The translations under genes were made by a program, and so were the position numbers. 59,208 nt of DNA from an uncultured Lachnospiraceae bacterium (GTDB taxonomy: Bacteria > Bacillota > Clostridia > Lachnospirales > Lachnospiraceae), in contig CAOKPU010000010.1 of NCBI GenBank assembly GCA_948470755.1, forward strand, positions 1-59,208. Reading direction: 5' to 3'. A model generated the notes under the pieces. It worked only from the letters and a program-made list of their open reading frames with translations, did no database searches and was not told where the DNA came from. Position 1 is the first letter of the stretch; every line of letters starts with the position of its first letter. Positions 1 through 59,208 of the stretch are shown in pieces.

Positions 1-190
1 CAAATCTGATATTTGCGTCGCCCCGTCGCGTAAACGCTCCGGAATGGGGATTAGTGTGAGAAGTGCTTCTAACCACTCGCAGCAGAGGCTGCTTCGTGGA
101 GAAGCACTAAGTCTCACACGGGAGAATGCCTAAAATACGGCATTCTCCGCATTGATTTGAGATTCCGCGAAGCGGAATCATGGGGATTAG
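1..190 (+). repeat. Family 1 hairpin-mosaic repeat, copy 1
   Basis: A string of short palindromic modules. Bases 1-55 match segments before 13621 and 38343. Bases 54-119 form a long imperfect hairpin (GTGTGAGA with TCTCACAC, AGTGCTTCT with AGAAGCACT, CCAC with GTGG, AGCAG with CTGCT). Bases 122-147 are GAGAATGCC/GGCATTCTC. Bases 161-179 are GATTCCGC-GAA-GCGGAATC, followed by ATGGGGATTAG at 180-190. Related copies lie at 13456, 23478, 38205, 41465 and 59157. It contains no gene that I can support. The copy may continue upstream of the window. Confidence 0.85.
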
Positions 191-218
191 TATGAAAAAA
201 AATCATACTATTTTTTTT
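188..218 (+). terminator. Intrinsic terminator at the end of the repeat
   Basis: An 8-bp perfect stem TAGTATGA/TCATACTA with a seven-A loop is followed by eight T at 211-218. The left arm uses the last bases of the family 1 repeat. It probably insulates the transporter operon from upstream transcription. Confidence 0.6.
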
Positions 219-237
219 GCGGTTTTTGTTATATAAT
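209..237 (+). promoter_or_regulatory. Possible promoter of the ABC importer operon
   Basis: A consensus TATAAT lies at 232-237 in a very A+T-rich stretch, 46 bases before the permease ATG. No good -35 box is visible at 17-base spacing, so only the -10 element supports the call. Confidence 0.35.
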
Positions 238-283
238 ATATATAAAATATGTGTTATAAGCGAAAAAAGAAAGGAAAACTGCG

Positions 284-1063
284 ATGAAAGAAAAAAACAA
301 AGGTGGAAAAATCCCAGGTAAGGTGTGGCTGCTCATTTCATTTGCGGTAGCTATGGTTTTGTGGTATCTATTGTCTTTGAATCCTAAGACGGCAAGAAGC
401 TTTCCCAATATAATAGTGACGCTCCAGTCTGCGAAGACGATGATTGAAAGGGGGGTATTCTGGAAAGATATCCAGAGCAGCCTGATTTCCGTAAGCGCTG
501 GTTTCGTTTTAGGCTTTGTCTTGTCTTTGCCGACAGCCATATTGATGGCATGGTACCGCCCGGTCAGGAATATTATTGAACCTTGGATACAGTTTGTCAG
601 GAATATCCCGCCGCTGGCATACGTTCCCTTGGTTGTTATTTCTGCAGGCGTAGGCCGGAAGCCTCAGATTATAGTTATTACGATTGCTACTTTCCTGATT
701 ATGACGATTACGATCTATCAGGGCGTTATCAATATTGACGAGACGCTGATCAAGGCGGCGAGGGTGCTTGGAGCTACGGATAAGGATATCTTTTTAAAAG
801 TTATTGCCCCGGCGACCCTTCCGTTCATTATGACAGCCGTGCGGCTTGGCGCGTCGGTTGCCTTGACAACGCTGATCGCAGCGGAGTCTACGGGTGCAAG
901 CGCGGGCCTTGGGATGCGTATCCGTTCCTTGAACAACAGCTTCGAGTCGGAGCCGATGCTGCTGTACATTATTATCATCGGTATTATTGGCATTACGGTA
1001 GAAAAGGTGATTAAATTATTAGAAAGGAAACTGACGGGATGGCAAGAGAAGAGAGAAATATAA
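284..1063 (+). CDS. ABC importer permease (SsuC/TauC/NrtB type)
   Basis: A 259-residue inner-membrane permease of the nitrate/sulfonate/taurine import family. It has an N-terminal membrane segment at about residues 15-32 and several further hydrophobic segments. The cytoplasmic EAA loop (AARVLGATDKDIF...LP, about residues 158-181) contacts the ATPase. AAGGA at 271-275 sits 8 bases before the ATG. The 3' end overlaps the ATPase gene by 25 bases, indicating translational coupling. It is the membrane subunit for the lipoprotein encoded at 1903. The substrate cannot be read from sequence; organic sulfur or nitrogen compounds and thiamine precursors are all known for this family. Confidence 0.9.
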   Translation: MKEKNKGGKIPGKVWLLISFAVAMVLWYLLSLNPKTARSFPNIIVTLQSAKTMIERGVFWKDIQSSLISVSAGFVLGFVLSLPTAILMAWYRPVRNIIEPWIQFVRNIPPLAYVPLVVISAGVGRKPQIIVITIATFLIMTITIYQGVINIDETLIKAARVLGATDKDIFLKVIAPATLPFIMTAVRLGASVALTTLIAAESTGASAGLGMRIRSLNNSFESEPMLLYIIIIGIIGITVEKVIKLLERKLTGWQEKREI

Positions 1064-1830
1064 AGTTAAAGATTGACAATGTAAAGAAAATTTACAATTC
1101 CCGCAATGGGGAGATGATTGCCTTAAACGGTGTGAACCTTGATATTTATGAGAATGAGTTTATTTGCGTGGTAGGGCCTTCCGGCTGTGGGAAGTCCACG
1201 CTTTTGAATATTATCGCCGGGCTGCTTGAGCCGACTTCCGGTTCGGTGTATTGTGACGGCAAGGAAGTGAAAGGGACCGGGACGGAAAGGGGAGTAGTAT
1301 TCCAGCAGTACGCATTGTTCCCTTGGATGACGGTAAAGAAGAATGTTTTATTTGGTTTGAACCTTCAGGGGATTAAGGGTGCGGAAGCGGAAGAAAAAGC
1401 GATGAAATACATAAAAATGGTACAGCTTGAAGATTTTGTGGATCATTATCCAAAGGAGCTGTCCGGAGGTATGAAGCAGAGGGTTGCCATAGCAAGGGCG
1501 TATGCGGTAAATCCTTCCGTCCTTTTGATGGATGAGCCTTTCGGCGCGCTGGATGCGCAGACAAGGACGCAGTTACAGACGGAATTGTTGGAAACATGGG
1601 AAAAAGAGCAGAAAACCTGTTTCTTTATTACCCATGATGTGGATGAAGCGATTATTTTGGCGCAAAAAGTTATTATCATGAGCGCAAGGCCGGGCCGGAT
1701 TAAGGAAATCGTAGATGTGGACATACCTTATCCGCGTACTCAGGAGACGAAGATGGCCCCGGAATTCCTGGATTTGAAAAACCATATCTGGGGACAGGTA
1801 TACCAGGAATATTTGGAGGTAAGGAAGTAA
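1039..1830 (+). CDS. ABC importer ATPase (SsuB/TauB/NrtD type)
   Basis: A 263-residue cytoplasmic ATPase that powers the permease. All motifs are intact: Walker A GPSGCGKST from residue 46, Q-loop in VVFQQYALFPW (about 87-96), signature LSGGMKQR at 141, Walker B VLLMDE at 161-166 and H-loop His199. The C-terminal PGRIKEIVDVDIPYPR stretch is typical of the nitrate/taurine ATPases. The start lies inside the permease gene, with AGAAAGGA upstream. It belongs to one transcription unit with the permease and the downstream lipoprotein gene. Confidence 0.93.
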   Translation: MAREERNIKLKIDNVKKIYNSRNGEMIALNGVNLDIYENEFICVVGPSGCGKSTLLNIIAGLLEPTSGSVYCDGKEVKGTGTERGVVFQQYALFPWMTVKKNVLFGLNLQGIKGAEAEEKAMKYIKMVQLEDFVDHYPKELSGGMKQRVAIARAYAVNPSVLLMDEPFGALDAQTRTQLQTELLETWEKEQKTCFFITHDVDEAIILAQKVIIMSARPGRIKEIVDVDIPYPRTQETKMAPEFLDLKNHIWGQVYQEYLEVRK

Positions 1831-1902
1831 GTAAGATAGCTAACCGTTTGGTTAATGCCGGACGTTTATCTATAAATCAGTTTATCATAAGGAGGATAAA
1901 AA

Positions 1903-3012
1903 ATGAAAAAAGTATTAAGTTTGCTGTTAACTCTGGCAATGGTAGCGACTTTTGTTGGATGTGGAAACACACAGGAACCCGCAGCAGAGCCCGCAGCAAC
2001 AACAGAGGAGGCGGCTCCCGCAGAAGAAGCGGCTCCGGCAGAGGAGGCAGCTCCTGCTGAAGAAGCGGCTCCCGCAGAAGAAGCGGCAGCAGAAGAAAGC
2101 TATGACCCTGTAACTTTAAATGTTGCTTATATGCCTAACTATGGAAGCCTATGGTCGGTGCTTACGGCAAAAGAAAAAGGCTTTTTTGAAGAAGTCGGCA
2201 TTACGGTTAATATGGTTGAGTTTGCAGACGGCCCTACTATTATTGCAGCTATGGAATCCGGCAGCATTGATATCGGTTATATTGGACAGGGCGCACATAA
2301 GCTTTGTATCAATGGCCAGGCGTCTATTTTTGCCCTTTCCCATATTTCTAACGGCGATGCACTGATCGGCGGCCCTGGAATAGCGAAAGTGGAAGATTTG
2401 ACAGGAAAGAAAGTGGCATATTCTTCCGGAAGTTCCAGCGAAGACATACTTGTAAACTCTTTGAAAGCAGCAGGCATGTCCATGGATGATATCGAAGCGG
2501 TTGATATGGATGCATCCGCAATCGTTACGGCAATGCTTTCCGGCGGCGTAGACGCATGTGCAACATGGTCGCCTAACAGCCTGAAAATCTTAGAAGAGAT
2601 GAGCGATGCAACAAAACTGACAGATAACATGACATTTTCCGATACGACGGTATCCCTCGCAAGCTGGATTGTAATGCCTTCCTATGCGGAAGCAAACAGG
2701 GATATCCTTGTCAGGTTCACAAAAGCGCTTTTCAAAGCAATGGATTATGCGGCGGATGAACATTATGACGAAGTAGCTCAGTATGTAGCAACACAGGTGG
2801 CTCAAGATTACGACAGTGTATATGAGCAGAGGGGTGATGCGGACTGGCTGACAGGTAAGGAAGTTTCCGAAGGCGCGGCAAACGGTGAAGTGGAAAAATA
2901 TTACGAAATCCAGAAGCAGGGCTTTGTAGACGCCGGTGCGGTGGAAGCTGATCCGGTTCCCGCAGTTTCCGATTATGTAATGCTTGATGTTATGGTAGAA
3001 GCAGGACAGTAA
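1903..3012 (+). CDS. ABC importer substrate-binding lipoprotein (SsuA/NMT1-like)
   Basis: A 369-residue extracellular lipoprotein that delivers ligand to the permease. The signal peptide ends in lipobox FVGC with Cys20 as the lipidation site. A low-complexity linker (about residues 24-66) contains repeated AAPAEE units. The binding domain then begins with [11 protein letters not shown] and runs to the end. GGAGG at 1891-1895 is a strong ribosome binding site. The whole binding domain is paralogous to the C-terminal half of the chemoreceptor at 5590: [30 protein letters not shown] and YEIQ recur in the same order. The ligand is unknown. Confidence 0.9.
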   Translation: MKKVLSLLLTLAMVATFVGCGNTQEPAAEPAATTEEAAPAEEAAPAEEAAPAEEAAPAEEAAAEESYDPVTLNVAYMPNYGSLWSVLTAKEKGFFEEVGITVNMVEFADGPTIIAAMESGSIDIGYIGQGAHKLCINGQASIFALSHISNGDALIGGPGIAKVEDLTGKKVAYSSGSSSEDILVNSLKAAGMSMDDIEAVDMDASAIVTAMLSGGVDACATWSPNSLKILEEMSDATKLTDNMTFSDTTVSLASWIVMPSYAEANRDILVRFTKALFKAMDYAADEHYDEVAQYVATQVAQDYDSVYEQRGDADWLTGKEVSEGAANGEVEKYYEIQKQGFVDAGAVEADPVPAVSDYVMLDVMVEAGQ

Positions 3013-3059
3013 TCAAAAGGTTTTAACATAAAATTTCTTTTGAAATAATGTGACATGGA

Positions 3060-3096
3060 TTGAGAGTAGTCTGCCTTTATGGTATACTACTCTCAA
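3060..3096 (+). promoter_or_regulatory. Promoter with overlapping palindromic operator for the histidine kinase
   Basis: -35 TTGAGA (3060-3065) and -10 TATACT (3083-3088) are separated by 17 bases. An 11-bp perfect inverted repeat, TTGAGAGTAGT (3060-3070) and ACTACTCTCAA (3086-3096), covers both hexamers. This geometry fits a dimeric repressor site and gives the kinase-regulator-receptor genes their own promoter. The regulator is not identified. Confidence 0.6.
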
Positions 3097-3155
3097 GTAC
3101 ATATTGGCTTGTTGCCGCAAAGCCGTACAGTAGCGGGAAAAGGAGGGAAGGCCAT

Positions 3156-4655
3156 ATGCTGGTTTTATTGCTGGGGGTTTTTATGATTGCTTCCGGTTTT
3201 GTGCTGTACAGAAAAAGAAGCATGGAATCCTTTTTCCTCTCAGGGATGTGCATCAGCCTGATGCTTGAGTTTTGCGGCATTTTAATTTTTGTGGCCAAAA
3301 AAGGCGGTTATTCCAGAGAAATGCTGGAATTCCTTTTTGTATCGATAGAGCTTAAAACCAAAATTCAATACTTGGTAATCCCGCTGAATGTAATCGGTTA
3401 TATGATAGCCCTAGGAAGATATCTGTTTCCTTTTTTCCTGTTGCGGATAGCGATGCGTTATTCTATGATTTCCGCGATACGTAAGGATACTTTAGTGAAA
3501 AAAATTTCTGTTATTTTACCGGCGATGTCTTTGATCGTTTATTATCCTGGCATATATAAAGCAGTGACGGTGGACCGGCCCAAGCTGCAGGAATTTCTGG
3601 CCGAGTTTTCTTATTTCTGGATCCTGTTGTATATATGCATTGCATTGATTTTACTGGTTCACGAATATTTTTCTATTACAATGGTGTTTTTCCGGCGCCA
3701 GTTCAGCCTGATCGTGATATGCATGATTGCGATTTCCGGTTTATATCTGCTATATTGCGGACAGGATCCCGGACAGGTTTACCGGTTTTATCATGCTTCA
3801 TATAAATGGAAGAGGGGAATTGGATATTTGCAGCATATGTGGGACATTAAAGCATATTACCTGTTGATGCTGGTGAATGTGGTCTGCGGGACTTTGGGTT
3901 TTATCAGCCTGCTTCGTTATACACAGGAAAACTATGCAAATGATATGGAAGAAGTGGTTTTGGAGAGAAAATACAATACCGCCCGGGTAGGGACTTTAGT
4001 ATTTGTCCATAGCACGAAAAACCAATTGCTGGCAAACCGCGTGATTTTTAAGCGCTTGAACGGCCTGAATATGAATAAAGAAGAAGAGGTGCAAAAGGCG
4101 AGGGAGTATATTGCCGTCCTGGAAGATATCAATGAAGCGCTGCTGGAACGGATGGAGGAGTTGTACCGTTCGGTAAAGTCCAGTTCTATTTATATGGTTT
4201 CCTGCCGCTTAGAGGAAATCGTAGCGAATGCTTTGGAGCGGTTTCATAATAAATGCCCGGACGTGTCCGTAGAGGTGGTGCTGGAATCGGATGCGCCTGT
4301 TTTGGCGGACAAGACGCATTTATGCGAGGCTATATATAATCTGTTGATCAATGCGCAGGATGCGGTAGATGCGGCGGAAAAGGGGAGTGAAGGGAAGGTT
4401 TCCCTATTGAGCCATGATGAAAGGCTTTATACGGTAATCGAAGTCAGGGACAATGGGGTGGGGATACCAAAAGCAACGATGAAAAAGATATTCGAGCCGT
4501 TTTATACGAGTAAGAACAGGAATCATAACTGGGGGATGGGACTGTATTACGTAAGAGCGATCGTAAAGGGCCATTTGGGAAGTTTGAGGGTTGAGAGCAA
4601 AGAGGGGGAAGGCAGCAGTTTTTATATTTTATTGCCGAAGTATATGTCGGTTTAA
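3156..4655 (+). CDS. Membrane sensor histidine kinase
   Basis: A 499-residue kinase. I chose ATG 3156 because AGGAGGG (3141-3147) precedes it by 8 bases; an in-frame upstream start at 3060 would run through the promoter. The N-terminal half holds multiple hydrophobic segments and no obvious large extracellular domain. The phosphoacceptor is probably His285 in VHSTKNQL. The ATPase core has an N box (LLINAQDAV), G1 (DNGVGIP), F box (EPFYTSK) and G2 (WGMGLYYV). It pairs with the regulator at 4855 and lies between the importer and the receptor fusion, so it probably controls or senses the same nutrient. Confidence 0.88.
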   Translation: MLVLLLGVFMIASGFVLYRKRSMESFFLSGMCISLMLEFCGILIFVAKKGGYSREMLEFLFVSIELKTKIQYLVIPLNVIGYMIALGRYLFPFFLLRIAMRYSMISAIRKDTLVKKISVILPAMSLIVYYPGIYKAVTVDRPKLQEFLAEFSYFWILLYICIALILLVHEYFSITMVFFRRQFSLIVICMIAISGLYLLYCGQDPGQVYRFYHASYKWKRGIGYLQHMWDIKAYYLLMLVNVVCGTLGFISLLRYTQENYANDMEEVVLERKYNTARVGTLVFVHSTKNQLLANRVIFKRLNGLNMNKEEEVQKAREYIAVLEDINEALLERMEELYRSVKSSSIYMVSCRLEEIVANALERFHNKCPDVSVEVVLESDAPVLADKTHLCEAIYNLLINAQDAVDAAEKGSEGKVSLLSHDERLYTVIEVRDNGVGIPKATMKKIFEPFYTSKNRNHNWGMGLYYVRAIVKGHLGSLRVESKEGEGSSFYILLPKYMSV

Positions 4656-4721
4656 CGTGAAATAAAAATTTGCAGACCATCTGTATGCCTGTTGGCGCAG
4701 GCGGGTATAAGTCGCGGATTT

Positions 4722-4809
4722 GGCGCCAAAAGCCCTATCCGGAGGCCCCGGCCGGCAGATTGCACAAAAGATTTGCCGGCCTGAGCTTTCGGATAGGTCT
4801 TTTGACGCC
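4722..4809. repeat. Family 2 palindromic repeat, copy 1
   Basis: A long imperfect hairpin in the kinase-regulator gap. The left arm starts GGCGCCAAAAGCCCTATCCG and the right arm is CGGATAGGTCTTTTGACGCC, with a second inner stem built on CCGGCCGGCA and TGCCGGCC. The sequence relates it to copies at 15896, 18318 and 48391. It has no T run, so it is not a standard terminator, but it could attenuate or stabilise the mRNA. Confidence 0.75.
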
Positions 4810-4854
4810 CGAATCATCGTAGGAATTTGCCTTGCAATCAGCTTATGATACGGT

Positions 4855-5565
4855 ATGGGGGCGGATGAAAAAATGGAAGAAAAAAAAGATGTTGAAAAGA
4901 TTAAGATTATGATTGCGGATGATTTTCCGCTTCTTTTGGAAGATATGTGTGAACTGATTGATGGCCAGGAAGATATGAAAGTAGTAGGGACGGCCAATAG
5001 CGGGAAACAGATTGTGGATTTGGCGAAGGAGACGGAATTTGATATTATTCTTATGGATATCGAAATGGAAAATCTTAATGCCGGCATTACGGCAACGGAA
5101 CAAATCCGTGAACAGTTGGGAAATGTAAATATTATATTTCTGACGGTGCATGATACAAATGAAATGATTTTAACGGCTATGGGGGCCGGGGCGGTTGATT
5201 ACATTGTAAAAGGATGCGGGGAAGAGGAGATATTAAACCACATAAGAAACGCTTATGCGGGCAATCCGATCATGGAACGCAAAGTACATGATGTTGTGAT
5301 GCAGGAATATGTCAGATTGCAGAAAAGCGAAAAAAGCCTGCTTTTCTTCATTCATAATATATCCCGGTTGACGGCGACGGAAAGGGAATTGATCAAAAAG
5401 CTGCTGGAAGGGAAAAACATCAAGGAGATAGCAAAAGAAAGATGTGTGGAGACGGTGACTGTAAAAACACAGATTAAGGGTTTGTTGAGGAAGTTCGGAT
5501 GCAGCCGGACGAAAGAAGTGATCAAAATTATCAGTGACTTAAATATTACGCATTTATTCTTATAA
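4855..5565 (+). CDS. LuxR/NarL-family response regulator
   Basis: A 236-residue regulator (230 if ATG 4873 is used, which has a G-rich stretch 8 bases upstream). The receiver domain has acidic pair Asp22-Asp23, phosphoacceptor Asp68 in IILMDIEM and Lys in DYIVKG. The C-terminal helix-turn-helix is in LTATERELIKKLLEG...IAKERCVETVTVKTQI. It is presumably phosphorylated by the kinase at 3156 and acts on transcription of this cluster. Its gene is separated from the kinase gene by a family 2 palindrome and lies 24 bases before the receptor gene. Confidence 0.9.
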   Translation: MGADEKMEEKKDVEKIKIMIADDFPLLLEDMCELIDGQEDMKVVGTANSGKQIVDLAKETEFDIILMDIEMENLNAGITATEQIREQLGNVNIIFLTVHDTNEMILTAMGAGAVDYIVKGCGEEEILNHIRNAYAGNPIMERKVHDVVMQEYVRLQKSEKSLLFFIHNISRLTATERELIKKLLEGKNIKEIAKERCVETVTVKTQIKGLLRKFGCSRTKEVIKIISDLNITHLFL

Positions 5566-5589
5566 GATAAAGACATAAAGGAGAGCCAT

Positions 5590-7530
5590 ATGAGATTGTT
5601 TGCAAATAAAAGACAGAATAAAACAGAAGCAGGAAGAGTAAACGCAAAACAGGACATGCAGGAAAGGCTGTCTGACCAAATAAGTGTGAAATTAAACAAA
5701 CTAAACAGGAACGTATTGGAAATGAACTATATTGCGGACGATACGAATGTGGCAATTAATGCAGTGGGCAATTCCATAGACGTCATTAATGACGGGAACA
5801 GTGAATTGGCAACGCGTACAAAAGAGATTAACCATATTGCGCTGAAAATAGGGAATAATATTGAAAAGACAGGCAGATATGTGCAGGAACTGGACGAGGC
5901 AACCCAGAATATGCTTAACAGCAATGAAGAAGTCATAGGGATCTTTCGCGAACTGATAGAAGAAAATGCCGATACGCAGAGCTGTATCCGTGAGATTGCG
6001 GTAAATACGATGGAAACGAACAGCGCTACGAAGGAAATACAGCAGGCGATCGATATGATTAATAACATTGCAAGCAAAACGAATTTGCTGAGCCTTAATG
6101 CATCAATAGAAGCGGCGAGGGCGGGGGAAGCCGGAAGGGGATTTTCCGTTGTTGCAGGGGAAATCCGCGCATTGGCAGAGCAGAGCAGGCAAAGCGCGGA
6201 AACGATCGAAAAAATCATCCATACACTGGAAGAAAAATCCAACAAGTCGGTATCCAATATCCAAACCGTGCAGAATGCTTTTCAAAAGCAGACGGAAAGC
6301 CTGGAAAAAACGGATGGAATGGTAGGGCAGGCAAACCTTCTGATCCAGGATGTGGCAGGAAAAGTAAAGCAGATTGAAGCCAATTCCAGGGAGTTGGAAG
6401 AGGGGAAGGATTATATTATTGAAAATATGGCTTCGCTGGAAAACCTGAGCGAAAGCAATTATTCCGCAACGGAGAATATTGTCCATCGTTTTAAGAACAT
6501 TGTGAGAAACGCGTTAGGGATCAGGGAGAAATCTTTGGCGGTAACAGACATCTATGATGAGATGAAAAATGTCTGCAGCGTAGAAGCCGGGAATGGGAAA
6601 AGAAAAGCAAGAACAGGGCCGGAAGAAATCCATGTGGCCTATATGCCGAATTATGGCAGCCTTTGTGCGGTCGTGCCGGCAATTAAAATGGGGTATTTTG
6701 CAAGGGAGGATTTGGCGGTAAAGCTTCATCCATATGCCAATGGGCTGGAGATCATCAAAGCGATGGAAGAGGGGGCGATCGATTTTGGCTATATAGGCAA
6801 TGGAGCGCATAAATTCTGCATCAAGGGAAGGGCCAGCATTGTCATAATGTCCCATTTATCCAATGCGGAGGCTATTATTGGAAACCGGAAGCATGAGATA
6901 CGCACGATTGCCGATCTCCGGGGAAGGCAGATAGGGAATGTGGAAGGAGCATCCAGTGAGAATATTTTACGCATTGCTTTGGAAACGGAAGGGATTTCTT
7001 TTGATGATGTACGATTGATCAATATGAAGCCGGAAGAAGTAGTGGAGGCGATGATGCGGGGAAGTATTGATGCTTGTGCACTGTGGTCGCCTTATACATT
7101 GGAGGTGTTAAAACAGCTTGGCAACGACGCGGTGGTTATGGCAAATAATATGTCTTATTCCCATAAAACGGCATCTATTTCTTCCTGGATCACGCTTCCC
7201 GGATATGCGAAAGAACATCCGGATTTGGTGCTGCGTTTTACAAGGGCCATTTATGGCGGGATGAATTACAGGGCGGTAGAGAATAATGTAAGAAAAGTGG
7301 CGGACTGGATCGCTGAGGTGACGGACATCGATAAGGCGAACGCTTTTGAGCAAAGAAAAGATGCCCAATGGCTGACGTCAGGGTATGTGAGCGTAGGCGC
7401 GGAGAATGGGGATGTATCCAGATTCTATGAGATACAACAAAAAGAATTCCTGGAATCCGGCGATGTGGACAGATTTGTGCCTGTGGAACAGTATGTGTTG
7501 TTAGGCAATATGAAAAAAGCTGCCCGGTAG
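5590..7530 (+). CDS. Soluble chemoreceptor fused to a transporter-type binding domain
   Basis: A 646-residue protein with no signal peptide and no hydrophobic membrane segment, so probably cytoplasmic. Residues ~25-335 are a long helical methyl-accepting signalling region. The conserved hairpin tip [20 protein letters not shown] and [20 protein letters not shown] (about residues 156-196) is the CheA/CheW contact. From Ile347 to the end is a complete SsuA/NMT1-like binding domain. By eye about half the residues match the lipoprotein at 1903 over the first 85 positions, and the C-terminus also aligns. AAGGAG precedes the ATG. I infer that it senses the imported ligand inside the cell and signals to chemotaxis. 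An alternative is a non-chemotactic scaffold. Confidence 0.88.
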
Positions 7531-7556
7531 AGGCGCTGTAAGCAAAAGGGCAGCTT
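7513..7556 (-). terminator. Minus-strand intrinsic terminator for the ABC-F/PHP/HAD operon
   Basis: Arms AAGCTGCCC (7517-7525) and GGGCAGCTT (7548-7556) pair, and on the minus strand the stem runs into six T (7513-7518). It lies across the 3' end of the convergent receptor gene. Confidence 0.6.
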
Positions 7557-7560
7557 GCAC

Positions 7561-8382
7561 TTAAAGGTTTTCCAGAAGAATAGGAGCCAGGCCGTCGTGG
7601 TCGTTGTCGGTCAGGGTAATCCGATTGGCAGCCTGTTTTACATAGTCAGCGGCATTTTGCATGGCGATGCCTATGGAGGCGGCCTGCAGCATGGAGATAT
7701 CGTTGGCTTCATCGCCGGCAGCCAATGAGCGGGAAACAGGAATGTTCAACAAGGAACATAATTTTTGCACGGCGGCTCCTTTGCCGGAAGAAGCCGGGAA
7801 GATTTCCAAGTATTTATCATTGGAGTATAACAGGTTTACTTCATCTTTTACGAGAGGGAGAAGGGTTTGCCTGAAATGCTCCAATTTTCCTTTGTCATGG
7901 ATCTCAATGGCGATGCATTTACAAGGCTCCTTATCAAGGACGCTTAAGACGTCTTTATTGATTATGACAGGAGTAAGGATATTCCGCCGGTAAAAGAGAA
8001 GCTGTTCGTTATCTTCAGGGCTGACGATATGGGTATCCGTATACGTATGGCAGTGGATGCCTTGCTCTTTGGCGGTTTTTAAGATCAGGGCTGTCTGCGG
8101 ATAGGTAAGCGCAGTACGGGACAGGATCCTTTTGTTTTCGCAGTCATAGATTTCCCCGCCGTTGCATCCGATCAAATACATACCGGGAAAATCAAGGCCA
8201 AGGGAAGTCCGTACGTGATTTACACTTTCGATGGCCCTCCCGGAGCTTAGGACGAGTTTATGTCCGGCGTCCGTCCATTGCTGCAGGGCCTGCCTGGTAG
8301 CCGGGGTAATTTCTTTTCCGGTGGTTAAGAGAGTGCCGTCCAAATCTGTAAAAAAAATCTTAGGGTTATTTTGCTGGTTCAT
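7561..8382 (-). CDS. Cof-type HAD-family sugar-phosphate/cofactor phosphatase
   Basis: A 273-residue HAD hydrolase of the Cof/YidA type. Motif I is FFTDLDGTLL near the N-terminus (the two Asp are nucleophile and acid/base). Motif II is LSSGRA. The motif III lysine lies in ASSGKGAAVQ and motif IV is AAGDEANDISML. ATG 8382 is preferred because GGAG lies 6 bases before it; a TTG 12 bases earlier is part of that site. The gene overlaps the end of the PHP gene by 17 bases, so the two are cotranscribed. The substrate is unknown. Confidence 0.88.
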   Translation of the reverse strand: MNQQNNPKIFFTDLDGTLLTTGKEITPATRQALQQWTDAGHKLVLSSGRAIESVNHVRTSLGLDFPGMYLIGCNGGEIYDCENKRILSRTALTYPQTALILKTAKEQGIHCHTYTDTHIVSPEDNEQLLFYRRNILTPVIINKDVLSVLDKEPCKCIAIEIHDKGKLEHFRQTLLPLVKDEVNLLYSNDKYLEIFPASSGKGAAVQKLCSLLNIPVSRSLAAGDEANDISMLQAASIGIAMQNAADYVKQAANRITLTDNDHDGLAPILLENL

Positions 8383-9313
8383 AGTTTTCTCCAAATGTGT
8401 CGTTCTGGTTTGCCCGCTTTAGGGCGGTTTTAAGATGGGTGAGGACTTCTTCAGGGACAAACAGCCTGCCGTAACCGGTGGCCAATTCGAGTCCGGGCTT
8501 GGTAGAACCGTGGAAATCGGACCCTCCGCTGATGCATAAGCCGTATTTCTTTGCCAGAGAGCGCATATGACGTTCATCCGATGGCTGGTAAGAACTGTAA
8601 ATAGCTTCTATGCCGAGCAGCCCATTGCCGGCCAATGTTTTCACCAAAGCATCCAAATGCTCATCGCCCATGCGGTAAAGGGGCGGATGGGCGAGGACGG
8701 GGATCCCGCCGGCTTTTCGGATAAGCTGTACGGCCTGGGAGGGGGTGACTTTTTCCCTTGGCACGAAATATTTGGCATGGTCGCCGATATAGCGTTCAAA
8801 TGCTTCCGCCATGCTTTTTACATATCCATGTTGAAAAAGGTATTTGGCATAGTGTCCTCTGGTGATGACGGAACCCGGAAAGGCATCTTGTAGTTTTTGA
8901 TAAGAAATATCCATGCCAGCCTCTTGCAGCCCGGCGCACATTTTCCGGTTCCGCAATGTACGGGAATCGACGAAATCCTGAATCTTCTGCTTGAAAAGAG
9001 GGGTTTCGTAGTCAATGCAAAGCCCAAGGATATGGATATCTTTTTTGTTGTATTCCGTAGAAAATTCGATGCCGGGAATCACTTCAAGGGGAAGTGGTTC
9101 CTGCCCGTTGGCGGACGCAGGGATATGCCCGGAAGATAGTTCATGATTATATCTTGCCGCCGCTTCCATAGCCTCGGGAATCCCTTCTGTCGTATCGTGA
9201 TCCGTAAGGGCAAAGGCGGAAAGCCTTTTTTGCACAGCCAGCGCAACAAGCTGGGAAGGCGTCAGGCTTCCGTCGGATTTATTGGAATGTACGTGCAGGT
9301 CTACGATGTTCAT
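8366..9313 (-). CDS. PHP-domain phosphoesterase (YciV/TrpH-like)
   Basis: A 315-residue metal-dependent phosphoesterase. The PHP motifs run in order: VDLHVHSNKSDGS at the N-terminus, LTDHDTTEG, PGIEFST, a central TRGHYAKYL, AHPPLY and SGGSDFHG near the C-terminus. These supply the His and Asp ligands of a multinuclear metal site. Characterised relatives hydrolyse 3',5'-nucleoside bisphosphates or trim RNA 5' ends. I chose ATG 9313 because an AAGGAG site precedes it; an upstream in-frame ATG overlaps that site. It lies 29 bases after the ABC-F gene and overlaps the phosphatase gene. Confidence 0.88.
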   Translation of the reverse strand: MNIVDLHVHSNKSDGSLTPSQLVALAVQKRLSAFALTDHDTTEGIPEAMEAAARYNHELSSGHIPASANGQEPLPLEVIPGIEFSTEYNKKDIHILGLCIDYETPLFKQKIQDFVDSRTLRNRKMCAGLQEAGMDISYQKLQDAFPGSVITRGHYAKYLFQHGYVKSMAEAFERYIGDHAKYFVPREKVTPSQAVQLIRKAGGIPVLAHPPLYRMGDEHLDALVKTLAGNGLLGIEAIYSSYQPSDERHMRSLAKKYGLCISGGSDFHGSTKPGLELATGYGRLFVPEEVLTHLKTALKRANQNDTFGENYEPAK

Positions 9314-9342
9314 TGCCGGCATATCTCCTTTTTTCATAGTGA

Positions 9343-10980
9343 TTAGTTATCGTCTTCCATATTCTTATTGGTATAAACGGTACGCTTTCTTGCTAATTCA
9401 TCGTTTGCAAGATATTCATCGTAGGTGGTGATCTTGTCTATTAACTGACCGTTTGGAAGGATTTCCATAATACGGTTAGCCGTGGTCTGGACAAATTGGT
9501 GGTCATGGCAGGCAAAAAGCTCCACCCCGGGGAACTTTATCATGCCGTTGTTAAGGGCGGTGATGGATTCCATGTCCAGATGGTTGGTCGGTTCGTCCAA
9601 TATTAAGCAGTTGGCCCCGCTTATCATCATTTTGGAAAGAAGGCACCTTACCTTTTCGCCGCCGGATAAGATATTGACTTTCTTTACTCCGTCTTCCCCT
9701 GCAAAAAGCATACGGCCTAAAAAGCCCCGGACGTAAGTGACGTCTTTGACGGGGGAGTAGCCGGTGAGCCAGTCCACGATCGTATAATCGTTGTCAAATT
9801 CTTTGGAACTGTCTTTGGGGAAATAAGCCTGAGAGGTAGTTACCCCCCATTTGTATGTTCCTTCGTCAGGTTCCATTTCATCCATCAGTATCTGGAAAAG
9901 CGTGGTTTTAGCAAGTTCGTTGCCCCCAACAAAAGCAATCTTGTCATTATGCCCGGCAATAAAGGAAATATTATCCAGGACTTTTACGCCGTCGATCGTC
10001 TTGGAAATCCCTTCCACGGTAAGGACTTCATTGCCGATTTCCCGGTCGGGGCGGAAATCTATATAAGGATATTTCCTGCTGGAAGGCCTGATTTCTTCCA
10101 GCTCAATTTTTTCCAGGGCGCGTTTTCTGCTGGTAGCCTGCTTGGATTTGGAAGCATTGGCGGAGAAACGGGAAATAAATTCCTGCAATTCTTTGATCTT
10201 TTCTTCTTTTTTCTTATTGGCTTCCTTCATCTGTTTGATAAGGAGCTGGCTGGATTCATACCAGAAGTCATAGTTCCCTGCGTAAAGCTGGATCTTGCCG
10301 TAATCAATGTCGGCAATATGCGTACACACCTTGTTGAGGAAATAGCGGTCATGGGATACGACGATAACCGTATTGTCAAAGTCGATAAGGAAATCCTCCA
10401 GCCAGGCAATCGCGTCCAGATCCAGATGGTTGGTAGGTTCGTCCAGAAGAAGGATGTCGGGGTTGCCAAAAAGGGCTTTGGCAAGAAGGACTTTGACTTT
10501 TTCATTTCCGTTTAAAGTATTCATTATGGATGAATGGTATTCCGTACCGATGCCGAGGCCGTTTAAGAGCATGGCAGCGTCCGATTCCGCTTCCCATCCG
10601 TTGAGTTCGGCGAATTCCCCTTCCAATTCGCTGGCGCGCAGGCCGTCTTCGTCCGTAAAGTCTTCTTTGGCATAGATAGCTTCTTTTTCTTTCATAATCT
10701 GATAGAGACGTTCATTTCCCATAATTACCACATCCATTACGGGATATCCGTCATATTTGAAGTGATCCTGTTCCAGGACGGACATACGCTGTCCGGGGGT
10801 GATGAAGATATCGCCCGTGGTAGTTTCTAATTTGCCGGATAAAATCTTAAGGAATGTGGATTTGCCTGCCCCGTTGGCCCCAATAAGCCCATAACAGTTC
10901 CCTTCGGTAAACTTAATATTTACATCTTCGAATAACGCTTTTTTCCCAAGCCTTAGTGTTACATTATTTGCACTGATCAT
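9343..10980 (-). CDS. ABC-F family ATPase (YkpA/YbiT-like)
   Basis: A 545-residue soluble protein with two ABC domains joined by a charged helical linker (about residues 250-300) and no membrane segment, as in ribosome-associated ABC-F translation factors. Domain 1 has Walker A GANGAGKS (34-41) but a degenerate signature LNGNE (156-160). Domain 2 has degenerate Walker A GGNELAKT (352-359) but a normal LSGGE (438-442). Both Walker B DEPTNHLD motifs are intact. The two defects would fall in the same composite ATP site, leaving one canonical site. It is first gene of a minus-strand operon. Confidence 0.92.
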   Translation of the reverse strand: MISANNVTLRLGKKALFEDVNIKFTEGNCYGLIGANGAGKSTFLKILSGKLETTTGDIFITPGQRMSVLEQDHFKYDGYPVMDVVIMGNERLYQIMKEKEAIYAKEDFTDEDGLRASELEGEFAELNGWEAESDAAMLLNGLGIGTEYHSSIMNTLNGNEKVKVLLAKALFGNPDILLLDEPTNHLDLDAIAWLEDFLIDFDNTVIVVSHDRYFLNKVCTHIADIDYGKIQLYAGNYDFWYESSQLLIKQMKEANKKKEEKIKELQEFISRFSANASKSKQATSRKRALEKIELEEIRPSSRKYPYIDFRPDREIGNEVLTVEGISKTIDGVKVLDNISFIAGHNDKIAFVGGNELAKTTLFQILMDEMEPDEGTYKWGVTTSQAYFPKDSSKEFDNDYTIVDWLTGYSPVKDVTYVRGFLGRMLFAGEDGVKKVNILSGGEKVRCLLSKMMISGANCLILDEPTNHLDMESITALNNGMIKFPGVELFACHDHQFVQTTANRIMEILPNGQLIDKITTYDEYLANDELARKRTVYTNKNMEDDN

Positions 10981-11039
10981 TAGAATAAACCTTTCTTTTT
11001 CTTCTTATATTTATGGAGCGGTTTTAGCCGTCATCCCTT

Positions 11040-11067
11040 ATTGTACAGAAAACTGTTGAATTTGCAA
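11040..11067 (-). promoter_or_regulatory. Promoter of the ABC-F operon
   Basis: On the minus strand TTGCAA (11062-11067) and TACAAT (11040-11045) are separated by 16 bases, about 60 bases before the ABC-F ATG. Confidence 0.5.
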
Positions 11068-11124
11068 GTGGTTCTTGCGATTTTTTTAACGGGGAGGGGA
11101 CGGCGGTTCCCGATATCCTTCCCC

Positions 11125-11153
11125 TTGTGAAGCTGGTTGATAGATGCTATACT
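11125..11153 (+). promoter_or_regulatory. Promoter of the GDPD gene
   Basis: TTGTGA (11125-11130) and an extended -10 TGCTATACT (TATACT 11148-11153) are separated by 17 bases. The leader to the ATG at 11332 is about 170 bases. It includes a G+C-rich stretch around 11190-11215 with two copies of GCCGGGGA, but no riboswitch that I recognise. The 10981-11331 gap holds these divergent promoters and nothing else I can name. Confidence 0.55.
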
Positions 11154-11331
11154 ATATAAAAATAAAAGATTCATTTTCCTGTTTTGGCCGCCGGGGATCC
11201 CAAGCCGGGGAAGAAAGATATGCAGGATCATTTTGATGTGGACGAGGCATAAAGGAATTTCTAAAGAAATAAAAGAAAAAGTTTAAAAGTACGGAGGAAG
11301 GATCTGTGCGTGGCTGAAAAGAAGCACAGAT

Positions 11332-12162
11332 ATGAGAGTGGGAATGACAGCGTTTTTCTTAACGGTAACAGCAGTGATAGTAATTCTGCATTTTCTGGCG
11401 ATTATGCCGCGGATGATGCATAAGCCGGATAAGCGTCCTTTTCAAGGGGTGTTTTATGCTCACAGGGGGCTGCATGACAATGAAAGCGATGCGCCGGAGA
11501 ACTCTATGAAAGCATTTCAAAAGGCTGTAGAATACGGTTATGGTATTGAGTTGGATGTGCAGCTTTCCAAGGACAAGATTCCGGTTATTTTTCATGATTT
11601 TACTTTAAAAAGGGTTTGCGGCCGGGAAGGGAAGGTGAGCGATTATACATATGAAGAGCTGCAGGGCTTTTCTTTATATGGTTCGGAAGAAAAAATCCCG
11701 AAGCTGGAAGATTTTCTGTTGATGGTAAATGGGAAAGTTCCCTTGATCGTGGAATTGAAAGTGGAATGGACGGATTTGTCGCTATGTCCTTTGGCGGATG
11801 GAATATTAGGGGGATATCATGGGGTATATTGTATAGAATCTTTTAATCCTTTGGCGCTGATATGGTACAGGAAAAACCGGAATGAGGTAATGCGGGGGCA
11901 ACTTTCCGATGCATTCCTTCAGGAGGAAGGGGTAAAAGGTATTTTGTATTTCGCCCTGGAGCATATGCTTTTAAATTTTCTGACAAAACCGGATTTTATT
12001 GCATATAATCATAAGTATTATTGGACATTGTCGCGTCAAATCTGTAAAAAGCTGTACCGGAACCTGGCGGTGGCATGGACGATAAAGAGCCAAAAGGATC
12101 TGAATGCGAGAAGAAAAGATTTTGATTTGTTTATTTTTGACAGCTTTATACCGGAGAAATGA
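11332..12162 (+). CDS. Membrane-anchored glycerophosphodiester phosphodiesterase
   Basis: A 276-residue GDPD-family enzyme that would hydrolyse glycerophosphodiesters to glycerol-3-phosphate and an alcohol. Residues ~5-28 form one hydrophobic segment that should anchor the catalytic domain. Motifs in order: AHRGLHD, APENSM, ELDVQLSKD, FHDFTL and IVELK, giving the catalytic His pair and metal-binding Glu/Asp. FNP-type and AWTI motifs follow. The ribosome binding site is weak, so ATG 11344 is a possible alternative. It stands alone behind its own promoter. Confidence 0.85.
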   Translation: MRVGMTAFFLTVTAVIVILHFLAIMPRMMHKPDKRPFQGVFYAHRGLHDNESDAPENSMKAFQKAVEYGYGIELDVQLSKDKIPVIFHDFTLKRVCGREGKVSDYTYEELQGFSLYGSEEKIPKLEDFLLMVNGKVPLIVELKVEWTDLSLCPLADGILGGYHGVYCIESFNPLALIWYRKNRNEVMRGQLSDAFLQEEGVKGILYFALEHMLLNFLTKPDFIAYNHKYYWTLSRQICKKLYRNLAVAWTIKSQKDLNARRKDFDLFIFDSFIPEK

Positions 12163-12242
12163 GGAAAGGAGGATCCAGAGCGGGAAAAACGGATTGTATA
12201 AGTGAAAAATAAGGTATGTATGTTCATAAAAAGGAAAAATGT

Positions 12243-12253
12243 GCCGATATAAT
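12243..12253 (+). promoter_or_regulatory. Possible SigD-like -10 box before the coiled-coil gene
   Basis: GCCGATAT at 12243-12250 matches all eight bases of the Bacillus SigD (flagellar sigma) -10 consensus. A TAAA lies at 12227-12230, but the 12-base spacing is shorter than the usual 15. An overlapping TATAAT (12248-12253) could serve the housekeeping sigma factor, though no good -35 is seen. Confidence 0.3.
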
Positions 12254-12322
12254 TAACAGCAGAAAAACTTTACGGAAACAAAAGGATTTGTTCCGTTACA
12301 TTGGTTTCAAGGAGGAGATGGC

Positions 12323-13273
12323 ATGGCGTCAGTAACGATTAATTTGGCAGGACTTAATGAAAATGCCGGTTTTGGCGTTTATACGGGAAAAGGGAACGGA
12401 AAGGACGGGCAGGTCAAAAATGGTTCTATTTTTGCCGGCAATATCAATGGCGGGATGGCGGATTTGATTGAACAGAAACGGGCTCAGGCGAGAAAACAGG
12501 CAACAAAGATTATCCGTGATCAATTTGCCAGAGATAATGAGATTACGGACCGGATGAATGAGATGCGCGCCAGGAATGAGGAAATAGCAGGGGAGCTTAG
12601 TATCTTTGCAAAGCAAAGAAATGCTTATATCGAAGAACAGGAAGCTTTGAAAGAGCAGTATGGGGTTGCTCCGGACAGCCAGGAACAAAAAGATCTTGAA
12701 TTGCTCCGCAAAGCAGGCTCTAGTTTAAAAGACGGCAAGTTTGAGGGGCTGAGCGAGGAAGAAGTGCAGCGGTTGGCAAATATGGGGGAGCCGACGCAAT
12801 ACCAGCGCCGTGCGTTGGCATATGATAAAGTGATCAGGCATATTACTTCCATGGAGGCAGAACTGCTGGATGAAAAGATGGCAAATACGGCAAGTATCCA
12901 AGCATCGAAGCAGGCAATCTTGGAAGCAGGCGGGAAGGGTATCCGGAATGCAAAAAAAGCAGCGGAATCTGTTTTGCAGGCCGCATCCGATGCAGTCATA
13001 GGTATGCTTTGGGAAGATGCGAAGAAGCATGTGGAAGAGGAACTGGAAAAAGTGATGGAAGCTGCAAAAGAGCAGGCGGAGAAGAAGGAAGAGCAGGAAG
13101 AAAAGTTAGAAGCGATAAAAGAAAAGAAGGAAGAACAAGAAGACTTGGCAGAAGTAATCAGGGAGAGTGCATCGGAGCAGACGAAACTACAGGATGAAAT
13201 TAAAAAGATCATGAAAGAAGCGGAGCTTCTGGAAGAGGATATGAAAGGGCTTCTGGTGGATGGAACGATGTAA
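12323..13273 (+). CDS. Unrecognised coiled-coil protein
   Basis: A 316-residue soluble protein that I do not recognise. The first ~50 residues are Gly/Asn-rich with hydrophobic VTINLAGL and GFGVYTGKG. From about residue 50 it is almost entirely charged helix, with Glu/Lys-rich heptads at 235-310. A short Ala-rich, less charged stretch lies at ~195-235. There is no signal peptide or membrane segment. AAGGAGGAG precedes the ATG, so expression is likely good. A small hairpin (12272-12296) sits in the leader. It may belong with the two unknown genes downstream. Confidence 0.75.
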   Translation: MASVTINLAGLNENAGFGVYTGKGNGKDGQVKNGSIFAGNINGGMADLIEQKRAQARKQATKIIRDQFARDNEITDRMNEMRARNEEIAGELSIFAKQRNAYIEEQEALKEQYGVAPDSQEQKDLELLRKAGSSLKDGKFEGLSEEEVQRLANMGEPTQYQRRALAYDKVIRHITSMEAELLDEKMANTASIQASKQAILEAGGKGIRNAKKAAESVLQAASDAVIGMLWEDAKKHVEEELEKVMEAAKEQAEKKEEQEEKLEAIKEKKEEQEDLAEVIRESASEQTKLQDEIKKIMKEAELLEEDMKGLLVDGTM

Positions 13274-13455
13274 GAGGCATTTAGGAGCCGGGCAAAGAAG
13301 CAGGCGGATAAAGCAATGCCGTATTTAATAGAAGAAAGCTAAGGAGAGCGCAGATAGGGGACGGAGTCCGGGATGTTTGCGTTCTTTTTAGTATAATAAC
13401 GATGGCTTTTAATTTGGGCTTTTCCCAGACAAGTAAACTTGCCTTGAAATTTTGA

Positions 13456-13620
13456 GATTCCGCGAAGCGGGATCATGGGGGTTAGGTTGAAAAATCAGCT
13501 TGATAGCTGATTTTATCAATCGGCTATTTGTGCCGGAGCATCACAAATAGCCCCGATGGCAGACGCAAATCTGATATTTGCGTCGCCCCGTCGCGTAAAC
13601 GCTCCGGAATGGGGGTTAGT
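13456..13620 (+). repeat. Family 1 hairpin-mosaic repeat, copy 2 (leader of 13621)
   Basis: Bases 13456-13474 are GATTCCGC-GAA-GCGGGATC, keeping pairing through a G-T wobble, then ATGGGGGTTAG. Further stems follow: AAAATCAGCT/AGCTGATTTT (13491-13514), GGCTATTTGTG/CACAAATAGCC (13522-13552), GACGCAAAT/ATTTGCGTC (13562-13584) and CCG..GCG/CGC..CGG. It ends ATGGGGGTTAGT directly before the ATG at 13621. The 141 bases 13483-13623 match 38205-38345 with one difference. The gap 13274-13455 before it shows nothing except an isolated TATAAT at 13392. Confidence 0.9.
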
Positions 13621-14103
13621 ATGTATATCTATGATTATGGAAAGAATGCGGGATATTATAAGGCTACGCAGGAATATTTGAAGGAAAACGGTAAGCCTCA
13701 GGGTGATTTTTTTTCCGATTGCATTAACCGTAGGGAGAATGCAAGGAATAAAGATTATGAAAAAGAAATGAGGAATGAAGTCCCGGAAGAACAAAGCAGT
13801 ACGGAAGAAGACTGGGAAGAAAAGATGCGTAAATGGGATGAGGAAATGGAACGCGTCCGGGAGAGGAACCGGAGGGAAAGGGAGCGGATCCAGGAGGAAA
13901 GAATCCGGAAAAAGAGGATACAAAAGAAGCTGTGGGAAAAACTGGCTCTGAAGAAATATCTGGCCAGACAGGATGAGATTATGCAGATGAATGAAAAGAT
14001 ATCATTGGAGCGGGCATTGGGCGTGGATGTATACATTGAAAAGGCGCCTTTGAGCAAGAGTTTGAGTGCGGCGGAAATTGCGGCCATCTGTTCGGATTTT
14101 TAA
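13621..14103 (+). CDS. Unrecognised charged helical protein
   Basis: A 160-residue protein of unknown function. It opens with an aromatic segment (MYIYDYGKNAGYYKATQEYL). Residues ~60-110 are extremely rich in Arg, Glu and Lys, as in a single long helix or coiled coil. The C-terminus is less charged (SLSAAEIAAICSDF). No signal peptide or membrane segment. The ATG follows the repeat's GGGGG by 5 bases, so the repeat itself supplies the only visible ribosome binding sequence. The frame stays open 31 codons upstream through the repeat, but this is probably chance. Confidence 0.7.
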   Translation: MYIYDYGKNAGYYKATQEYLKENGKPQGDFFSDCINRRENARNKDYEKEMRNEVPEEQSSTEEDWEEKMRKWDEEMERVRERNRRERERIQEERIRKKRIQKKLWEKLALKKYLARQDEIMQMNEKISLERALGVDVYIEKAPLSKSLSAAEIAAICSDF

Positions 14104-14167
14104 ATACTATGGAAGATTACGGCTTTGGCGTCAGGGTTTTAAGCCATATAAGGGATGGGAAGGAGAT

Positions 14168-14737
14168 ATGAGGATGGATCTTGTTTTAAACGGGAAAAAC
14201 AACATACAGAAAGCTTCGGAGAAGGGATCCGGGCTTCCGGTGGAACAGCGGCTGATGGAATATGTAAGGAGTATTAAGGAGGAAGGGATGCGGGGGGAGT
14301 CGAAAGAGGCTTATGCGTCCAGAGTATACGCCAAGGCCCGTTCCGGACAAAGGCTTACGCCTGATGAAATGAATTTTCTGGCCCGGACGGATCCGGGGCT
14401 GTACAGAAAGGTGCTTAGGGCCCAAATGGCGCGTAAGGAGCTGGAAAGCAGGCTGAAAAGCTGCCGTTCCAAGCAGGATGCGCAGGATGTATTTGCGGCG
14501 GCTCTAAACAGCATCAGCGACAAGGATCCGGACAGGGATATGATCCTGCAGGCTTTGCGTCAGGCTTTCGGGGAATTTGTGGAAAGCGGGGAATATCAGA
14601 GGCTGCCGGACAAAGGGGAGGAAGAAGAAAAAAACAGGGATGGCCGGAAGATGTTGGAATTTGTGAAGAATGAAAGCGGGTATCAGGAAGCTTATCAAAT
14701 GAACGGAGGCCGGACAGCTTTTGCGGCTGATGCATAA
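14168..14737 (+). CDS. Unrecognised helical protein
   Basis: A 189-residue soluble protein of unknown function. ATG 14168 is chosen for the GAAGGAG just upstream; ATG 14174 is also possible. It is predicted mostly helical, with an EAYASRVYAKARSGQRLTPDEMNFLA segment (given here only as the region around residues 48-73) and an acidic stretch near residues 148-156 (GEEEEKN). It follows the 13621 gene by 64 bases on the same strand and is probably cotranscribed. No membrane or secretion signal. Confidence 0.7.
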   Translation: MRMDLVLNGKNNIQKASEKGSGLPVEQRLMEYVRSIKEEGMRGESKEAYASRVYAKARSGQRLTPDEMNFLARTDPGLYRKVLRAQMARKELESRLKSCRSKQDAQDVFAAALNSISDKDPDRDMILQALRQAFGEFVESGEYQRLPDKGEEEEKNRDGRKMLEFVKNESGYQEAYQMNGGRTAFAADA

Positions 14738-14822
14738 GAGGGCGGAAGGGGAAAGAAAGGTTTTGTAGATGGATGATACGTATAAATTGTTACAAAATCA
14801 CCGGCAAAACCAAGAAAATTCA

Positions 14823-14851
14823 TAGACAAACCACACAAAAAAAGGTATACT
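14823..14851 (+). promoter_or_regulatory. Promoter of the GGDEF gene
   Basis: TAGACA (14823-14828) and TATACT (14846-14851) are separated by 17 bases, 46 bases upstream of the ATG at 14898. Confidence 0.6.
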
Positions 14852-14897
14852 ATTATCAGAAAAAACGGAAACCTTAATATCGGGAGAGGAATGTGCT

Positions 14898-15833
14898 ATG
14901 AGTTATAAGGAAGTCTCTTTTGAGAAGAGAATAAAAGAAAATATTAAAGATTATGCAATAAGAAATTTGTTTGCAATGGATATGCTGGAAGAGTACCTGA
15001 AGGTTTTGGCGGATGATTACGGCATGGAACTGCTCTTGACGGACCGTCATGGGGAGAAAGCCTTGAAGATTGGAGATTTTGCCGGATTTGAGCCGGATGT
15101 GGAGAGGAAGCCCGGGGAGAAGATACGCGTGGCGGACCGCACGATAGGCCATGTGTATGTGAGATACGATAAAGTGCCGGAAGAAAGGAAGGAAGCGGCA
15201 AAGAGGATTCTGGACGAGTCCGTAAAGATTTTAACTGTTCTTGGGAATGAAGTATATATGCACAGGGAATCGGCCTCTTATATTGACGAGCTGGAACTAA
15301 AGCTTGGAAAAGAGGATTCCCAAAGAAAATGTGGTGAAACGGAAGATATTCTTACGGGGGTTTATAATAAAAATTACATAGAAGATAGAATGAAGATATT
15401 GGAAGAGGCGGAAATCATACCGATAGCGGTAATTAATCTTAATATCAATGACTGGAAGTTCGTATATGATAATTTTGGAGTAGAGAAAAGCGACAGCCTG
15501 ATCCAGTTGATTGCTTCTATAGTGAAGAAGGAAGCGAAAAACGAATATATTATCGGGCGGATTGACGGGGATGTATTCCTCGTGTTGATTCCCCAGGCGG
15601 AAGATGGGGAGGCAGAGGATTATTGCCGCAGGGTACAAGCGGCCTGCCAGTCGTATGATGAAGATGAGGCGCTTGCTCCTTCCGTGGCGGCCGGTATTGT
15701 ATATAAAACCAATGTGGAAGAACGCTTGGCGGATAAGGTATCCGACGCGGAATACGAGATGTTCGATAATAAATTGGAAATTAAAAACTCACCCGGTTAT
15801 CAGGAAAGGCTGCGGAGAGGGATAAAGAAGTAA
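14898..15833 (+). CDS. Degenerate GGDEF-domain protein
   Basis: A 311-residue soluble protein. The N-terminal ~140 residues look like a small-molecule sensor of GAF or related type, ending in a helix. The C-terminal part follows the diguanylate cyclase pattern: D-I-L-T-G-V-Y-N-K start near residue 148, then an INLNINDWKFVYDNFG helix region. The active-site loop reads DGDVF at residues 223-227 instead of GG(D/E)EF. Loss of the first Gly and the Glu argues against cyclase activity. It may bind GTP or c-di-GMP as a receptor, or act through its sensor domain. GGGAGAGGA precedes the start. Confidence 0.82.
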   Translation: MSYKEVSFEKRIKENIKDYAIRNLFAMDMLEEYLKVLADDYGMELLLTDRHGEKALKIGDFAGFEPDVERKPGEKIRVADRTIGHVYVRYDKVPEERKEAAKRILDESVKILTVLGNEVYMHRESASYIDELELKLGKEDSQRKCGETEDILTGVYNKNYIEDRMKILEEAEIIPIAVINLNINDWKFVYDNFGVEKSDSLIQLIASIVKKEAKNEYIIGRIDGDVFLVLIPQAEDGEAEDYCRRVQAACQSYDEDEALAPSVAAGIVYKTNVEERLADKVSDAEYEMFDNKLEIKNSPGYQERLRRGIKK

Positions 15834-15856
15834 ACTTTTAAAAAGGAAGCGGGTAA

Positions 15857-15892
15857 GGAAAAAAGTGTGCGCCCCGACGCACACTTTTTTCC
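15857..15892 (+). terminator. Strong intrinsic terminator after the GGDEF gene
   Basis: A 15-bp perfect stem (15857-15871 with 15878-15892), six-base loop CCCCGA, with a TTTTTT run within the right arm. The symmetric A/T tracts would let it work in both directions. Confidence 0.85.
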
Positions 15893-15895
15893 TTT

Positions 15896-15957
15896 ATAGG
15901 ATCCGGGCGTCAGAAGGCCCATCCGGCGGCCCCGTCTGGCAGACGGGGCCTTTGATG
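15896..15957. repeat. Family 2 palindromic repeat, copy 2 (short)
   Basis: Begins like the other copies (GGATCCGGGCGTC, AGAAGGCCCATCCGGCGG) and closes with its own hairpin GGCCCCGTCT-GGC-AGACGGGGCC (15928-15950), so it is a short or rearranged copy. It lies directly behind the GGDEF terminator. The rest of the gap to 16100 is very A+T-rich and holds no gene. Confidence 0.7.
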
Positions 15958-16099
15958 GATGCTAATATTTGAAAAGAAAATAAATTTTCTAAAATAAATA
16001 TTAAAAAGCAGAATATATAAAAAATTAAGTAAATAAGAGAAAAAATGAGAAATATAAAGGAAAAATAAGATATATCAATATTTGCACTCATGACTGCAT

Positions 16100-16128
16100 T
16101 TGCAAACCTTTGCATATGAATTTAATAT
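16100..16128 (+). promoter_or_regulatory. groESL promoter
   Basis: TTGCAA (16100-16105) and TAATAT (16123-16128) are 17 bases apart and sit just upstream of the CIRCE element, which would fall at the transcription start. Confidence 0.6.
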
Positions 16129-16140
16129 ATGGATTAGCAA

Positions 16141-16167
16141 TTAGCACTCGACTAAAAAGAGTGCTAA
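16141..16167 (+). promoter_or_regulatory. CIRCE operator (HrcA binding site)
   Basis: A perfect match to the known consensus: TTAGCACTC (16141-16149), nine bases, GAGTGCTAA (16159-16167). It places groESL under HrcA heat-shock repression. Confidence 0.97.
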
Positions 16168-16211
16168 TAAGTTGGAAGAGATTGTAGAATTGACATAAGG
16201 AGGCTTTTAAA

Positions 16212-18175
<1,964 letters not shown>

Positions 18176-18267
18176 AAAGCCGTCCGAGAAACAGAGGCTC
18201 CAAGCCTGCTTAAGCGTGGCTGACGAATCTTCCGGCTGTAAAAATAAGTAGGAACGGTATGTTTCAT

Positions 18268-18308
18268 AAAAGAGAGTTATGGTTTTTAGAAACCATAGCT
18301 CTTTTTTT
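18268..18308 (+). terminator. groESL terminator
   Basis: Stem AGAG..TTATGGTTT paired with AAACCATA.CTCT, short loop, then seven T. It ends the operon just before the family 2 repeat. Confidence 0.8.
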
Positions 18309-18317
18309 GTATCATAG

Positions 18318-18550
18318 GATTCGGGCGTCAAAAGGCCCATCCGGCGTCCCCATCCGGCAGATGGCACAAAAGGTTTGTGCGCACTCTGTTGCACGGGACA
18401 TTCCGATGAGCCTCGGAAAGCAAAAATCGTGTTCAGCAGAGGCTTCCACGATTTTAGAGTCTCCTCTCCATCGTGCAAAAGCCGTTTGCACAAATCTAGT
18501 GTGCCATCTGCCGGACGGGGCCGCCGGATGGGCCTTTTGACACCCGAATC
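18318..18550. repeat. Family 2 palindromic repeat, copy 3 (longest)
   Basis: An inverted repeat with arms of about 52 bp. Left outer arm is 18318-18346 (GATTCGGGCGTC, AAAAGGCCCATCCGGCG) and right outer arm 18522-18550, with one mismatch. Inner parts pair TCCGGCAGATGGCACA with TGTGCCATCTGCCGGA. The ~150-base centre has further small hairpins (GCACAAA/TTTGTGC, ATCGTG/CACGAT). No transposase is encoded, so the structure is MITE-like. Short open frames here are products of the palindrome. Confidence 0.8.
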
Positions 18551-18759
18551 ATTATAGGAAAGATAAATAAGGATCATGGTTTGAAAAATAGTGTTGAGGA
18601 ATGCTGAAAGAGTGGATATAATAAAAATTAGTATTTGAGTTCGTCCTGTCAGCAAGCATTGAATCATAAAAACTCTTGCAATATATAGTTTAAAAGCCTA
18701 ATAAAAAGGAATCTGGTGGTGAGATTATATGATAACTGCAATGACAAACGGAAGATAAT

Positions 18760-18822
18760 GTTTATAGAGTGACTACAGGGCGCCTGGCTGACTGGGGTAT
18801 TCCCGATAAACAAAACCACTCT
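18760..18822 (+). ncRNA. Candidate structured leader with a pseudoknot, before the thioesterase gene
   Basis: GTTTAT (18760-18765) pairs with ATAAAC (18806-18811), and AGAGTG (18766-18771) pairs with CACTCT (18817-18822). The order is crossing, so both together make an H-type pseudoknot. Two small hairpins (CAGG-GCG-CCTG and GGG-GTATT-like CCC) lie between. It ends 42 bases before the ATG at 18865. I do not recognise a known riboswitch class. The rest of the 18551-18864 gap is A+T-rich with nothing else I can name. Confidence 0.3.
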
Positions 18823-18864
18823 TAACCTTTAATAAAAAATGTATCCGGAAAAAGGAGGCGGCAA

Positions 18865-19260
18865 ATGAAAGAAGAGATATTAGAAGAGGTGCGGAAACGA
18901 TTCGGGAATGACAGGTTTGCGACGGAGAATGGGGCTGTTATTGATGAAATAGGAAGCCTTTATGCAATATGCAGTTTAAAGCTGACAGAGAAGCACAAAA
19001 ATGCCATGGGAGCCGTAATGGGAGGGGTGCCTTTTACATTGGCGGATTTTGCTTTTGCCGTTGCATCTAACTGGCAGGAACCGGGAGTGGTTTCCTTAAG
19101 TTCCAACATTACTTATCTGGGGATGGCAAAAGGGGAAAGGCTGATTGCTGAGGCCTGCTGTATAAAAAACGGACGTTCCACCAATTATTACCGCGTTTCC
19201 GTTCGTGACGAACTGGGCAATCCGGTCGCGGCAGTTACGACGACCGGATACCGGAAATAG
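18865..19260 (+). CDS. PaaI-family hotdog thioesterase
   Basis: A 131-residue single-domain hotdog-fold protein, probably hydrolysing an acyl- or aryl-CoA thioester. The typical active-site helix segment is NAMGAVMGGVPFTLADFAFA, where family members have HGG followed by an acidic residue (here MGG with Asp). Strand-rich C-terminus VSLSSNITYLGMAKGERLIAEA fits the fold. AAAGGAGG is 6-8 bases before the ATG. It stands alone after a possibly structured leader. Confidence 0.82.
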   Translation: MKEEILEEVRKRFGNDRFATENGAVIDEIGSLYAICSLKLTEKHKNAMGAVMGGVPFTLADFAFAVASNWQEPGVVSLSSNITYLGMAKGERLIAEACCIKNGRSTNYYRVSVRDELGNPVAAVTTTGYRK

Positions 19261-19310
19261 CGGGATGGGCAGGGAGGCAGAAGTTCCGGATCGTATGAAA
19301 AGAAAATCCG

Positions 19311-19339
19311 TTGACAATGAAATGATATATTGATATGAT
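19311..19339 (+). promoter_or_regulatory. Promoter of the HD-GYP regulator gene
   Basis: Consensus TTGACA (19311-19316) and TATGAT (19334-19339) with 17-base spacing, 61 bases before the ATG. Confidence 0.75.
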
Positions 19340-19400
19340 TTTTAATGTAACCGTGGAATATCGTTGAGGGCAGCAGATAACGAAGTTAAAGGGATTTTAT

Positions 19401-20492
19401 ATGAATAAAAAAAAGATATTGATAGTGGATGATGTGCAATTTAATCACAAGACGGCTAATATGGTGCTGCAGGATACTTATGAGTTGTATAATGCGTTAT
19501 CAGCGGAAGAAGGGTTTAATATTCTGGAAACGGTGCGTCCGGATTTAATCCTTTTAGATGTGGTCATGCCGGTTATGGATGGCTACGAGATGATTAAGAT
19601 TTTGAAAAAAAGCCCCCGTTTCAAATCCATCCCGGTTATTTTCCTTACTGCGGAAACAAAGGCGGAGGCGGAGGTAGAGGCTTTTAACTGCGGGATTGCG
19701 GATTATATTACAAAGCCTTTTATACCGATTGTGATGAAGAAAAGAGTGGAGAACCAGATTGCCTTAGCGGAATATGAACAGAGCCTGGAGGCGATGGTTG
19801 AGGAAAAAGTTGAGGAAATCGAAAGCATGTATGATCTGATGACGGTCAGTTTTGCCGGGCTGGTAGAATCCAGGGATGGTGTGACCGGCGGGCATCTGAA
19901 GAACACATCGCTGTATTTTAATTTGTTTATCCATTATCTGATGGGGCTTCCTGAATATGCGGATGAACTTCCGGAGAGCCTTGTGAAAAGGGCTTGCCGT
20001 TCCGCCCCGCTTCACGATGTGGGCAAGATAGCCATTGAGGATGCCGTGCTGCGCAAGGAGGGGGCTTTGAGTAAAGAAGAGTTTGCCCAGATGAAGATGC
20101 ATTCCGTTATAGGAGGGGATATTTTTGCTTTTATAAAAGAGCGGATCCCTGATAGGGAATTCGCTGAAGTCGCGGAAAAAATTGCCAGATATCATCATGA
20201 GAAATGGAATGGGAGCGGTTATCCGGACGGGATAAAAGGAAAAGAGATCCCATTGGTAGCCCGGATTATGAGCATCGTGGACGTATATGACGCCTTGACT
20301 TCCAAACGGCCATATAAAGAGCCTTTTTCCCATGACAAGGCTTTTGAAATGATAATGGAAAAAAGCGGAACGGATTTTGACCCGGATTTGGTTGGGGAAT
20401 TTTTAAATATAAAAGACAGGGTAAAAGATTGTCTTAGCATGAAAGAGCAGATGATTACCGAACAACAGTATTTTATGGTACAAAAGATATAA
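19401..20492 (+). CDS. Response regulator with HD-GYP phosphodiesterase domain
   Basis: A 363-residue two-domain protein. Receiver domain: Asp10-Asp11, phosphoacceptor Asp53 (LILLDVVMP), Thr in FLTAET and Lys in ITKPF. A helix leads to an HD-GYP domain with HD at 205-206 (LHDVGKIA), HSVIGG, the HHEKWNGSGYPDG signature and D-V-Y-D-A-L. HD-GYP enzymes degrade c-di-GMP, so phosphorylation probably tunes second-messenger levels. It has its own promoter and no adjacent kinase, so the partner is elsewhere. Confidence 0.93.
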   Translation: MNKKKILIVDDVQFNHKTANMVLQDTYELYNALSAEEGFNILETVRPDLILLDVVMPVMDGYEMIKILKKSPRFKSIPVIFLTAETKAEAEVEAFNCGIADYITKPFIPIVMKKRVENQIALAEYEQSLEAMVEEKVEEIESMYDLMTVSFAGLVESRDGVTGGHLKNTSLYFNLFIHYLMGLPEYADELPESLVKRACRSAPLHDVGKIAIEDAVLRKEGALSKEEFAQMKMHSVIGGDIFAFIKERIPDREFAEVAEKIARYHHEKWNGSGYPDGIKGKEIPLVARIMSIVDVYDALTSKRPYKEPFSHDKAFEMIMEKSGTDFDPDLVGEFLNIKDRVKDCLSMKEQMITEQQYFMVQKI

Positions 20493-20581
20493 AGAGGATA
20501 AGATGGGAAGAAAGGGACGGAAGATTTTATATTGTACAAGGCTTCCGGCCTTTCGGTTTGGAAAGGAGCAGGATCATAAAG

Positions 20582-21106
20582 ATGAAAAGATTGGAAGAAT
20601 ACGTAAGGAGTATTCCGGATTTCCCGGAGGAAGGGATTATTTTCAGGGATGTAACGAGTGTGCTGCAGGATGCGGATGGGCTGCAGCTAGCTATTGATAC
20701 GATGCAGGAGAAGGTGAAGGGCTTAGAGTTTGATGTAGTGGCGGGGCCGGAATCAAGAGGATTTATTTTTGGAACCCCTATTGCATATAATTTGAAAAAG
20801 CCTTTTATTTTAATACGCAAAAAAGGCAAACTTCCTTGTGAGACTGTTTCGATGGATTATGATTTGGAGTACGGTACGGCGACGGTTGAAATGCATAAAG
20901 ATTCTATCAAGCCAGGGCAGAAGGTGCTGATTGTGGATGATTTGATCGCGACAGGAGGCACGACGGAAGCGATGATCCGCTTAATCGAAGCATTGGGCGG
21001 GGAAGTGACCGGCGTGGTAGTGCTGATGGAACTGGCAGGCTTAAAGGGCCGTGAAAGGCTGAAAGATTACAGGCTTGAGTCTGCAATCTGTTATGAAGGG
21101 AAATAG
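20582..21106 (+). CDS. apt: Adenine phosphoribosyltransferase
   Basis: A 174-residue purine-salvage enzyme making AMP from adenine and PRPP. It begins with the family pattern LEEYVRSIPDFPEEGIIFRD. GPESRGFIFG and the KKGKLPCET flexible loop follow. The PRPP site is VLIVDDLIATGGTT. ATG 20582 fits the family start; a TTG 24 bases earlier belongs to the AGGAG region. It precedes rel with a 50-base gap, a common arrangement in Bacillota. Confidence 0.96.
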   Translation: MKRLEEYVRSIPDFPEEGIIFRDVTSVLQDADGLQLAIDTMQEKVKGLEFDVVAGPESRGFIFGTPIAYNLKKPFILIRKKGKLPCETVSMDYDLEYGTATVEMHKDSIKPGQKVLIVDDLIATGGTTEAMIRLIEALGGEVTGVVVLMELAGLKGRERLKDYRLESAICYEGK

Positions 21107-21156
21107 AAGGCGGGAAGCCGAAAAACTTGGGAACAAAATAATGGCCGGTGGTGTGT

Positions 21157-23478
21157 ATGACAGAAGAAAAGCGGAATATGACAACTGAAAAACGAGGAGT
21201 GGTTTTTGATGACGGGAGGATCGAAGCCATCCAGGAATTCCAAAGTCCTGAACAATTGTATCAGGATTTGATTGACCGTGTACGGAAATATCATCCGTCA
21301 GACGATATCTCTTTGATTGAAAAGGCATATAGGATTGCTTATGACGCTCATAAGGAACAGGTCAGAAAATCGGGAGAGCCATATATTATCCATCCCCTTT
21401 GCGTGGCGATCATACTTGCGGATCTGGAGATGGACAAGGAGACGATTGCCGCTGGCCTGTTGCATGATGTGGTGGAAGATACCATTATGACGGACGAGGA
21501 GATTGAAGAGGAGTTTGGCTCAGACGTGGCGCTTCTTGTGGACGGCGTTACAAAGTTGCAGCTATTGCAGCTTTCCGGCGACAATGAGGGCAAGACGCCG
21601 GATAAGCTGGAGATGCAGGCGGAAAATCTGCGCAAGATGTTTCTTGCCATGGCAAAAGACATTAGGGTTATTCTTATCAAACTGGCCGACAGGCTTCATA
21701 ATATGAGGACGCTTAAGCATATGCCTGCGGAGAAACAGCAGCGGATAGCGAGGGAGACGCTGGATATTTACGCCCCCATTGCCCAACGGCTTGGTATTTC
21801 CAAGATTAAAGTGGAGCTGGATGATTTATCTTTAAAATATTTGGAACCGGAAGTATATTATGATCTTGTGGATAAGATTGCCATTCGTAAAAGCGAGCGG
21901 GAGAGGTATATTCAGAATATTGTAAATGAAGTGAGCAAACATATTGAAAATGCCGGTATTAAAGCTCAGATTGACGGGCGGGTAAAGCATTTTTTCAGTA
22001 TTTATAAAAAAATGAAAAACCAGGATAAGACAATTGACCAAATTTACGATTTGTTTGCCGTACGTATTGTCGTGGATACGGTAAAGGATTGCTATGGGGC
22101 TTTAGGGGTGATCCATGAGATGTATAAGCCCATACCGGGCCGTTTTAAGGATTATATTGCTATGCCCAAGCCTAACCGGTACCAGTCTTTGCATACTACG
22201 CTGATCGGTTCTAGCGGGCAGCCTTTTGAAATACAGATTAGGACGCATGAGATGCATAAGGCGGCGGAATACGGGATTGCAGCCCATTGGAAGTATAAAG
22301 AGGCCTCCGATGGCAAAAAGGTGGAGGGGCAGGAAGAAGAAAAGCTGACCTGGCTTAGGCAGATCCTGGAATGGCAGCAGGATATGTCCGATAACAGGGA
22401 ATTTATGAATCTGCTTAAAAATGATTTGGATTTATTTTCCGATAACGTATACTGTTTTACGCCGAGAGGGGAAGTAAAAAACCTTCCTGCCGGATCTACT
22501 CCTATTGATTTCGCTTACAATATCCATAGCGCGGTAGGGAATAAGATGATAGGCGCCAGGGTAAACGGGAAACTGGTGACTATTGATTATGAGATCAAAA
22601 ACGGTGATCGTATTGAAATTTTGACTTCCCAGAATTCCAAAGGCCCCAGTAGGGACTGGCTGAATGTGGTAAAGAGTACACAGGCAAAAAACAAAATTAA
22701 TCAATGGTTCAGGAACGAGCGGAAGGAAGACAATATCGTCAAAGGAAAAGAGATGATGGCTTCCTATTGTAAGGCCAAGGCAGTCAATATGCAGGAAATC
22801 ATGAAGCCGGAATATATGAGCAGCATCATGAAGAAATACGGCTTTAAGGATTGGGAGTCTGTATGCGCGGCAGTGGGGCATGGCGGTTTAAAAGAAGGCC
22901 AGATCATCAATAAAATGCAGGAACTGTATGATAAAGAGCATAAAAAAGCCATTACTGACGAAGAAGTATTGTCTGCAGTTGCTGAAAGCCAAGGAAAGCA
23001 TATGCGGGCCAAATCGCAGGGCGGCATCGTAGTAAAAGGCATTCATGATGTGGCTGTCCGCTTTTCCAAATGCTGTAGCCCGGTTCCCGGGGATGAGATC
23101 GTAGGGTTTATTACCAGGGGAAGAGGCGTATCCATCCATAGGACGGACTGCGTCAATATTATCCATATGCCGGAACTGGAAAGGGTGCGGCTTATTGATG
23201 CGGAATGGCAGCAGTCCCCGGAGGAAGTGACCGGAGAAAAATATTTTGCGGAAATCAAGATTTATGCAAATAACAGGAGCGGGCTGCTGGCTGATATTTC
23301 CAGGACATTGACGGAGAAAAATATTGATATCCTGTCCATGAATACAAGGACGAATAAGCAAGGGTTTGCTACGCTTTCTACGTCTTTTGAAGTCAGAAGC
23401 AGGGAAGAACTGAACCGGATCATCGACAGGATCAGCGCGATTGAAAGCGTTGTGGATATTGAAAGGACGACGGGTTAG
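21157..23478 (+). CDS. rel: Bifunctional (p)ppGpp synthetase/hydrolase
   Basis: A 773-residue long RSH enzyme controlling the stringent response. HD hydrolase domain has HDVVEDT (His103-Asp104) and RLHNMRTL. The synthetase domain has the GRVKHFFSIYKKM and YQSLHTTL motifs. A TGS domain (FTPRGEVKNLPAGSTPIDFAY), a Cys-containing segment (RFSKCCSPVPGDEIVG) and a C-terminal ACT domain follow. Both catalytic domains look intact. The start is uncertain: ATG 21157 or 21178, neither with a strong ribosome binding site. The TAG stop lies in the GGTTAG junction of the family 1 repeat. Confidence 0.96.
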   Translation: MTEEKRNMTTEKRGVVFDDGRIEAIQEFQSPEQLYQDLIDRVRKYHPSDDISLIEKAYRIAYDAHKEQVRKSGEPYIIHPLCVAIILADLEMDKETIAAGLLHDVVEDTIMTDEEIEEEFGSDVALLVDGVTKLQLLQLSGDNEGKTPDKLEMQAENLRKMFLAMAKDIRVILIKLADRLHNMRTLKHMPAEKQQRIARETLDIYAPIAQRLGISKIKVELDDLSLKYLEPEVYYDLVDKIAIRKSERERYIQNIVNEVSKHIENAGIKAQIDGRVKHFFSIYKKMKNQDKTIDQIYDLFAVRIVVDTVKDCYGALGVIHEMYKPIPGRFKDYIAMPKPNRYQSLHTTLIGSSGQPFEIQIRTHEMHKAAEYGIAAHWKYKEASDGKKVEGQEEEKLTWLRQILEWQQDMSDNREFMNLLKNDLDLFSDNVYCFTPRGEVKNLPAGSTPIDFAYNIHSAVGNKMIGARVNGKLVTIDYEIKNGDRIEILTSQNSKGPSRDWLNVVKSTQAKNKINQWFRNERKEDNIVKGKEMMASYCKAKAVNMQEIMKPEYMSSIMKKYGFKDWESVCAAVGHGGLKEGQIINKMQELYDKEHKKAITDEEVLSAVAESQGKHMRAKSQGGIVVKGIHDVAVRFSKCCSPVPGDEIVGFITRGRGVSIHRTDCVNIIHMPELERVRLIDAEWQQSPEEVTGEKYFAEIKIYANNRSGLLADISRTLTEKNIDILSMNTRTNKQGFATLSTSFEVRSREELNRIIDRISAIESVVDIERTTG

Positions 23479-23768
23479 CGTGAGAAGAAGTTCTAAAGCT
23501 CAACAGCAGTGGCTGTTTCGCCAAGAACTTCTACGACTTGCTTTGCAAGTCTTTCTCACACCGAAAAATGCCTGGAATGCGGCATTTTTCATCAGGATTT
23601 GCGCCGCTGCGAAGCAGCGGCATGGGGGTTAGCGTGAGAAGAACTTCTAATCACTCGCAGCAGAGGCTGCTTCGCGAAGAAGTTCTAAGTCTCACGCAGG
23701 AGAATGCCTGAAATGCGGCATTCTCCGCACAGATTTGAGATTCCGCGAAGCGGAATCATGGGGGTTAG
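23478..23768 (+). repeat. Family 1 hairpin-mosaic repeat, copy 3 (two tandem blocks)
   Basis: Fills the rel-MBL gap. Block 1: long hairpin 23478-23561 (GAAGTTCT with AGAACTTC), an AAATGCC/GGCATTT hairpin, then GCCGCTGC-GAA-GCAGCGGC (23603-23621) and ATGGGGGTTAG. Block 2: GCGTGAG with CTCACGC (23632-23697, GAACTTCT with AGAAGTTC), GAGAATGCC/GGCATTCTC (23700-23725), then GATTCCGC-GAA-GCGGAATC (23739-23757) and ATGGGGGTTAG. Stem changes between blocks are compensated. Confidence 0.9.
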
Positions 23769-23787
23769 TGTGAAAGGAGCATAGGAA

Positions 23788-24420
23788 ATGGCGGGGTTAA
23801 AAATCGGCAGGATGGTTTTAGGGATTTGCCAGACGAATTTTTATTTTGTGTATAAGGAAGGGCATAAAGAGGTTATTTGTTTCGACCCGGCGGATGCGGG
23901 GGATTATATTTATGAAGCCTTGAGCGGGAAGGGCTTTGAGGTGGCGGGCATTTTTCTGACCCATGGGCATTTTGACCATATATGGGGAAGCCGGAAGTTG
24001 AGGGAGTTAAGCGGTGCGAAGATATTTGCTTATGAGGAGGAAAAGGCGGTGTGCGAGGATGCGGTCAATAATGTATCGGAACAGGCGGGCCGCGCTTATA
24101 CAGTAAAGCCTAACGGATATCTAAAGGACGGGGAAGAAACGACGATTGCGGGTATGACATGCAAGGTGATCGCTACCCCTGGGCATACCGTTGGAAGCTG
24201 TTGTTATTATTTTGAAGAAGATGGGATCCTGATCAGCGGCGATACGCTGTTTCAGGAATCGGTGGGCAGGACGGATTTCCCTACCGGGAGCATGGGCAGC
24301 CTGATCCGTTCTATAAAGGAAAGGTTATTCATCCTGCCGGATGAAACGAAAGTATATCCGGGCCATGGGGATGTGACGGATATTGGATCGGAGAAAAAAT
24401 ATAATCCGTTCCTACAGTAA
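23788..24420 (+). CDS. MBL-fold hydrolase (glyoxalase II-like)
   Basis: A 210-residue metallo-beta-lactamase-fold protein of the glyoxalase II/YcbL group. Metal-binding motif THGHFDHIWG is near residue 55, followed by ATPGHTVGSCCYY, SGDTLFQESVGRTD and the final VYPGHGDVTDIG, so the two-metal site is complete. Likely a thioester hydrolase; the substrate is not evident. AAAGGAG lies 10 bases before the ATG, just past the family 1 repeat. A strong terminator follows. Confidence 0.87.
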   Translation: MAGLKIGRMVLGICQTNFYFVYKEGHKEVICFDPADAGDYIYEALSGKGFEVAGIFLTHGHFDHIWGSRKLRELSGAKIFAYEEEKAVCEDAVNNVSEQAGRAYTVKPNGYLKDGEETTIAGMTCKVIATPGHTVGSCCYYFEEDGILISGDTLFQESVGRTDFPTGSMGSLIRSIKERLFILPDETKVYPGHGDVTDIGSEKKYNPFLQ

Positions 24421-24503
24421 GTAGTTCATTTCCGCAGGTAATAAGCCAAACGGCTGCTTATATTTGACGGCTGCCTTGAAGATATTGGCTGTATCGGTTT
24501 CTG

Positions 24504-24551
24504 AAAGGATAACGGCATGAATGGCAGATGCCATTCATGCCGTTATCCTTT
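24504..24551 (+). terminator. Long perfect hairpin after the MBL gene
   Basis: A 22-bp perfect stem (24504-24525 with 24530-24551) and AGAT tetraloop, followed shortly by TTTTTAT. It separates the MBL and glycerate kinase genes. Confidence 0.7.
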
Positions 24552-24605
24552 ACACATACTTTTTATAGTAAAAATTCACAATTGATTTGGCGGATGGGGT
24601 GGGAT

Positions 24606-25760
24606 ATGAAAGTAGTAATAGCGATGGATTCATTTAAAGGGTGTATGACTTCCATAGAAGCCGGGAAGGCGGCTGCAGAAGGGATTTTGAGAGTGGACGG
24701 GAAAGCGGATGTGGCAGTAAGGCCTTTGGCGGACGGCGGGGAAGGGACTGTGGAAGCGTTGGTAGGCGGTATGGGTGGAAAGAAGAGGATAATAAGAGTA
24801 ACGGGGCCTTTGGGAACTGCAGTGGACTGTGAGTATGGCATAATAGAAGAAAATCGGACGGCCGTGATTGAAATGGCTGCGGCTGCAGGACTTATGTTGG
24901 TTCCAAAGGAAAAAAGGAATCCGATCTATACCACGACTTATGGCCTTGGAGAAGTGATTAGGGATGCTGTTGGACAAGGATGCCGAAGATTCCTTATCGG
25001 AATCGGGGGCAGCGCCACGAACGACGGCGGGGCTGGGATGCTGCAGGCGCTTGGTTTTGGGATGTTGGATAAGAAGGGGAGGCAGATCGCTTTCGGTGCG
25101 GGAGGGTTGGAACATTTGGCCTCGATTGATGATGGGAATATCTTGCCGGAGCTGTCGGAATGCGAATTCCGTATAGCCTGTGATGTTGCCAATGGCTTAT
25201 GCGGCCCGGAAGGATGCAGCGCGGTTTATGGCCCCCAGAAAGGGGCGGATCAGGCTATGGTGGGACAAATGGACGGTTGGATGGAGAAATATGCATGGCT
25301 GGCTAAGGAACGGTACGAAAAAGCAGATCCGGGGCAGCCAGGCGCAGGAGCGGCCGGCGGGCTTGGGTTTGCCTTTTTGACTTTTTTAAATGGATCTCTG
25401 GAGCCGGGGGCGGAAATCGTATTGGAAGAAACCGGGTTGGAACAATATATAAAGGATGCCGGGCTTTTTATAACGGGGGAAGGCAGGCTGGATGGGCAGA
25501 CGGCGATGGGGAAGGCTCCTCTGGCGTCTGCAAAGCTGGCGAAAAAATGGGGGAAGCCGGTGGCGGCTTTGGCGGGAAGCGTGACGGAGGAGGCGCGCCG
25601 ATGCAATGAAAAGGGAATCGATGCATTTTTTCCCATTCTTCCTTATGTCATGACGTTGGAAGAGGCGCTGGCGCCGGCTAATGCGAAAAAGCATTTGGCA
25701 GATGCGGCGGAACAGGTCTATCGGTTCTGGCTAAGCTGCACTTATGGCGTCATACGGTAG
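24606..25760 (+). CDS. Glycerate kinase, type I
   Basis: A 384-residue enzyme phosphorylating D-glycerate with ATP. Family landmarks: IAMDSFKGCMTSIEAG at the start, RPLADGGEGTVEAL, MAAAAGLMLV, IGIGGSATNDGGAGML, the DVANGLCGPEG segment and FITGEGRLDGQT near the C-terminus. ATG 24606 is chosen for the purine-rich GGGTGGG upstream and the family start; the open frame before it runs through the terminator. Convergent with the MATE gene. Confidence 0.95.
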   Translation: MKVVIAMDSFKGCMTSIEAGKAAAEGILRVDGKADVAVRPLADGGEGTVEALVGGMGGKKRIIRVTGPLGTAVDCEYGIIEENRTAVIEMAAAAGLMLVPKEKRNPIYTTTYGLGEVIRDAVGQGCRRFLIGIGGSATNDGGAGMLQALGFGMLDKKGRQIAFGAGGLEHLASIDDGNILPELSECEFRIACDVANGLCGPEGCSAVYGPQKGADQAMVGQMDGWMEKYAWLAKERYEKADPGQPGAGAAGGLGFAFLTFLNGSLEPGAEIVLEETGLEQYIKDAGLFITGEGRLDGQTAMGKAPLASAKLAKKWGKPVAALAGSVTEEARRCNEKGIDAFFPILPYVMTLEEALAPANAKKHLADAAEQVYRFWLSCTYGVIR

Positions 25761-25780
25761 GCTTAGTGTCCTTCCGCTTG

Positions 25781-27145
25781 TTACGGCTTTTCAAAGCCGT
25801 GTACCCAGTCGGCTTTCAGGAAATAAATAAGAAAGACGATAGAACTTAGGGACCATGTGAGAGGATAAGCCCAGAAAATAACTCGGATGGATGGGATAAA
25901 ATGTACGGCCAAAGTAATGTAAGTTACCCGGACGATGCACCAGAAACAAAGCATGGTGAGCATTGGCACGGTGGCTTTTCCTGCACCTCTTAGGATGCCT
26001 GCGATACAATGGGAAAAAGCGAGCAGGCAATAAAAAAGAGTGACCGTTCTTGCCTGGGCTGTCCCGTAAGCGATGACTTCCGGGGTACGGTTAAAAGCAA
26101 AGATAAGGACGGGGATGGTGAAGTAAATAAATACACCTACCAGTTCCGCCATGACGACGGAGCAAAGGAGGCCGAAGCGCGCCCCTTTTTTCGCCCGGTC
26201 ATATTGTTTTGCGCCAAGATTCTGGCTGATAAAAGTAGTAAGGGCCAGAGCAAAACAGGTGATAGGCAGAAAGCCGAAGCCTTCTATTTTGGAATAGGCC
26301 CCACAGCCTGCAACTGCCATTTTGCCGAATTTATTTATATTGGATTGTACGATCACATTGGCGAATGCGATGATAGAATTTTGAAACCCGGCGGGAAGGC
26401 CGTTGGAAATGATCTGACGCAGCATAGGCAGGTCAAAGCGTATCATCCTTATTGATACCCGATAATCTTCCGGGCTTTTATAAACGAGGCGGAAAAGGCA
26501 TAAAAGCGCGCTGATGAACTGGGAAAGGATAGTGGCAAGGGCGGCGGCCCCTACGCCGAAACCCAGGACCCCTACGAATAGAAGATCCAGCAGGATATTG
26601 ATAAGGGATGAAACGATCAGGTAGATCAAAGGATGGCGGCTGTCCCCCACCGACTGCAGGATGCCCACGAATACATTGTACATAACAAAAGAAAGGGAAC
26701 CCATAAAATAAATACGGAAGTATACAGTGGATTCCGGAAGTACATCGGCCGGCGTCCCCATCCATATAAGGATGCGCGAGGTGAGAAGGGTGCCCGCTAT
26801 GGTTAAAAGGATCCCGGCTGCAAGCCCAAAGGCAATCATGGCGTGTACTGCTTTTTTTACTTCTTTTATTTCCCTTGCACCATAATATCTGGCGATAACA
26901 ACACCGGCACCCATGGCGATCCCGTTAAAAAAACCTACCATAAGAAAGATAAGGTTTCCGGAGGAACTGACCGCGGCAAGGGCGTTGCTGCCTAAGAAGT
27001 TTCCTACGATCAGGGAGTCTGCGGTATTATATAACTGCTGAAAAAGATTCCCGAGGAAAAGCGGGAATGCGAATGCGATGATCTTCTTCCATATGGGGCC
27101 TTCGGTCATTAAGGTTGTTTTTGCTGAAGTATTTACGGCAGTCAT
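25781..27145 (-). CDS. MATE-family efflux protein
   Basis: A 454-residue polytopic membrane protein of the MATE/MOP superfamily with about twelve hydrophobic segments in two similar halves. Typical elements are FAFPLFLGNLFQQLYNTAD in the first helix, VGNFLG, and in the second half NGLPAGFQNSI and FISQNLGAKQYDRAKKG. It probably exports drugs or metabolites using a Na+ or H+ gradient. AAAGGAGA precedes the start. It is divergent from hemZ; no cargo-specific neighbour is seen. Confidence 0.92.
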   Translation of the reverse strand: MTAVNTSAKTTLMTEGPIWKKIIAFAFPLFLGNLFQQLYNTADSLIVGNFLGSNALAAVSSSGNLIFLMVGFFNGIAMGAGVVIARYYGAREIKEVKKAVHAMIAFGLAAGILLTIAGTLLTSRILIWMGTPADVLPESTVYFRIYFMGSLSFVMYNVFVGILQSVGDSRHPLIYLIVSSLINILLDLLFVGVLGFGVGAAALATILSQFISALLCLFRLVYKSPEDYRVSIRMIRFDLPMLRQIISNGLPAGFQNSIIAFANVIVQSNINKFGKMAVAGCGAYSKIEGFGFLPITCFALALTTFISQNLGAKQYDRAKKGARFGLLCSVVMAELVGVFIYFTIPVLIFAFNRTPEVIAYGTAQARTVTLFYCLLAFSHCIAGILRGAGKATVPMLTMLCFWCIVRVTYITLAVHFIPSIRVIFWAYPLTWSLSSIVFLIYFLKADWVHGFEKP

Positions 27146-27279
27146 AGCTCTGTCTCCTTTCAGATTTCTTTTGACGCTGGTTTCTATTATAGCGCTGATT
27201 TTTCCCGGTGGACAGAGGAAATTAAGAGTATTATAATGTGGAAAGGGCTTTCTTATAAAATGTGAGAAGGAGAAACAGA

Positions 27280-28716
27280 ATGCGGAAAGTGTTTATCAAT
27301 AAACCTCAATTTGAATATGATATCCATTCCCTCATAAAGGCTTTTTATCCGGGGGAGGATGTGAAAGTCTTATGCATGAAAGGGCAGGATCCGGAAGCAA
27401 TTTTTATTGACTTTGAGGAAAACGGCGTAAGGATGCGGCTTGGAAAAGAGATGGAGGAGAGGGAGTCCTGGGTGCAGTATGACGCTGGGACAGGACGGAC
27501 GGAGATTAAGAATATTTTAAAACAATTGATTTATAAAGTTTTATCAAACCATCTGGATACAGAGCTGCCTTGGGGGACTTTGACGGGAATACGGCCTACG
27601 AAAATCCCTATGGGGATGCTGGAAGAGGGGTGGGCGGAAGAAGATATATTAAGGGAGATGAAACGGAATTATTATATCAGCGAAGAAAAAGGGAAGTTAT
27701 GCATTGATATTGCAAAAAGAGAGCGTGGAATCTTATCTTCCCTTCATTATAAAGACGGTTACAGCCTGTATATTGGGATTCCCTTTTGCCCTACCACCTG
27801 CTTGTATTGTTCGTTTACTTCCTATCCGATAGGAGCATGGAAAAAACGGGTAGGGGATTATCTGGATGCGTTGGAAAAGGAGATGGCATATATTGGGGAG
27901 GTATATAAGGGCAAGCTGTTGGATACGGTTTACATAGGGGGAGGCACTCCCACAACATTGGATCCCGAAGGATTGGACAGGCTTCTTGCCTTGGTTGGCA
28001 AATATTTTAATCTGGATTGCGTGCAGGAGTTTACCGTGGAGGCGGGACGGGCGGACAGCATAACAAAGCGGAAGCTGGAGGTGATGAAAAAATATCCCAT
28101 CACCCGGATTTCCGTCAATCCGCAGACAATGAAGGAAGAAACTTTAAAGATCATCGGAAGACGCCATTCGGTGGAACAGGTAAAGGAAGCTTTTGCCATG
28201 GCGCGGGGGGAAGGATTTGATAATATCAATATGGATATTATTTTAGGGCTTCCCGGCGAAACACAGGAAGATGTTGCCCATACAGTTAAGGAAATCGCAA
28301 AACTGAGCCCGGACAGCCTGACGGTGCATTCCCTTGCAATTAAGAGGGCGTCGGGGTTAAACCGGTGGATAGAGGAAAACGGCATATCGGCTCTGAATAA
28401 TACGGATGCAACAATGGAAATTGCGGCAGGCGCGGCTTTGGATATGGGGATGCAGCCGTATTATCTGTACCGGCAGAAAAATATGTCCGGTAATTTTGAA
28501 AATGTGGGTTATGCACGGCCGGGAAAGTATGGGATTTACAATATTTTGATTATGGAGGAGAAACAGACCATAGTCGCCTGCGGCGCCGGGAGCATATCGA
28601 AACGGGTATACCCTGACGGACGGATCGAGAGGTGCGAAAACGTCAAGGATGTGGATTCTTTCATAGAAAGGGTTGATGAAATGATTGAGCGGAAACGGAA
28701 ACTTCTTGGAGATTAA
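27280..28716 (+). CDS. hemZ: Coproporphyrinogen dehydrogenase HemZ-like radical SAM enzyme
   Basis: A 478-residue radical SAM protein of the HemN/HemZ family, proposed to decarboxylate coproporphyrinogen III without oxygen. The Fe-S cluster motif is C170-PTT-C174-LY-C177. GGGTPTTL binds SAM and NINMDIILGLPGET is the second conserved block. The ~150-residue N-terminal extension before the radical SAM core is characteristic of HemZ. GAAGGAG is 7 bases before ATG 27280. No other haem gene is nearby, so the true role could differ. Confidence 0.88.
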   Translation: MRKVFINKPQFEYDIHSLIKAFYPGEDVKVLCMKGQDPEAIFIDFEENGVRMRLGKEMEERESWVQYDAGTGRTEIKNILKQLIYKVLSNHLDTELPWGTLTGIRPTKIPMGMLEEGWAEEDILREMKRNYYISEEKGKLCIDIAKRERGILSSLHYKDGYSLYIGIPFCPTTCLYCSFTSYPIGAWKKRVGDYLDALEKEMAYIGEVYKGKLLDTVYIGGGTPTTLDPEGLDRLLALVGKYFNLDCVQEFTVEAGRADSITKRKLEVMKKYPITRISVNPQTMKEETLKIIGRRHSVEQVKEAFAMARGEGFDNINMDIILGLPGETQEDVAHTVKEIAKLSPDSLTVHSLAIKRASGLNRWIEENGISALNNTDATMEIAAGAALDMGMQPYYLYRQKNMSGNFENVGYARPGKYGIYNILIMEEKQTIVACGAGSISKRVYPDGRIERCENVKDVDSFIERVDEMIERKRKLLGD

Positions 28717-29119
28717 AAAGGGTTTTTGTTTGTAACAATGTCTGTCTTTATAAAGATTTTTTTTAAAATTTGATAGTATTGTGTTTCAGATGGTTGTATT
28801 TTTTATCGCAATATTCGGGGAGATAGCTTGGCTTGAAATCCAACATAGCCTGCTAAAAAAGAGACTTATCAAAAAAACATAGTATTTAAGGCTTGATATT
28901 TTTACTTAAGAAATGAACTCTACAACTTCCTGTTTGTCAACGTAACCACAATAGAATAATAGCGCAATATCAAAGCGTATAGAAAATCGATCTATGCGTT
29001 TTTTTGCGTCCCAAAGGAGGGTTATGAGCGATAACATTCAAGCTGCAACAGCCCTATTTTTGTTTTTAAAAATAGAAAAGCGGATCCCGAATAATCCGCT
29101 TTCCATGGTATAATAGGAT
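28717..29119. other. Gap without a recognisable gene, start of an accessory region
   Basis: About 400 A+T-rich bases after hemZ. I see no supported gene. Two features stand out: GGAGGGTTATG at 29016-29026, a ribosome binding site with a very short frame, and the hairpin AAGCGGAT/ATCCGCTT near 29078-29102 just before the IS fragment. It is probably eroded mobile DNA. Confidence 0.4.
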
Positions 29120-29278
29120 ATGTCGGGTAAATTAAAATACCATAAAATTTATACCGAACTTGGTGCAGTTTATCAACTGGTTCTTCCATTAAGTATGAAA
29201 GGCGTTGTACTTGAAGATGACTCCGTCAGACTGTTGGGCTACGAAGCGGAGGACTTAGATTACCCATGTTTCCGGTAG
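29120..29278 (+). pseudogene. N-terminal fragment of an IS transposase (IS1182-like)
   Basis: A 52-codon frame beginning at ATG 29120. Its residues YQLVLPLSMKGVVLEDDSVR and RLLGYEAEDLDY resemble the conserved N-terminus of IS1182-type transposases, where this segment precedes a several-hundred-residue protein. The frame ends after PCFR at TAG 29276, and no DDE domain follows. I assign it by memory of the family, so the exact IS family is uncertain. It marks an old insertion or deletion end. Confidence 0.45.
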
Positions 29279-29565
29279 CCTGTCAAAATCCTTGTCTTTT
29301 TATGAATTGTTTGAACAGCGCAGAGGCCAGGCAGAAATCCGGCGCGGAGAAACTGAAAGGGCATGACATCATGGCGCTGGAACGCTTTGACCCGGAGGTA
29401 AAGCACACGATTGTCTTTGACGTGTTTTCAGTGGATTCCCCTGTCGGCGATAAAGGGGATAAGATGTGCCTGTTCCTTACGGATGCCGGAAATCTCTGCT
29501 TCTGTTTTTTTTACTTGTTTTTCGATAAAGAAAAGAGTAAACGGAGAGCCAGTAGTGTCCGGTAG
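29266..29565 (+). pseudogene. Fragment resembling a small conjugative-element protein
   Basis: A 99-codon frame whose middle part (KGHDIMALERFDPEVKHTIV, then FDVFSVDSPVGDKGDKM and FLTDAG) looks like a small conserved accessory protein carried by integrative conjugative elements of gut Bacillota. The ends do not look natural: the start overlaps the IS fragment and the C-terminus turns into a Phe/Lys-rich tail. I read it as a broken remnant. Function unknown. Confidence 0.4.
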
Positions 29566-29625
29566 CTTCCATGCCTATTTCAAAGCAGGAAGGGTCGGAG
29601 GAATAGGAAATGGAGGCGCTTTTAC

Positions 29626-29721
29626 ATGGGGAATCCTAACCTCATACCGTATGAAACTATTGTCCGGGCGGCCGGCGGCGAGCCGGAAGCCGTGGAGGAA
29701 TGCTCATGTGCCATAAAGTAA
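29626..29721 (+). pseudogene. Truncated helix-turn-helix protein of ICE type
   Basis: A 31-codon frame from ATG 29626, with GGAGG about 9 bases upstream. NLIPYETIVRAAGGEPEAVE matches the start of the small sigma-like helix-turn-helix proteins found in Tn916-type elements, which normally continue for 60 or more residues. Here it stops after ECSCAIK. Probably the scar of a conjugative element. Confidence 0.45.
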
Positions 29722-29766
29722 CCCACAAAAATTTGATTGACAGCAAGCCGTTATTCCAAACTTTAC

Positions 29767-29803
29767 AAAAAGCAGAACAGACAATCATTTGTTCTGCTTT
29801 TTT
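29767..29803 (+). terminator. Intrinsic terminator before the GntR operon
   Basis: AAAAAGCAGAACA (29767-29779), ten-base loop, TGTTCTGCTTTTT (29790-29802), T-rich 3' side. The matching A tract makes it possibly bidirectional. Confidence 0.75.
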
Positions 29804-29807
29804 CTAA

Positions 29808-29856
29808 TTGACAGCCAACTCAATGTGTATTATACTGTATATGTAAGTATAATACA
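29808..29856 (+). promoter_or_regulatory. Promoter and operator of the GntR/ABC operon
   Basis: -35 TTGACA (29808-29813) and -10 TATACT (29831-29836) with 17-base spacing. An 11-bp perfect inverted repeat, TGTATTATACT (29826-29836) and AGTATAATACA (29846-29856), covers the -10 and start site. It is the likely autoregulatory site of the YtrA-type repressor encoded next. Confidence 0.75.
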
Positions 29857-30249
29857 GTGAAAGACGGTGAACATTTGGAGATTAGCGTAAGCAACAAGAC
29901 AAGTCGTCCTTTATATGAGCAAATTTCAACACAAGTCAAAGCACAGATTATGAGCGGTGAACTGAAGGCCGGGGAAGCGCTTCCCTCTATTCGTTCCCTT
30001 GCGAAATCATTGCAAATCAGCGTTTTAACAGTGCAAAAAGCATACGACTTTTTACAGGCAGACGGTTTTATTGAAACAACAGCAGGAAAAGGCTGCTATG
30101 TATCAGCGCAAAATCAAGACTTTTATCTGGAAGAACAGCAAAAGAAGATAGAGGGCTGTTTTAATGAGGCTATCGAAATAGCTCGTACAAGCGGGATATC
30201 ACTTGACAAACTAATTAACTTATTGACATTACTGTACGAGGAGGATTGA
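29857..30249 (+). CDS. GntR-family repressor, YtrA subfamily
   Basis: A 130-residue DNA-binding regulator. The winged-helix domain has the GntR pattern SRPLYEQISTQVKAQIMSG, GEALPSIRSLAKSLQIS and TVQKAYDFLQADGFI. The short C-terminal dimerisation segment without a ligand domain is typical of YtrA-type repressors that control adjacent ABC exporters. The GTG at 29857 directly abuts the operator with no ribosome binding site, so the start may be a downstream TTG (29875). It ends 2 bases before the ATPase ATG. Confidence 0.88.
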   Translation: MKDGEHLEISVSNKTSRPLYEQISTQVKAQIMSGELKAGEALPSIRSLAKSLQISVLTVQKAYDFLQADGFIETTAGKGCYVSAQNQDFYLEEQQKKIEGCFNEAIEIARTSGISLDKLINLLTLLYEED

Positions 30250-30251
30250 CA

Positions 30252-31103
30252 ATGGATAATGCTTTGACTATTTCAGGACTTACCAAAACTTATAAAGATT
30301 TTGTTTTAGATAATGTTTCATTTGCCGTTCCAAACGGCGCTATTGTCGGGCTGATTGGAGAAAACGGTGCAGGTAAAAGCACAACAATCAATGCAGTTTT
30401 AGGACTTATCCAAAAAGAAGCTGGTTATGTTTCGATTTTGGGAAATGAGGAAATAAACGGTGATACAAAAGAGCAAATAGGAGTGGTATTTGATGGGAGC
30501 AATTATCCAGAAATTCTTTCCCCAAAGAAAATCAACAGAGTGATGAAAAATATTTATTGTTCGTGGAACGAACAGACATATTTTAGACTATTAAAACAGT
30601 TTTCCCTGCCTGTTGACAAACAAATAAAACAATTTTCAAAGGGTATGAAAATGAAGCTGGCTATTTCAGTTGCTTTTTCTCATCATTCTAAGTTGTTGAT
30701 TTTGGACGAAGCCACCAGTGGCCTTGACCCCGTTATACGCGACGATATTTTAGACATGCTTTTAGATTTTGTGCAGAATGAAGAACACTCGATACTGGTA
30801 TCTTCACACATTACCAGTGACTTAGAAAAAATTGCCGACTATATTGTATTTATCCATGAGGGAAAAGTGGTTTTTTTTAAGCCTAAAGATGAATTGATGG
30901 AACAATACGGCATGATTAAGTGTGGCGCAGCACAATTTGACGCATTGGATCAGTCTGATATCGTCGTATATCGAAAAATGGATTATGAATGGCAGGTTTT
31001 GGTTTCTAACAGAGGAAAAATGCAAAAGAAATATCCGAAAGCAATGATTGTCCCGGCAACGATTGACGAAATTATACTACTCTATGTAAAGGGGGGAAAG
31101 TGA
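30252..31103 (+). CDS. ABC exporter ATPase
   Basis: A 283-residue ATPase of the ABC-2 exporter type. Walker A GENGAGKST is near residue 39, the signature is the variant QFSKGMKMK, Walker B is LLILDEATSGLDP and H-loop His is in VSSHI. The C-terminal ~70 residues are an accessory domain. GAGGAGG is 7 bases before ATG 30252. Stop and permease start overlap (TGATG). Together with the GntR repressor this resembles the Staphylococcus PmtRAB and Bacillus Ytr arrangements, so export of an antimicrobial or cell-envelope agent is plausible. Confidence 0.9.
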   Translation: MDNALTISGLTKTYKDFVLDNVSFAVPNGAIVGLIGENGAGKSTTINAVLGLIQKEAGYVSILGNEEINGDTKEQIGVVFDGSNYPEILSPKKINRVMKNIYCSWNEQTYFRLLKQFSLPVDKQIKQFSKGMKMKLAISVAFSHHSKLLILDEATSGLDPVIRDDILDMLLDFVQNEEHSILVSSHITSDLEKIADYIVFIHEGKVVFFKPKDELMEQYGMIKCGAAQFDALDQSDIVVYRKMDYEWQVLVSNRGKMQKKYPKAMIVPATIDEIILLYVKGGK

Positions 31104-31732
31104 TGAAAGGCATTTTGATCAAAGACCTTTATATTGCTAAAAGTAATATCCTTGTCACGATTGTCAGTTTAATTGTTTTGGGCTTTGGCTTGTCGTTTTT
31201 GCTTGAAATAAGCGCGCTTTTGGTATTAGCTCCGGTTGCTTCTACAACAGCGGTTTTTATTAGCATTACCAATGACGCAGCTTCAAAATGGAGTAAAAAT
31301 GTGATTACTATGCCAGTATCCCGAAGCCAAATTATCGGAGAGAAATTTATCTTTTATATCCTGCTTGCGGTATTGGGAATCATTGTTGCTCTTGTCCCTT
31401 GTATAGTCCTTGCATTTTTTGGCATAGATATAACATTTTACTCTTTGTGCCTGTATGGCTCTATTGGTATGAGCGCTACCTTATTGGCGGGCGGTATTAG
31501 TCTGCCTTGTGCATACCTGTTTGACCCGGAAAAATCACAAATTGTCTTTATGGTGTCGTTCATGGCTTCTACGGGAATCATTGCGGGGCTTGTACTTCTC
31601 GTAAATGTATTTATTCCTGTAAAAGATAATATCCTTTTGGTTTTTCATATCGTCCTTGCAATTTCAATTATGTGGTTCATTGTATCATACAGAATTGCGA
31701 CAAGAGTATATCAGAGACGGGATGTAACGTAA
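31103..31732 (+). CDS. ABC-2 type exporter permease
   Basis: A 209-residue membrane protein with about six hydrophobic segments and the N-terminal MKGILIKDLYIAKSNILV pattern of small ABC-2 permeases. The cytoplasmic segment around ITNDAASKWSKNVITMPVSR, followed by the region I-GEKF, is conserved in the PmtB/YtrC-like group. Its start overlaps the ATPase stop, so the two are translated together. It presumably dimerises to form the channel. Base composition is more A+T-rich than that of the flanking housekeeping genes. Confidence 0.85.
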   Translation: MKGILIKDLYIAKSNILVTIVSLIVLGFGLSFLLEISALLVLAPVASTTAVFISITNDAASKWSKNVITMPVSRSQIIGEKFIFYILLAVLGIIVALVPCIVLAFFGIDITFYSLCLYGSIGMSATLLAGGISLPCAYLFDPEKSQIVFMVSFMASTGIIAGLVLLVNVFIPVKDNILLVFHIVLAISIMWFIVSYRIATRVYQRRDVT

Positions 31733-31900
31733 TAGAAAATTAGCAAAGCCAGTCGAGCCAGTCAACGGTCAAGATGAACGGGCCATGATCTGCACTTCCA
31801 ATCGTTGATCCATGTGTCCAACTTTTGGGTTGCCGCTCCAAGCCCGCCTTTTTGCGGCTTGCGTCGCTTGAATGAATCCACCCATGAAAGGATGTCATAT

Positions 31901-32335
31901 ATGATCAGGGAAATCGTAAAAGATGATTTAGATGGTTTATTAAGACTTTATATGCAGTTGCATAATAATCCCATGCCGGAAAAGTCCGCTGAACTATTGC
32001 AGATCTGGGATGCTATTTTTCAGGATAAAGGCCATCATGTGATTGTTGCGGAAGAAAACGGAAAAATAGTATCTTCCTGTGTCTGTGTCATCATTCCAAA
32101 TCTGACTCACAATCAGCAGCCGTATGCTTTTATTGAAAATGTGATAACCGATGAAAAACACAGAAACAAAGGGCTGGCAACACAGTGCCTGGGGTATGCA
32201 AGAGAAATTGCTATAAAAGAAAATTGTTATAAAATGATGCTGCTTACAGGTTCTAAGAAGGGAAGTACATTGAATTTTTACAGAAAGGCTGGTTATAACA
32301 GTAATGACAAAACGGCATTTATTCAATGGATATAA
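31901..32335 (+). CDS. GNAT-family N-acetyltransferase
   Basis: A 144-residue acetyl-CoA-dependent transferase. The acetyl-CoA-binding motif is VITDEKHRNKGLATQCLGYA (R-x-x-G-x-A type), followed by the C-terminal MMLLTGSKKGSTLNFYRKAG block that closes the fold. AAAGGA lies 9 bases before ATG 31901; an ATG 9 bases earlier is less well placed. The end overlaps the M24 gene by 32 bases, suggesting coupled translation. Substrate unknown. Confidence 0.88.
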   Translation: MIREIVKDDLDGLLRLYMQLHNNPMPEKSAELLQIWDAIFQDKGHHVIVAEENGKIVSSCVCVIIPNLTHNQQPYAFIENVITDEKHRNKGLATQCLGYAREIAIKENCYKMMLLTGSKKGSTLNFYRKAGYNSNDKTAFIQWI

Positions 32336-33044
32336 TGTGGAAAAGGAAAAGATTGATTTGTATTTTGCAATACAGGACTTAAATCGGGAAACAATAAAGT
32401 ATGCTGCTGATAGGATCCAAGTTGGAATGAAACTTCCGGACATCAAAGCATTGTGTGAAGATTATCTGCTAAAAAATGGAGCGGATTCCTTTTGGTATTG
32501 GGATGTTGGAGCATTTATTTTTGCCGGGGATGAAACGACGGTTTCCGTATCAGGTAAAGATTACATAGTAACAGATAGGGCCATACAAGAGGACGATATT
32601 ATCACGATTGATTTAAGCCCCCAGAAGCATAATATTTGGGGGGATTATGCAAGGACGCTTGTATTTGAAAATGGCATATTATGTGATGAAACTGACAGGA
32701 TCAAAAATGACGAGTGGAGAAACGGTTTGCAGATGGAAGAATATCTGCATAAAACATTAATTGATGTGGCAGCGCCGGATATGACATTTGAGGGATTATA
32801 CCATTATATGAATGATTTGATTGCGAAAAAAGGATTTCTCAACTTAGATTTTCTTGGCAACCTGGGACATTCCATTGTAAAAAATAAAAATGACAGAATA
32901 TATATTGAAAAGGGAAACCGCAAAAGATTATCAGATGTCGAAATGTTTACTTTTGAACCGCATATCAGCGTTCCTGGTTCCAAATATGGATATAAGAGGG
33001 AAGATATCTATTATTTTAGCAATGGCAGCCTGTTGAAAATTTGA
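32304..33044 (+). CDS. M24-family metallopeptidase-like protein
   Basis: A 246-residue pita-bread-fold protein related to Xaa-Pro aminopeptidase and methionine aminopeptidase. All five metal ligands appear in order: Asp103 (TIDLS), Asp114 (WGDYART), His189 (LGHSI), Glu218 (FEPH) and Glu233 (KREDIYYF). It lacks the N-terminal creatinase-like domain of full prolidases. The start lies within the acetyltransferase gene. The 115-base gap after it contains no gene. Confidence 0.82.
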   Translation: MTKRHLFNGYNVEKEKIDLYFAIQDLNRETIKYAADRIQVGMKLPDIKALCEDYLLKNGADSFWYWDVGAFIFAGDETTVSVSGKDYIVTDRAIQEDDIITIDLSPQKHNIWGDYARTLVFENGILCDETDRIKNDEWRNGLQMEEYLHKTLIDVAAPDMTFEGLYHYMNDLIAKKGFLNLDFLGNLGHSIVKNKNDRIYIEKGNRKRLSDVEMFTFEPHISVPGSKYGYKREDIYYFSNGSLLKI

Positions 33045-33160
33045 ATTTGGCGATGATGGACATCGCAAAGAAATGGACAGGACACTGTCGGGGCTGGGGA
33101 CAGGTCCCACATATCTTATATCAGTTTTTATCGTTTACACAAAACTTGAAACGGTCTTTA

Positions 33161-34666
33161 TCATTTATGGGGGCCGCCGGAACGGTCAATGATTTCCTGC
33201 AATCTGTTTACTTCTTCTACGGCTACGGAAAGCAGGCTTGATATCTTAACGGTTCCCGCAACTGTCTTATCGGACATATTCTGTGTATTTTCAGCATTAG
33301 CGAGCAGTTCTTCGCTGAAAGCGCTGAGGCCTTCCACGCTTCTGCTTATTTCCCCATTGTCTTCTACGATTCGTTCCATATCGGAATGCTGGATTTCCAT
33401 ACTCCGGCTGACTTGGTCGATATCGCCCTTTATGCTGTCGAAAGTATCTTTTACTTTTTCTATAAGCCCCGTCTGTTTTTCATTTGTGTGAATAAGCCCG
33501 TCTACACTGTTGCCTGCGCGATCGGCTTGTTTTTGCAGTTCCAGGAAGATATTGGAAATGCTGTCTGTGGCTTCTTTTGTCTGTTCCGCCAGTTTTTTAA
33601 TCTCATCGGCTACCACCGCAAAGCCTTTGCCTGCTTCTCCGGCATGTGCTGCCTCAATGCTTGCATTTAGGGACAGCAATGTAGTCTGATCAGTTACTTC
33701 TTCAATCAGGCTGAGGATTTCTTTTGCTTCGGCGGTCCTTTTTATCAAGCCTGCCATGGCGCCATCCACTTCATGTCCGGCCTCTCTGCTTAGATGCGAT
33801 GTTTTTCCAAGTTCTCCCATGTAATGGTTCCCTTCTTCAGCCATCTTTCTTGTCCTTGCAAATTTATCCTGGACATCCTTGGCTGACTGTTGCGTTGCGG
33901 ACACCAGCCTGTTGATATTTTCCGTCATGCGCATTTGGCTTTGAATGGTTCCTGTCAGTTCATTGGTTCCCATGACGATATCGTTTACCGCCGTTTTGCT
34001 GCTTTTTCCCTGTTCCGCAATCAGTCTTGATTCGTCCGTGATGCCGGTAATATTTACGCTCAGATGGTTTACCGCACTTACCATCTTATTGAGGACTTCC
34101 GCCGCTTTTTCTTTTTCTTCCTCAATGACCCGTATTTTTTGGGAGGATATCTTATCGAGAGTCCTGGAAACCATATAAGAATATCCCACTACCATAAGGA
34201 TAACTGCTATTTCAATTTCGTAATTTACAATATCTTCTTTTGTAGCCCCTTTCATGATATTTATTGTAATAAAAACAAGGTTAGTGATAAGCGTCAGGAT
34301 TCCTGTTGCCGTTGCCAGTTTTTTATCCTGGTATAAAGAAAATATGACCAGCATGGGAATAATGTAGACAAAAGAAAGTATGCTCACACTTGTCCATAGG
34401 ACGAAAGCGTATAGTATTCCATATCCTACAGCCGCCACTGTCTTTACTGTCGGCGAGCTTTTGTCTTTCCGGTATATCAGGAAGGACAAAAGAAAGGGAA
34501 TGAAAAGCAATGCGGAAAATATCGCCACATAACCGGGAGTCCTGTTGCCTTTTAGCAATTCCACAAGATAGGCGGCAAATAGCACAGCCACTGTGATCCC
34601 GTAACCAATCAGCATTTTTCCGTTTATAAATCCCAGTTCTTCCAATGATTTCGTATATGTTTTCAT
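33161..34666 (-). CDS. Membrane chemoreceptor without a large ligand domain
   Basis: A 501-residue methyl-accepting protein. The first ~165 residues contain about six closely spaced hydrophobic segments with only short loops. The signalling domain follows, with tip [20 protein letters not shown] and [18 protein letters not shown]. It therefore probably senses a membrane-related cue or a small ligand within the bilayer region rather than through a periplasmic domain. No chemotaxis gene is adjacent. It closes the accessory region. Confidence 0.9.
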
Positions 34667-34760
34667 AACGATGTCCTGCTCCTCTTACGATTATTTTATT
34701 CCTGCGGGCAATGAGGAAAATAGCCATGCTTACATGGATATTTGACGAACGCCGCGGGGG

Positions 34761-34794
34761 TCCAATACCCCGTTGCTTGCAGCGGGGTATTGGA
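34761..34794. repeat. Isolated strong hairpin upstream of the chemoreceptor gene
   Basis: TCCAATACCCC (34761-34771) pairs with GGGGTATTGGA (34784-34794), with an additional inner G-C pair. It lies 95 bases upstream of the chemoreceptor start on the minus strand. No T run follows. The remainder of the 34667-35038 gap holds no gene and no T-box or other leader that I recognise. Confidence 0.5.
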
Positions 34795-35038
34795 TTGCGT
34801 CAATTATTATAACAAAGCGGAGGGCTTTGTTCAACTTACAATTGTACCTATAAATCTGCGAAGTGCGATAGCTTTTTTTCACAAGTGCTAAACCAGTTGG
34901 CTTCGCTGTTGCCTGAATATTACAAAAGTGCGCCAAGGGCGTTGAAAAACCTTTGCAAACGGTGTAAAATCGTTTGGAAAGCAAAATGGGGGATGATTGG
35001 TAATGAAGGAAAATCCTCTGAAAATAGGAGAGTAGATT

Positions 35039-36301
35039 ATGGCGCTTAGTAAAAAGCCGGTTACCGGTATGAGGGATATCATGCCTTCGGAGATGCAGCT
35101 TAGGGATTATGTGATAGGGGTGATCAAAGAAACTTATGGCAAGTTTGGATTTACTTCCATAGAAACCCCTTGTGTGGAGAATATTGCCAACCTGAGCAGC
35201 AAGCAGGGCGGGGAGAATGAAAAACTGATTTTTAAGATTTTAAAACGGGGCGAAAAGTTGAATCTGGAAAATGCCAGGGGGGAAGAAGATCTGGTGGATG
35301 GGGGATTAAGGTATGATCTGACAGTTCCGCTGGTGCGTTATTATTCCAACCATTCCAATGAACTTCCTTCCCCGTTTAAGGCATTGCAGATGGGAAATGT
35401 CTGGAGGGCGGACAGGCCCCAGAAGGGAAGATACCGTCAATTTATGCAGTGCGATATTGATATTCTGGGGGAACCGTCCAATCTGGCGGAAATTGAACTG
35501 ATCCTGGCTACCACAACGACATTGGGAAAACTGGGATTTAAAAATTTCCAAATACGGATAAATGACAGGCGGATCTTAAAGGCGATGGCGGCTTATAGCG
35601 GTTTTCCGGAAGAAGCTTATGATAATGTCTTTATTATTTTGGACAAGATGGATAAGATCGGGCTGGACGGGGTGGCGGCCGAATTGAAAGACAGCGGCTT
35701 TGAAGAAAGAAGCGTTGAAAAATATCTGGAACTTTTTAAAGGGCTGGAAAAGGCAGAGGACGGTTTGTCTTATCTGGCGCAAAAGCTTCAGGGGATATTG
35801 GAGGATGAGGTGAGCCAAAGCCTTGAGGAGATTACGGCCAGTGTGAAAGCGACAAAGGCTTCTGAGTTTGAGATTGTTTTTGACCCCGCTTTAGTCCGGG
35901 GGATGTCTTACTATACGGGAACGATTTTTGAGATAGCCATGACGGAATTCGGAGGAAGCTGCGGAGGCGGCGGGCGTTATGATGGGATGGTTGGGAAATT
36001 TACGGGCAAGGATGTGCCTGCCTGCGGTTTTTCCATTGGTTTTGAGAGGATTATCCTTATTATGATGGAGAATGGTTTCCGGATCCCGGGGGAGCATAGG
36101 AAAGTTGCTTATTTGGTGGAAAAAGGCATAGATACCGGACGGATGTGCGAAATTATTGCAAAGGCGCAGGAGGAAAGGGGAAATGGCGCGCAAGTATTGG
36201 TGGCGCGGATGAATAAAAATAAAAAATTCCAGAAAGAGCAGCTCAATGGAGATGGCTATATGGAATTCGTTGAGTTTTATAAGGATCCATTGAAGCAGTG
36301 A
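35039..36301 (+). CDS. hisS: Histidyl-tRNA synthetase
   Basis: A 420-residue class II synthetase charging tRNA-His. Motif 1 starts in GMRDIMPSEM and LRDYV. Motif 2 is VWRADRPQKGRYRQFMQCDID. The histidine-specific region is LVRGMSYYTGTIFEI, and motif 3 is CGFSIGFERII. A C-terminal anticodon-binding domain follows. Length is normal. GGAG lies about 9 bases before the ATG. It is followed by aspS after 74 bases, a conserved pairing in Bacillota. Confidence 0.97.
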   Translation: MALSKKPVTGMRDIMPSEMQLRDYVIGVIKETYGKFGFTSIETPCVENIANLSSKQGGENEKLIFKILKRGEKLNLENARGEEDLVDGGLRYDLTVPLVRYYSNHSNELPSPFKALQMGNVWRADRPQKGRYRQFMQCDIDILGEPSNLAEIELILATTTTLGKLGFKNFQIRINDRRILKAMAAYSGFPEEAYDNVFIILDKMDKIGLDGVAAELKDSGFEERSVEKYLELFKGLEKAEDGLSYLAQKLQGILEDEVSQSLEEITASVKATKASEFEIVFDPALVRGMSYYTGTIFEIAMTEFGGSCGGGGRYDGMVGKFTGKDVPACGFSIGFERIILIMMENGFRIPGEHRKVAYLVEKGIDTGRMCEIIAKAQEERGNGAQVLVARMNKNKKFQKEQLNGDGYMEFVEFYKDPLKQ

Positions 36302-36375
36302 AAAGGCAGATGAATACAGTAAGGACAGGAGAGATAATAATGCCGGAAAAGGCGGAATGAGAGGGAATGTTTGTT

Positions 36376-38163
36376 ATGGCAGAAGCAATGAGAGGCTTAA
36401 AAAGGACGCACCGCTGCGGGGAATTGTCCGCAGCCCATGTGGGAGAGATCGTGACGGTAATGGGCTGGGTGCAGAAGCAGAGGAATAAAGGCGGTATTAT
36501 CTTTGTCGATTTGAGAGACCGCTCCGGGCTGCTTCAGATAATTTTTGAAGAGAATGACTGCGGTGCGGAGAATTTCGCGAAGGCGGAGAAAATGAGAAGC
36601 GAATTTGTGGTGGCGGTAGTTGGAACAGTGGAGAAAAGGGCAGGGGCGGTAAATGAAAACATCGCTACCGGCGACATCGAAATCCGTGCAAAGCAGGCCC
36701 GTATCCTGTCTGAGGCGGAGACGCCGCCTTTTCCGATCGAAGCGGATTCTAAAACAAAGGAAGAACTGAGGCTGAAATACCGTTATCTTGATTTGCGCAG
36801 GCCGGATTTGCAGCGCAACCTGATTCTGCGCAGCGCCATAACAGCAAATATTCGTAAATTCTTAACAGAGGAAGGTTTTTTAGAGATAGAGACTCCAATC
36901 CTTGGCAAATCTACTCCGGAGGGGGCCAGGGATTACCTTGTTCCAAGCCGGGTGCATCCGGGTACCTTTTATGGGCTTCCACAGTCGCCGCAGTTGTTTA
37001 AGCAGCTTTTGATGTGTTCCGGTTATGACCGGTATTTTCAGATTGCAAAATGCTTCCGGGATGAAGATTTGCGGGCGGACCGCCAGCCGGAATTTACGCA
37101 GGTGGATATGGAGCTTTCCTTTGTGGATGTGGAGGATGTGATCGATGTGAACGAAAGGCTGATTCAGTTTGTTTGCCGGGAGGCGATCGGGCTTGAGGTG
37201 GAACTCCCCCTTCCCCGCATCAAATGGATCGATGCCATGAACCGTTATGGTTCCGATAAACCGGATACCCGTTTTGGCATGGAGCTTACCGATGTGTCGG
37301 AAACGGTAAGAGGCTGCGGTTTTGGCGTATTTGCGTCCGCGCTGGAAAACGGCGGATCCGTAAGAGGGATCAATGCCAAGGGGCAGGGGGCTATGCCGAG
37401 GAAGAAAATAGACGCCCTTGTGGATATGGCGAAAGGATACGGCGCAAAGGGGCTGGCTTATCTTTGTATTGGGGAAGACGGAAGCTTTAAGTCTTCGTTT
37501 GCCAAATTTATGACAGAGGAAGGACTGTGTGCTTTAGTGGAAGCAATGGGCGGTGAAAACGGGGATCTGCTTTTATTTGCCGCAGATAAGAATCCGGTGG
37601 TATGGAGCGTTCTTGGGGCGCTGCGCCTGGAGCTGGGAAGGCAGATGGGGCTGATCGATGAGAGCAAATTCCGGTTTTTATGGGTGACGGAGTTCCCCTT
37701 GTTGGAATGGAATGAGGAAGAAAACCGTTTTGTGGCGATGCATCATCCTTTTACTATGCCGATGGATGAGGATCTTGCTTATTTGGATTCCGATCCGGGC
37801 AGGGTACGGGCCAAAGCTTATGATATTGTATTAAATGGGGTAGAACTGGGCGGGGGATCCGTCAGGATTTTCCAGAACGATGTACAGGAAAAGATGTTTG
37901 AGGTATTGGGATTTGAAAAAGAAGATGCCTATAGCCGTTTTGGATTCCTGTTGAATGCGTTTAAGTATGGAGTGCCGCCTCATGCAGGGCTGGCTTATGG
38001 ATTGGACCGGTTGGTCATGCTGCTTGTCCATGGGGACAGCATCCGTGACGTAATGGCGTTCCCGAAGATCAAAGACGCTTCCTGTCTGTTGACCAACGCT
38101 CCGGATGTGGTGGATGAAGTACAGTTAAAAGAATTAGGGATTGGGATCTCGGAGGCTCCTTAA
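36376..38163 (+). CDS. aspS: Aspartyl-tRNA synthetase
   Basis: A 595-residue bacterial-type enzyme. The N-terminal OB fold (VTVMGWVQKQRNKGGIIFVDLRD) is followed by motif 1, motif 2 (FRDEDLRADRQPEFTQVD), the bacterial GAD insertion domain and motif 3 (GLAYGLDRLVMLL). ATG 36376 is chosen because GAGAGGGA is 9 bases upstream; ATG 36367 is too close to that site. Downstream lies a family 1 repeat. Confidence 0.97.
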   Translation: MAEAMRGLKRTHRCGELSAAHVGEIVTVMGWVQKQRNKGGIIFVDLRDRSGLLQIIFEENDCGAENFAKAEKMRSEFVVAVVGTVEKRAGAVNENIATGDIEIRAKQARILSEAETPPFPIEADSKTKEELRLKYRYLDLRRPDLQRNLILRSAITANIRKFLTEEGFLEIETPILGKSTPEGARDYLVPSRVHPGTFYGLPQSPQLFKQLLMCSGYDRYFQIAKCFRDEDLRADRQPEFTQVDMELSFVDVEDVIDVNERLIQFVCREAIGLEVELPLPRIKWIDAMNRYGSDKPDTRFGMELTDVSETVRGCGFGVFASALENGGSVRGINAKGQGAMPRKKIDALVDMAKGYGAKGLAYLCIGEDGSFKSSFAKFMTEEGLCALVEAMGGENGDLLLFAADKNPVVWSVLGALRLELGRQMGLIDESKFRFLWVTEFPLLEWNEEENRFVAMHHPFTMPMDEDLAYLDSDPGRVRAKAYDIVLNGVELGGGSVRIFQNDVQEKMFEVLGFEKEDAYSRFGFLLNAFKYGVPPHAGLAYGLDRLVMLLVHGDSIRDVMAFPKIKDASCLLTNAPDVVDEVQLKELGIGISEAP

Positions 38164-38204
38164 AAGAAAGGGGCTTTCGATTCAGGAAGATGGATGAGGG
38201 GCGG

Positions 38205-38342
38205 TAGGTTGAAAAATCAGCTTGATAGCTGATTTTATCAATCGGCTATTTGTGCCGGAGCATCACAAATAGCCCCGATGGCAGACGCAAATCTGATATT
38301 TGCGTCGCCCCGTCGCGTAAACGCTCCGGAATGGGGATTAGT
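38205..38342 (+). repeat. Family 1 hairpin-mosaic repeat, copy 4 (leader of the Sfp gene)
   Basis: Same modules as 13483-13620: hairpins AAAATCAGCT/AGCTGATTTT, GGCTATTTGTG/CACAAATAGCC, GACGCAAAT/ATTTGCGTC and the final CCG..CGG stem, ending ATGGGGATTAGT directly before ATG 38343. The only difference over 141 bases is A for G at 38337. Confidence 0.92.
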
Positions 38343-39077
38343 ATGATTAAGATCTATAGGGCAGACACGGCCTTGCTTTCCGACGAGGAATCGGTCCTAA
38401 AGAAGCTTGTGTTTTTGGATGACGTCCGGAGACAGAAAGTATGGCAGTGCAGGAATTTGGAAGATAAAAAAAGAAGCCTTCTTGCCGGGTATTTAATTCA
38501 GGCAGGGGCAAAAGAATGGATGACGGAAGAGGGCGGCTTGCAAAGAAATGCAAAACCGCTTTCTTTGTCTTATGTTTATTCGGAGTATGGAAAACCTTAT
38601 TTAAAAGGAAAGGAAAACCTGTATTTTAATATTTCCCATTCAAGGAACTATGTGGTATGTGCTTTTTCCAATCAGGAAGTGGGGATTGATATTCAAGTCC
38701 ATAGAAAAGGGAAAGGGAATATCGTGAGAAGGTTCTTTCCGCCGGAAGACCAGCAATTGATGGAAAGGCTGGTAAGGGAAGGAGCGGATCCGGAGAGGAT
38801 CTTTTTCCGTATGTGGGCTGTGAAGGAAGCCTATATGAAGCTGACGGGCGAGGGAATGCGTCAAGGGCTGGATCAGTCCGTGATTGAAATGGAAAATAGA
38901 AAAAGGGAAGGGCATAAAGAGCTTTTTAGACAGGGGAAGATAAGGAAAAAGTCTGAAAAAAGTGAGGATGCGTATTTTAATATATATGAAGAATATGATA
39001 ATATGAATAAGTATAGCATGGCAGTGTGCAGTTATGCGCCATTGGATGATGTACAGGAAAAAGAGATATCCTTATAA
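38343..39077 (+). CDS. 4'-phosphopantetheinyl transferase, Sfp type
   Basis: A 244-residue enzyme transferring the phosphopantetheine arm of CoA to a carrier protein. Signature motifs are present: NISHS (residues 96-100), GIDIQ (114-118) with the Mg-binding Asp116, and WAVKEAYMKLTGEG (158-171) with Glu and Lys. Length fits the Sfp group rather than the short AcpS group, so its target may be a secondary-metabolite carrier. No carrier or synthetase is in the window. The ATG lies 6 bases after GGGG of the repeat. An upstream in-frame extension through the repeat is unlikely. Confidence 0.92.
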   Translation: MIKIYRADTALLSDEESVLKKLVFLDDVRRQKVWQCRNLEDKKRSLLAGYLIQAGAKEWMTEEGGLQRNAKPLSLSYVYSEYGKPYLKGKENLYFNISHSRNYVVCAFSNQEVGIDIQVHRKGKGNIVRRFFPPEDQQLMERLVREGADPERIFFRMWAVKEAYMKLTGEGMRQGLDQSVIEMENRKREGHKELFRQGKIRKKSEKSEDAYFNIYEEYDNMNKYSMAVCSYAPLDDVQEKEISL

Positions 39078-39101
39078 GAACATATTGGGGGCAGGAATGA
39101 T

Positions 39102-39488
39102 ATGAAGGGCAATGCAACGTTTGAGTATGTGTTAGGGGTAGAACGGGAAGAACGGGCAGTCAGAAGAGACTTTATGATGGCAAAGAAAGTTGGGGAGGTT
39201 AGGTATGGGAAATATTTCTTATTTTACCGCGGTATGGATAAATGGATGTACATAGGTTATGATGATATTGTATGGGCGTATCGCAGGCTGGAGGGGATAA
39301 AGGGGAAACAAAGGAAGGATTCCGGGGACGGGGTTCATTTCCTGATGCTTGTGACAAAGGAAAAGAAAAGGATCGGAGTGCCGGTAGGAGAGGAAGGGAA
39401 CGCCCTGGCGGGGCTGGAAATCATCAGAGAGCATAATAAGTATATTGACATTGGCTTTTCAAGGGACAAAGAGGAGAGATATCTATGA
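39102..39488 (+). CDS. Unrecognised small protein, possibly PH-like
   Basis: A 128-residue soluble protein. It is rich in beta strands with YGKYFLFYRGMDKWMYIGYD, then DIVWAYRR, DGVHFLMLVTKEKK and a final helix ALAGLEIIREHN. This resembles a pleckstrin-homology-like or similar small barrel, but I cannot name a family. Its TGA overlaps the next ATG (ATGA), so it is coupled to the 39485 gene. It follows the Sfp gene by 24 bases. Confidence 0.65.
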   Translation: MKGNATFEYVLGVEREERAVRRDFMMAKKVGEVRYGKYFLFYRGMDKWMYIGYDDIVWAYRRLEGIKGKQRKDSGDGVHFLMLVTKEKKRIGVPVGEEGNALAGLEIIREHNKYIDIGFSRDKEERYL

Positions 39489-40180
39489 TCAAAAGCAGCG
39501 GGAACATCAGCCCGGGCAATTATCATACCCATGAGCATGAAATTACAAAATGCCTTCATGAAAGGAAGGCGGCGGGGTTTAAGGATGGGGGAGGGATGGC
39601 GGCAGAGGGCAAGGCCGCTTCGTCTTCTTTCGTTGAGGGACGGAAAGGATTATCCATGCGGGAACTGCTGACGGACGGGCTGAGGAAGCTGTTTGAAAAG
39701 GCTTCCGGAGCCTGGGGAAGAACGGAGGCCGGGGAAGAGGGAAGAAGTGCGGGGAAAGACAACGAAAAAGCGGCACAGGCCCTGACAGAAGGCGGCGGAA
39801 AGGATGGGATAACCGTTCCCTGCGTGGAAAATATTGCCGGGGTGTTGGCTACGGCGGTAGTAAAACCGGAAACTAAGACAGAAGGACTGCCAAGGGAAGA
39901 GGGCAGGAAAGTAGAGAAGGCGCAAGGCGCTGTGAGCGGGGGGCTTAAAAGGGGACAGGGAGGAATACGGGGATTTTTAAAGAAATTTGAGGAGGCTGCC
40001 GCAAAGGCAGGGCGGTTTTTGAAAAAGAAGGAGCATAAGGAAATACCCCTTATGGGAAACCATGCGGATCGGCATATGGGGAATAATAGTTTTTTGCTGG
40101 ATTCTTATAACCGTATGGGGGAATACAGCACATTGGCGCAGGATAGGAGCTTAGAAGGAAGTTTCCGCGCCAAAGGATAA
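39485..40180 (+). CDS. Unrecognised basic low-complexity protein
   Basis: A 231-residue protein without a family I know. It opens with a conserved-looking MIKSSGNISPGNYHTHEHEI, then a long Gly/Lys/Glu-rich, probably disordered stretch (about 35-150), a basic amphipathic stretch GIRGFLKKFEEAAAKAGRFL and a more ordered C-terminus (FLLDSYNRMGEYSTLAQDRS). No signal peptide or membrane helix. It is translationally coupled to the preceding gene. Confidence 0.65.
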   Translation: MIKSSGNISPGNYHTHEHEITKCLHERKAAGFKDGGGMAAEGKAASSSFVEGRKGLSMRELLTDGLRKLFEKASGAWGRTEAGEEGRSAGKDNEKAAQALTEGGGKDGITVPCVENIAGVLATAVVKPETKTEGLPREEGRKVEKAQGAVSGGLKRGQGGIRGFLKKFEEAAAKAGRFLKKKEHKEIPLMGNHADRHMGNNSFLLDSYNRMGEYSTLAQDRSLEGSFRAKG

Positions 40181-40192
40181 CGATAAAACGGT

Positions 40193-40217
40193 AGCCTGCC
40201 ATGTATTATGGCAGGCT
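40193..40217. terminator. Bidirectional terminator hairpin
   Basis: AGCCTGCCAT (40193-40202) pairs with ATGGCAGGCT (40208-40217). It lies between the convergent 39485 and amidase genes and overlaps the amidase stop. The plus side lacks a long T run; the minus side runs into ACCGTTTTATCG. Confidence 0.6.
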
Positions 40218-40736
40218 GTCTAAAATCCCGTCGGCAATCGCTTGTGCTATTTCGTTAAAACGGTTGTCGAATAAAATATTATCGTTTTCATTATTGATAA
40301 ATCCCGCTTCAATGAGCAGGGCGGGCATCTGCGTGCGGTTGAGGACAACCAAATTCGTCCGTTCATTTACCCCCTGATTGATAAAACCGATGGCCTGAAG
40401 GTTTTCGTTGATGTTTTCTGCCATACGCGCCGCAGCGCCGTAGCGGTCGTAAACAAGGGATTCTATCCCTGTATATTGGTTCGGATAGACGCTGGAATTG
40501 CGATGGATGGATACAAAATAGTCAGCGCCCGCTTCATTGGCTTTTTCTGCTTTGCGGGCAGGACTGTCGTAAGTATCCCCGGTTCGTGTATAGATTACAT
40601 TTACCCCGGCATTTTCCAACAGTTTCCCGACTGCCAGAGTAAGATTAAGGGCGTCCGTTTTTTCCTGCCGCCCATTATAGACAGCGCCGGGATTGGCCCC
40701 TCCATGCCCGGCGTCCAGAACAATAGTATATGCCAT
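40206..40736 (-). CDS. N-acetylmuramoyl-L-alanine amidase (Amidase_3) without a signal peptide
   Basis: A 176-residue zinc amidase that cleaves the glycan-peptide bond of peptidoglycan. Zinc ligands are His10 (LDAGHGG), Glu25 (GRQEKTD) and the His of FVSIHRNS; the catalytic Glu is in ALLIEAGFINN. The protein starts directly with the catalytic domain and has no signal peptide or cell-wall-binding repeats. This recalls CwlC-type enzymes released at mother-cell lysis during sporulation. AGGAGCGATT precedes the start. Confidence 0.9.
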   Translation of the reverse strand: MAYTIVLDAGHGGANPGAVYNGRQEKTDALNLTLAVGKLLENAGVNVIYTRTGDTYDSPARKAEKANEAGADYFVSIHRNSSVYPNQYTGIESLVYDRYGAAARMAENINENLQAIGFINQGVNERTNLVVLNRTQMPALLIEAGFINNENDNILFDNRFNEIAQAIADGILDSLP

Positions 40737-40814
40737 GGAAATCGCTCCTGATTTACTTATTTTACTTTATGATGAAATAAGAAATCTGTGATTTCCAAAA
40801 AAGCCGGGAAATAT

Positions 40815-41342
40815 TTAAGGATTACAATTTGTACAAGGTTCATAACCTGCGTTTATAATCTTTGAACTGGTGGTGGAGCGTTCCGCACGCTGATCCGGGG
40901 CGATATCCGCAACATAAGGGCAGTCTTGCGTGTGAAAAAGAGCGGAACCCATATCCATAATATAAAGCTGTTCATTTTCACTGCCGGCAGGAAGTCCGCT
41001 TTCCGGTGCAACAGAGGCTTCTGAGGAAACATCAGTGCCGGATTCATTGCTGGCATTTTCCGGGGCGGGTTCTGCTTCTTGGCTGTTTGGCGCAGGGGAT
41101 TCTTCTTCAGCAGATACAGGCTGGGGCTGGGGGGATCCCGGCAGTTCGGCCAAATTGCCGTTTTCATCGTAGGCAAGGCGGGATCCCTCGTCAGGAAGCC
41201 CCGAATCCGCTATTTCCGCTTCTTTCCCTAAATGAAAGCGCCTGCCGCTGTATTCAGCGTAAAGTATTACCCCTACCATTGAAATGGCGCCTGCCAGTAA
41301 AAGGCCGAGTATGATGTAAAAAATCCGTTTTAATATTTTCAT
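40815..41342 (-). CDS. Membrane-anchored protein with a cysteine-rich C-terminal motif
   Basis: A 175-residue protein. Residues ~7-30 form one membrane segment. The middle (about 60-125) is a Glu/Pro/Ser/Ala-rich linker, presumably extracellular. The C-terminus FHTQDCPYVADI plus GYEPCTNCNP resembles the small Ada-like zinc-binding motif seen at the ends of some nucleases and MBL proteins (F-H-x3-C ... P-C-x2-C). This suggests a metal-binding or redox tail at the cell surface. No partner is evident. Confidence 0.72.
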   Translation of the reverse strand: MKILKRIFYIILGLLLAGAISMVGVILYAEYSGRRFHLGKEAEIADSGLPDEGSRLAYDENGNLAELPGSPQPQPVSAEEESPAPNSQEAEPAPENASNESGTDVSSEASVAPESGLPAGSENEQLYIMDMGSALFHTQDCPYVADIAPDQRAERSTTSSKIINAGYEPCTNCNP

Positions 41343-41464
41343 AATTTTTTATCCTTAGCAGTCATTGTTGATTTTTTATATTTTATCACTATTTTTAAGG
41401 TTTTTCAATCAAGAATGCCGGGCTTTACAAAAAAAGAAGAGTGGAATATAATCGGTAGGGGTTA

Positions 41465-41553
41465 GTGTGAGAAGTGCTTCTAACCACTCGCAGCAGAGGC
41501 TGCTTCGTGGAGAAGCACTAAGTCTCACACGGGAGAATGCCTAAAATGCGGCA
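41465..41553 (+). repeat. Family 1 hairpin-mosaic repeat, copy 5
   Basis: Preceded by GGTAGGGGTTAG, the long hairpin 41465-41530 (GTGTGAG..CTCACAC, AGTGCTTCT/AGAAGCACT) is identical to 54-119. The following GAGAATGCC..GGCATTTTTCC hairpin is degraded on its right side. It forms part of the leader of the gene at 41587. Confidence 0.85.
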
Positions 41554-41586
41554 TTTTTCCGGACAAGGCATAGAGAGGAAGAAAAT

Positions 41587-42234
41587 ATGGGAAAATATAA
41601 AACAATTATTTTTGATTTGGACGGTACGCTGCTGGATACGCTGGAAGACTTGAAAAACAGCGTAAACTTTGCATTAGGCAATGCGGGGCTTAAGGAACGA
41701 TCACTGGAAGAGGTCAGGAAGTTTGTAGGAAATGGAGTAAGGCGGCTTATGGAACTGGCAGTGCCGGACGGGGAGGATAACCCGGATTTTTCCAGGATCC
41801 TTGCAGATTTTAAAGAACATTATAAAGTACATTGCAATGATAAGACGGCGCCGTATCCTCATATTATGGAATTGCTTGCGGAATTGAAAAAAAGAGGTTA
41901 TAAAATGGCAATCGTATCCAACAAATTTTATGGGGCGGTGCAGGAGCTGAAAAAGCTTTATTTTGAAGATTATATCTCCGTAGCCATAGGGGAAAAAGAG
42001 GGGATCCGTAAAAAACCGGCCCCCGATACTGTGTTGGAAGCAATGAAGGAACTGGAAAGCAAAAAAGAAGATACTGTGTATGTGGGGGATTCGGAAGTGG
42101 ATATTGCTACAGCAAAAAATACAGGGCTGGATTGTATTGCCGTGGCTTGGGGATTCCGTACGAAGGAAGAGCAAAAAAGGGCCGGCGGCAAAATATTTGC
42201 CGATGACCCTCTTGATATACTGGGAATGGTATAG
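41587..42234 (+). CDS. Phosphoglycolate phosphatase-like HAD hydrolase
   Basis: A 215-residue HAD-family phosphatase of the Gph/PgpB type with an alpha-helical cap. Motif I FDLDGTLLDT lies at residues 9-18, motif II is VSNK, motif III Lys is in IRKKPAPDT and motif IV is VYVGDSEVDIATA. Likely substrates are phosphoglycolate or a similar small phosphate ester; some relatives are pyrophosphatases. AGAGAGGAAG is just upstream of the ATG. Confidence 0.9.
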   Translation: MGKYKTIIFDLDGTLLDTLEDLKNSVNFALGNAGLKERSLEEVRKFVGNGVRRLMELAVPDGEDNPDFSRILADFKEHYKVHCNDKTAPYPHIMELLAELKKRGYKMAIVSNKFYGAVQELKKLYFEDYISVAIGEKEGIRKKPAPDTVLEAMKELESKKEDTVYVGDSEVDIATAKNTGLDCIAVAWGFRTKEEQKRAGGKIFADDPLDILGMV

Positions 42235-42241
42235 TTATATA

Positions 42242-43621
42242 TTATAAAGGATCAGAATCGCCGGTATTTCCGCTTTCTAAGTCATGGACAAGGGAAATGC
42301 CGGATTTTTTCTCTTCATTTCCCGGTTCATCGCTGAAGTTTTCCGGTTCGTCGGATGATTCCATCACTTCTTCGGGGAGAGTCATTAAAACTTTTTTAAT
42401 GCGGTTTTGGCTGATTTCCTTTACCTGCAAAGCGATCCCGTTTTCCATGACGATGGTTTCCTCCGCTTCCGGGAGACGGTCTAAATGTTCGATGATCAGC
42501 CCGCCGATGGAATCGTAGTCTTCCGAATCCAAGGAAGTATCTAAGGCATCGTTAATATCGTCCAGTTTCATCCCGCCTTCTACGAGATAAGAATAATCGT
42601 CGATTTGTTGAATGAGTTCTTCTTCATCCGCATCGTATTCATCACGGATTTCCCCTACAATCTCTTCCAACAGGTCTTCCAGGGTAATCATGCCGACGGT
42701 AGCGCCGTATTCATTCAGCACAAAAGTCACGTTGGCTGTCATTTCCCGCATTTCCATCATCAAATCTGCGGTTTTCTTATATTCATAAGTATAGTGCGCT
42801 TCCCTTAGGATATCCTTGATCCGGAAACCTTCGCTGCCGGATAAAAGGATAAAGTCTTTGATGTTGATAATGCCTACAATATTGTCTTTGTCATTTTCAT
42901 ATACGGGGAGGCGGGTGTACATGTATTCTTTGAACACATCAAGGACGTCGTCATATCCCATGTCCAGGCCGACGCTGACCATATCGATGCGCGGGATCAT
43001 AATATCCTTTGCAACGGCGTCGCTGAAATCAAAAACATTATAGATGATTTCCCTTTCTTCCGATTCAATGACCCCGTCTTCATGGCTTACGTCCACGTAA
43101 GTCTTCAGTTCGCTTTCCGTCATCAGGCTTTCTTTTTTGCTCATGTCAATATGAAGCAGTTTGGAAATGCCGGAAGACATTTTATCAATAAGGAATACTA
43201 CCGGAGTAAAAAGCTTCATGAGTAAAAGAATGATTTTAGCGTATACCAGGGATATTTTGTCCGAATAAAGCATGGCGGTGTTTTTAGGGATGATTTCCCC
43301 AAAAATAAGAATCGTAAGCGTAAGGATACCGGTTGCAATCCCTACCGCATAACTTCCAAATGCTTTTGTCGCGAGGATTGTGGTCAGGGAAGACGCCGTA
43401 AGATTGACAATATTATTGCCGATAAGAATAGTGCTTAACATTTTGCTGTAATTGTCTAAAACGGTAAGAGAAGCAGCGGCCCGGGAATTGCCCTCATCGG
43501 CCAGCGCTTTCATACGTACTCTGTTCACTGTAGTAAAAGCGGTTTCCGCCGAAGAAAAAAAGGCGGATAAGCCAATTAAAACGATAATAACGATTAATTG
43601 TATGACACCCGTGGTATCCAA
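42242..43621 (-). CDS. CNNM/CorC-type membrane protein (hemolysin C family)
   Basis: A 459-residue protein with an N-terminal DUF21/CNNM membrane domain (about 1-190, several helices, with FFSSAETAFTTVNRVR), a CBS-domain pair (about 205-330, PRIDMVSV and GIINIKDF) and a C-terminal CorC/HlyC domain (about 350-430). Members transport or sense Mg2+ or other divalent cations. The C-terminal tail (ESSDEPENFSDEPGNEEK) is acidic. It is convergent with the phosphatase gene. Confidence 0.93.
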   Translation of the reverse strand: MDTTGVIQLIVIIVLIGLSAFFSSAETAFTTVNRVRMKALADEGNSRAAASLTVLDNYSKMLSTILIGNNIVNLTASSLTTILATKAFGSYAVGIATGILTLTILIFGEIIPKNTAMLYSDKISLVYAKIILLLMKLFTPVVFLIDKMSSGISKLLHIDMSKKESLMTESELKTYVDVSHEDGVIESEEREIIYNVFDFSDAVAKDIMIPRIDMVSVGLDMGYDDVLDVFKEYMYTRLPVYENDKDNIVGIINIKDFILLSGSEGFRIKDILREAHYTYEYKKTADLMMEMREMTANVTFVLNEYGATVGMITLEDLLEEIVGEIRDEYDADEEELIQQIDDYSYLVEGGMKLDDINDALDTSLDSEDYDSIGGLIIEHLDRLPEAEETIVMENGIALQVKEISQNRIKKVLMTLPEEVMESSDEPENFSDEPGNEEKKSGISLVHDLESGNTGDSDPL

Positions 43622-43816
43622 AATTCAATCACTCCTTATGTATATAAAGTTTTCCATGGACGATAGTACAAAGTTTTTACTAAATCTGTTTCCCAGGGAC
43701 ATATATGAAATATTACAGTATTGCGTGATAGGTGTCAAGATATTTCATAATTCAGGAAAGTTAGAGGCAAAAGAAGAATATACATTAGAAGATAGAAATG
43801 CCGGAAGGAGATTTAC

Positions 43817-44239
43817 ATGGAGAAAATGGGGAAAATGAGGATGAGGAACAAAGAGGAGTCCCGGACGGGCAATATGTTGAGCGGGGAAGGGATTCTTTTT
43901 ATGATGAAATGTCTGCTATTTTCTTATGTGCTGACCGCAGGGCTGTTGCTTTTGCTGGCTCTTATGCTGTACCGGTTTGGTTTACAGGAGAAGGCGGTGA
44001 ACATTGGCATTATCCTGATTTACATAGCGGTTACCTTTTTGTCGGGCCTTTTTGTTGGGAAAAGGGCAGGAAGCCGTAAATTTTTATGGGGATTATGGAT
44101 GGGGGTGTTGTATTTCGCCGTGCTGGCAATGGTCTCTTTAGCGGTAAACAGGAGTATTTCCGATGTGGCGTCCAATTTTGTGACCGTATTCTTTCTATGC
44201 GGCGGCAGCGGGATGCTGGGGGGGATGGTGGCCAGATAG
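43817..44239 (+). CDS. TIGR04086-like four-helix membrane protein
   Basis: A 140-residue membrane protein with four hydrophobic segments after a ~30-residue charged N-terminus. GLFVGKRAGSRKFLWGLWMG and a Gly-rich end (CGGSGMLGGMVA) fit the TIGR04086/YrzE group. GGAAGGAG lies 8 bases before ATG 43817. In Clostridia this family commonly sits beside the SCIFF genes, as here, but its role is unknown. Confidence 0.8.
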   Translation: MEKMGKMRMRNKEESRTGNMLSGEGILFMMKCLLFSYVLTAGLLLLLALMLYRFGLQEKAVNIGIILIYIAVTFLSGLFVGKRAGSRKFLWGLWMGVLYFAVLAMVSLAVNRSISDVASNFVTVFFLCGGSGMLGGMVAR

Positions 44240-44344
44240 AAGGTTTTGCACGGGTTTTGGGAAAAAAGCGTGGCGCTTGTCCGGTGTGGAAGCAAAATTA
44301 GCCATATCCTGAAAAAAGTTCTTCCCCTTGGGATGAAACTATGC

Positions 44345-44350
44345 TATACT
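44345..44350 (+). promoter_or_regulatory. Extended -10 promoter of scfA
   Basis: TGCTATACT (TATACT 44345-44350) is an extended -10, 48 bases before the scfA ATG. The -35 region is weak. Confidence 0.45.
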
Positions 44351-44397
44351 ACAATAAGTCCGTAAAAAGTTCATGAAATATTTAAGGAGGCTTTGCG

Positions 44398-44541
44398 ATG
44401 AAACACATAAAGACGTTGAGTACAAGGGATTATAAAGAGTCCATGAAAAAAGGAGGATGCGGCGAATGCCAGACATCTTGTCAGTCAGCCTGCAAAACAT
44501 CTTGTACCGTAGGCAATCAGAGCTGCGAAAAGGTGAAATAA
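44398..44541 (+). CDS. scfA: SCIFF ranthipeptide precursor (six Cys in forty-five residues)
   Basis: A 47-residue peptide missed by length cut-offs. The leader MKHIKTLSTRDYKESMKKGG is followed by a core with six cysteines (GGCGECQTSCQSACKTSC and NQSC). This is the near-universal clostridial SCIFF peptide, in which the neighbouring radical SAM maturase installs thioether bonds. TTAAGGAGG lies 7 bases upstream. Its biological role is unknown. A 10-bp hairpin separates it from the maturase gene. Confidence 0.97.
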   Translation: MKHIKTLSTRDYKESMKKGGCGECQTSCQSACKTSCTVGNQSCEKVK

Positions 44542-44603
44542 CGCTCCGGGCAGGCCGTGAGGCCGGGCTGTGGCGTAAGGATAGACGAAAAATAAGGACT
44601 TCG

Positions 44604-44629
44604 TAAGCAGCGATTGGCGTCGCTGCTTA
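44604..44629 (+). terminator. Hairpin between scfA and scfB (possible attenuator)
   Basis: TAAGCAGCGA (44604-44613) pairs with TCGCTGCTTA (44620-44629), six-base loop, then TTATAT. It is a weak terminator or processing site that could give more peptide message than enzyme message. Confidence 0.5.
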
Positions 44630-44666
44630 TTATATGTACAGGATGCATAGGAAAGGGATTGGTGAA

Positions 44667-46049
44667 GTGGTACATCAGTATAAAAACAACGGCTACAATA
44701 TCATGTTGGATGTGAACAGCGGTTCCGTGCATGTGGTGGATGATATCGTATACGACGTAGCCAAAGAGGCGGAAAAGCTGCTGGAAAAAGGATGCAGGAC
44801 GGATGTGGCATTATTGGCAGAGGAGATAGCCGGGATGGGCCTGCCTTATGATAAGGAAGGAATCAAAGAAGCGGTGGAGGAAATCCTTGAGTTAAAAGAA
44901 GCGGGGCTGCTTTATGCTCCGGATATCTATGAGTCATATATAGGGGATTTTAAGAAAAGGGAAACTGTGGTGAAAGCTCTTTGCCTGCATGTGGCCCATG
45001 ATTGTAACTTGGCCTGCAGATATTGTTTTGCGGAGGAAGGGGAATATCATGGCAGACGGGCCCTGATGAGCTACGAGACCGGGAAAAAGGCATTGGATTT
45101 CCTGGTGGCCAATTCCGGAGGGCGGGTGAACCTGGAGGTGGATTTTTTCGGCGGGGAGCCTTTGATGAATTGGCAGACGGTAAAAGATTTGGTGGCCTAT
45201 GGGAGGAGCCTGGAAGAACCTTTTCACAAAAAGTTCCGGTTTACGTTGACTACCAACGGGGTTTTGCTGGACAAAGAAGTGATGGATTTTGTCAATAAGG
45301 AAATGGGCAATGTGGTCTTAAGCATCGACGGACGCAAGGAGGTTAATGATAGGATGCGTCCTTATAGAGGCGGGCAGGGCAGCTATGAGAAAATTGTTCC
45401 TAAGTTCCAGGAACTGGCGGAAAGCAGAGGGCAGATGAATTATTATGTGAGAGGGACTTTCACAAGGAATAATCTTGACTTTTCTAAGGATGTGGCTCAC
45501 TTGGCCGATTTAGGGTTTGAACAGATTTCGGTGGAACCGGTCGTGGCGGAGCCGTCCGATGATTATGCGCTGAGGGAAGAAGATATGGACGTCCTTTTGG
45601 CAGAATATGATAAATTGGCGTTAGAACTGTTGGAGAGGGAAAAAGCCGGGAAGCCGGTGAATTTCTTTCACTTTATGATTGATCTGGAAGGGGGGCCTTG
45701 TGTGGCGAAAAGGCTGTCCGGCTGCGGTTCGGGAACGGAATATCTGGCTGTAACGCCTTGGGGGGATTTATATCCTTGCCATCAATTTGTAGGGAAAGAA
45801 GAATTTTTGATGGGAAATGTGGAGGAAGGCATTGTGCGTACGGATATCAGGGATGAGTTTAAGACCTGCAATGTGTATGCCAAGGAAAAATGTAAAGATT
45901 GTTTTGCCAAGTTCTATTGCAGCGGCGGATGTGCGGCCAACTCTTATAATTTCCATAAAAATATCAATGATACGTACGACCTTGGCTGTCAATTGCAAAG
46001 AAAACGCATTGAATGCGCGATTATGATAAAAGCGGCTTTGGCCGAATAA
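44667..46049 (+). CDS. scfB: SCIFF maturase, radical SAM/SPASM enzyme
   Basis: A 460-residue enzyme that links Cys sulfur to carbon in the ScfA peptide. The radical SAM cluster is Cys113, Cys117 and Cys120 (CNLACRYC). The C-terminal SPASM region has a Cys series ending CKDCFAKFYCSGGCAAN and a late GC in YDLGC, binding auxiliary clusters. I prefer GTG 44667 because the protein then starts VHQYKNNGYNIMLDVNSG, as in the family, with GGAAAGGG upstream; ATG 44634 and 44643 are alternatives. Next gene is secDF. Confidence 0.95.
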   Translation: MVHQYKNNGYNIMLDVNSGSVHVVDDIVYDVAKEAEKLLEKGCRTDVALLAEEIAGMGLPYDKEGIKEAVEEILELKEAGLLYAPDIYESYIGDFKKRETVVKALCLHVAHDCNLACRYCFAEEGEYHGRRALMSYETGKKALDFLVANSGGRVNLEVDFFGGEPLMNWQTVKDLVAYGRSLEEPFHKKFRFTLTTNGVLLDKEVMDFVNKEMGNVVLSIDGRKEVNDRMRPYRGGQGSYEKIVPKFQELAESRGQMNYYVRGTFTRNNLDFSKDVAHLADLGFEQISVEPVVAEPSDDYALREEDMDVLLAEYDKLALELLEREKAGKPVNFFHFMIDLEGGPCVAKRLSGCGSGTEYLAVTPWGDLYPCHQFVGKEEFLMGNVEEGIVRTDIRDEFKTCNVYAKEKCKDCFAKFYCSGGCAANSYNFHKNINDTYDLGCQLQRKRIECAIMIKAALAE

Positions 46050-46067
46050 AAAAGAGGAGAAAAGAAA

Positions 46068-48314
46068 ATGAAAAAGAATAAGGCAATCATTGTCCTGTTG
46101 GTTATGGTTTTGCTTTTATGCGGCCTTTCCTATACCGCAGTATCCGGTATCGGGACTGAAAAAGCCGGAGCGGCTTCCGGCATCAAACTTGGCCTTGACC
46201 TTGCAGGCGGCGTAAGCATTACCTATCAGGTGGCAGGGGAGGACAATCCTTCAAAAGAAGATATGTCGGATACGATTTACAAGCTGCAGAAGCGTGTGGA
46301 GAAGTATAGCACAGAGGCTCAGGTTTATCAGGAAGGGGAGGACAGGATCAATATAGAGATCCCCGGGGTGTCCGACGCCAATGCGATCCTGGAAGAACTG
46401 GGAAAACCAGGTTCCCTGTATTTTATTTCGGAGACGGACGCAGAAGGCGGTTTAAACTACACGGGTACTTTGGATGAAAATGGGGAATGGTCTTATATCC
46501 TGTTAAAAGGGATTGACGAACTGCAGGAAGACGGTTCCATTGCGCTGGTGGGAACGGACGTAATGGATGCCAGGGCTGCCAGCGTAAGTGATGATATGCA
46601 GAACCGGCAGTTTATCGTGGAGTTGACCATGACTCAGGATGGGACAAAGAAATTTGCGGATGTTACCGCAAAGGCTTATGAAAGAGGGGAGAGCCTGGCT
46701 ATTTACTATGATGACAGGATCATCAGCGCCCCTGGGGTCAATGCGGCAATTACCGACGGGAATGCCCAGATTACAGGAAGCTTTACCTTTGAGGAAGCGG
46801 ACGCGCTTGCCTCCACCATCCGTATCGGCGGACTGAAGCTGGAACTGGAAGAACTTCGTTCCAATGTGGTAGGCGCCCAGTTGGGCAGCGCGGCGATCAG
46901 TACGAGTTTAAAGGCGGCGGCAGTGGGGTTTGTATTGGTCGTTGTCTTTATGATTGCAGTTTATTGGGTAATGGGTATTGCTGCAGGGGCTGCATTGAGC
47001 ATCTATACGGCCGGCATCGTGGTGCTGTTAAATTTATTTGAAATCACCCTGACTTTACCGGGCATAGCGGGTATCATCCTTTCGATCGGTATGGCGGTGG
47101 ATGCTAATGTGATCATCTTTGCAAGGATCAGGGAAGAACTGGCAACGGGAAAAACGGTGCAGTCGGCGATTAAGATAGGTTTTGCAAAGGCGTTTTCCGC
47201 TATTTTGGACGGAAATGTCACCACTCTGATCGCCGCTATCGTGCTTGGCTTTATGGGTTCCGGGTCGGTGAAAGGTTTTGCCCAGACGTTGGCGCTTGGC
47301 ATTATCTTATCTATGTTCACGGCTTTAGTAGTTACCAAGCAGCTTATGAAAGCTATGTATGCGGTGGGCCTTAAAAAAGCGGCCCTTTATGGCATAGGGA
47401 AAGAAAGGAAAACAATTGCCTTTTTATCAAAGAGAGCGGTTTTCTTTGCAGTTTCCCTGGCAGTAATCTTAGCCGGGTTTGTAGTGATGGGTGTTAACAA
47501 ATCGTCGAAAGGAAGCGCATTGAATTACAGCCTTGAGTTTGTCGGAGGGACATCTACGAATGTGACTTTCAATGAAGACAGGACAATCGAAGATATCGAC
47601 GGCAATATTGTGCCTTTTGTCGAGGGGATTACCGGGGACGGCAATGTGCAGACGCAGAAAGTGGCGGGAACCAATGAAGTGATTTTTAAAACAAGGACGC
47701 TGACGGTAGAGGAGAGGGAACGGTTTCAGGATGTAATGGTGGAAAATTTTGCCGTGGATGCGGAAAAGATTACGGCGGAAACGATTAGTTCCACTATCAG
47801 CAGCGAGATGCAGTCCGATGCCGTAATTGCCATCTTAGTTGCGACGGCGTTGATGTTGGTATATATTTGGTTCCGCTTTAAAGATATCCGTTTTGGGACA
47901 AGCGCAGTGCTTGCACTGGTTCACGATGTGCTTGTGGTGCTGGCGTTTTATGCGGTGGCAAGAGTATCCGTAGGCAGTACCTTTATTGCGTGTATGTTGA
48001 CGATTGTCGGTTATTCCATCAATGCTACCATTGTAATCTTCGACAGGATCAGGGAGAATTTGGCGTCGATGGGGAAGAAAGACAATTTACAAGATATGGT
48101 GAACAGCAGTATCAGCCAGACCTTATCGAGGAGTATTTTCACTTCTTTGACGACTTTCTTTATGGTGGCTTCCCTTTATGCATTCGGAGTGACGAGCATC
48201 CGGGAATTTGCCCTGCCGCTTATGGTGGGTATTATATGCGGCACGTATTCTTCCGTATGCATTACCGGGGCATTGTGGTATGTATTTAGGACAAAGTTTG
48301 TGAAAAAGGTGTAA
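46068..48314 (+). CDS. secDF: Fused SecD-SecF protein translocase subunit
   Basis: A 748-residue membrane protein with twelve expected helices that uses the proton gradient to aid Sec export. The SecD half starts with a membrane segment and GLDLAGGVSITYQV, and has the extracellular P1 region. Its membrane block includes GIILSIGMAVDANVIIFAR. The SecF half begins near residue 455 and includes YSLEFVGGTS and GYSINATIVIFDRIRENLA. Many Clostridia encode the two halves as one gene. It follows scfB by 18 bases with AGAGGAG upstream. Confidence 0.96.
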   Translation: MKKNKAIIVLLVMVLLLCGLSYTAVSGIGTEKAGAASGIKLGLDLAGGVSITYQVAGEDNPSKEDMSDTIYKLQKRVEKYSTEAQVYQEGEDRINIEIPGVSDANAILEELGKPGSLYFISETDAEGGLNYTGTLDENGEWSYILLKGIDELQEDGSIALVGTDVMDARAASVSDDMQNRQFIVELTMTQDGTKKFADVTAKAYERGESLAIYYDDRIISAPGVNAAITDGNAQITGSFTFEEADALASTIRIGGLKLELEELRSNVVGAQLGSAAISTSLKAAAVGFVLVVVFMIAVYWVMGIAAGAALSIYTAGIVVLLNLFEITLTLPGIAGIILSIGMAVDANVIIFARIREELATGKTVQSAIKIGFAKAFSAILDGNVTTLIAAIVLGFMGSGSVKGFAQTLALGIILSMFTALVVTKQLMKAMYAVGLKKAALYGIGKERKTIAFLSKRAVFFAVSLAVILAGFVVMGVNKSSKGSALNYSLEFVGGTSTNVTFNEDRTIEDIDGNIVPFVEGITGDGNVQTQKVAGTNEVIFKTRTLTVEERERFQDVMVENFAVDAEKITAETISSTISSEMQSDAVIAILVATALMLVYIWFRFKDIRFGTSAVLALVHDVLVVLAFYAVARVSVGSTFIACMLTIVGYSINATIVIFDRIRENLASMGKKDNLQDMVNSSISQTLSRSIFTSLTTFFMVASLYAFGVTSIREFALPLMVGIICGTYSSVCITGALWYVFRTKFVKKV

Positions 48315-48319
48315 GCGGG

Positions 48320-48382
48320 CATTGGAGGGATTTTTCCTGAAAGGAATAAAGCAGGGGAAACTCCTTCCAATGTCTTTTTTTT
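48320..48382 (+). terminator. secDF terminator
   Basis: CATTGGAGGGA (48320-48330) pairs with TCCTTCCAATG (48362-48372) with one G-T pair, followed by an eight-T run (48375-48382). The loop is long (31 bases). Confidence 0.6.
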
Positions 48383-48390
48383 CCTATGAT

Positions 48391-48499
48391 GATTCGAGTG
48401 TCAAAAGGCCCATCCGGCGGCCCCGTCCGGTAGATTGCACAAAAGATTTGTGCGCGCTCTGTTACACGGGACATTCCGATGAGCCTTTTGACACCCGAA
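48391..48499. repeat. Family 2 palindromic repeat, copy 4
   Basis: TTCGAGTGTCAAAAGGC (48393-48409) pairs with GCCTTTTGACACCCGAA (48483-48499) with one mismatch. Inside are CCATCCGGCGGCCCCGTCCGG, cut here to the shared portion, and the hairpin GCACAAA-AGA-TTTGTGC (48437-48453). Compared with copy 3 it lacks most of the right half. It sits between the secDF terminator and recJ. Confidence 0.78.
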
Positions 48500-48587
48500 C
48501 CCTATGATACAAAAACCCTCCGGGAGGATGCGCGCTGCGCGCAAGAGGGAAATGGATGAAAACAGCATGGGAAGGGGGCGGACAGGC

Positions 48588-50348
48588 ATGGCACAATGGC
48601 TGATTGCGGCAAAAAGGGCGGATTTTCAGGCGATAGCGGACAGATACAAGATTGATCCGGTGATTGCACGGTTGATCCGGAACCGGGATGTGATAGGGGA
48701 TGAGGCTATACGGAAATATTTAAAGGGCGGGAAGAAGGATATGTATGCCCCGCTGCTGCTGAAAGATATGGACAAGGCTGTCAAAGTGTTGAAAGAGAAG
48801 ATTGCATCGGGAGCCAGGATCCGAATTATTGGGGATTACGATGCGGACGGCATATGCGCTTCCTATATTTTGCGTAAGGGGCTTGAGGTATGCGGCGCCA
48901 AAGCGGATACCGTTATTCCGCACAGGGTGAAGGATGGATATGGGCTGAACGAAGCTTTGCTGGAAGAAGCGGCGGCGGAGGGTATCGACACCGTTGTGAC
49001 TTGTGACAACGGGATTGCCGCAGCCGCCCAGATCGCTTACGGCAGACAGCTTGGGCTGACCGTTATAGTGACGGATCATCATGAGGTCCCTTATGAGGAA
49101 GGTGGGGATGGGAGCCGGAGATATCTGCTGCCGGAAGCGGCGGCTGTTGTGGATCCAAAACGGGAAGACTGCAGCTACCCTTGTAAAAACATATGCGGCG
49201 CCGTAGTGGCTTATAAACTCATACAGCAGCTTCTTGCCGGATATAATGAGACGGAGGTTCTGGACGAATTGCTGGAAATTGCGGCTTTTGCCACGGTCTG
49301 CGATCTGATGGAGCTTAAGGATGAGAACCGTATTATTGTCAAATGCGGCCTGGAGGGCATGAGGGATACGCGTAATCTTGGATTGAAAGCTTTAATGGAA
49401 GTGTGCGGGATCGAGCCGGGTAAGCTGTCCGCCTATCATATCGGTTTTGTCCTTGGGCCGTGCATGAATGCAACGGGGCGTCTGGATACGGCGAAGCGGG
49501 CGCTGGAGCTTTTACAAAGCAGGCAAAAAGCGGAAGCGGCAAAGCTGGCGGCAGAGTTAAAAGGCCTGAATGACGTCAGGAAAGAAATGACAGTAAAAGG
49601 CGTAGAGGAGGCGGTAGCGCATATTGAGGCCGAAGGGCTGCAAAAGGATAGGGTGTTGGTGGTTTATCTGCCAAAGGTGCATGAAAGCCTGGCGGGAATC
49701 ATTGCAGGAAGGATCCGGGAAAAATATGGAAAGCCGGCTTTTGTGCTGACGAAGGGAGAAGACGGGGTGAAAGGTTCCGGGCGTTCTATTGAAGGGTACC
49801 ATATGTACGAGGAAATGACCAAGTGCAAGGAATGTTTTACAAAATACGGGGGACACAAAATGGCGGCCGGGCTTTCCATGGAGGAAAAGGATGTGGGTAT
49901 TTTCCGGGAGAGGATCAATAAAAAATGCCGGCTTACGCAGGAGGATCTGGAAGAGAAAATACATATTGATGTAGCGATGCCTCTGTCTTATATCACCCGG
50001 GAACTGATAGGGGAACTGGAACTGCTGGAACCTTTTGGAGCGGGGAATGGGAAGCCGGTTTTTGCCCAGAAAGATGTACATATTTTAAGCGGCAGGATTA
50101 TAGGGAAAAATCGGAATGTAGGGAAGTACAGTGTGACGGACGGCGGCGGAAATTATTATGATATGGTATATTTTGGGGATTTGGAAGCATTCCACGGATT
50201 TCTCGTACAAAAGGCGGGGAAATATATGGTAAACCGGCTCTATAACGGAGAACGGGTAGACATTCCTGTCAGTATTGTATATTACCCCGACATCAACCGG
50301 TACGGAGGCAGGGAAAGCATACAAATTGTGATGAAAGGGTATAGGTAA
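48588..50348 (+). CDS. recJ: Single-strand DNA exonuclease RecJ
   Basis: A 586-residue DHH-family 5'-3' exonuclease used in recombination and mismatch repair. DHH motifs: IIGDYDADGICASYI, VVTCDNGIAAAAQI, VTDHHEV and a DPKR segment. The DHHA1 motif is GRSIEGYHMYEEM with KYGGHKMAAGLSM. A C-terminal OB-like domain follows. ATG 48588 is chosen because GGAAGGGGG is 8 bases upstream. Longer in-frame starts exist back to 48504, inside the spacer after the repeat. Length is typical for Bacillota. Confidence 0.95.
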   Translation: MAQWLIAAKRADFQAIADRYKIDPVIARLIRNRDVIGDEAIRKYLKGGKKDMYAPLLLKDMDKAVKVLKEKIASGARIRIIGDYDADGICASYILRKGLEVCGAKADTVIPHRVKDGYGLNEALLEEAAAEGIDTVVTCDNGIAAAAQIAYGRQLGLTVIVTDHHEVPYEEGGDGSRRYLLPEAAAVVDPKREDCSYPCKNICGAVVAYKLIQQLLAGYNETEVLDELLEIAAFATVCDLMELKDENRIIVKCGLEGMRDTRNLGLKALMEVCGIEPGKLSAYHIGFVLGPCMNATGRLDTAKRALELLQSRQKAEAAKLAAELKGLNDVRKEMTVKGVEEAVAHIEAEGLQKDRVLVVYLPKVHESLAGIIAGRIREKYGKPAFVLTKGEDGVKGSGRSIEGYHMYEEMTKCKECFTKYGGHKMAAGLSMEEKDVGIFRERINKKCRLTQEDLEEKIHIDVAMPLSYITRELIGELELLEPFGAGNGKPVFAQKDVHILSGRIIGKNRNVGKYSVTDGGGNYYDMVYFGDLEAFHGFLVQKAGKYMVNRLYNGERVDIPVSIVYYPDINRYGGRESIQIVMKGYR

Positions 50349-50400
50349 GGGAAAGAGGATGGAGCGGCGGATGGAAGATATGCCGGAAAGGAGGAAGGAT

Positions 50401-51330
50401 ATGATTTTAACAGTGACGTTAAATCCGGCGGTGGACAAGACTTATACTACCGGATCTTTGATGCTGGGCCAGGTGAACCGTATGCGTACGGTGAATAATA
50501 TTGCAGGCGGAAAGGGTATTAATGTAGCGAAAATACTCAGACAATATGGCTATGAGGTAATGACAGCCGGTTTCCTTGGCGGTTATACTGGCCGGTTTAT
50601 TGAAAACTGCATGGAAGAAATCCATGCGAAATGCTGTTTTACAAAAGTGGCCGGGGAAACGAGGAGCAGTATTAACATTATTGCTGAGGATGGTTATGTG
50701 ACGGAAGTGTTGGAGCCTGGCCCTGCTATTTCGGCGCAGGAACTGGAGCAGTTTATGAAAGATTATAAGGAAGCCCTGGGAGAATGCGAACTGGTGATCA
50801 TGTCGGGAAGCGTGGCCAAAGGAATTCCGGCGGATATTTATGGAAAGCTTGTGGAGAAAGGGAAGGAAGCAGGGCTGCGCTGTATATTGGATACGAGCGG
50901 GGAAGCTCTTTTGCATGGGATTAAAGCGAAACCATTTATGATCAAACCTAATCAAAAGGAACTGGAATATCTGGTCGGGCATAGATTAAAGGATATCGGT
51001 GAGTTAGGAGAGGCGGCGAAAAAGCTGTGCCGGACAGGGATTGAACACGTCCTTGTTTCTTTAGGGAAAAAGGGGCTGCTTTCGGTAAGCGGAAAAGAGG
51101 TGTTCTGGGCGAAGGCTCCTTCGGTGAAAGCTGTTAATACGGTAGGCTGCGGCGACAGCGTAGTGGCATCCTATGCTATGTCCCTGTTAAAAGGGGAGGA
51201 TGAATATACGGCCTTAAAAAGGGCGGCGGCGATATCGGCGGCGCATACGGCAACGCTGGAGAGCGGGGATATTTCTTTGGAACTGGCGGAAGAACTGTTG
51301 GAAAAGGTGCAGATTGAGAAAAGGCAGTAG
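50401..51330 (+). CDS. 1-phosphofructokinase-family hexose kinase
   Basis: A 309-residue PfkB-family kinase of the FruK/LacC type. It starts ILTVTLNPAVDKTYTT and has the substrate-binding NNIAGGKGINVAK block. The C-terminal NTVGCGDSVVASYAMSL holds the catalytic Asp and anion hole. It probably phosphorylates fructose-1-phosphate or tagatose-6-phosphate. AAAGGAGGAAGG is 7 bases before ATG 50401. No fru operon regulator or PTS gene is adjacent, which limits the substrate call. Confidence 0.9.
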   Translation: MILTVTLNPAVDKTYTTGSLMLGQVNRMRTVNNIAGGKGINVAKILRQYGYEVMTAGFLGGYTGRFIENCMEEIHAKCCFTKVAGETRSSINIIAEDGYVTEVLEPGPAISAQELEQFMKDYKEALGECELVIMSGSVAKGIPADIYGKLVEKGKEAGLRCILDTSGEALLHGIKAKPFMIKPNQKELEYLVGHRLKDIGELGEAAKKLCRTGIEHVLVSLGKKGLLSVSGKEVFWAKAPSVKAVNTVGCGDSVVASYAMSLLKGEDEYTALKRAAAISAAHTATLESGDISLELAEELLEKVQIEKRQ

Positions 51331-51368
51331 GTGGGGAATGAAAATGCGGGAAAGAAAATTAATACGCA

Positions 51369-51394
51369 GAAAAGCCCGGTAAACCGGACTTTTC
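51369..51394 (+). terminator. Intrinsic terminator after the hexose kinase
   Basis: AAAAGCCCGG-TAAA-CCGGACTTTT with one mismatch. The 51331-51616 gap otherwise holds the murE promoter and A+T-rich sequence. Confidence 0.6.
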
Positions 51395-51556
51395 ATATAT
51401 TTCTTATGAGGGGGGAGATAGTGAGTTTTTCAACTATCTTGTCTATACTATAATGCCTAAATGTGTTCAAAATGTGTCTAAATTATGTAAAAAAAATAAA
51501 ATTCATTAAAATCTTTTAAAGCTTTTTAAAATAAGGGGATACTTAAAAGGGAAGCG

Positions 51557-51585
51557 TTGAAAAAAGTGAGTTTACATGATATCCT
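51557..51585 (+). promoter_or_regulatory. Promoter of the murE operon
   Basis: TTGAAA (51557-51562) and TATCCT (51580-51585) separated by 17 bases, 32 bases before the murE ATG. A second candidate is TATAAT near 51450. Confidence 0.45.
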
Positions 51586-51616
51586 TTATGGATAAGGAAA
51601 CAGAATGTGAGGGTAT

Positions 51617-53113
51617 ATGAGGAAATTAAGTCAATTATTAGAGAAAATAGAGTATCAGTGCATAGCCGGGCAGATGGATGTGGATGTGGACGGGGTAGTG
51701 TATGATTCCAGGAAGATAACGGAAGGCTGCCTTTTTCTCTGCATAGAAGGGGCGAATGCAGATGGGCATGGGTTTGCTGCTGAAGCGGTAAAAAAGGGGG
51801 CGAAAGCCCTGGTGATACAAAAGGATATCCCTATGGACGGGATGGAAGGTGTTACGGTGATCATGGTAAAGGATACCCGTTATGCTATGGCGTTTATTTC
51901 GGCATCATGGTTTGGGAATCCGGCAGAACGGATGAAAATTATTGGGATTACGGGGACAAAGGGAAAGACTACGACCACTTATCTGGTAAAATCCATTTTG
52001 GAGAATGCGGGACATAAGGTAGGTTTGATCGGAACGATAGAGGTAATCATCGGGGAGAAAAGGATCCATGCTGTGAATACGACTCCGGAATCCTATCTTT
52101 TGCAGGAATATTTAAAAGAGATGGAAAAAGAAGGCTGCGATGCGGTAGTGATGGAAGTTTCCTCTCAAGGGCTGAAGCTTCATAGGACGCAGGGGTTTTT
52201 GTTTGACATTGGGATTTTCACCAATATTGAGCCGGATCACATCGGGCCGAATGAACATGAGGATTTTGAAGAATACTTGATGTGTAAAGGGCTTTTGTTC
52301 CGGCAGTGCCGGACGGGTATCGTTAATCGGGACGATGCACATTTTGAGAAGGTAATTGCAGGACACACATGTAAAATGGAAACCTACGGATTTGACCGCA
52401 GCGCCGACCTGCGGGCGGAAAATTTAAAACTGATAAAAAAACCGGGGGAACTGGGGGTGCTTTTTGATGTAAAAGGCCTGATGGATTTTACGGTGGAGGT
52501 AACGACCCCGGGAAGATTCAGCGTTTATAATGCGTTGACCGCCATTGCGATATGCAGGCATTTCGGAGTGGGAGAGGATAAAATCAAAAAAGCATGTCTG
52601 GAAGCAAAGGTAAAAGGACGGATTGAGATGGTAAAAGTATCAGAGGCGTTTACCTTGATGATTGATTACGCCCATAATGCCATGAGCCTGGAAAGCCTGC
52701 TTGCCACTTTGAGGGAATATGAGCCGAACCGGCTGGTTTGCTTGTTTGGCTGCGGGGGCAACCGCTCTAAATTAAGGAGATACGAAATGGGGGAGGTCAG
52801 CGGGAGGTTGGCCGATCTTACGGTGATCACTTCGGATAACCCGAGATTTGAAGAGCCGCGGGATATTATAGAAGATATTAAAACCGGTATGAAGAAGACC
52901 GGGGGAAAGTACGTGGAAATATGCGACAGGAAAGAAGCGATAGCTTATGTGATAGATCATGGGGAGCCGGGGGATATTATTGTCCTTGCAGGCAAGGGGC
53001 ATGAAGATTATCAGGAAATCAAAGGCATAAAATATCCGATGGATGAAAGGGACCTGATCCGGGATATCTTAAAGGAGCGGGGATGGAAGGAAGATTTGCA
53101 GACATTATTATAG
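51617..53113 (+). CDS. murE: UDP-MurNAc-tripeptide synthetase, meso-DAP adding
   Basis: A 498-residue Mur ligase adding the third residue to the peptidoglycan stem peptide. ATP site GTKGKTTT is at residues 113-120. The DNPR motif (407-410) is that of enzymes adding meso-diaminopimelate rather than lysine. The carbamylated-Lys region and C-terminal domain are intact. It lies outside a division/cell-wall gene cluster here. Its end overlaps priA by 31 bases, so they are cotranscribed. Confidence 0.95.
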   Translation: MRKLSQLLEKIEYQCIAGQMDVDVDGVVYDSRKITEGCLFLCIEGANADGHGFAAEAVKKGAKALVIQKDIPMDGMEGVTVIMVKDTRYAMAFISASWFGNPAERMKIIGITGTKGKTTTTYLVKSILENAGHKVGLIGTIEVIIGEKRIHAVNTTPESYLLQEYLKEMEKEGCDAVVMEVSSQGLKLHRTQGFLFDIGIFTNIEPDHIGPNEHEDFEEYLMCKGLLFRQCRTGIVNRDDAHFEKVIAGHTCKMETYGFDRSADLRAENLKLIKKPGELGVLFDVKGLMDFTVEVTTPGRFSVYNALTAIAICRHFGVGEDKIKKACLEAKVKGRIEMVKVSEAFTLMIDYAHNAMSLESLLATLREYEPNRLVCLFGCGGNRSKLRRYEMGEVSGRLADLTVITSDNPRFEEPRDIIEDIKTGMKKTGGKYVEICDRKEAIAYVIDHGEPGDIIVLAGKGHEDYQEIKGIKYPMDERDLIRDILKERGWKEDLQTLL

Positions 53114-55371
53114 ATATTTCCCATGAAAAGTTGGATAAGACATTTCAATACATCATTCCGGAAAGGCTGGCGGAAAGGGTGAAGATAGGAGTTTGCGTCT
53201 CTATCCCTTTTGGCAATGGGAACCGGCTGAGGAAAGGGTATGTGGCTAAGATCGGCAACAAGGCGGAATATGCGTTGGAAAAACTGAAGGAAATTGCGGA
53301 TGTGGAGGAAAAGGATATGGAAGCGGAGGCTGATTATATCGCTCTTGCCGCATGGATGAAAGAACAGTATGGTTCTACTATGATTACGGCGTTAAAGACA
53401 GTGCTTCCGGTGAAACGGAAAATGAAAAGCCAGGAAAAGAAAAGCTGTAAGCTTCTGCTTGACCCTGAAGAAGCAAGGGATCTGCTTCAGTCCTGCATAA
53501 GCAGGAACCAGACGGCAAAAGCAAGGCTTTTGCAGGAGCTGATCCGGATGGGGGAGCTCCCGATGCCTTTGGTGACGGGGAAGCTGCATATATCTTCCCG
53601 GACGGTCAAAAGCCTGGAAAGCCAGGGGGCTTTATGCACCGTAGCAAAAAAAAGCTACCGGGATCCGGTGAAAATCTCCGAAAAAACTGCCGACAGCAGG
53701 ATGCAGGAATATGGAAGGGAGAAAAGACTGGATCCTGCCCAGCAGGAAGCGGCCGATGGGATTCTTGGTGATTTTGATAATGGGAAACGGGATACCAGCC
53801 TGATTTATGGGATAACGGGAAGCGGGAAAACGGAGGTTTACCTTGCCGTGATTGAAGGCATGATCCGGCGCGGGAGGCAGGCGGTTGTGCTGATCCCGGA
53901 AATCGCCCTGACTTATCAGACGTTGCTGCGTTTCTATGTGCGTTTTGGGAACCGGGTATCGGTGATGAATTCTACGCTTTCCCAAGGAGAAAAATACGAT
54001 CAGTGGGAGAGGGTAAAAAGGGGGGAGATAGACATAGTGATTGGCCCAAGATCGGCCCTTTTTGTCCCTTTTCCCAATCTGGGGGCCATTATTATTGATG
54101 AAGAACATGAGAATACATATAAAAGCGAAGCGATGCCGAAATACCATGCCAGGGAGACGGCGGAAAAAATTGCATCCATGCATGATGCGATCGTAGTACT
54201 CGGTTCCGCTACGCCTTCCCTGGAAGCATATTACCGGGCGAAAACCGGGAAATACCGATTGTATGAGCTGACGAAAAGGCAGGAAGGAAGTAAACTGCCG
54301 TCGGTTTATACGGTGGATTTACGGGAAGAATTAAAACAGGGGAACCGGTCGGCTTTCAGCAGGAAACTGCACGGGATGATTGAAGAGAGGCTGGCAAAGA
54401 AGGAGCAAAGCATCCTTTTTTTAAATAGACGTGGTTATGCGGGGTTTGTGTCCTGCCGGGCGTGCGGGCATGTGATGAAATGCCCGCATTGCGACGTATC
54501 CCTTTCGGAGCATATGGGCGGGAAGCTGGCCTGCCATTATTGCGGCTATGAACGGCCGGGGGTGAAAAACTGCCCGGAATGCGGTTCTAAGTATATTCTT
54601 GGCTTCCGGGCGGGAACGCAGCAGATAGAGGAGGCTGTCCATAAGGAGTTTCCCGGGGCAAAGGTTCTTAGGATGGATGCGGACAGCACGCGGACAAAAG
54701 ACAGCTATGAGGAGATCTTAAATGCATTTGCCAACGGGGAGGCGGATATCCTGCTCGGCACTCAAATGATCGTCAAAGGGCATGACTTCCCCAATGTAAC
54801 GCTGGTAGGGATATTGGCGGCGGATTTATCCCTTCATATTAACGATTACCGGGCCGGGGAACGGACTTTCCAGCTTCTGACCCAGGCGGCAGGACGTGCA
54901 GGAAGGGGGAAGCAAGGCGGGGAAGTGGTGATTCAGACTTATGATCCGGGGCATTACAGTATCGTTTATGCCGCAAGGCAGGATTATAAAGGGTTCTATG
55001 AGGAAGAAATGATGTACCGTGAGATGCTCTTATATCCTCCGGCAGCTCATATGCTGGCTATCCTGGTAGCCTCCCCGGTACAGGAGGAAGGAAAAAAGCT
55101 GGCGGTTCAAATCGGTGTGCTTTTAAAACGGCGGGAAGCTGTTTTGACAGGAGAGGAAGGAAAAGGGCTTCATGTGATTGGCCCGGCAGCAGCTTCCATA
55201 GGAAAAATACAGGATATTTACCGTTTTATGATTTATGTAAAGCATAAGGATTATGGAAAGTTGATTGCGGCTAAAAACAGTGTGGAAGCCTATTTGGAAG
55301 AAAGGGCTGAAAATGGCAGGGCGGAAAAAGGGACTGTTCAATTCGATTTTGACCCTGTGTGCGCTTATTAG
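53083..55371 (+). CDS. priA: Primosomal protein N' (replication restart helicase)
   Basis: A 762-residue superfamily 2 helicase reloading the replisome at stalled forks. The N-terminal 3'-DNA-end-binding domain is followed by Walker A GITGSGKT (243-250) and DEEH. The paired zinc motifs are CRACGHVMKCPHCD and CHYCGYERPGVKNCPECG. Motifs V and VI include GTQMIVKGHDFPNV and QAAGRAGRG. AAGGAGCGGGG precedes the start within murE. Length is typical. Confidence 0.96.
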   Translation: MEGRFADIIIDISHEKLDKTFQYIIPERLAERVKIGVCVSIPFGNGNRLRKGYVAKIGNKAEYALEKLKEIADVEEKDMEAEADYIALAAWMKEQYGSTMITALKTVLPVKRKMKSQEKKSCKLLLDPEEARDLLQSCISRNQTAKARLLQELIRMGELPMPLVTGKLHISSRTVKSLESQGALCTVAKKSYRDPVKISEKTADSRMQEYGREKRLDPAQQEAADGILGDFDNGKRDTSLIYGITGSGKTEVYLAVIEGMIRRGRQAVVLIPEIALTYQTLLRFYVRFGNRVSVMNSTLSQGEKYDQWERVKRGEIDIVIGPRSALFVPFPNLGAIIIDEEHENTYKSEAMPKYHARETAEKIASMHDAIVVLGSATPSLEAYYRAKTGKYRLYELTKRQEGSKLPSVYTVDLREELKQGNRSAFSRKLHGMIEERLAKKEQSILFLNRRGYAGFVSCRACGHVMKCPHCDVSLSEHMGGKLACHYCGYERPGVKNCPECGSKYILGFRAGTQQIEEAVHKEFPGAKVLRMDADSTRTKDSYEEILNAFANGEADILLGTQMIVKGHDFPNVTLVGILAADLSLHINDYRAGERTFQLLTQAAGRAGRGKQGGEVVIQTYDPGHYSIVYAARQDYKGFYEEEMMYREMLLYPPAAHMLAILVASPVQEEGKKLAVQIGVLLKRREAVLTGEEGKGLHVIGPAAASIGKIQDIYRFMIYVKHKDYGKLIAAKNSVEAYLEERAENGRAEKGTVQFDFDPVCAY

Positions 55372-55428
55372 AGGAATTAACATCATTTAGTAAAAGAATG
55401 CAATGATGAAAGAAAGGATAGAATAAAT

Positions 55429-55914
55429 ATGGCAATCAGGAACATAAGAGAAATTGGAGATGCAGTGTTAAATAAGAAATGTAAGGAAGTAAAGGAAATG
55501 ACGCCCCGCATCAGGGAACTGGTGGAAGATATGCTGGAAACCATGTATGAGGCTTGCGGCGTCGGGCTGGCAGCCCCGCAGGTGGGCATATTAAAAAGGA
55601 TTGTTGTAATCGATGTGACGGGGGAAGACCCTTATGTAATGATCAATCCGCGGATATTGGAAACGAGCGGGGAGCAGACGGGCCAGGAAGGATGTCTGAG
55701 CGTCCCTGGAAAGTCCGGGATCGTCACAAGGCCTAATTATGTAAAAGCAGTCGCTTATAATGAAAATATGGAACAATATGAAATAGAGGCTACGGAATTG
55801 CTGGCAAGAGCCATCTGCCATGAACTGGATCATCTGGAAGGGGATTTGTATGTGGATAAGGTGGAAGGGCCATTGATGGATGTGGCGGATCTGGAAGACG
55901 AGGAAGAAGAGTGA
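55429..55914 (+). CDS. def: Peptide deformylase
   Basis: A 161-residue metalloenzyme removing the formyl group from new proteins. All three motifs are present: GVGLAAPQVG (44-53), EGCLSVPG with Cys89, and HELDH (131-135). Residues after ~148 are an acidic tail (DLEDEEEE). GAAAGGA lies about 10 bases upstream. It precedes fmt by 16 bases, a classic pairing of opposite formylation steps. Confidence 0.98.
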   Translation: MAIRNIREIGDAVLNKKCKEVKEMTPRIRELVEDMLETMYEACGVGLAAPQVGILKRIVVIDVTGEDPYVMINPRILETSGEQTGQEGCLSVPGKSGIVTRPNYVKAVAYNENMEQYEIEATELLARAICHELDHLEGDLYVDKVEGPLMDVADLEDEEEE

Positions 55915-55930
55915 AAGGGTATGACGGTGT

Positions 55931-56875
55931 ATGAAGATCGTATTTATGGGAACGCCGGATTTTGCAGTAGGGGCTTTGGAGGCTATTGTAAAAGCGGGGC
56001 ATGAAGTGACGGCAGTGGTGACGCAGCCGGATAAATCAAAGGGAAGGGGAAGAGGCATGCAGATGCCGCCGGTGAAAGAATGTGCGTTGAAGTACGGGAT
56101 TTCGGTACTGCAGCCGGTAAAAATCAGAGAACCGGAAGAAATAAGGAAGCTTTCGGCATTGGAGGCGGATGTCTTTATAGTGGCGGCTTTTGGGCAGATC
56201 CTGCCGGAAGAGATCCTAAAGATGCCGCGGTTTGGCTGTGTGAACATCCATGCTTCCCTGCTTCCGAAATACCGGGGGGCTGCGCCTATACAATGGGCGA
56301 TCCTGAACGGGGAGGAAGAAACAGGGATTACAATTATGCAGATGGACCGGGGACTGGATACCGGGGATATGCTGATAAAATGCGTGGTTCCCATTGACAG
56401 AAGAGAAACGGGGGAGTCTTTGCACGATAAATTATGCGAGGCAGGGGCCAAACTGATTGTGGAAGCATTGCCGAAGATTGAAAAGGGCGTCCTTAAGCCG
56501 GAGAAGCAAAAGGAAGAAGAGGCAAGCTATGTGGGAATGCTGAAGAAGTCTTTGGGGTTGATTGATTGGGCAAAGGATGCTGTTGTCATTGACCGTTTAG
56601 TGCGTGGACTAAATTCCTGGCCCAGTGCGTATACTTATTATCATCAGAAGAATTTGAAGATATGGGAGAGCGAACCGGTAGTGGATAAGGAAGGCTATGG
56701 GGCTCCAAAGGATGTCGGCTGCATTGAAAAGGTGGAAAGGGAAGCTTTTTATGTAAGGACAGGCAACGGTCTTTTAAAAGTCACCAAGGTGCAGATAGAA
56801 GGGAAAAAACGGATGGCGGTGAAAGATTTCCTGTTAGGGTATCCTGTGGAAGAGGGGCTGCGGCTTGGCTTATAA
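55931..56875 (+). CDS. fmt: Methionyl-tRNA formyltransferase
   Basis: A 314-residue enzyme formylating initiator Met-tRNA with 10-formyl-THF. Motifs: FMGTPDFAVGALEA at the N-terminus, the tRNA-contact loop QPDKSKGRGRGMQMPPVK, catalytic NIHASLLPKYRGAAPIQWAI with Asn and His, and MDRGLDTGDM with Asp. A C-terminal barrel domain is present. It forms an operon with def and probably priA and murE. Confidence 0.97.
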   Translation: MKIVFMGTPDFAVGALEAIVKAGHEVTAVVTQPDKSKGRGRGMQMPPVKECALKYGISVLQPVKIREPEEIRKLSALEADVFIVAAFGQILPEEILKMPRFGCVNIHASLLPKYRGAAPIQWAILNGEEETGITIMQMDRGLDTGDMLIKCVVPIDRRETGESLHDKLCEAGAKLIVEALPKIEKGVLKPEKQKEEEASYVGMLKKSLGLIDWAKDAVVIDRLVRGLNSWPSAYTYYHQKNLKIWESEPVVDKEGYGAPKDVGCIEKVEREAFYVRTGNGLLKVTKVQIEGKKRMAVKDFLLGYPVEEGLRLGL

Positions 56876-56967
56876 AAGCAGGGAAATGAGAAGCATCGGT
56901 TTGCCCGGATCCCGGATGACGGCGGCAGCCGTATAGAGCGAAGGATGAAGTTAGGAGGTTGATTTTT

Positions 56968-57675
56968 ATGTATGGACATTATGGTTTTTATTTTGATCCT
57001 ACGTATATTCTTGTATTGATAGGGGCGGCGCTGTGTATGGCGGCCAGCAGCAGCTTAAACAGCACATATAGCAAATATGCGAAGGTGCGCTGCATGAGCG
57101 GGATGACAGGGGCGGAAGCGGCAGCGAGGATCCTGAACTATTCGGGTATTCACGATGTGAGGATCGAACATATAAACGGCAAGCTGACGGATCATTATGA
57201 TCCCAGGAATAAAGTGCTGCGGCTTTCTGACAGTACTTATCAATCCAATTCCGTGGCGGCGATCGGCGTGGCGGCGCACGAATGCGGACATGCCGTACAG
57301 CATCAGAAAGGATATGCGCCGTTAAAGATAAGAAGCGCATTAGTCCCGGCGGCAAATATCGGTTCCAGGCTTGGGATCCCGATGATTCTTTTAGGAGTCC
57401 TGCTTGGCCTCAACTCTACGTTTGTACAAATTGGGATTTGGGTCTTTTCCTTATCCGTATTGTTTCAGGTGGTGACTTTGCCGGTAGAATTTAATGCCTC
57501 ATCAAGGGCATTGGTAATGCTGCAGGATTATGGGATTACCGGAGGCCAGGAAACAGGGTACTGTCAAAAGGTATTGCGTGCGGCAGCCCTTACTTATGTA
57601 GCGGCGGCGGCATCGTCCATTTTGCAGCTTTTGCGCCTGGTGCTGTTGTTTGGGAATAGAAGGCGGGATGATTGA
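56968..57675 (+). CDS. YugP-like membrane zinc metallopeptidase
   Basis: A 235-residue membrane protein of the neutral zinc metallopeptidase (Zn_peptidase_2) family. HEXXH is HECGH at residues 104-108, and an N-terminal membrane segment (about 12-30) and further C-terminal hydrophobic segments flank it. The FNASSRALVML segment is a family hallmark. ATG 56968 has AGGAGG 9 bases upstream; an in-frame TTG 9 bases earlier is less likely. It often sits between fmt and rsmB in Bacillota, as here. Substrate unknown. Confidence 0.92.
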   Translation: MYGHYGFYFDPTYILVLIGAALCMAASSSLNSTYSKYAKVRCMSGMTGAEAAARILNYSGIHDVRIEHINGKLTDHYDPRNKVLRLSDSTYQSNSVAAIGVAAHECGHAVQHQKGYAPLKIRSALVPAANIGSRLGIPMILLGVLLGLNSTFVQIGIWVFSLSVLFQVVTLPVEFNASSRALVMLQDYGITGGQETGYCQKVLRAAALTYVAAAASSILQLLRLVLLFGNRRRDD

Positions 57676-57788
57676 TCAAGGGCATATGACGGACAGGAGA
57701 AATAGGGAGGCGGCCGCGGGTCCCAGTAAAAAGGACGTGCAATCTATATTTTTCCTGAAGGTCCCGGCTGTGTGCCGAGGGGGTTGTC

Positions 57789-59162
57789 ATGGATACACGT
57801 GAATTGATTTTGGATATGCTGCTGGAAATAGAAGGCGGGAAGATTTACAGCAATGTCCTGATAAGGGATGTACTGGATAAATATGATTACCTGCCCGTGA
57901 AAGAGAAGGCGTTTGTGAAGAGGGTGACGGAAGGCGTCCTGGAACGGCGGATACAGATAGACTATATCATCAATGTTTTTTCCAAAGTCCCTGTAGAAAA
58001 AATGAAGCCTTTGATACGCAATCTGCTTAGGATGAGCGTATATCAGATCCTTTTTATGGATGCCGTCCCCGACGCGGCGGCGTGCAACGAGGCCGTAAAG
58101 CTTGCCGGAAAGCGGAAATTCCATTCGTTAAAGGGCTTTGTCAATGGGGTATTGCGGAATATTTCCAGAAAAAAAGCGGAAATCTTTTCCGGCCGGGAGT
58201 CGGGTTTTTATCCGGATGAGGAAAAGGAGCCTGCGTTGCATTTATCGGTTGTTTATTCCATGCCGGAATATCTGGTCCATATGTGGCTGGATGATTTTGG
58301 AATGGCGCAGACGAAAAGGATGCTTCAAGCCATGTTGAAGATCCGGCCGGTGACGGTGAGATGGAAGGAGTCTTTGCCGGAAAAAGAAAAGGAAGCCTGG
58401 CTGGCAAAAGTAAAAAAGGCCGGGATGGAAGTAAGGCAGCATCCTTATCTGCCTTATGCCTATGACGTCAGCCACGTGGACGGTATTAGGAAAATCCCTG
58501 GGTTTGATGAGGGCGTTTTTACGGTACAGGATGTCAGTTCCATGCTTTGCATAGAATGTGCGGGAATAGAAGAAGGCAGCTTTATCGTTGACGTCTGTGC
58601 CGCGCCTGGAGGGAAATGCATCCATGCGGCAGAAAAAACCGGGAAAAGCGGCAAAGTGCTTGCCAGGGACATTGCAAAAGAAAAAATAAGATTTATCCGT
58701 GAAAACGCACAAAGGCAGAGGATAGATAATATAAAGGCGGAGTGTTATGACGCGGCGGAGTATGATGATACTTTGACTAAGAAAGCGGATGTGGTTTTGG
58801 CGGACGTCCCTTGCTCCGGCCTGGGGGTCCTGGGCAGGAAAAGGGATATTAAATATAACTTGACGCAGGAGATGCTTTCAGAGCTTCAAAAGATACAAAG
58901 AAGGATATTAAGTACGGTTTGGGAGTATGTCAGGCCGGGCGGATTGCTTGTTTACAGTACATGTACGGTGCGCAGGGAAGAAAACGAAGAAAATGCCAGG
59001 TGGTTTCTCGATCATTACCCATTTATGCCGGTAGATATCAGCGGAAGGCTGGAAGGAGTGCCGGAAACGGCGACGGCAACGGAAGGTTATGTGCAGCTTA
59101 TGCCGGGGATCCATGAGACGGATGGTTTTTTTATCGCGGTATTTTGCAGGAAAGTAGTGTGA
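57789..59162 (+). CDS. rsmB: 16S rRNA (cytosine-967-C5)-methyltransferase
   Basis: A 457-residue enzyme with an N-terminal NusB-like RNA-binding domain (about 1-140) and a SAM-dependent methyltransferase domain. The SAM site is VDVCAAPGGKCIHAAE. The two conserved cysteines are Cys342 (DVPCSGLG) and Cys392 (YSTCTV), with the latter expected to be the nucleophile. GAGGGGG is just upstream of the ATG. The TGA stop at 59160-59162 is part of a family 1 repeat. Confidence 0.95.
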   Translation: MDTRELILDMLLEIEGGKIYSNVLIRDVLDKYDYLPVKEKAFVKRVTEGVLERRIQIDYIINVFSKVPVEKMKPLIRNLLRMSVYQILFMDAVPDAAACNEAVKLAGKRKFHSLKGFVNGVLRNISRKKAEIFSGRESGFYPDEEKEPALHLSVVYSMPEYLVHMWLDDFGMAQTKRMLQAMLKIRPVTVRWKESLPEKEKEAWLAKVKKAGMEVRQHPYLPYAYDVSHVDGIRKIPGFDEGVFTVQDVSSMLCIECAGIEEGSFIVDVCAAPGGKCIHAAEKTGKSGKVLARDIAKEKIRFIRENAQRQRIDNIKAECYDAAEYDDTLTKKADVVLADVPCSGLGVLGRKRDIKYNLTQEMLSELQKIQRRILSTVWEYVRPGGLLVYSTCTVRREENEENARWFLDHYPFMPVDISGRLEGVPETATATEGYVQLMPGIHETDGFFIAVFCRKVV

Positions 59163-59208
59163 GAAGTGCTTCTAACCACTCGCAGCAGAGGCTGCTTCGT
59201 GGAGAAGC
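59157..59208 (+). repeat. Family 1 hairpin-mosaic repeat, copy 6 (cut by window end)
   Basis: GTGTGAGAAGTGCTTCTAAC and the following bases are identical to 54-105 and 41465-41516. It begins inside the last codons of rsmB and continues beyond the window. Confidence 0.9.

Follow-up and report, generated by a model that had tools for sequence, protein, structure and literature searches.

What can a chemoreceptor sense when its sensory half resembles the substrate-binding protein (SBP) of an importer and when nothing in it appears to take it out of the cytoplasm? This question is raised by a gene at 5590..7530 (forward strand) of the window, the whole stretch of 59,208 nucleotides that was analysed, from an uncultured Lachnospiraceae bacterium. 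The open reading frame, Pfam matches and alignments define its product as an MCP/NMT1-type fusion of 646 amino acids.

Residues 131-285 of the fusion (5980..6444, forward strand) match the MCPsignal domain in Pfam (PF00015; 111 bits against a cut-off of 34.6), and the helical hairpin around this domain would extend over approximately residues 25-325. The SsuA/NMT1-type binding domain, delimited as residues 344-646 (6619..7527, forward strand) by alignment with a lipoprotein encoded upstream, matches PF09084 (NMT1) at residues 362-560 with 83.2 bits against a Pfam cut-off of 20.5. This lipoprotein (1903..3012) is 43% identical to the binding half over 305 columns (265 bits), and the blocks AYMPNYGSL, GYIGxGAHKxCI, EQRxDAxWLT and YEIQ are common to both. 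The fusion (115.4 bits) and the lipoprotein (131 bits) both score below the cut-off of 163.5 for the SsuA family proper (TIGR01728, NCBI SsuA_fam), and no match to a CZB domain was found in the fusion with Pfam. No membrane segment or signal peptide was seen in the fusion by a simple hydropathy scan (Kyte-Doolittle, 19 residues), which was the sole check for an anchor; the highest mean, 1.13, lies within the binding domain, compared with 1.89 for the signal peptide of the lipoprotein. An export signal and a lipobox are absent from the fusion, although its lipoprotein relative carries a signal peptide. Thus, the C-terminal half is a domain relative of the NMT1/SsuA SBPs and not an importer SBP. 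In a preliminary description of this DNA, a single protein had been proposed in which an MCP signalling domain and a complete NMT1/SsuA-type domain resembling the upstream lipoprotein are joined, with neither signal peptide nor membrane helix, and the Pfam scores, the shared blocks and the low hydropathy all agree with that proposal.

The genes upstream, all on the forward strand, are arranged in the order permease, ATPase, lipoprotein, histidine kinase, regulator, fusion. Open reading frames and profile matches identify an ABC permease of the SsuABC/TauABC type (BPD_transp_1; 284..1063), an ABC ATPase (1039..1830) and, together with the alignment to the fusion, the NMT1/SsuA-type lipoprotein SBP (1903..3012). 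These are followed by a membrane histidine kinase of uncertain start codon (3060..4655; HATPase_c in Pfam, with a hydrophobic N-terminal half read from the sequence) and a response regulator with a receiver and a LuxR-type DNA-binding domain (4855..5565; Pfam). The fusion begins with ATG 24 nt after the stop codon of the regulator, and a ribosome-binding-like AAGGAG, read directly from the sequence, stands before this ATG at 5578..5583 (forward strand). Because of this short gap and this site, and with the next gene (7561-8394) on the opposite strand, the fusion is probably the terminal gene of the operon. A palindrome-rich intergenic repeat occupies positions 1-200 of the window and recurs at 13567-13595 and 38289-38317; the window's contig ends in this repeat, and the genome contains 53 matches to the window's first 230 bases.

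The linkage to an importer extends beyond the window. The preliminary description had suggested asking whether such fusions neighbour a paralogous importer: an importer SBP and ATPase share the locus with the fusion in 10 of 10 fusion loci, and a permease does so in nine, as called by script. A histidine kinase is found in eight of these loci and a response regulator in seven; by ORF calls, L011 and L012 carry the fusion without the pair and L009 without the regulator. An obligate partnership of the fusion with the adjoining kinase and regulator was thus not borne out. At L052:11744-13738 (genome G003), no permease was called beside the importer ATPase and a 537-amino-acid ORF lies there on the opposite strand, possibly through insertion or rearrangement. 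A second importer subtype, whose SBP is 46-49% identical to that of the window, occurs at several loci with or without a fusion, and it is adjoined by a DUF4838 protein of approximately 625 amino acids (L009:4365-6239, L012:13799-15682).

Ten full-length fusions align from end to end, that of the window and those of L009, L010, L011, L012, L013, L049, L050, L051 and L052, the nine others being 47-76% identical to the window's. In this set, L070 is a repeat of L009 and was counted once, and the protein of L069 (G008), which is broken inside its MCP half by the end of the contig, was not counted as a fusion. In the least saturated pair, L051-L052, dN is 0.044 and dS 0.723 for the MCP half (dN/dS approximately 0.06), and 0.034 and 0.490 for the binding half (approximately 0.07); the corresponding values for the lipoprotein are 0.028 and 0.513. 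In 12 of the 14 remaining pairs, dS was undefined in at least one part. Both halves of the fusion are under purifying selection. The ten end-to-end proteins, together with this codon constraint on both halves, exclude a frameshift, chimera or assembly artefact, and the possibility, allowed for earlier, that a frameshift conceals two genes gives way to one gene.

Among 16 genomes of the genus, four carry a full-length fusion, as do 4 of 397 genomes drawn from the family (the window's genome included). Draws from the order (2 of 392), class (1 of 391) and phylum (1 of 398) yielded fusions that were all already in the set; these draws overlap. In the four large ones, no more than three candidates were scored for each genome, and at the strict thresholds used (1e-45 to 1e-60) a fusion whose binding domain is far more divergent could escape notice. 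A scan of genome contigs, which reaches close relatives only, yielded five fusion loci, four from Lachnospiraceae and one from an uncultured bacterium. Within the limits of these draws, the MCP/NMT1 fusion is a rare, lineage-bound architecture.

The origin of the binding domain was addressed by a tree of the domains of both kinds, as had been suggested earlier. In this 43-domain tree, from which L078, the long-branched L075, L082 and five of eight outgroup candidates (their reading frames contained stops) were left out, the fusions form a clade of their own (100/100) within the same SBP family, inside a 37-row set (100/99) that includes 27 importer SBPs of these clusters. The long branches are those leading to the fusion clade (0.73) and to L049, and the tree gives no branching order among the fusions, the G114/G125 pair and the other 25 SBPs. 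Forcing the fusions and eight window-type lipoproteins into one clade costs 44 log-likelihood units (AU p=0.0003, for a group picked with knowledge of an earlier tree), by which duplication within the operon is rejected as the origin of the fusion. The earlier view of the fusion as a duplicate of the transporter's own receptor is therefore only loosely right, since the fusion clade lies outside the lipoproteins of the operon. The tree is most simply explained by a single ancient capture of a member of this SBP family rather than by a recent copying of the neighbour.

Whether the captured domain still has a working pocket can be judged from the residues that surround taurine in TauA, which are named in the excerpts of PMC6906117 available to us. 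Ten TauA positions were placed through a low-identity profile alignment, with TauA numbers counted by hand and all ten letters in agreement, and the columns were compared between 10 fusions and 31 other SBPs. TauA Gly61, Gly79 and Trp176 are identical in all 41 proteins. The Thr132 column holds Ser in 9/10 fusions and 28/31 others, the Gln30 column Met in 10/10 and 30/31, and the Ser32 column Asn in 10/10 and 31/31. At TauA contact positions, Gly385, Gly403, Ser455, Trp499 and Asn354 of the fusion are thus the residues seen in almost every importer SBP, and the loss of ligand-contact residues, raised earlier as a possible objection, was not what was found, as most of these positions are shared by the fusion and the lipoproteins. 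Two positions are fixed differently. The Glu106 column (fusion Glu427) holds Glu in 10/10 fusions and Asp in 30/31 others, and the Ser60 column (fusion Asn384) holds Asn in 10/10 fusions and Asp in 27/31 others; in the same excerpts, Ser60 adjoins the sulfonate-binding Gly61 and Glu106 is a hinge residue (PMC6906117). Further, the Leu204 column has Ile in 9/10 fusions vs Leu in 23/31 others, and the Asp205 column has Ser in 10/10 fusions vs Ala in 21/31 others. When all 311 columns of the domain are compared, with L075 omitted, both groups reach a conservation of at least 90% at 68; the residue is the same at 59 of these and different at nine, and a further 19 columns are conserved in the non-fusion SBPs only. 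Judged by these residues, the fusion appears to keep a functional pocket akin to that of the other SBPs, slightly but consistently altered, and its specificity may have been retuned at Asn384 and Glu427. The two differently fixed contacts mean that an identical ligand for fusion and lipoprotein is not assured. A ligand that is TauA-like in detail is disfavoured because the side-chain contact Gln30 is kept in neither group.

MCP domains work through CheA and CheW. The MCP tip, which we take to be the CheA/CheW contact, is almost invariant in the ten fusions, N165-G179 being invariant. The hairpin was compared with three MCPs (3 of 11 intended sources): it is gapless against L003 of the window's genome (residues 36-295) and L022 of the same genus (residues 35-292), while the CZB-type L007 of the window's genome lacks 14 residues of one arm. 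The fusion may share an array with receptors of the longer class. L007 itself (G000:C49, L007:1030-2463) is a second MCP in which no N-terminal sensor is obvious, and its C-terminal CZB domain gives it a TlpD-like architecture. Two matches to CheA (PF02895) are present in the window's genome (G000). CheA was detected in 6/6 fusion genomes tested vs 11/21 genomes that have the SBP and no detected fusion, a weak contrast (one-sided 0.042, kinship ignored) in which G008, one of the 21, may hold a broken fusion, G061 and G375, among the 11, are weak matches, and the fusion genomes of L010-L013 are not among the six. In genome G114, which has the importer and the cluster of catabolic genes described below and no detected fusion, a 705-amino-acid dCache MCP (L059:2617-4734; HAMP just under the cut-off) sits between LarA-like and NagA-like genes. 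The presence of this MCP within the cluster, a single case, favours swimming as the common output. Apart from L069, no other separate MCP-like ORF was matched among the examined loci.

The genes that recur around the importer give some indication of its substrate. Among 32 fetched loci (L009 and L070 being one contig, some genomes occurring twice and the importer not being present in all), the recurrent families are NagB-like (22), NagA-like (21), a 385-amino-acid class II aldolase (19), LarA-like (17), TIM-like (12), TauE/SafE-type (9), PFK-like (7), DUF4838 (6) and PGI-like (5). The window's genome carries its catabolic set on another contig (G000:C26, L089:245-15760), with aldolase-, NagA-, NagB-, LarA-, TIM-, PFK- and PGI-like genes, the aldolase lying at the contig end; the LarA-like protein and its counterpart in G288 are 97% identical. 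The cluster, which looks like a parallel lower sugar pathway, further includes a LacI-type regulator, a mutarotase-like ORF and a GH3 glycosidase. Because the aldolase lies immediately upstream of the permease in relatives such as L010, L013, L050 and L051, C26 probably adjoins the window in the genome, the two having been separated at the repeat with 53 genome matches. A TauE-type gene directly follows the fusion in six of ten fusion loci, and the window is not among these six.

Comparison of these proteins with well-known enzymes gives a mixed picture. Where the solved NagB 3hn6 reads PTGSSP, the NagB-like protein reads PVG--P, and it has Asn in place of Asp in GIGxDGH; similarly, QHFP replaces HREP of NagA 2vhl in the NagA-like protein. 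The altered residues presumably have roles in phosphate binding and catalysis. The NagB-, TIM-, PGI- and LarA-like proteins fall below NCBI equivalog cut-offs. The NagA-like (307.5 vs 225.65) and PFK-like (428.5 vs 273) proteins lie above theirs, and the aldolase exceeds its NCBI subfamily cut-off (224.4 vs 215.6); a plain GlcNAc-derived sugar thus stays among the candidates. Given the SsuA-type importer and the TauE-type exporter, the lead that we favour is a hexosamine whose acidic group is not phosphate, N-acetylated and perhaps of the sulfo type. This putative assignment to sulfosugar catabolism draws on family matches and two altered motifs. In a term search of a review on sulfoquinovose (PMC12890257), no mention was found of chemotaxis, chemoreceptor, N-acetyl, TauE, ABC transporter or deaminase.

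Taken as a whole, these results are best read as a soluble chemoreceptor that reads a nutrient during its import, to which we would give a probability of about one half. In the proposed mechanism, the MCP hairpin would form a dimeric rod with its tip docked to CheW and CheA, and the SsuA-type domain would sit at the opposite end, where the helices of the hairpin meet. The SsuABC-type importer of the operon would take up the solute, probably an acidic N-acetylated amino sugar, and the cytoplasmic binding domain would close on the imported solute or on an early intermediate. This closure would alter the rod and, through it, the activity of CheA and swimming, so that the cell would track the nutrient solely while importing it.

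The same two contact positions allow another reading: the binding domain would have been retuned to recognise a product made further along the pathway by deacetylation, phosphorylation or cleavage, and the receptor would register catabolic flux rather than the imported compound itself. Asn384 and Glu427, present in every fusion where nearly all other SBPs have Asp, and the long branch to the fusion clade would suit such a shift; however, the replacement of Asp by Glu or Asn is a mild change and 59 of the 68 jointly conserved columns keep the same residue, and we regard this reading as doubtful, if the most credible of the rivals. A more specific form of it is slightly more speculative: an SsuA-type domain captured once, made cytoplasmic and retuned at two contact positions would let the receptor navigate by the catabolic flux of an N-acetylated acidic (sulfo-type) hexosamine pool or its first breakdown product, and the receptor would belong to an undescribed parallel-glycolysis cluster with NagA-, NagB-, PFK-, aldolase-, TIM- and LarA-like proteins and a TauE/SafE-type exporter.

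Two further explanations concern what each half does. The MCP half could act through a second CheA, as G000 has two CheA matches, or through the kinase and regulator of the operon, and control genes instead of the flagellar pathway; this is improbable, given the known route of MCP domains through CheA/CheW and the fusion loci that lack the kinase-regulator pair or the regulator. It is more improbable still that the binding half has ceased to bind a ligand and persists as a docking or dimerising module. The 19 lipoprotein-conserved columns that are relaxed in the fusions could be explained in this way, but most contact positions are invariant in all ten fusions and the dN/dS of the binding half speaks for continued constraint.

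If a soluble receptor that reads its nutrient during import is indeed encoded here, metabolism-dependent chemotaxis would become testable with one defined receptor. To our knowledge, few soluble chemoreceptors have known ligands. In the present case, an importer of the sensor domain's own family and its catabolic genes lie alongside; the choice of candidate ligands is thereby narrowed to a single pathway, and the two homologous domains permit a comparison of sensing inside and outside the cell. The fusion also points to this catabolic cluster.

Among known systems, the SsuA/TauA-type SBPs (NMT1, PF09084) share with the fusion their fold family and several sulfonate-contact positions, whereas the fusion lacks a signal peptide and lipobox, is joined to a signalling domain and falls under the SsuA_fam cut-off. 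Repressors of the LacI/PurR type also use a binding-protein-like domain to sense a ligand within the cell; their domain belongs to another binding-protein family than the fusion's, and their output is DNA binding. Cytosolic signalling proteins that sense through SBP-type domains form a known class, according to the portion of PMC9602780 that was available. The preliminary description, which knew of no characterised example, therefore needs qualification with respect to this class, and for the particular combination it stands in so far as the literature searched described no soluble MCP bearing an NMT1/SsuA-type domain. TlpD of Helicobacter pylori, a soluble MCP with a C-terminal CZB sensor as outlined in excerpts of PMC12871147, resembles the fusion in being anchorless, with the MCP hairpin first and the sensor C-terminal; its CZB domain is a small zinc-binding domain, whereas the SBP-type sensor of the fusion has two lobes and belongs to an importer family. 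Finally, chemoreceptors stimulated by SBPs, such as the E. coli receptor acting with maltose-binding protein (a class treated in the available portion of PMC9602780), likewise have a transporter-type binding protein that feeds a chemoreceptor, but there the SBP is separate and extracytoplasmic, whereas in the fusion it is covalently attached and cytoplasmic.
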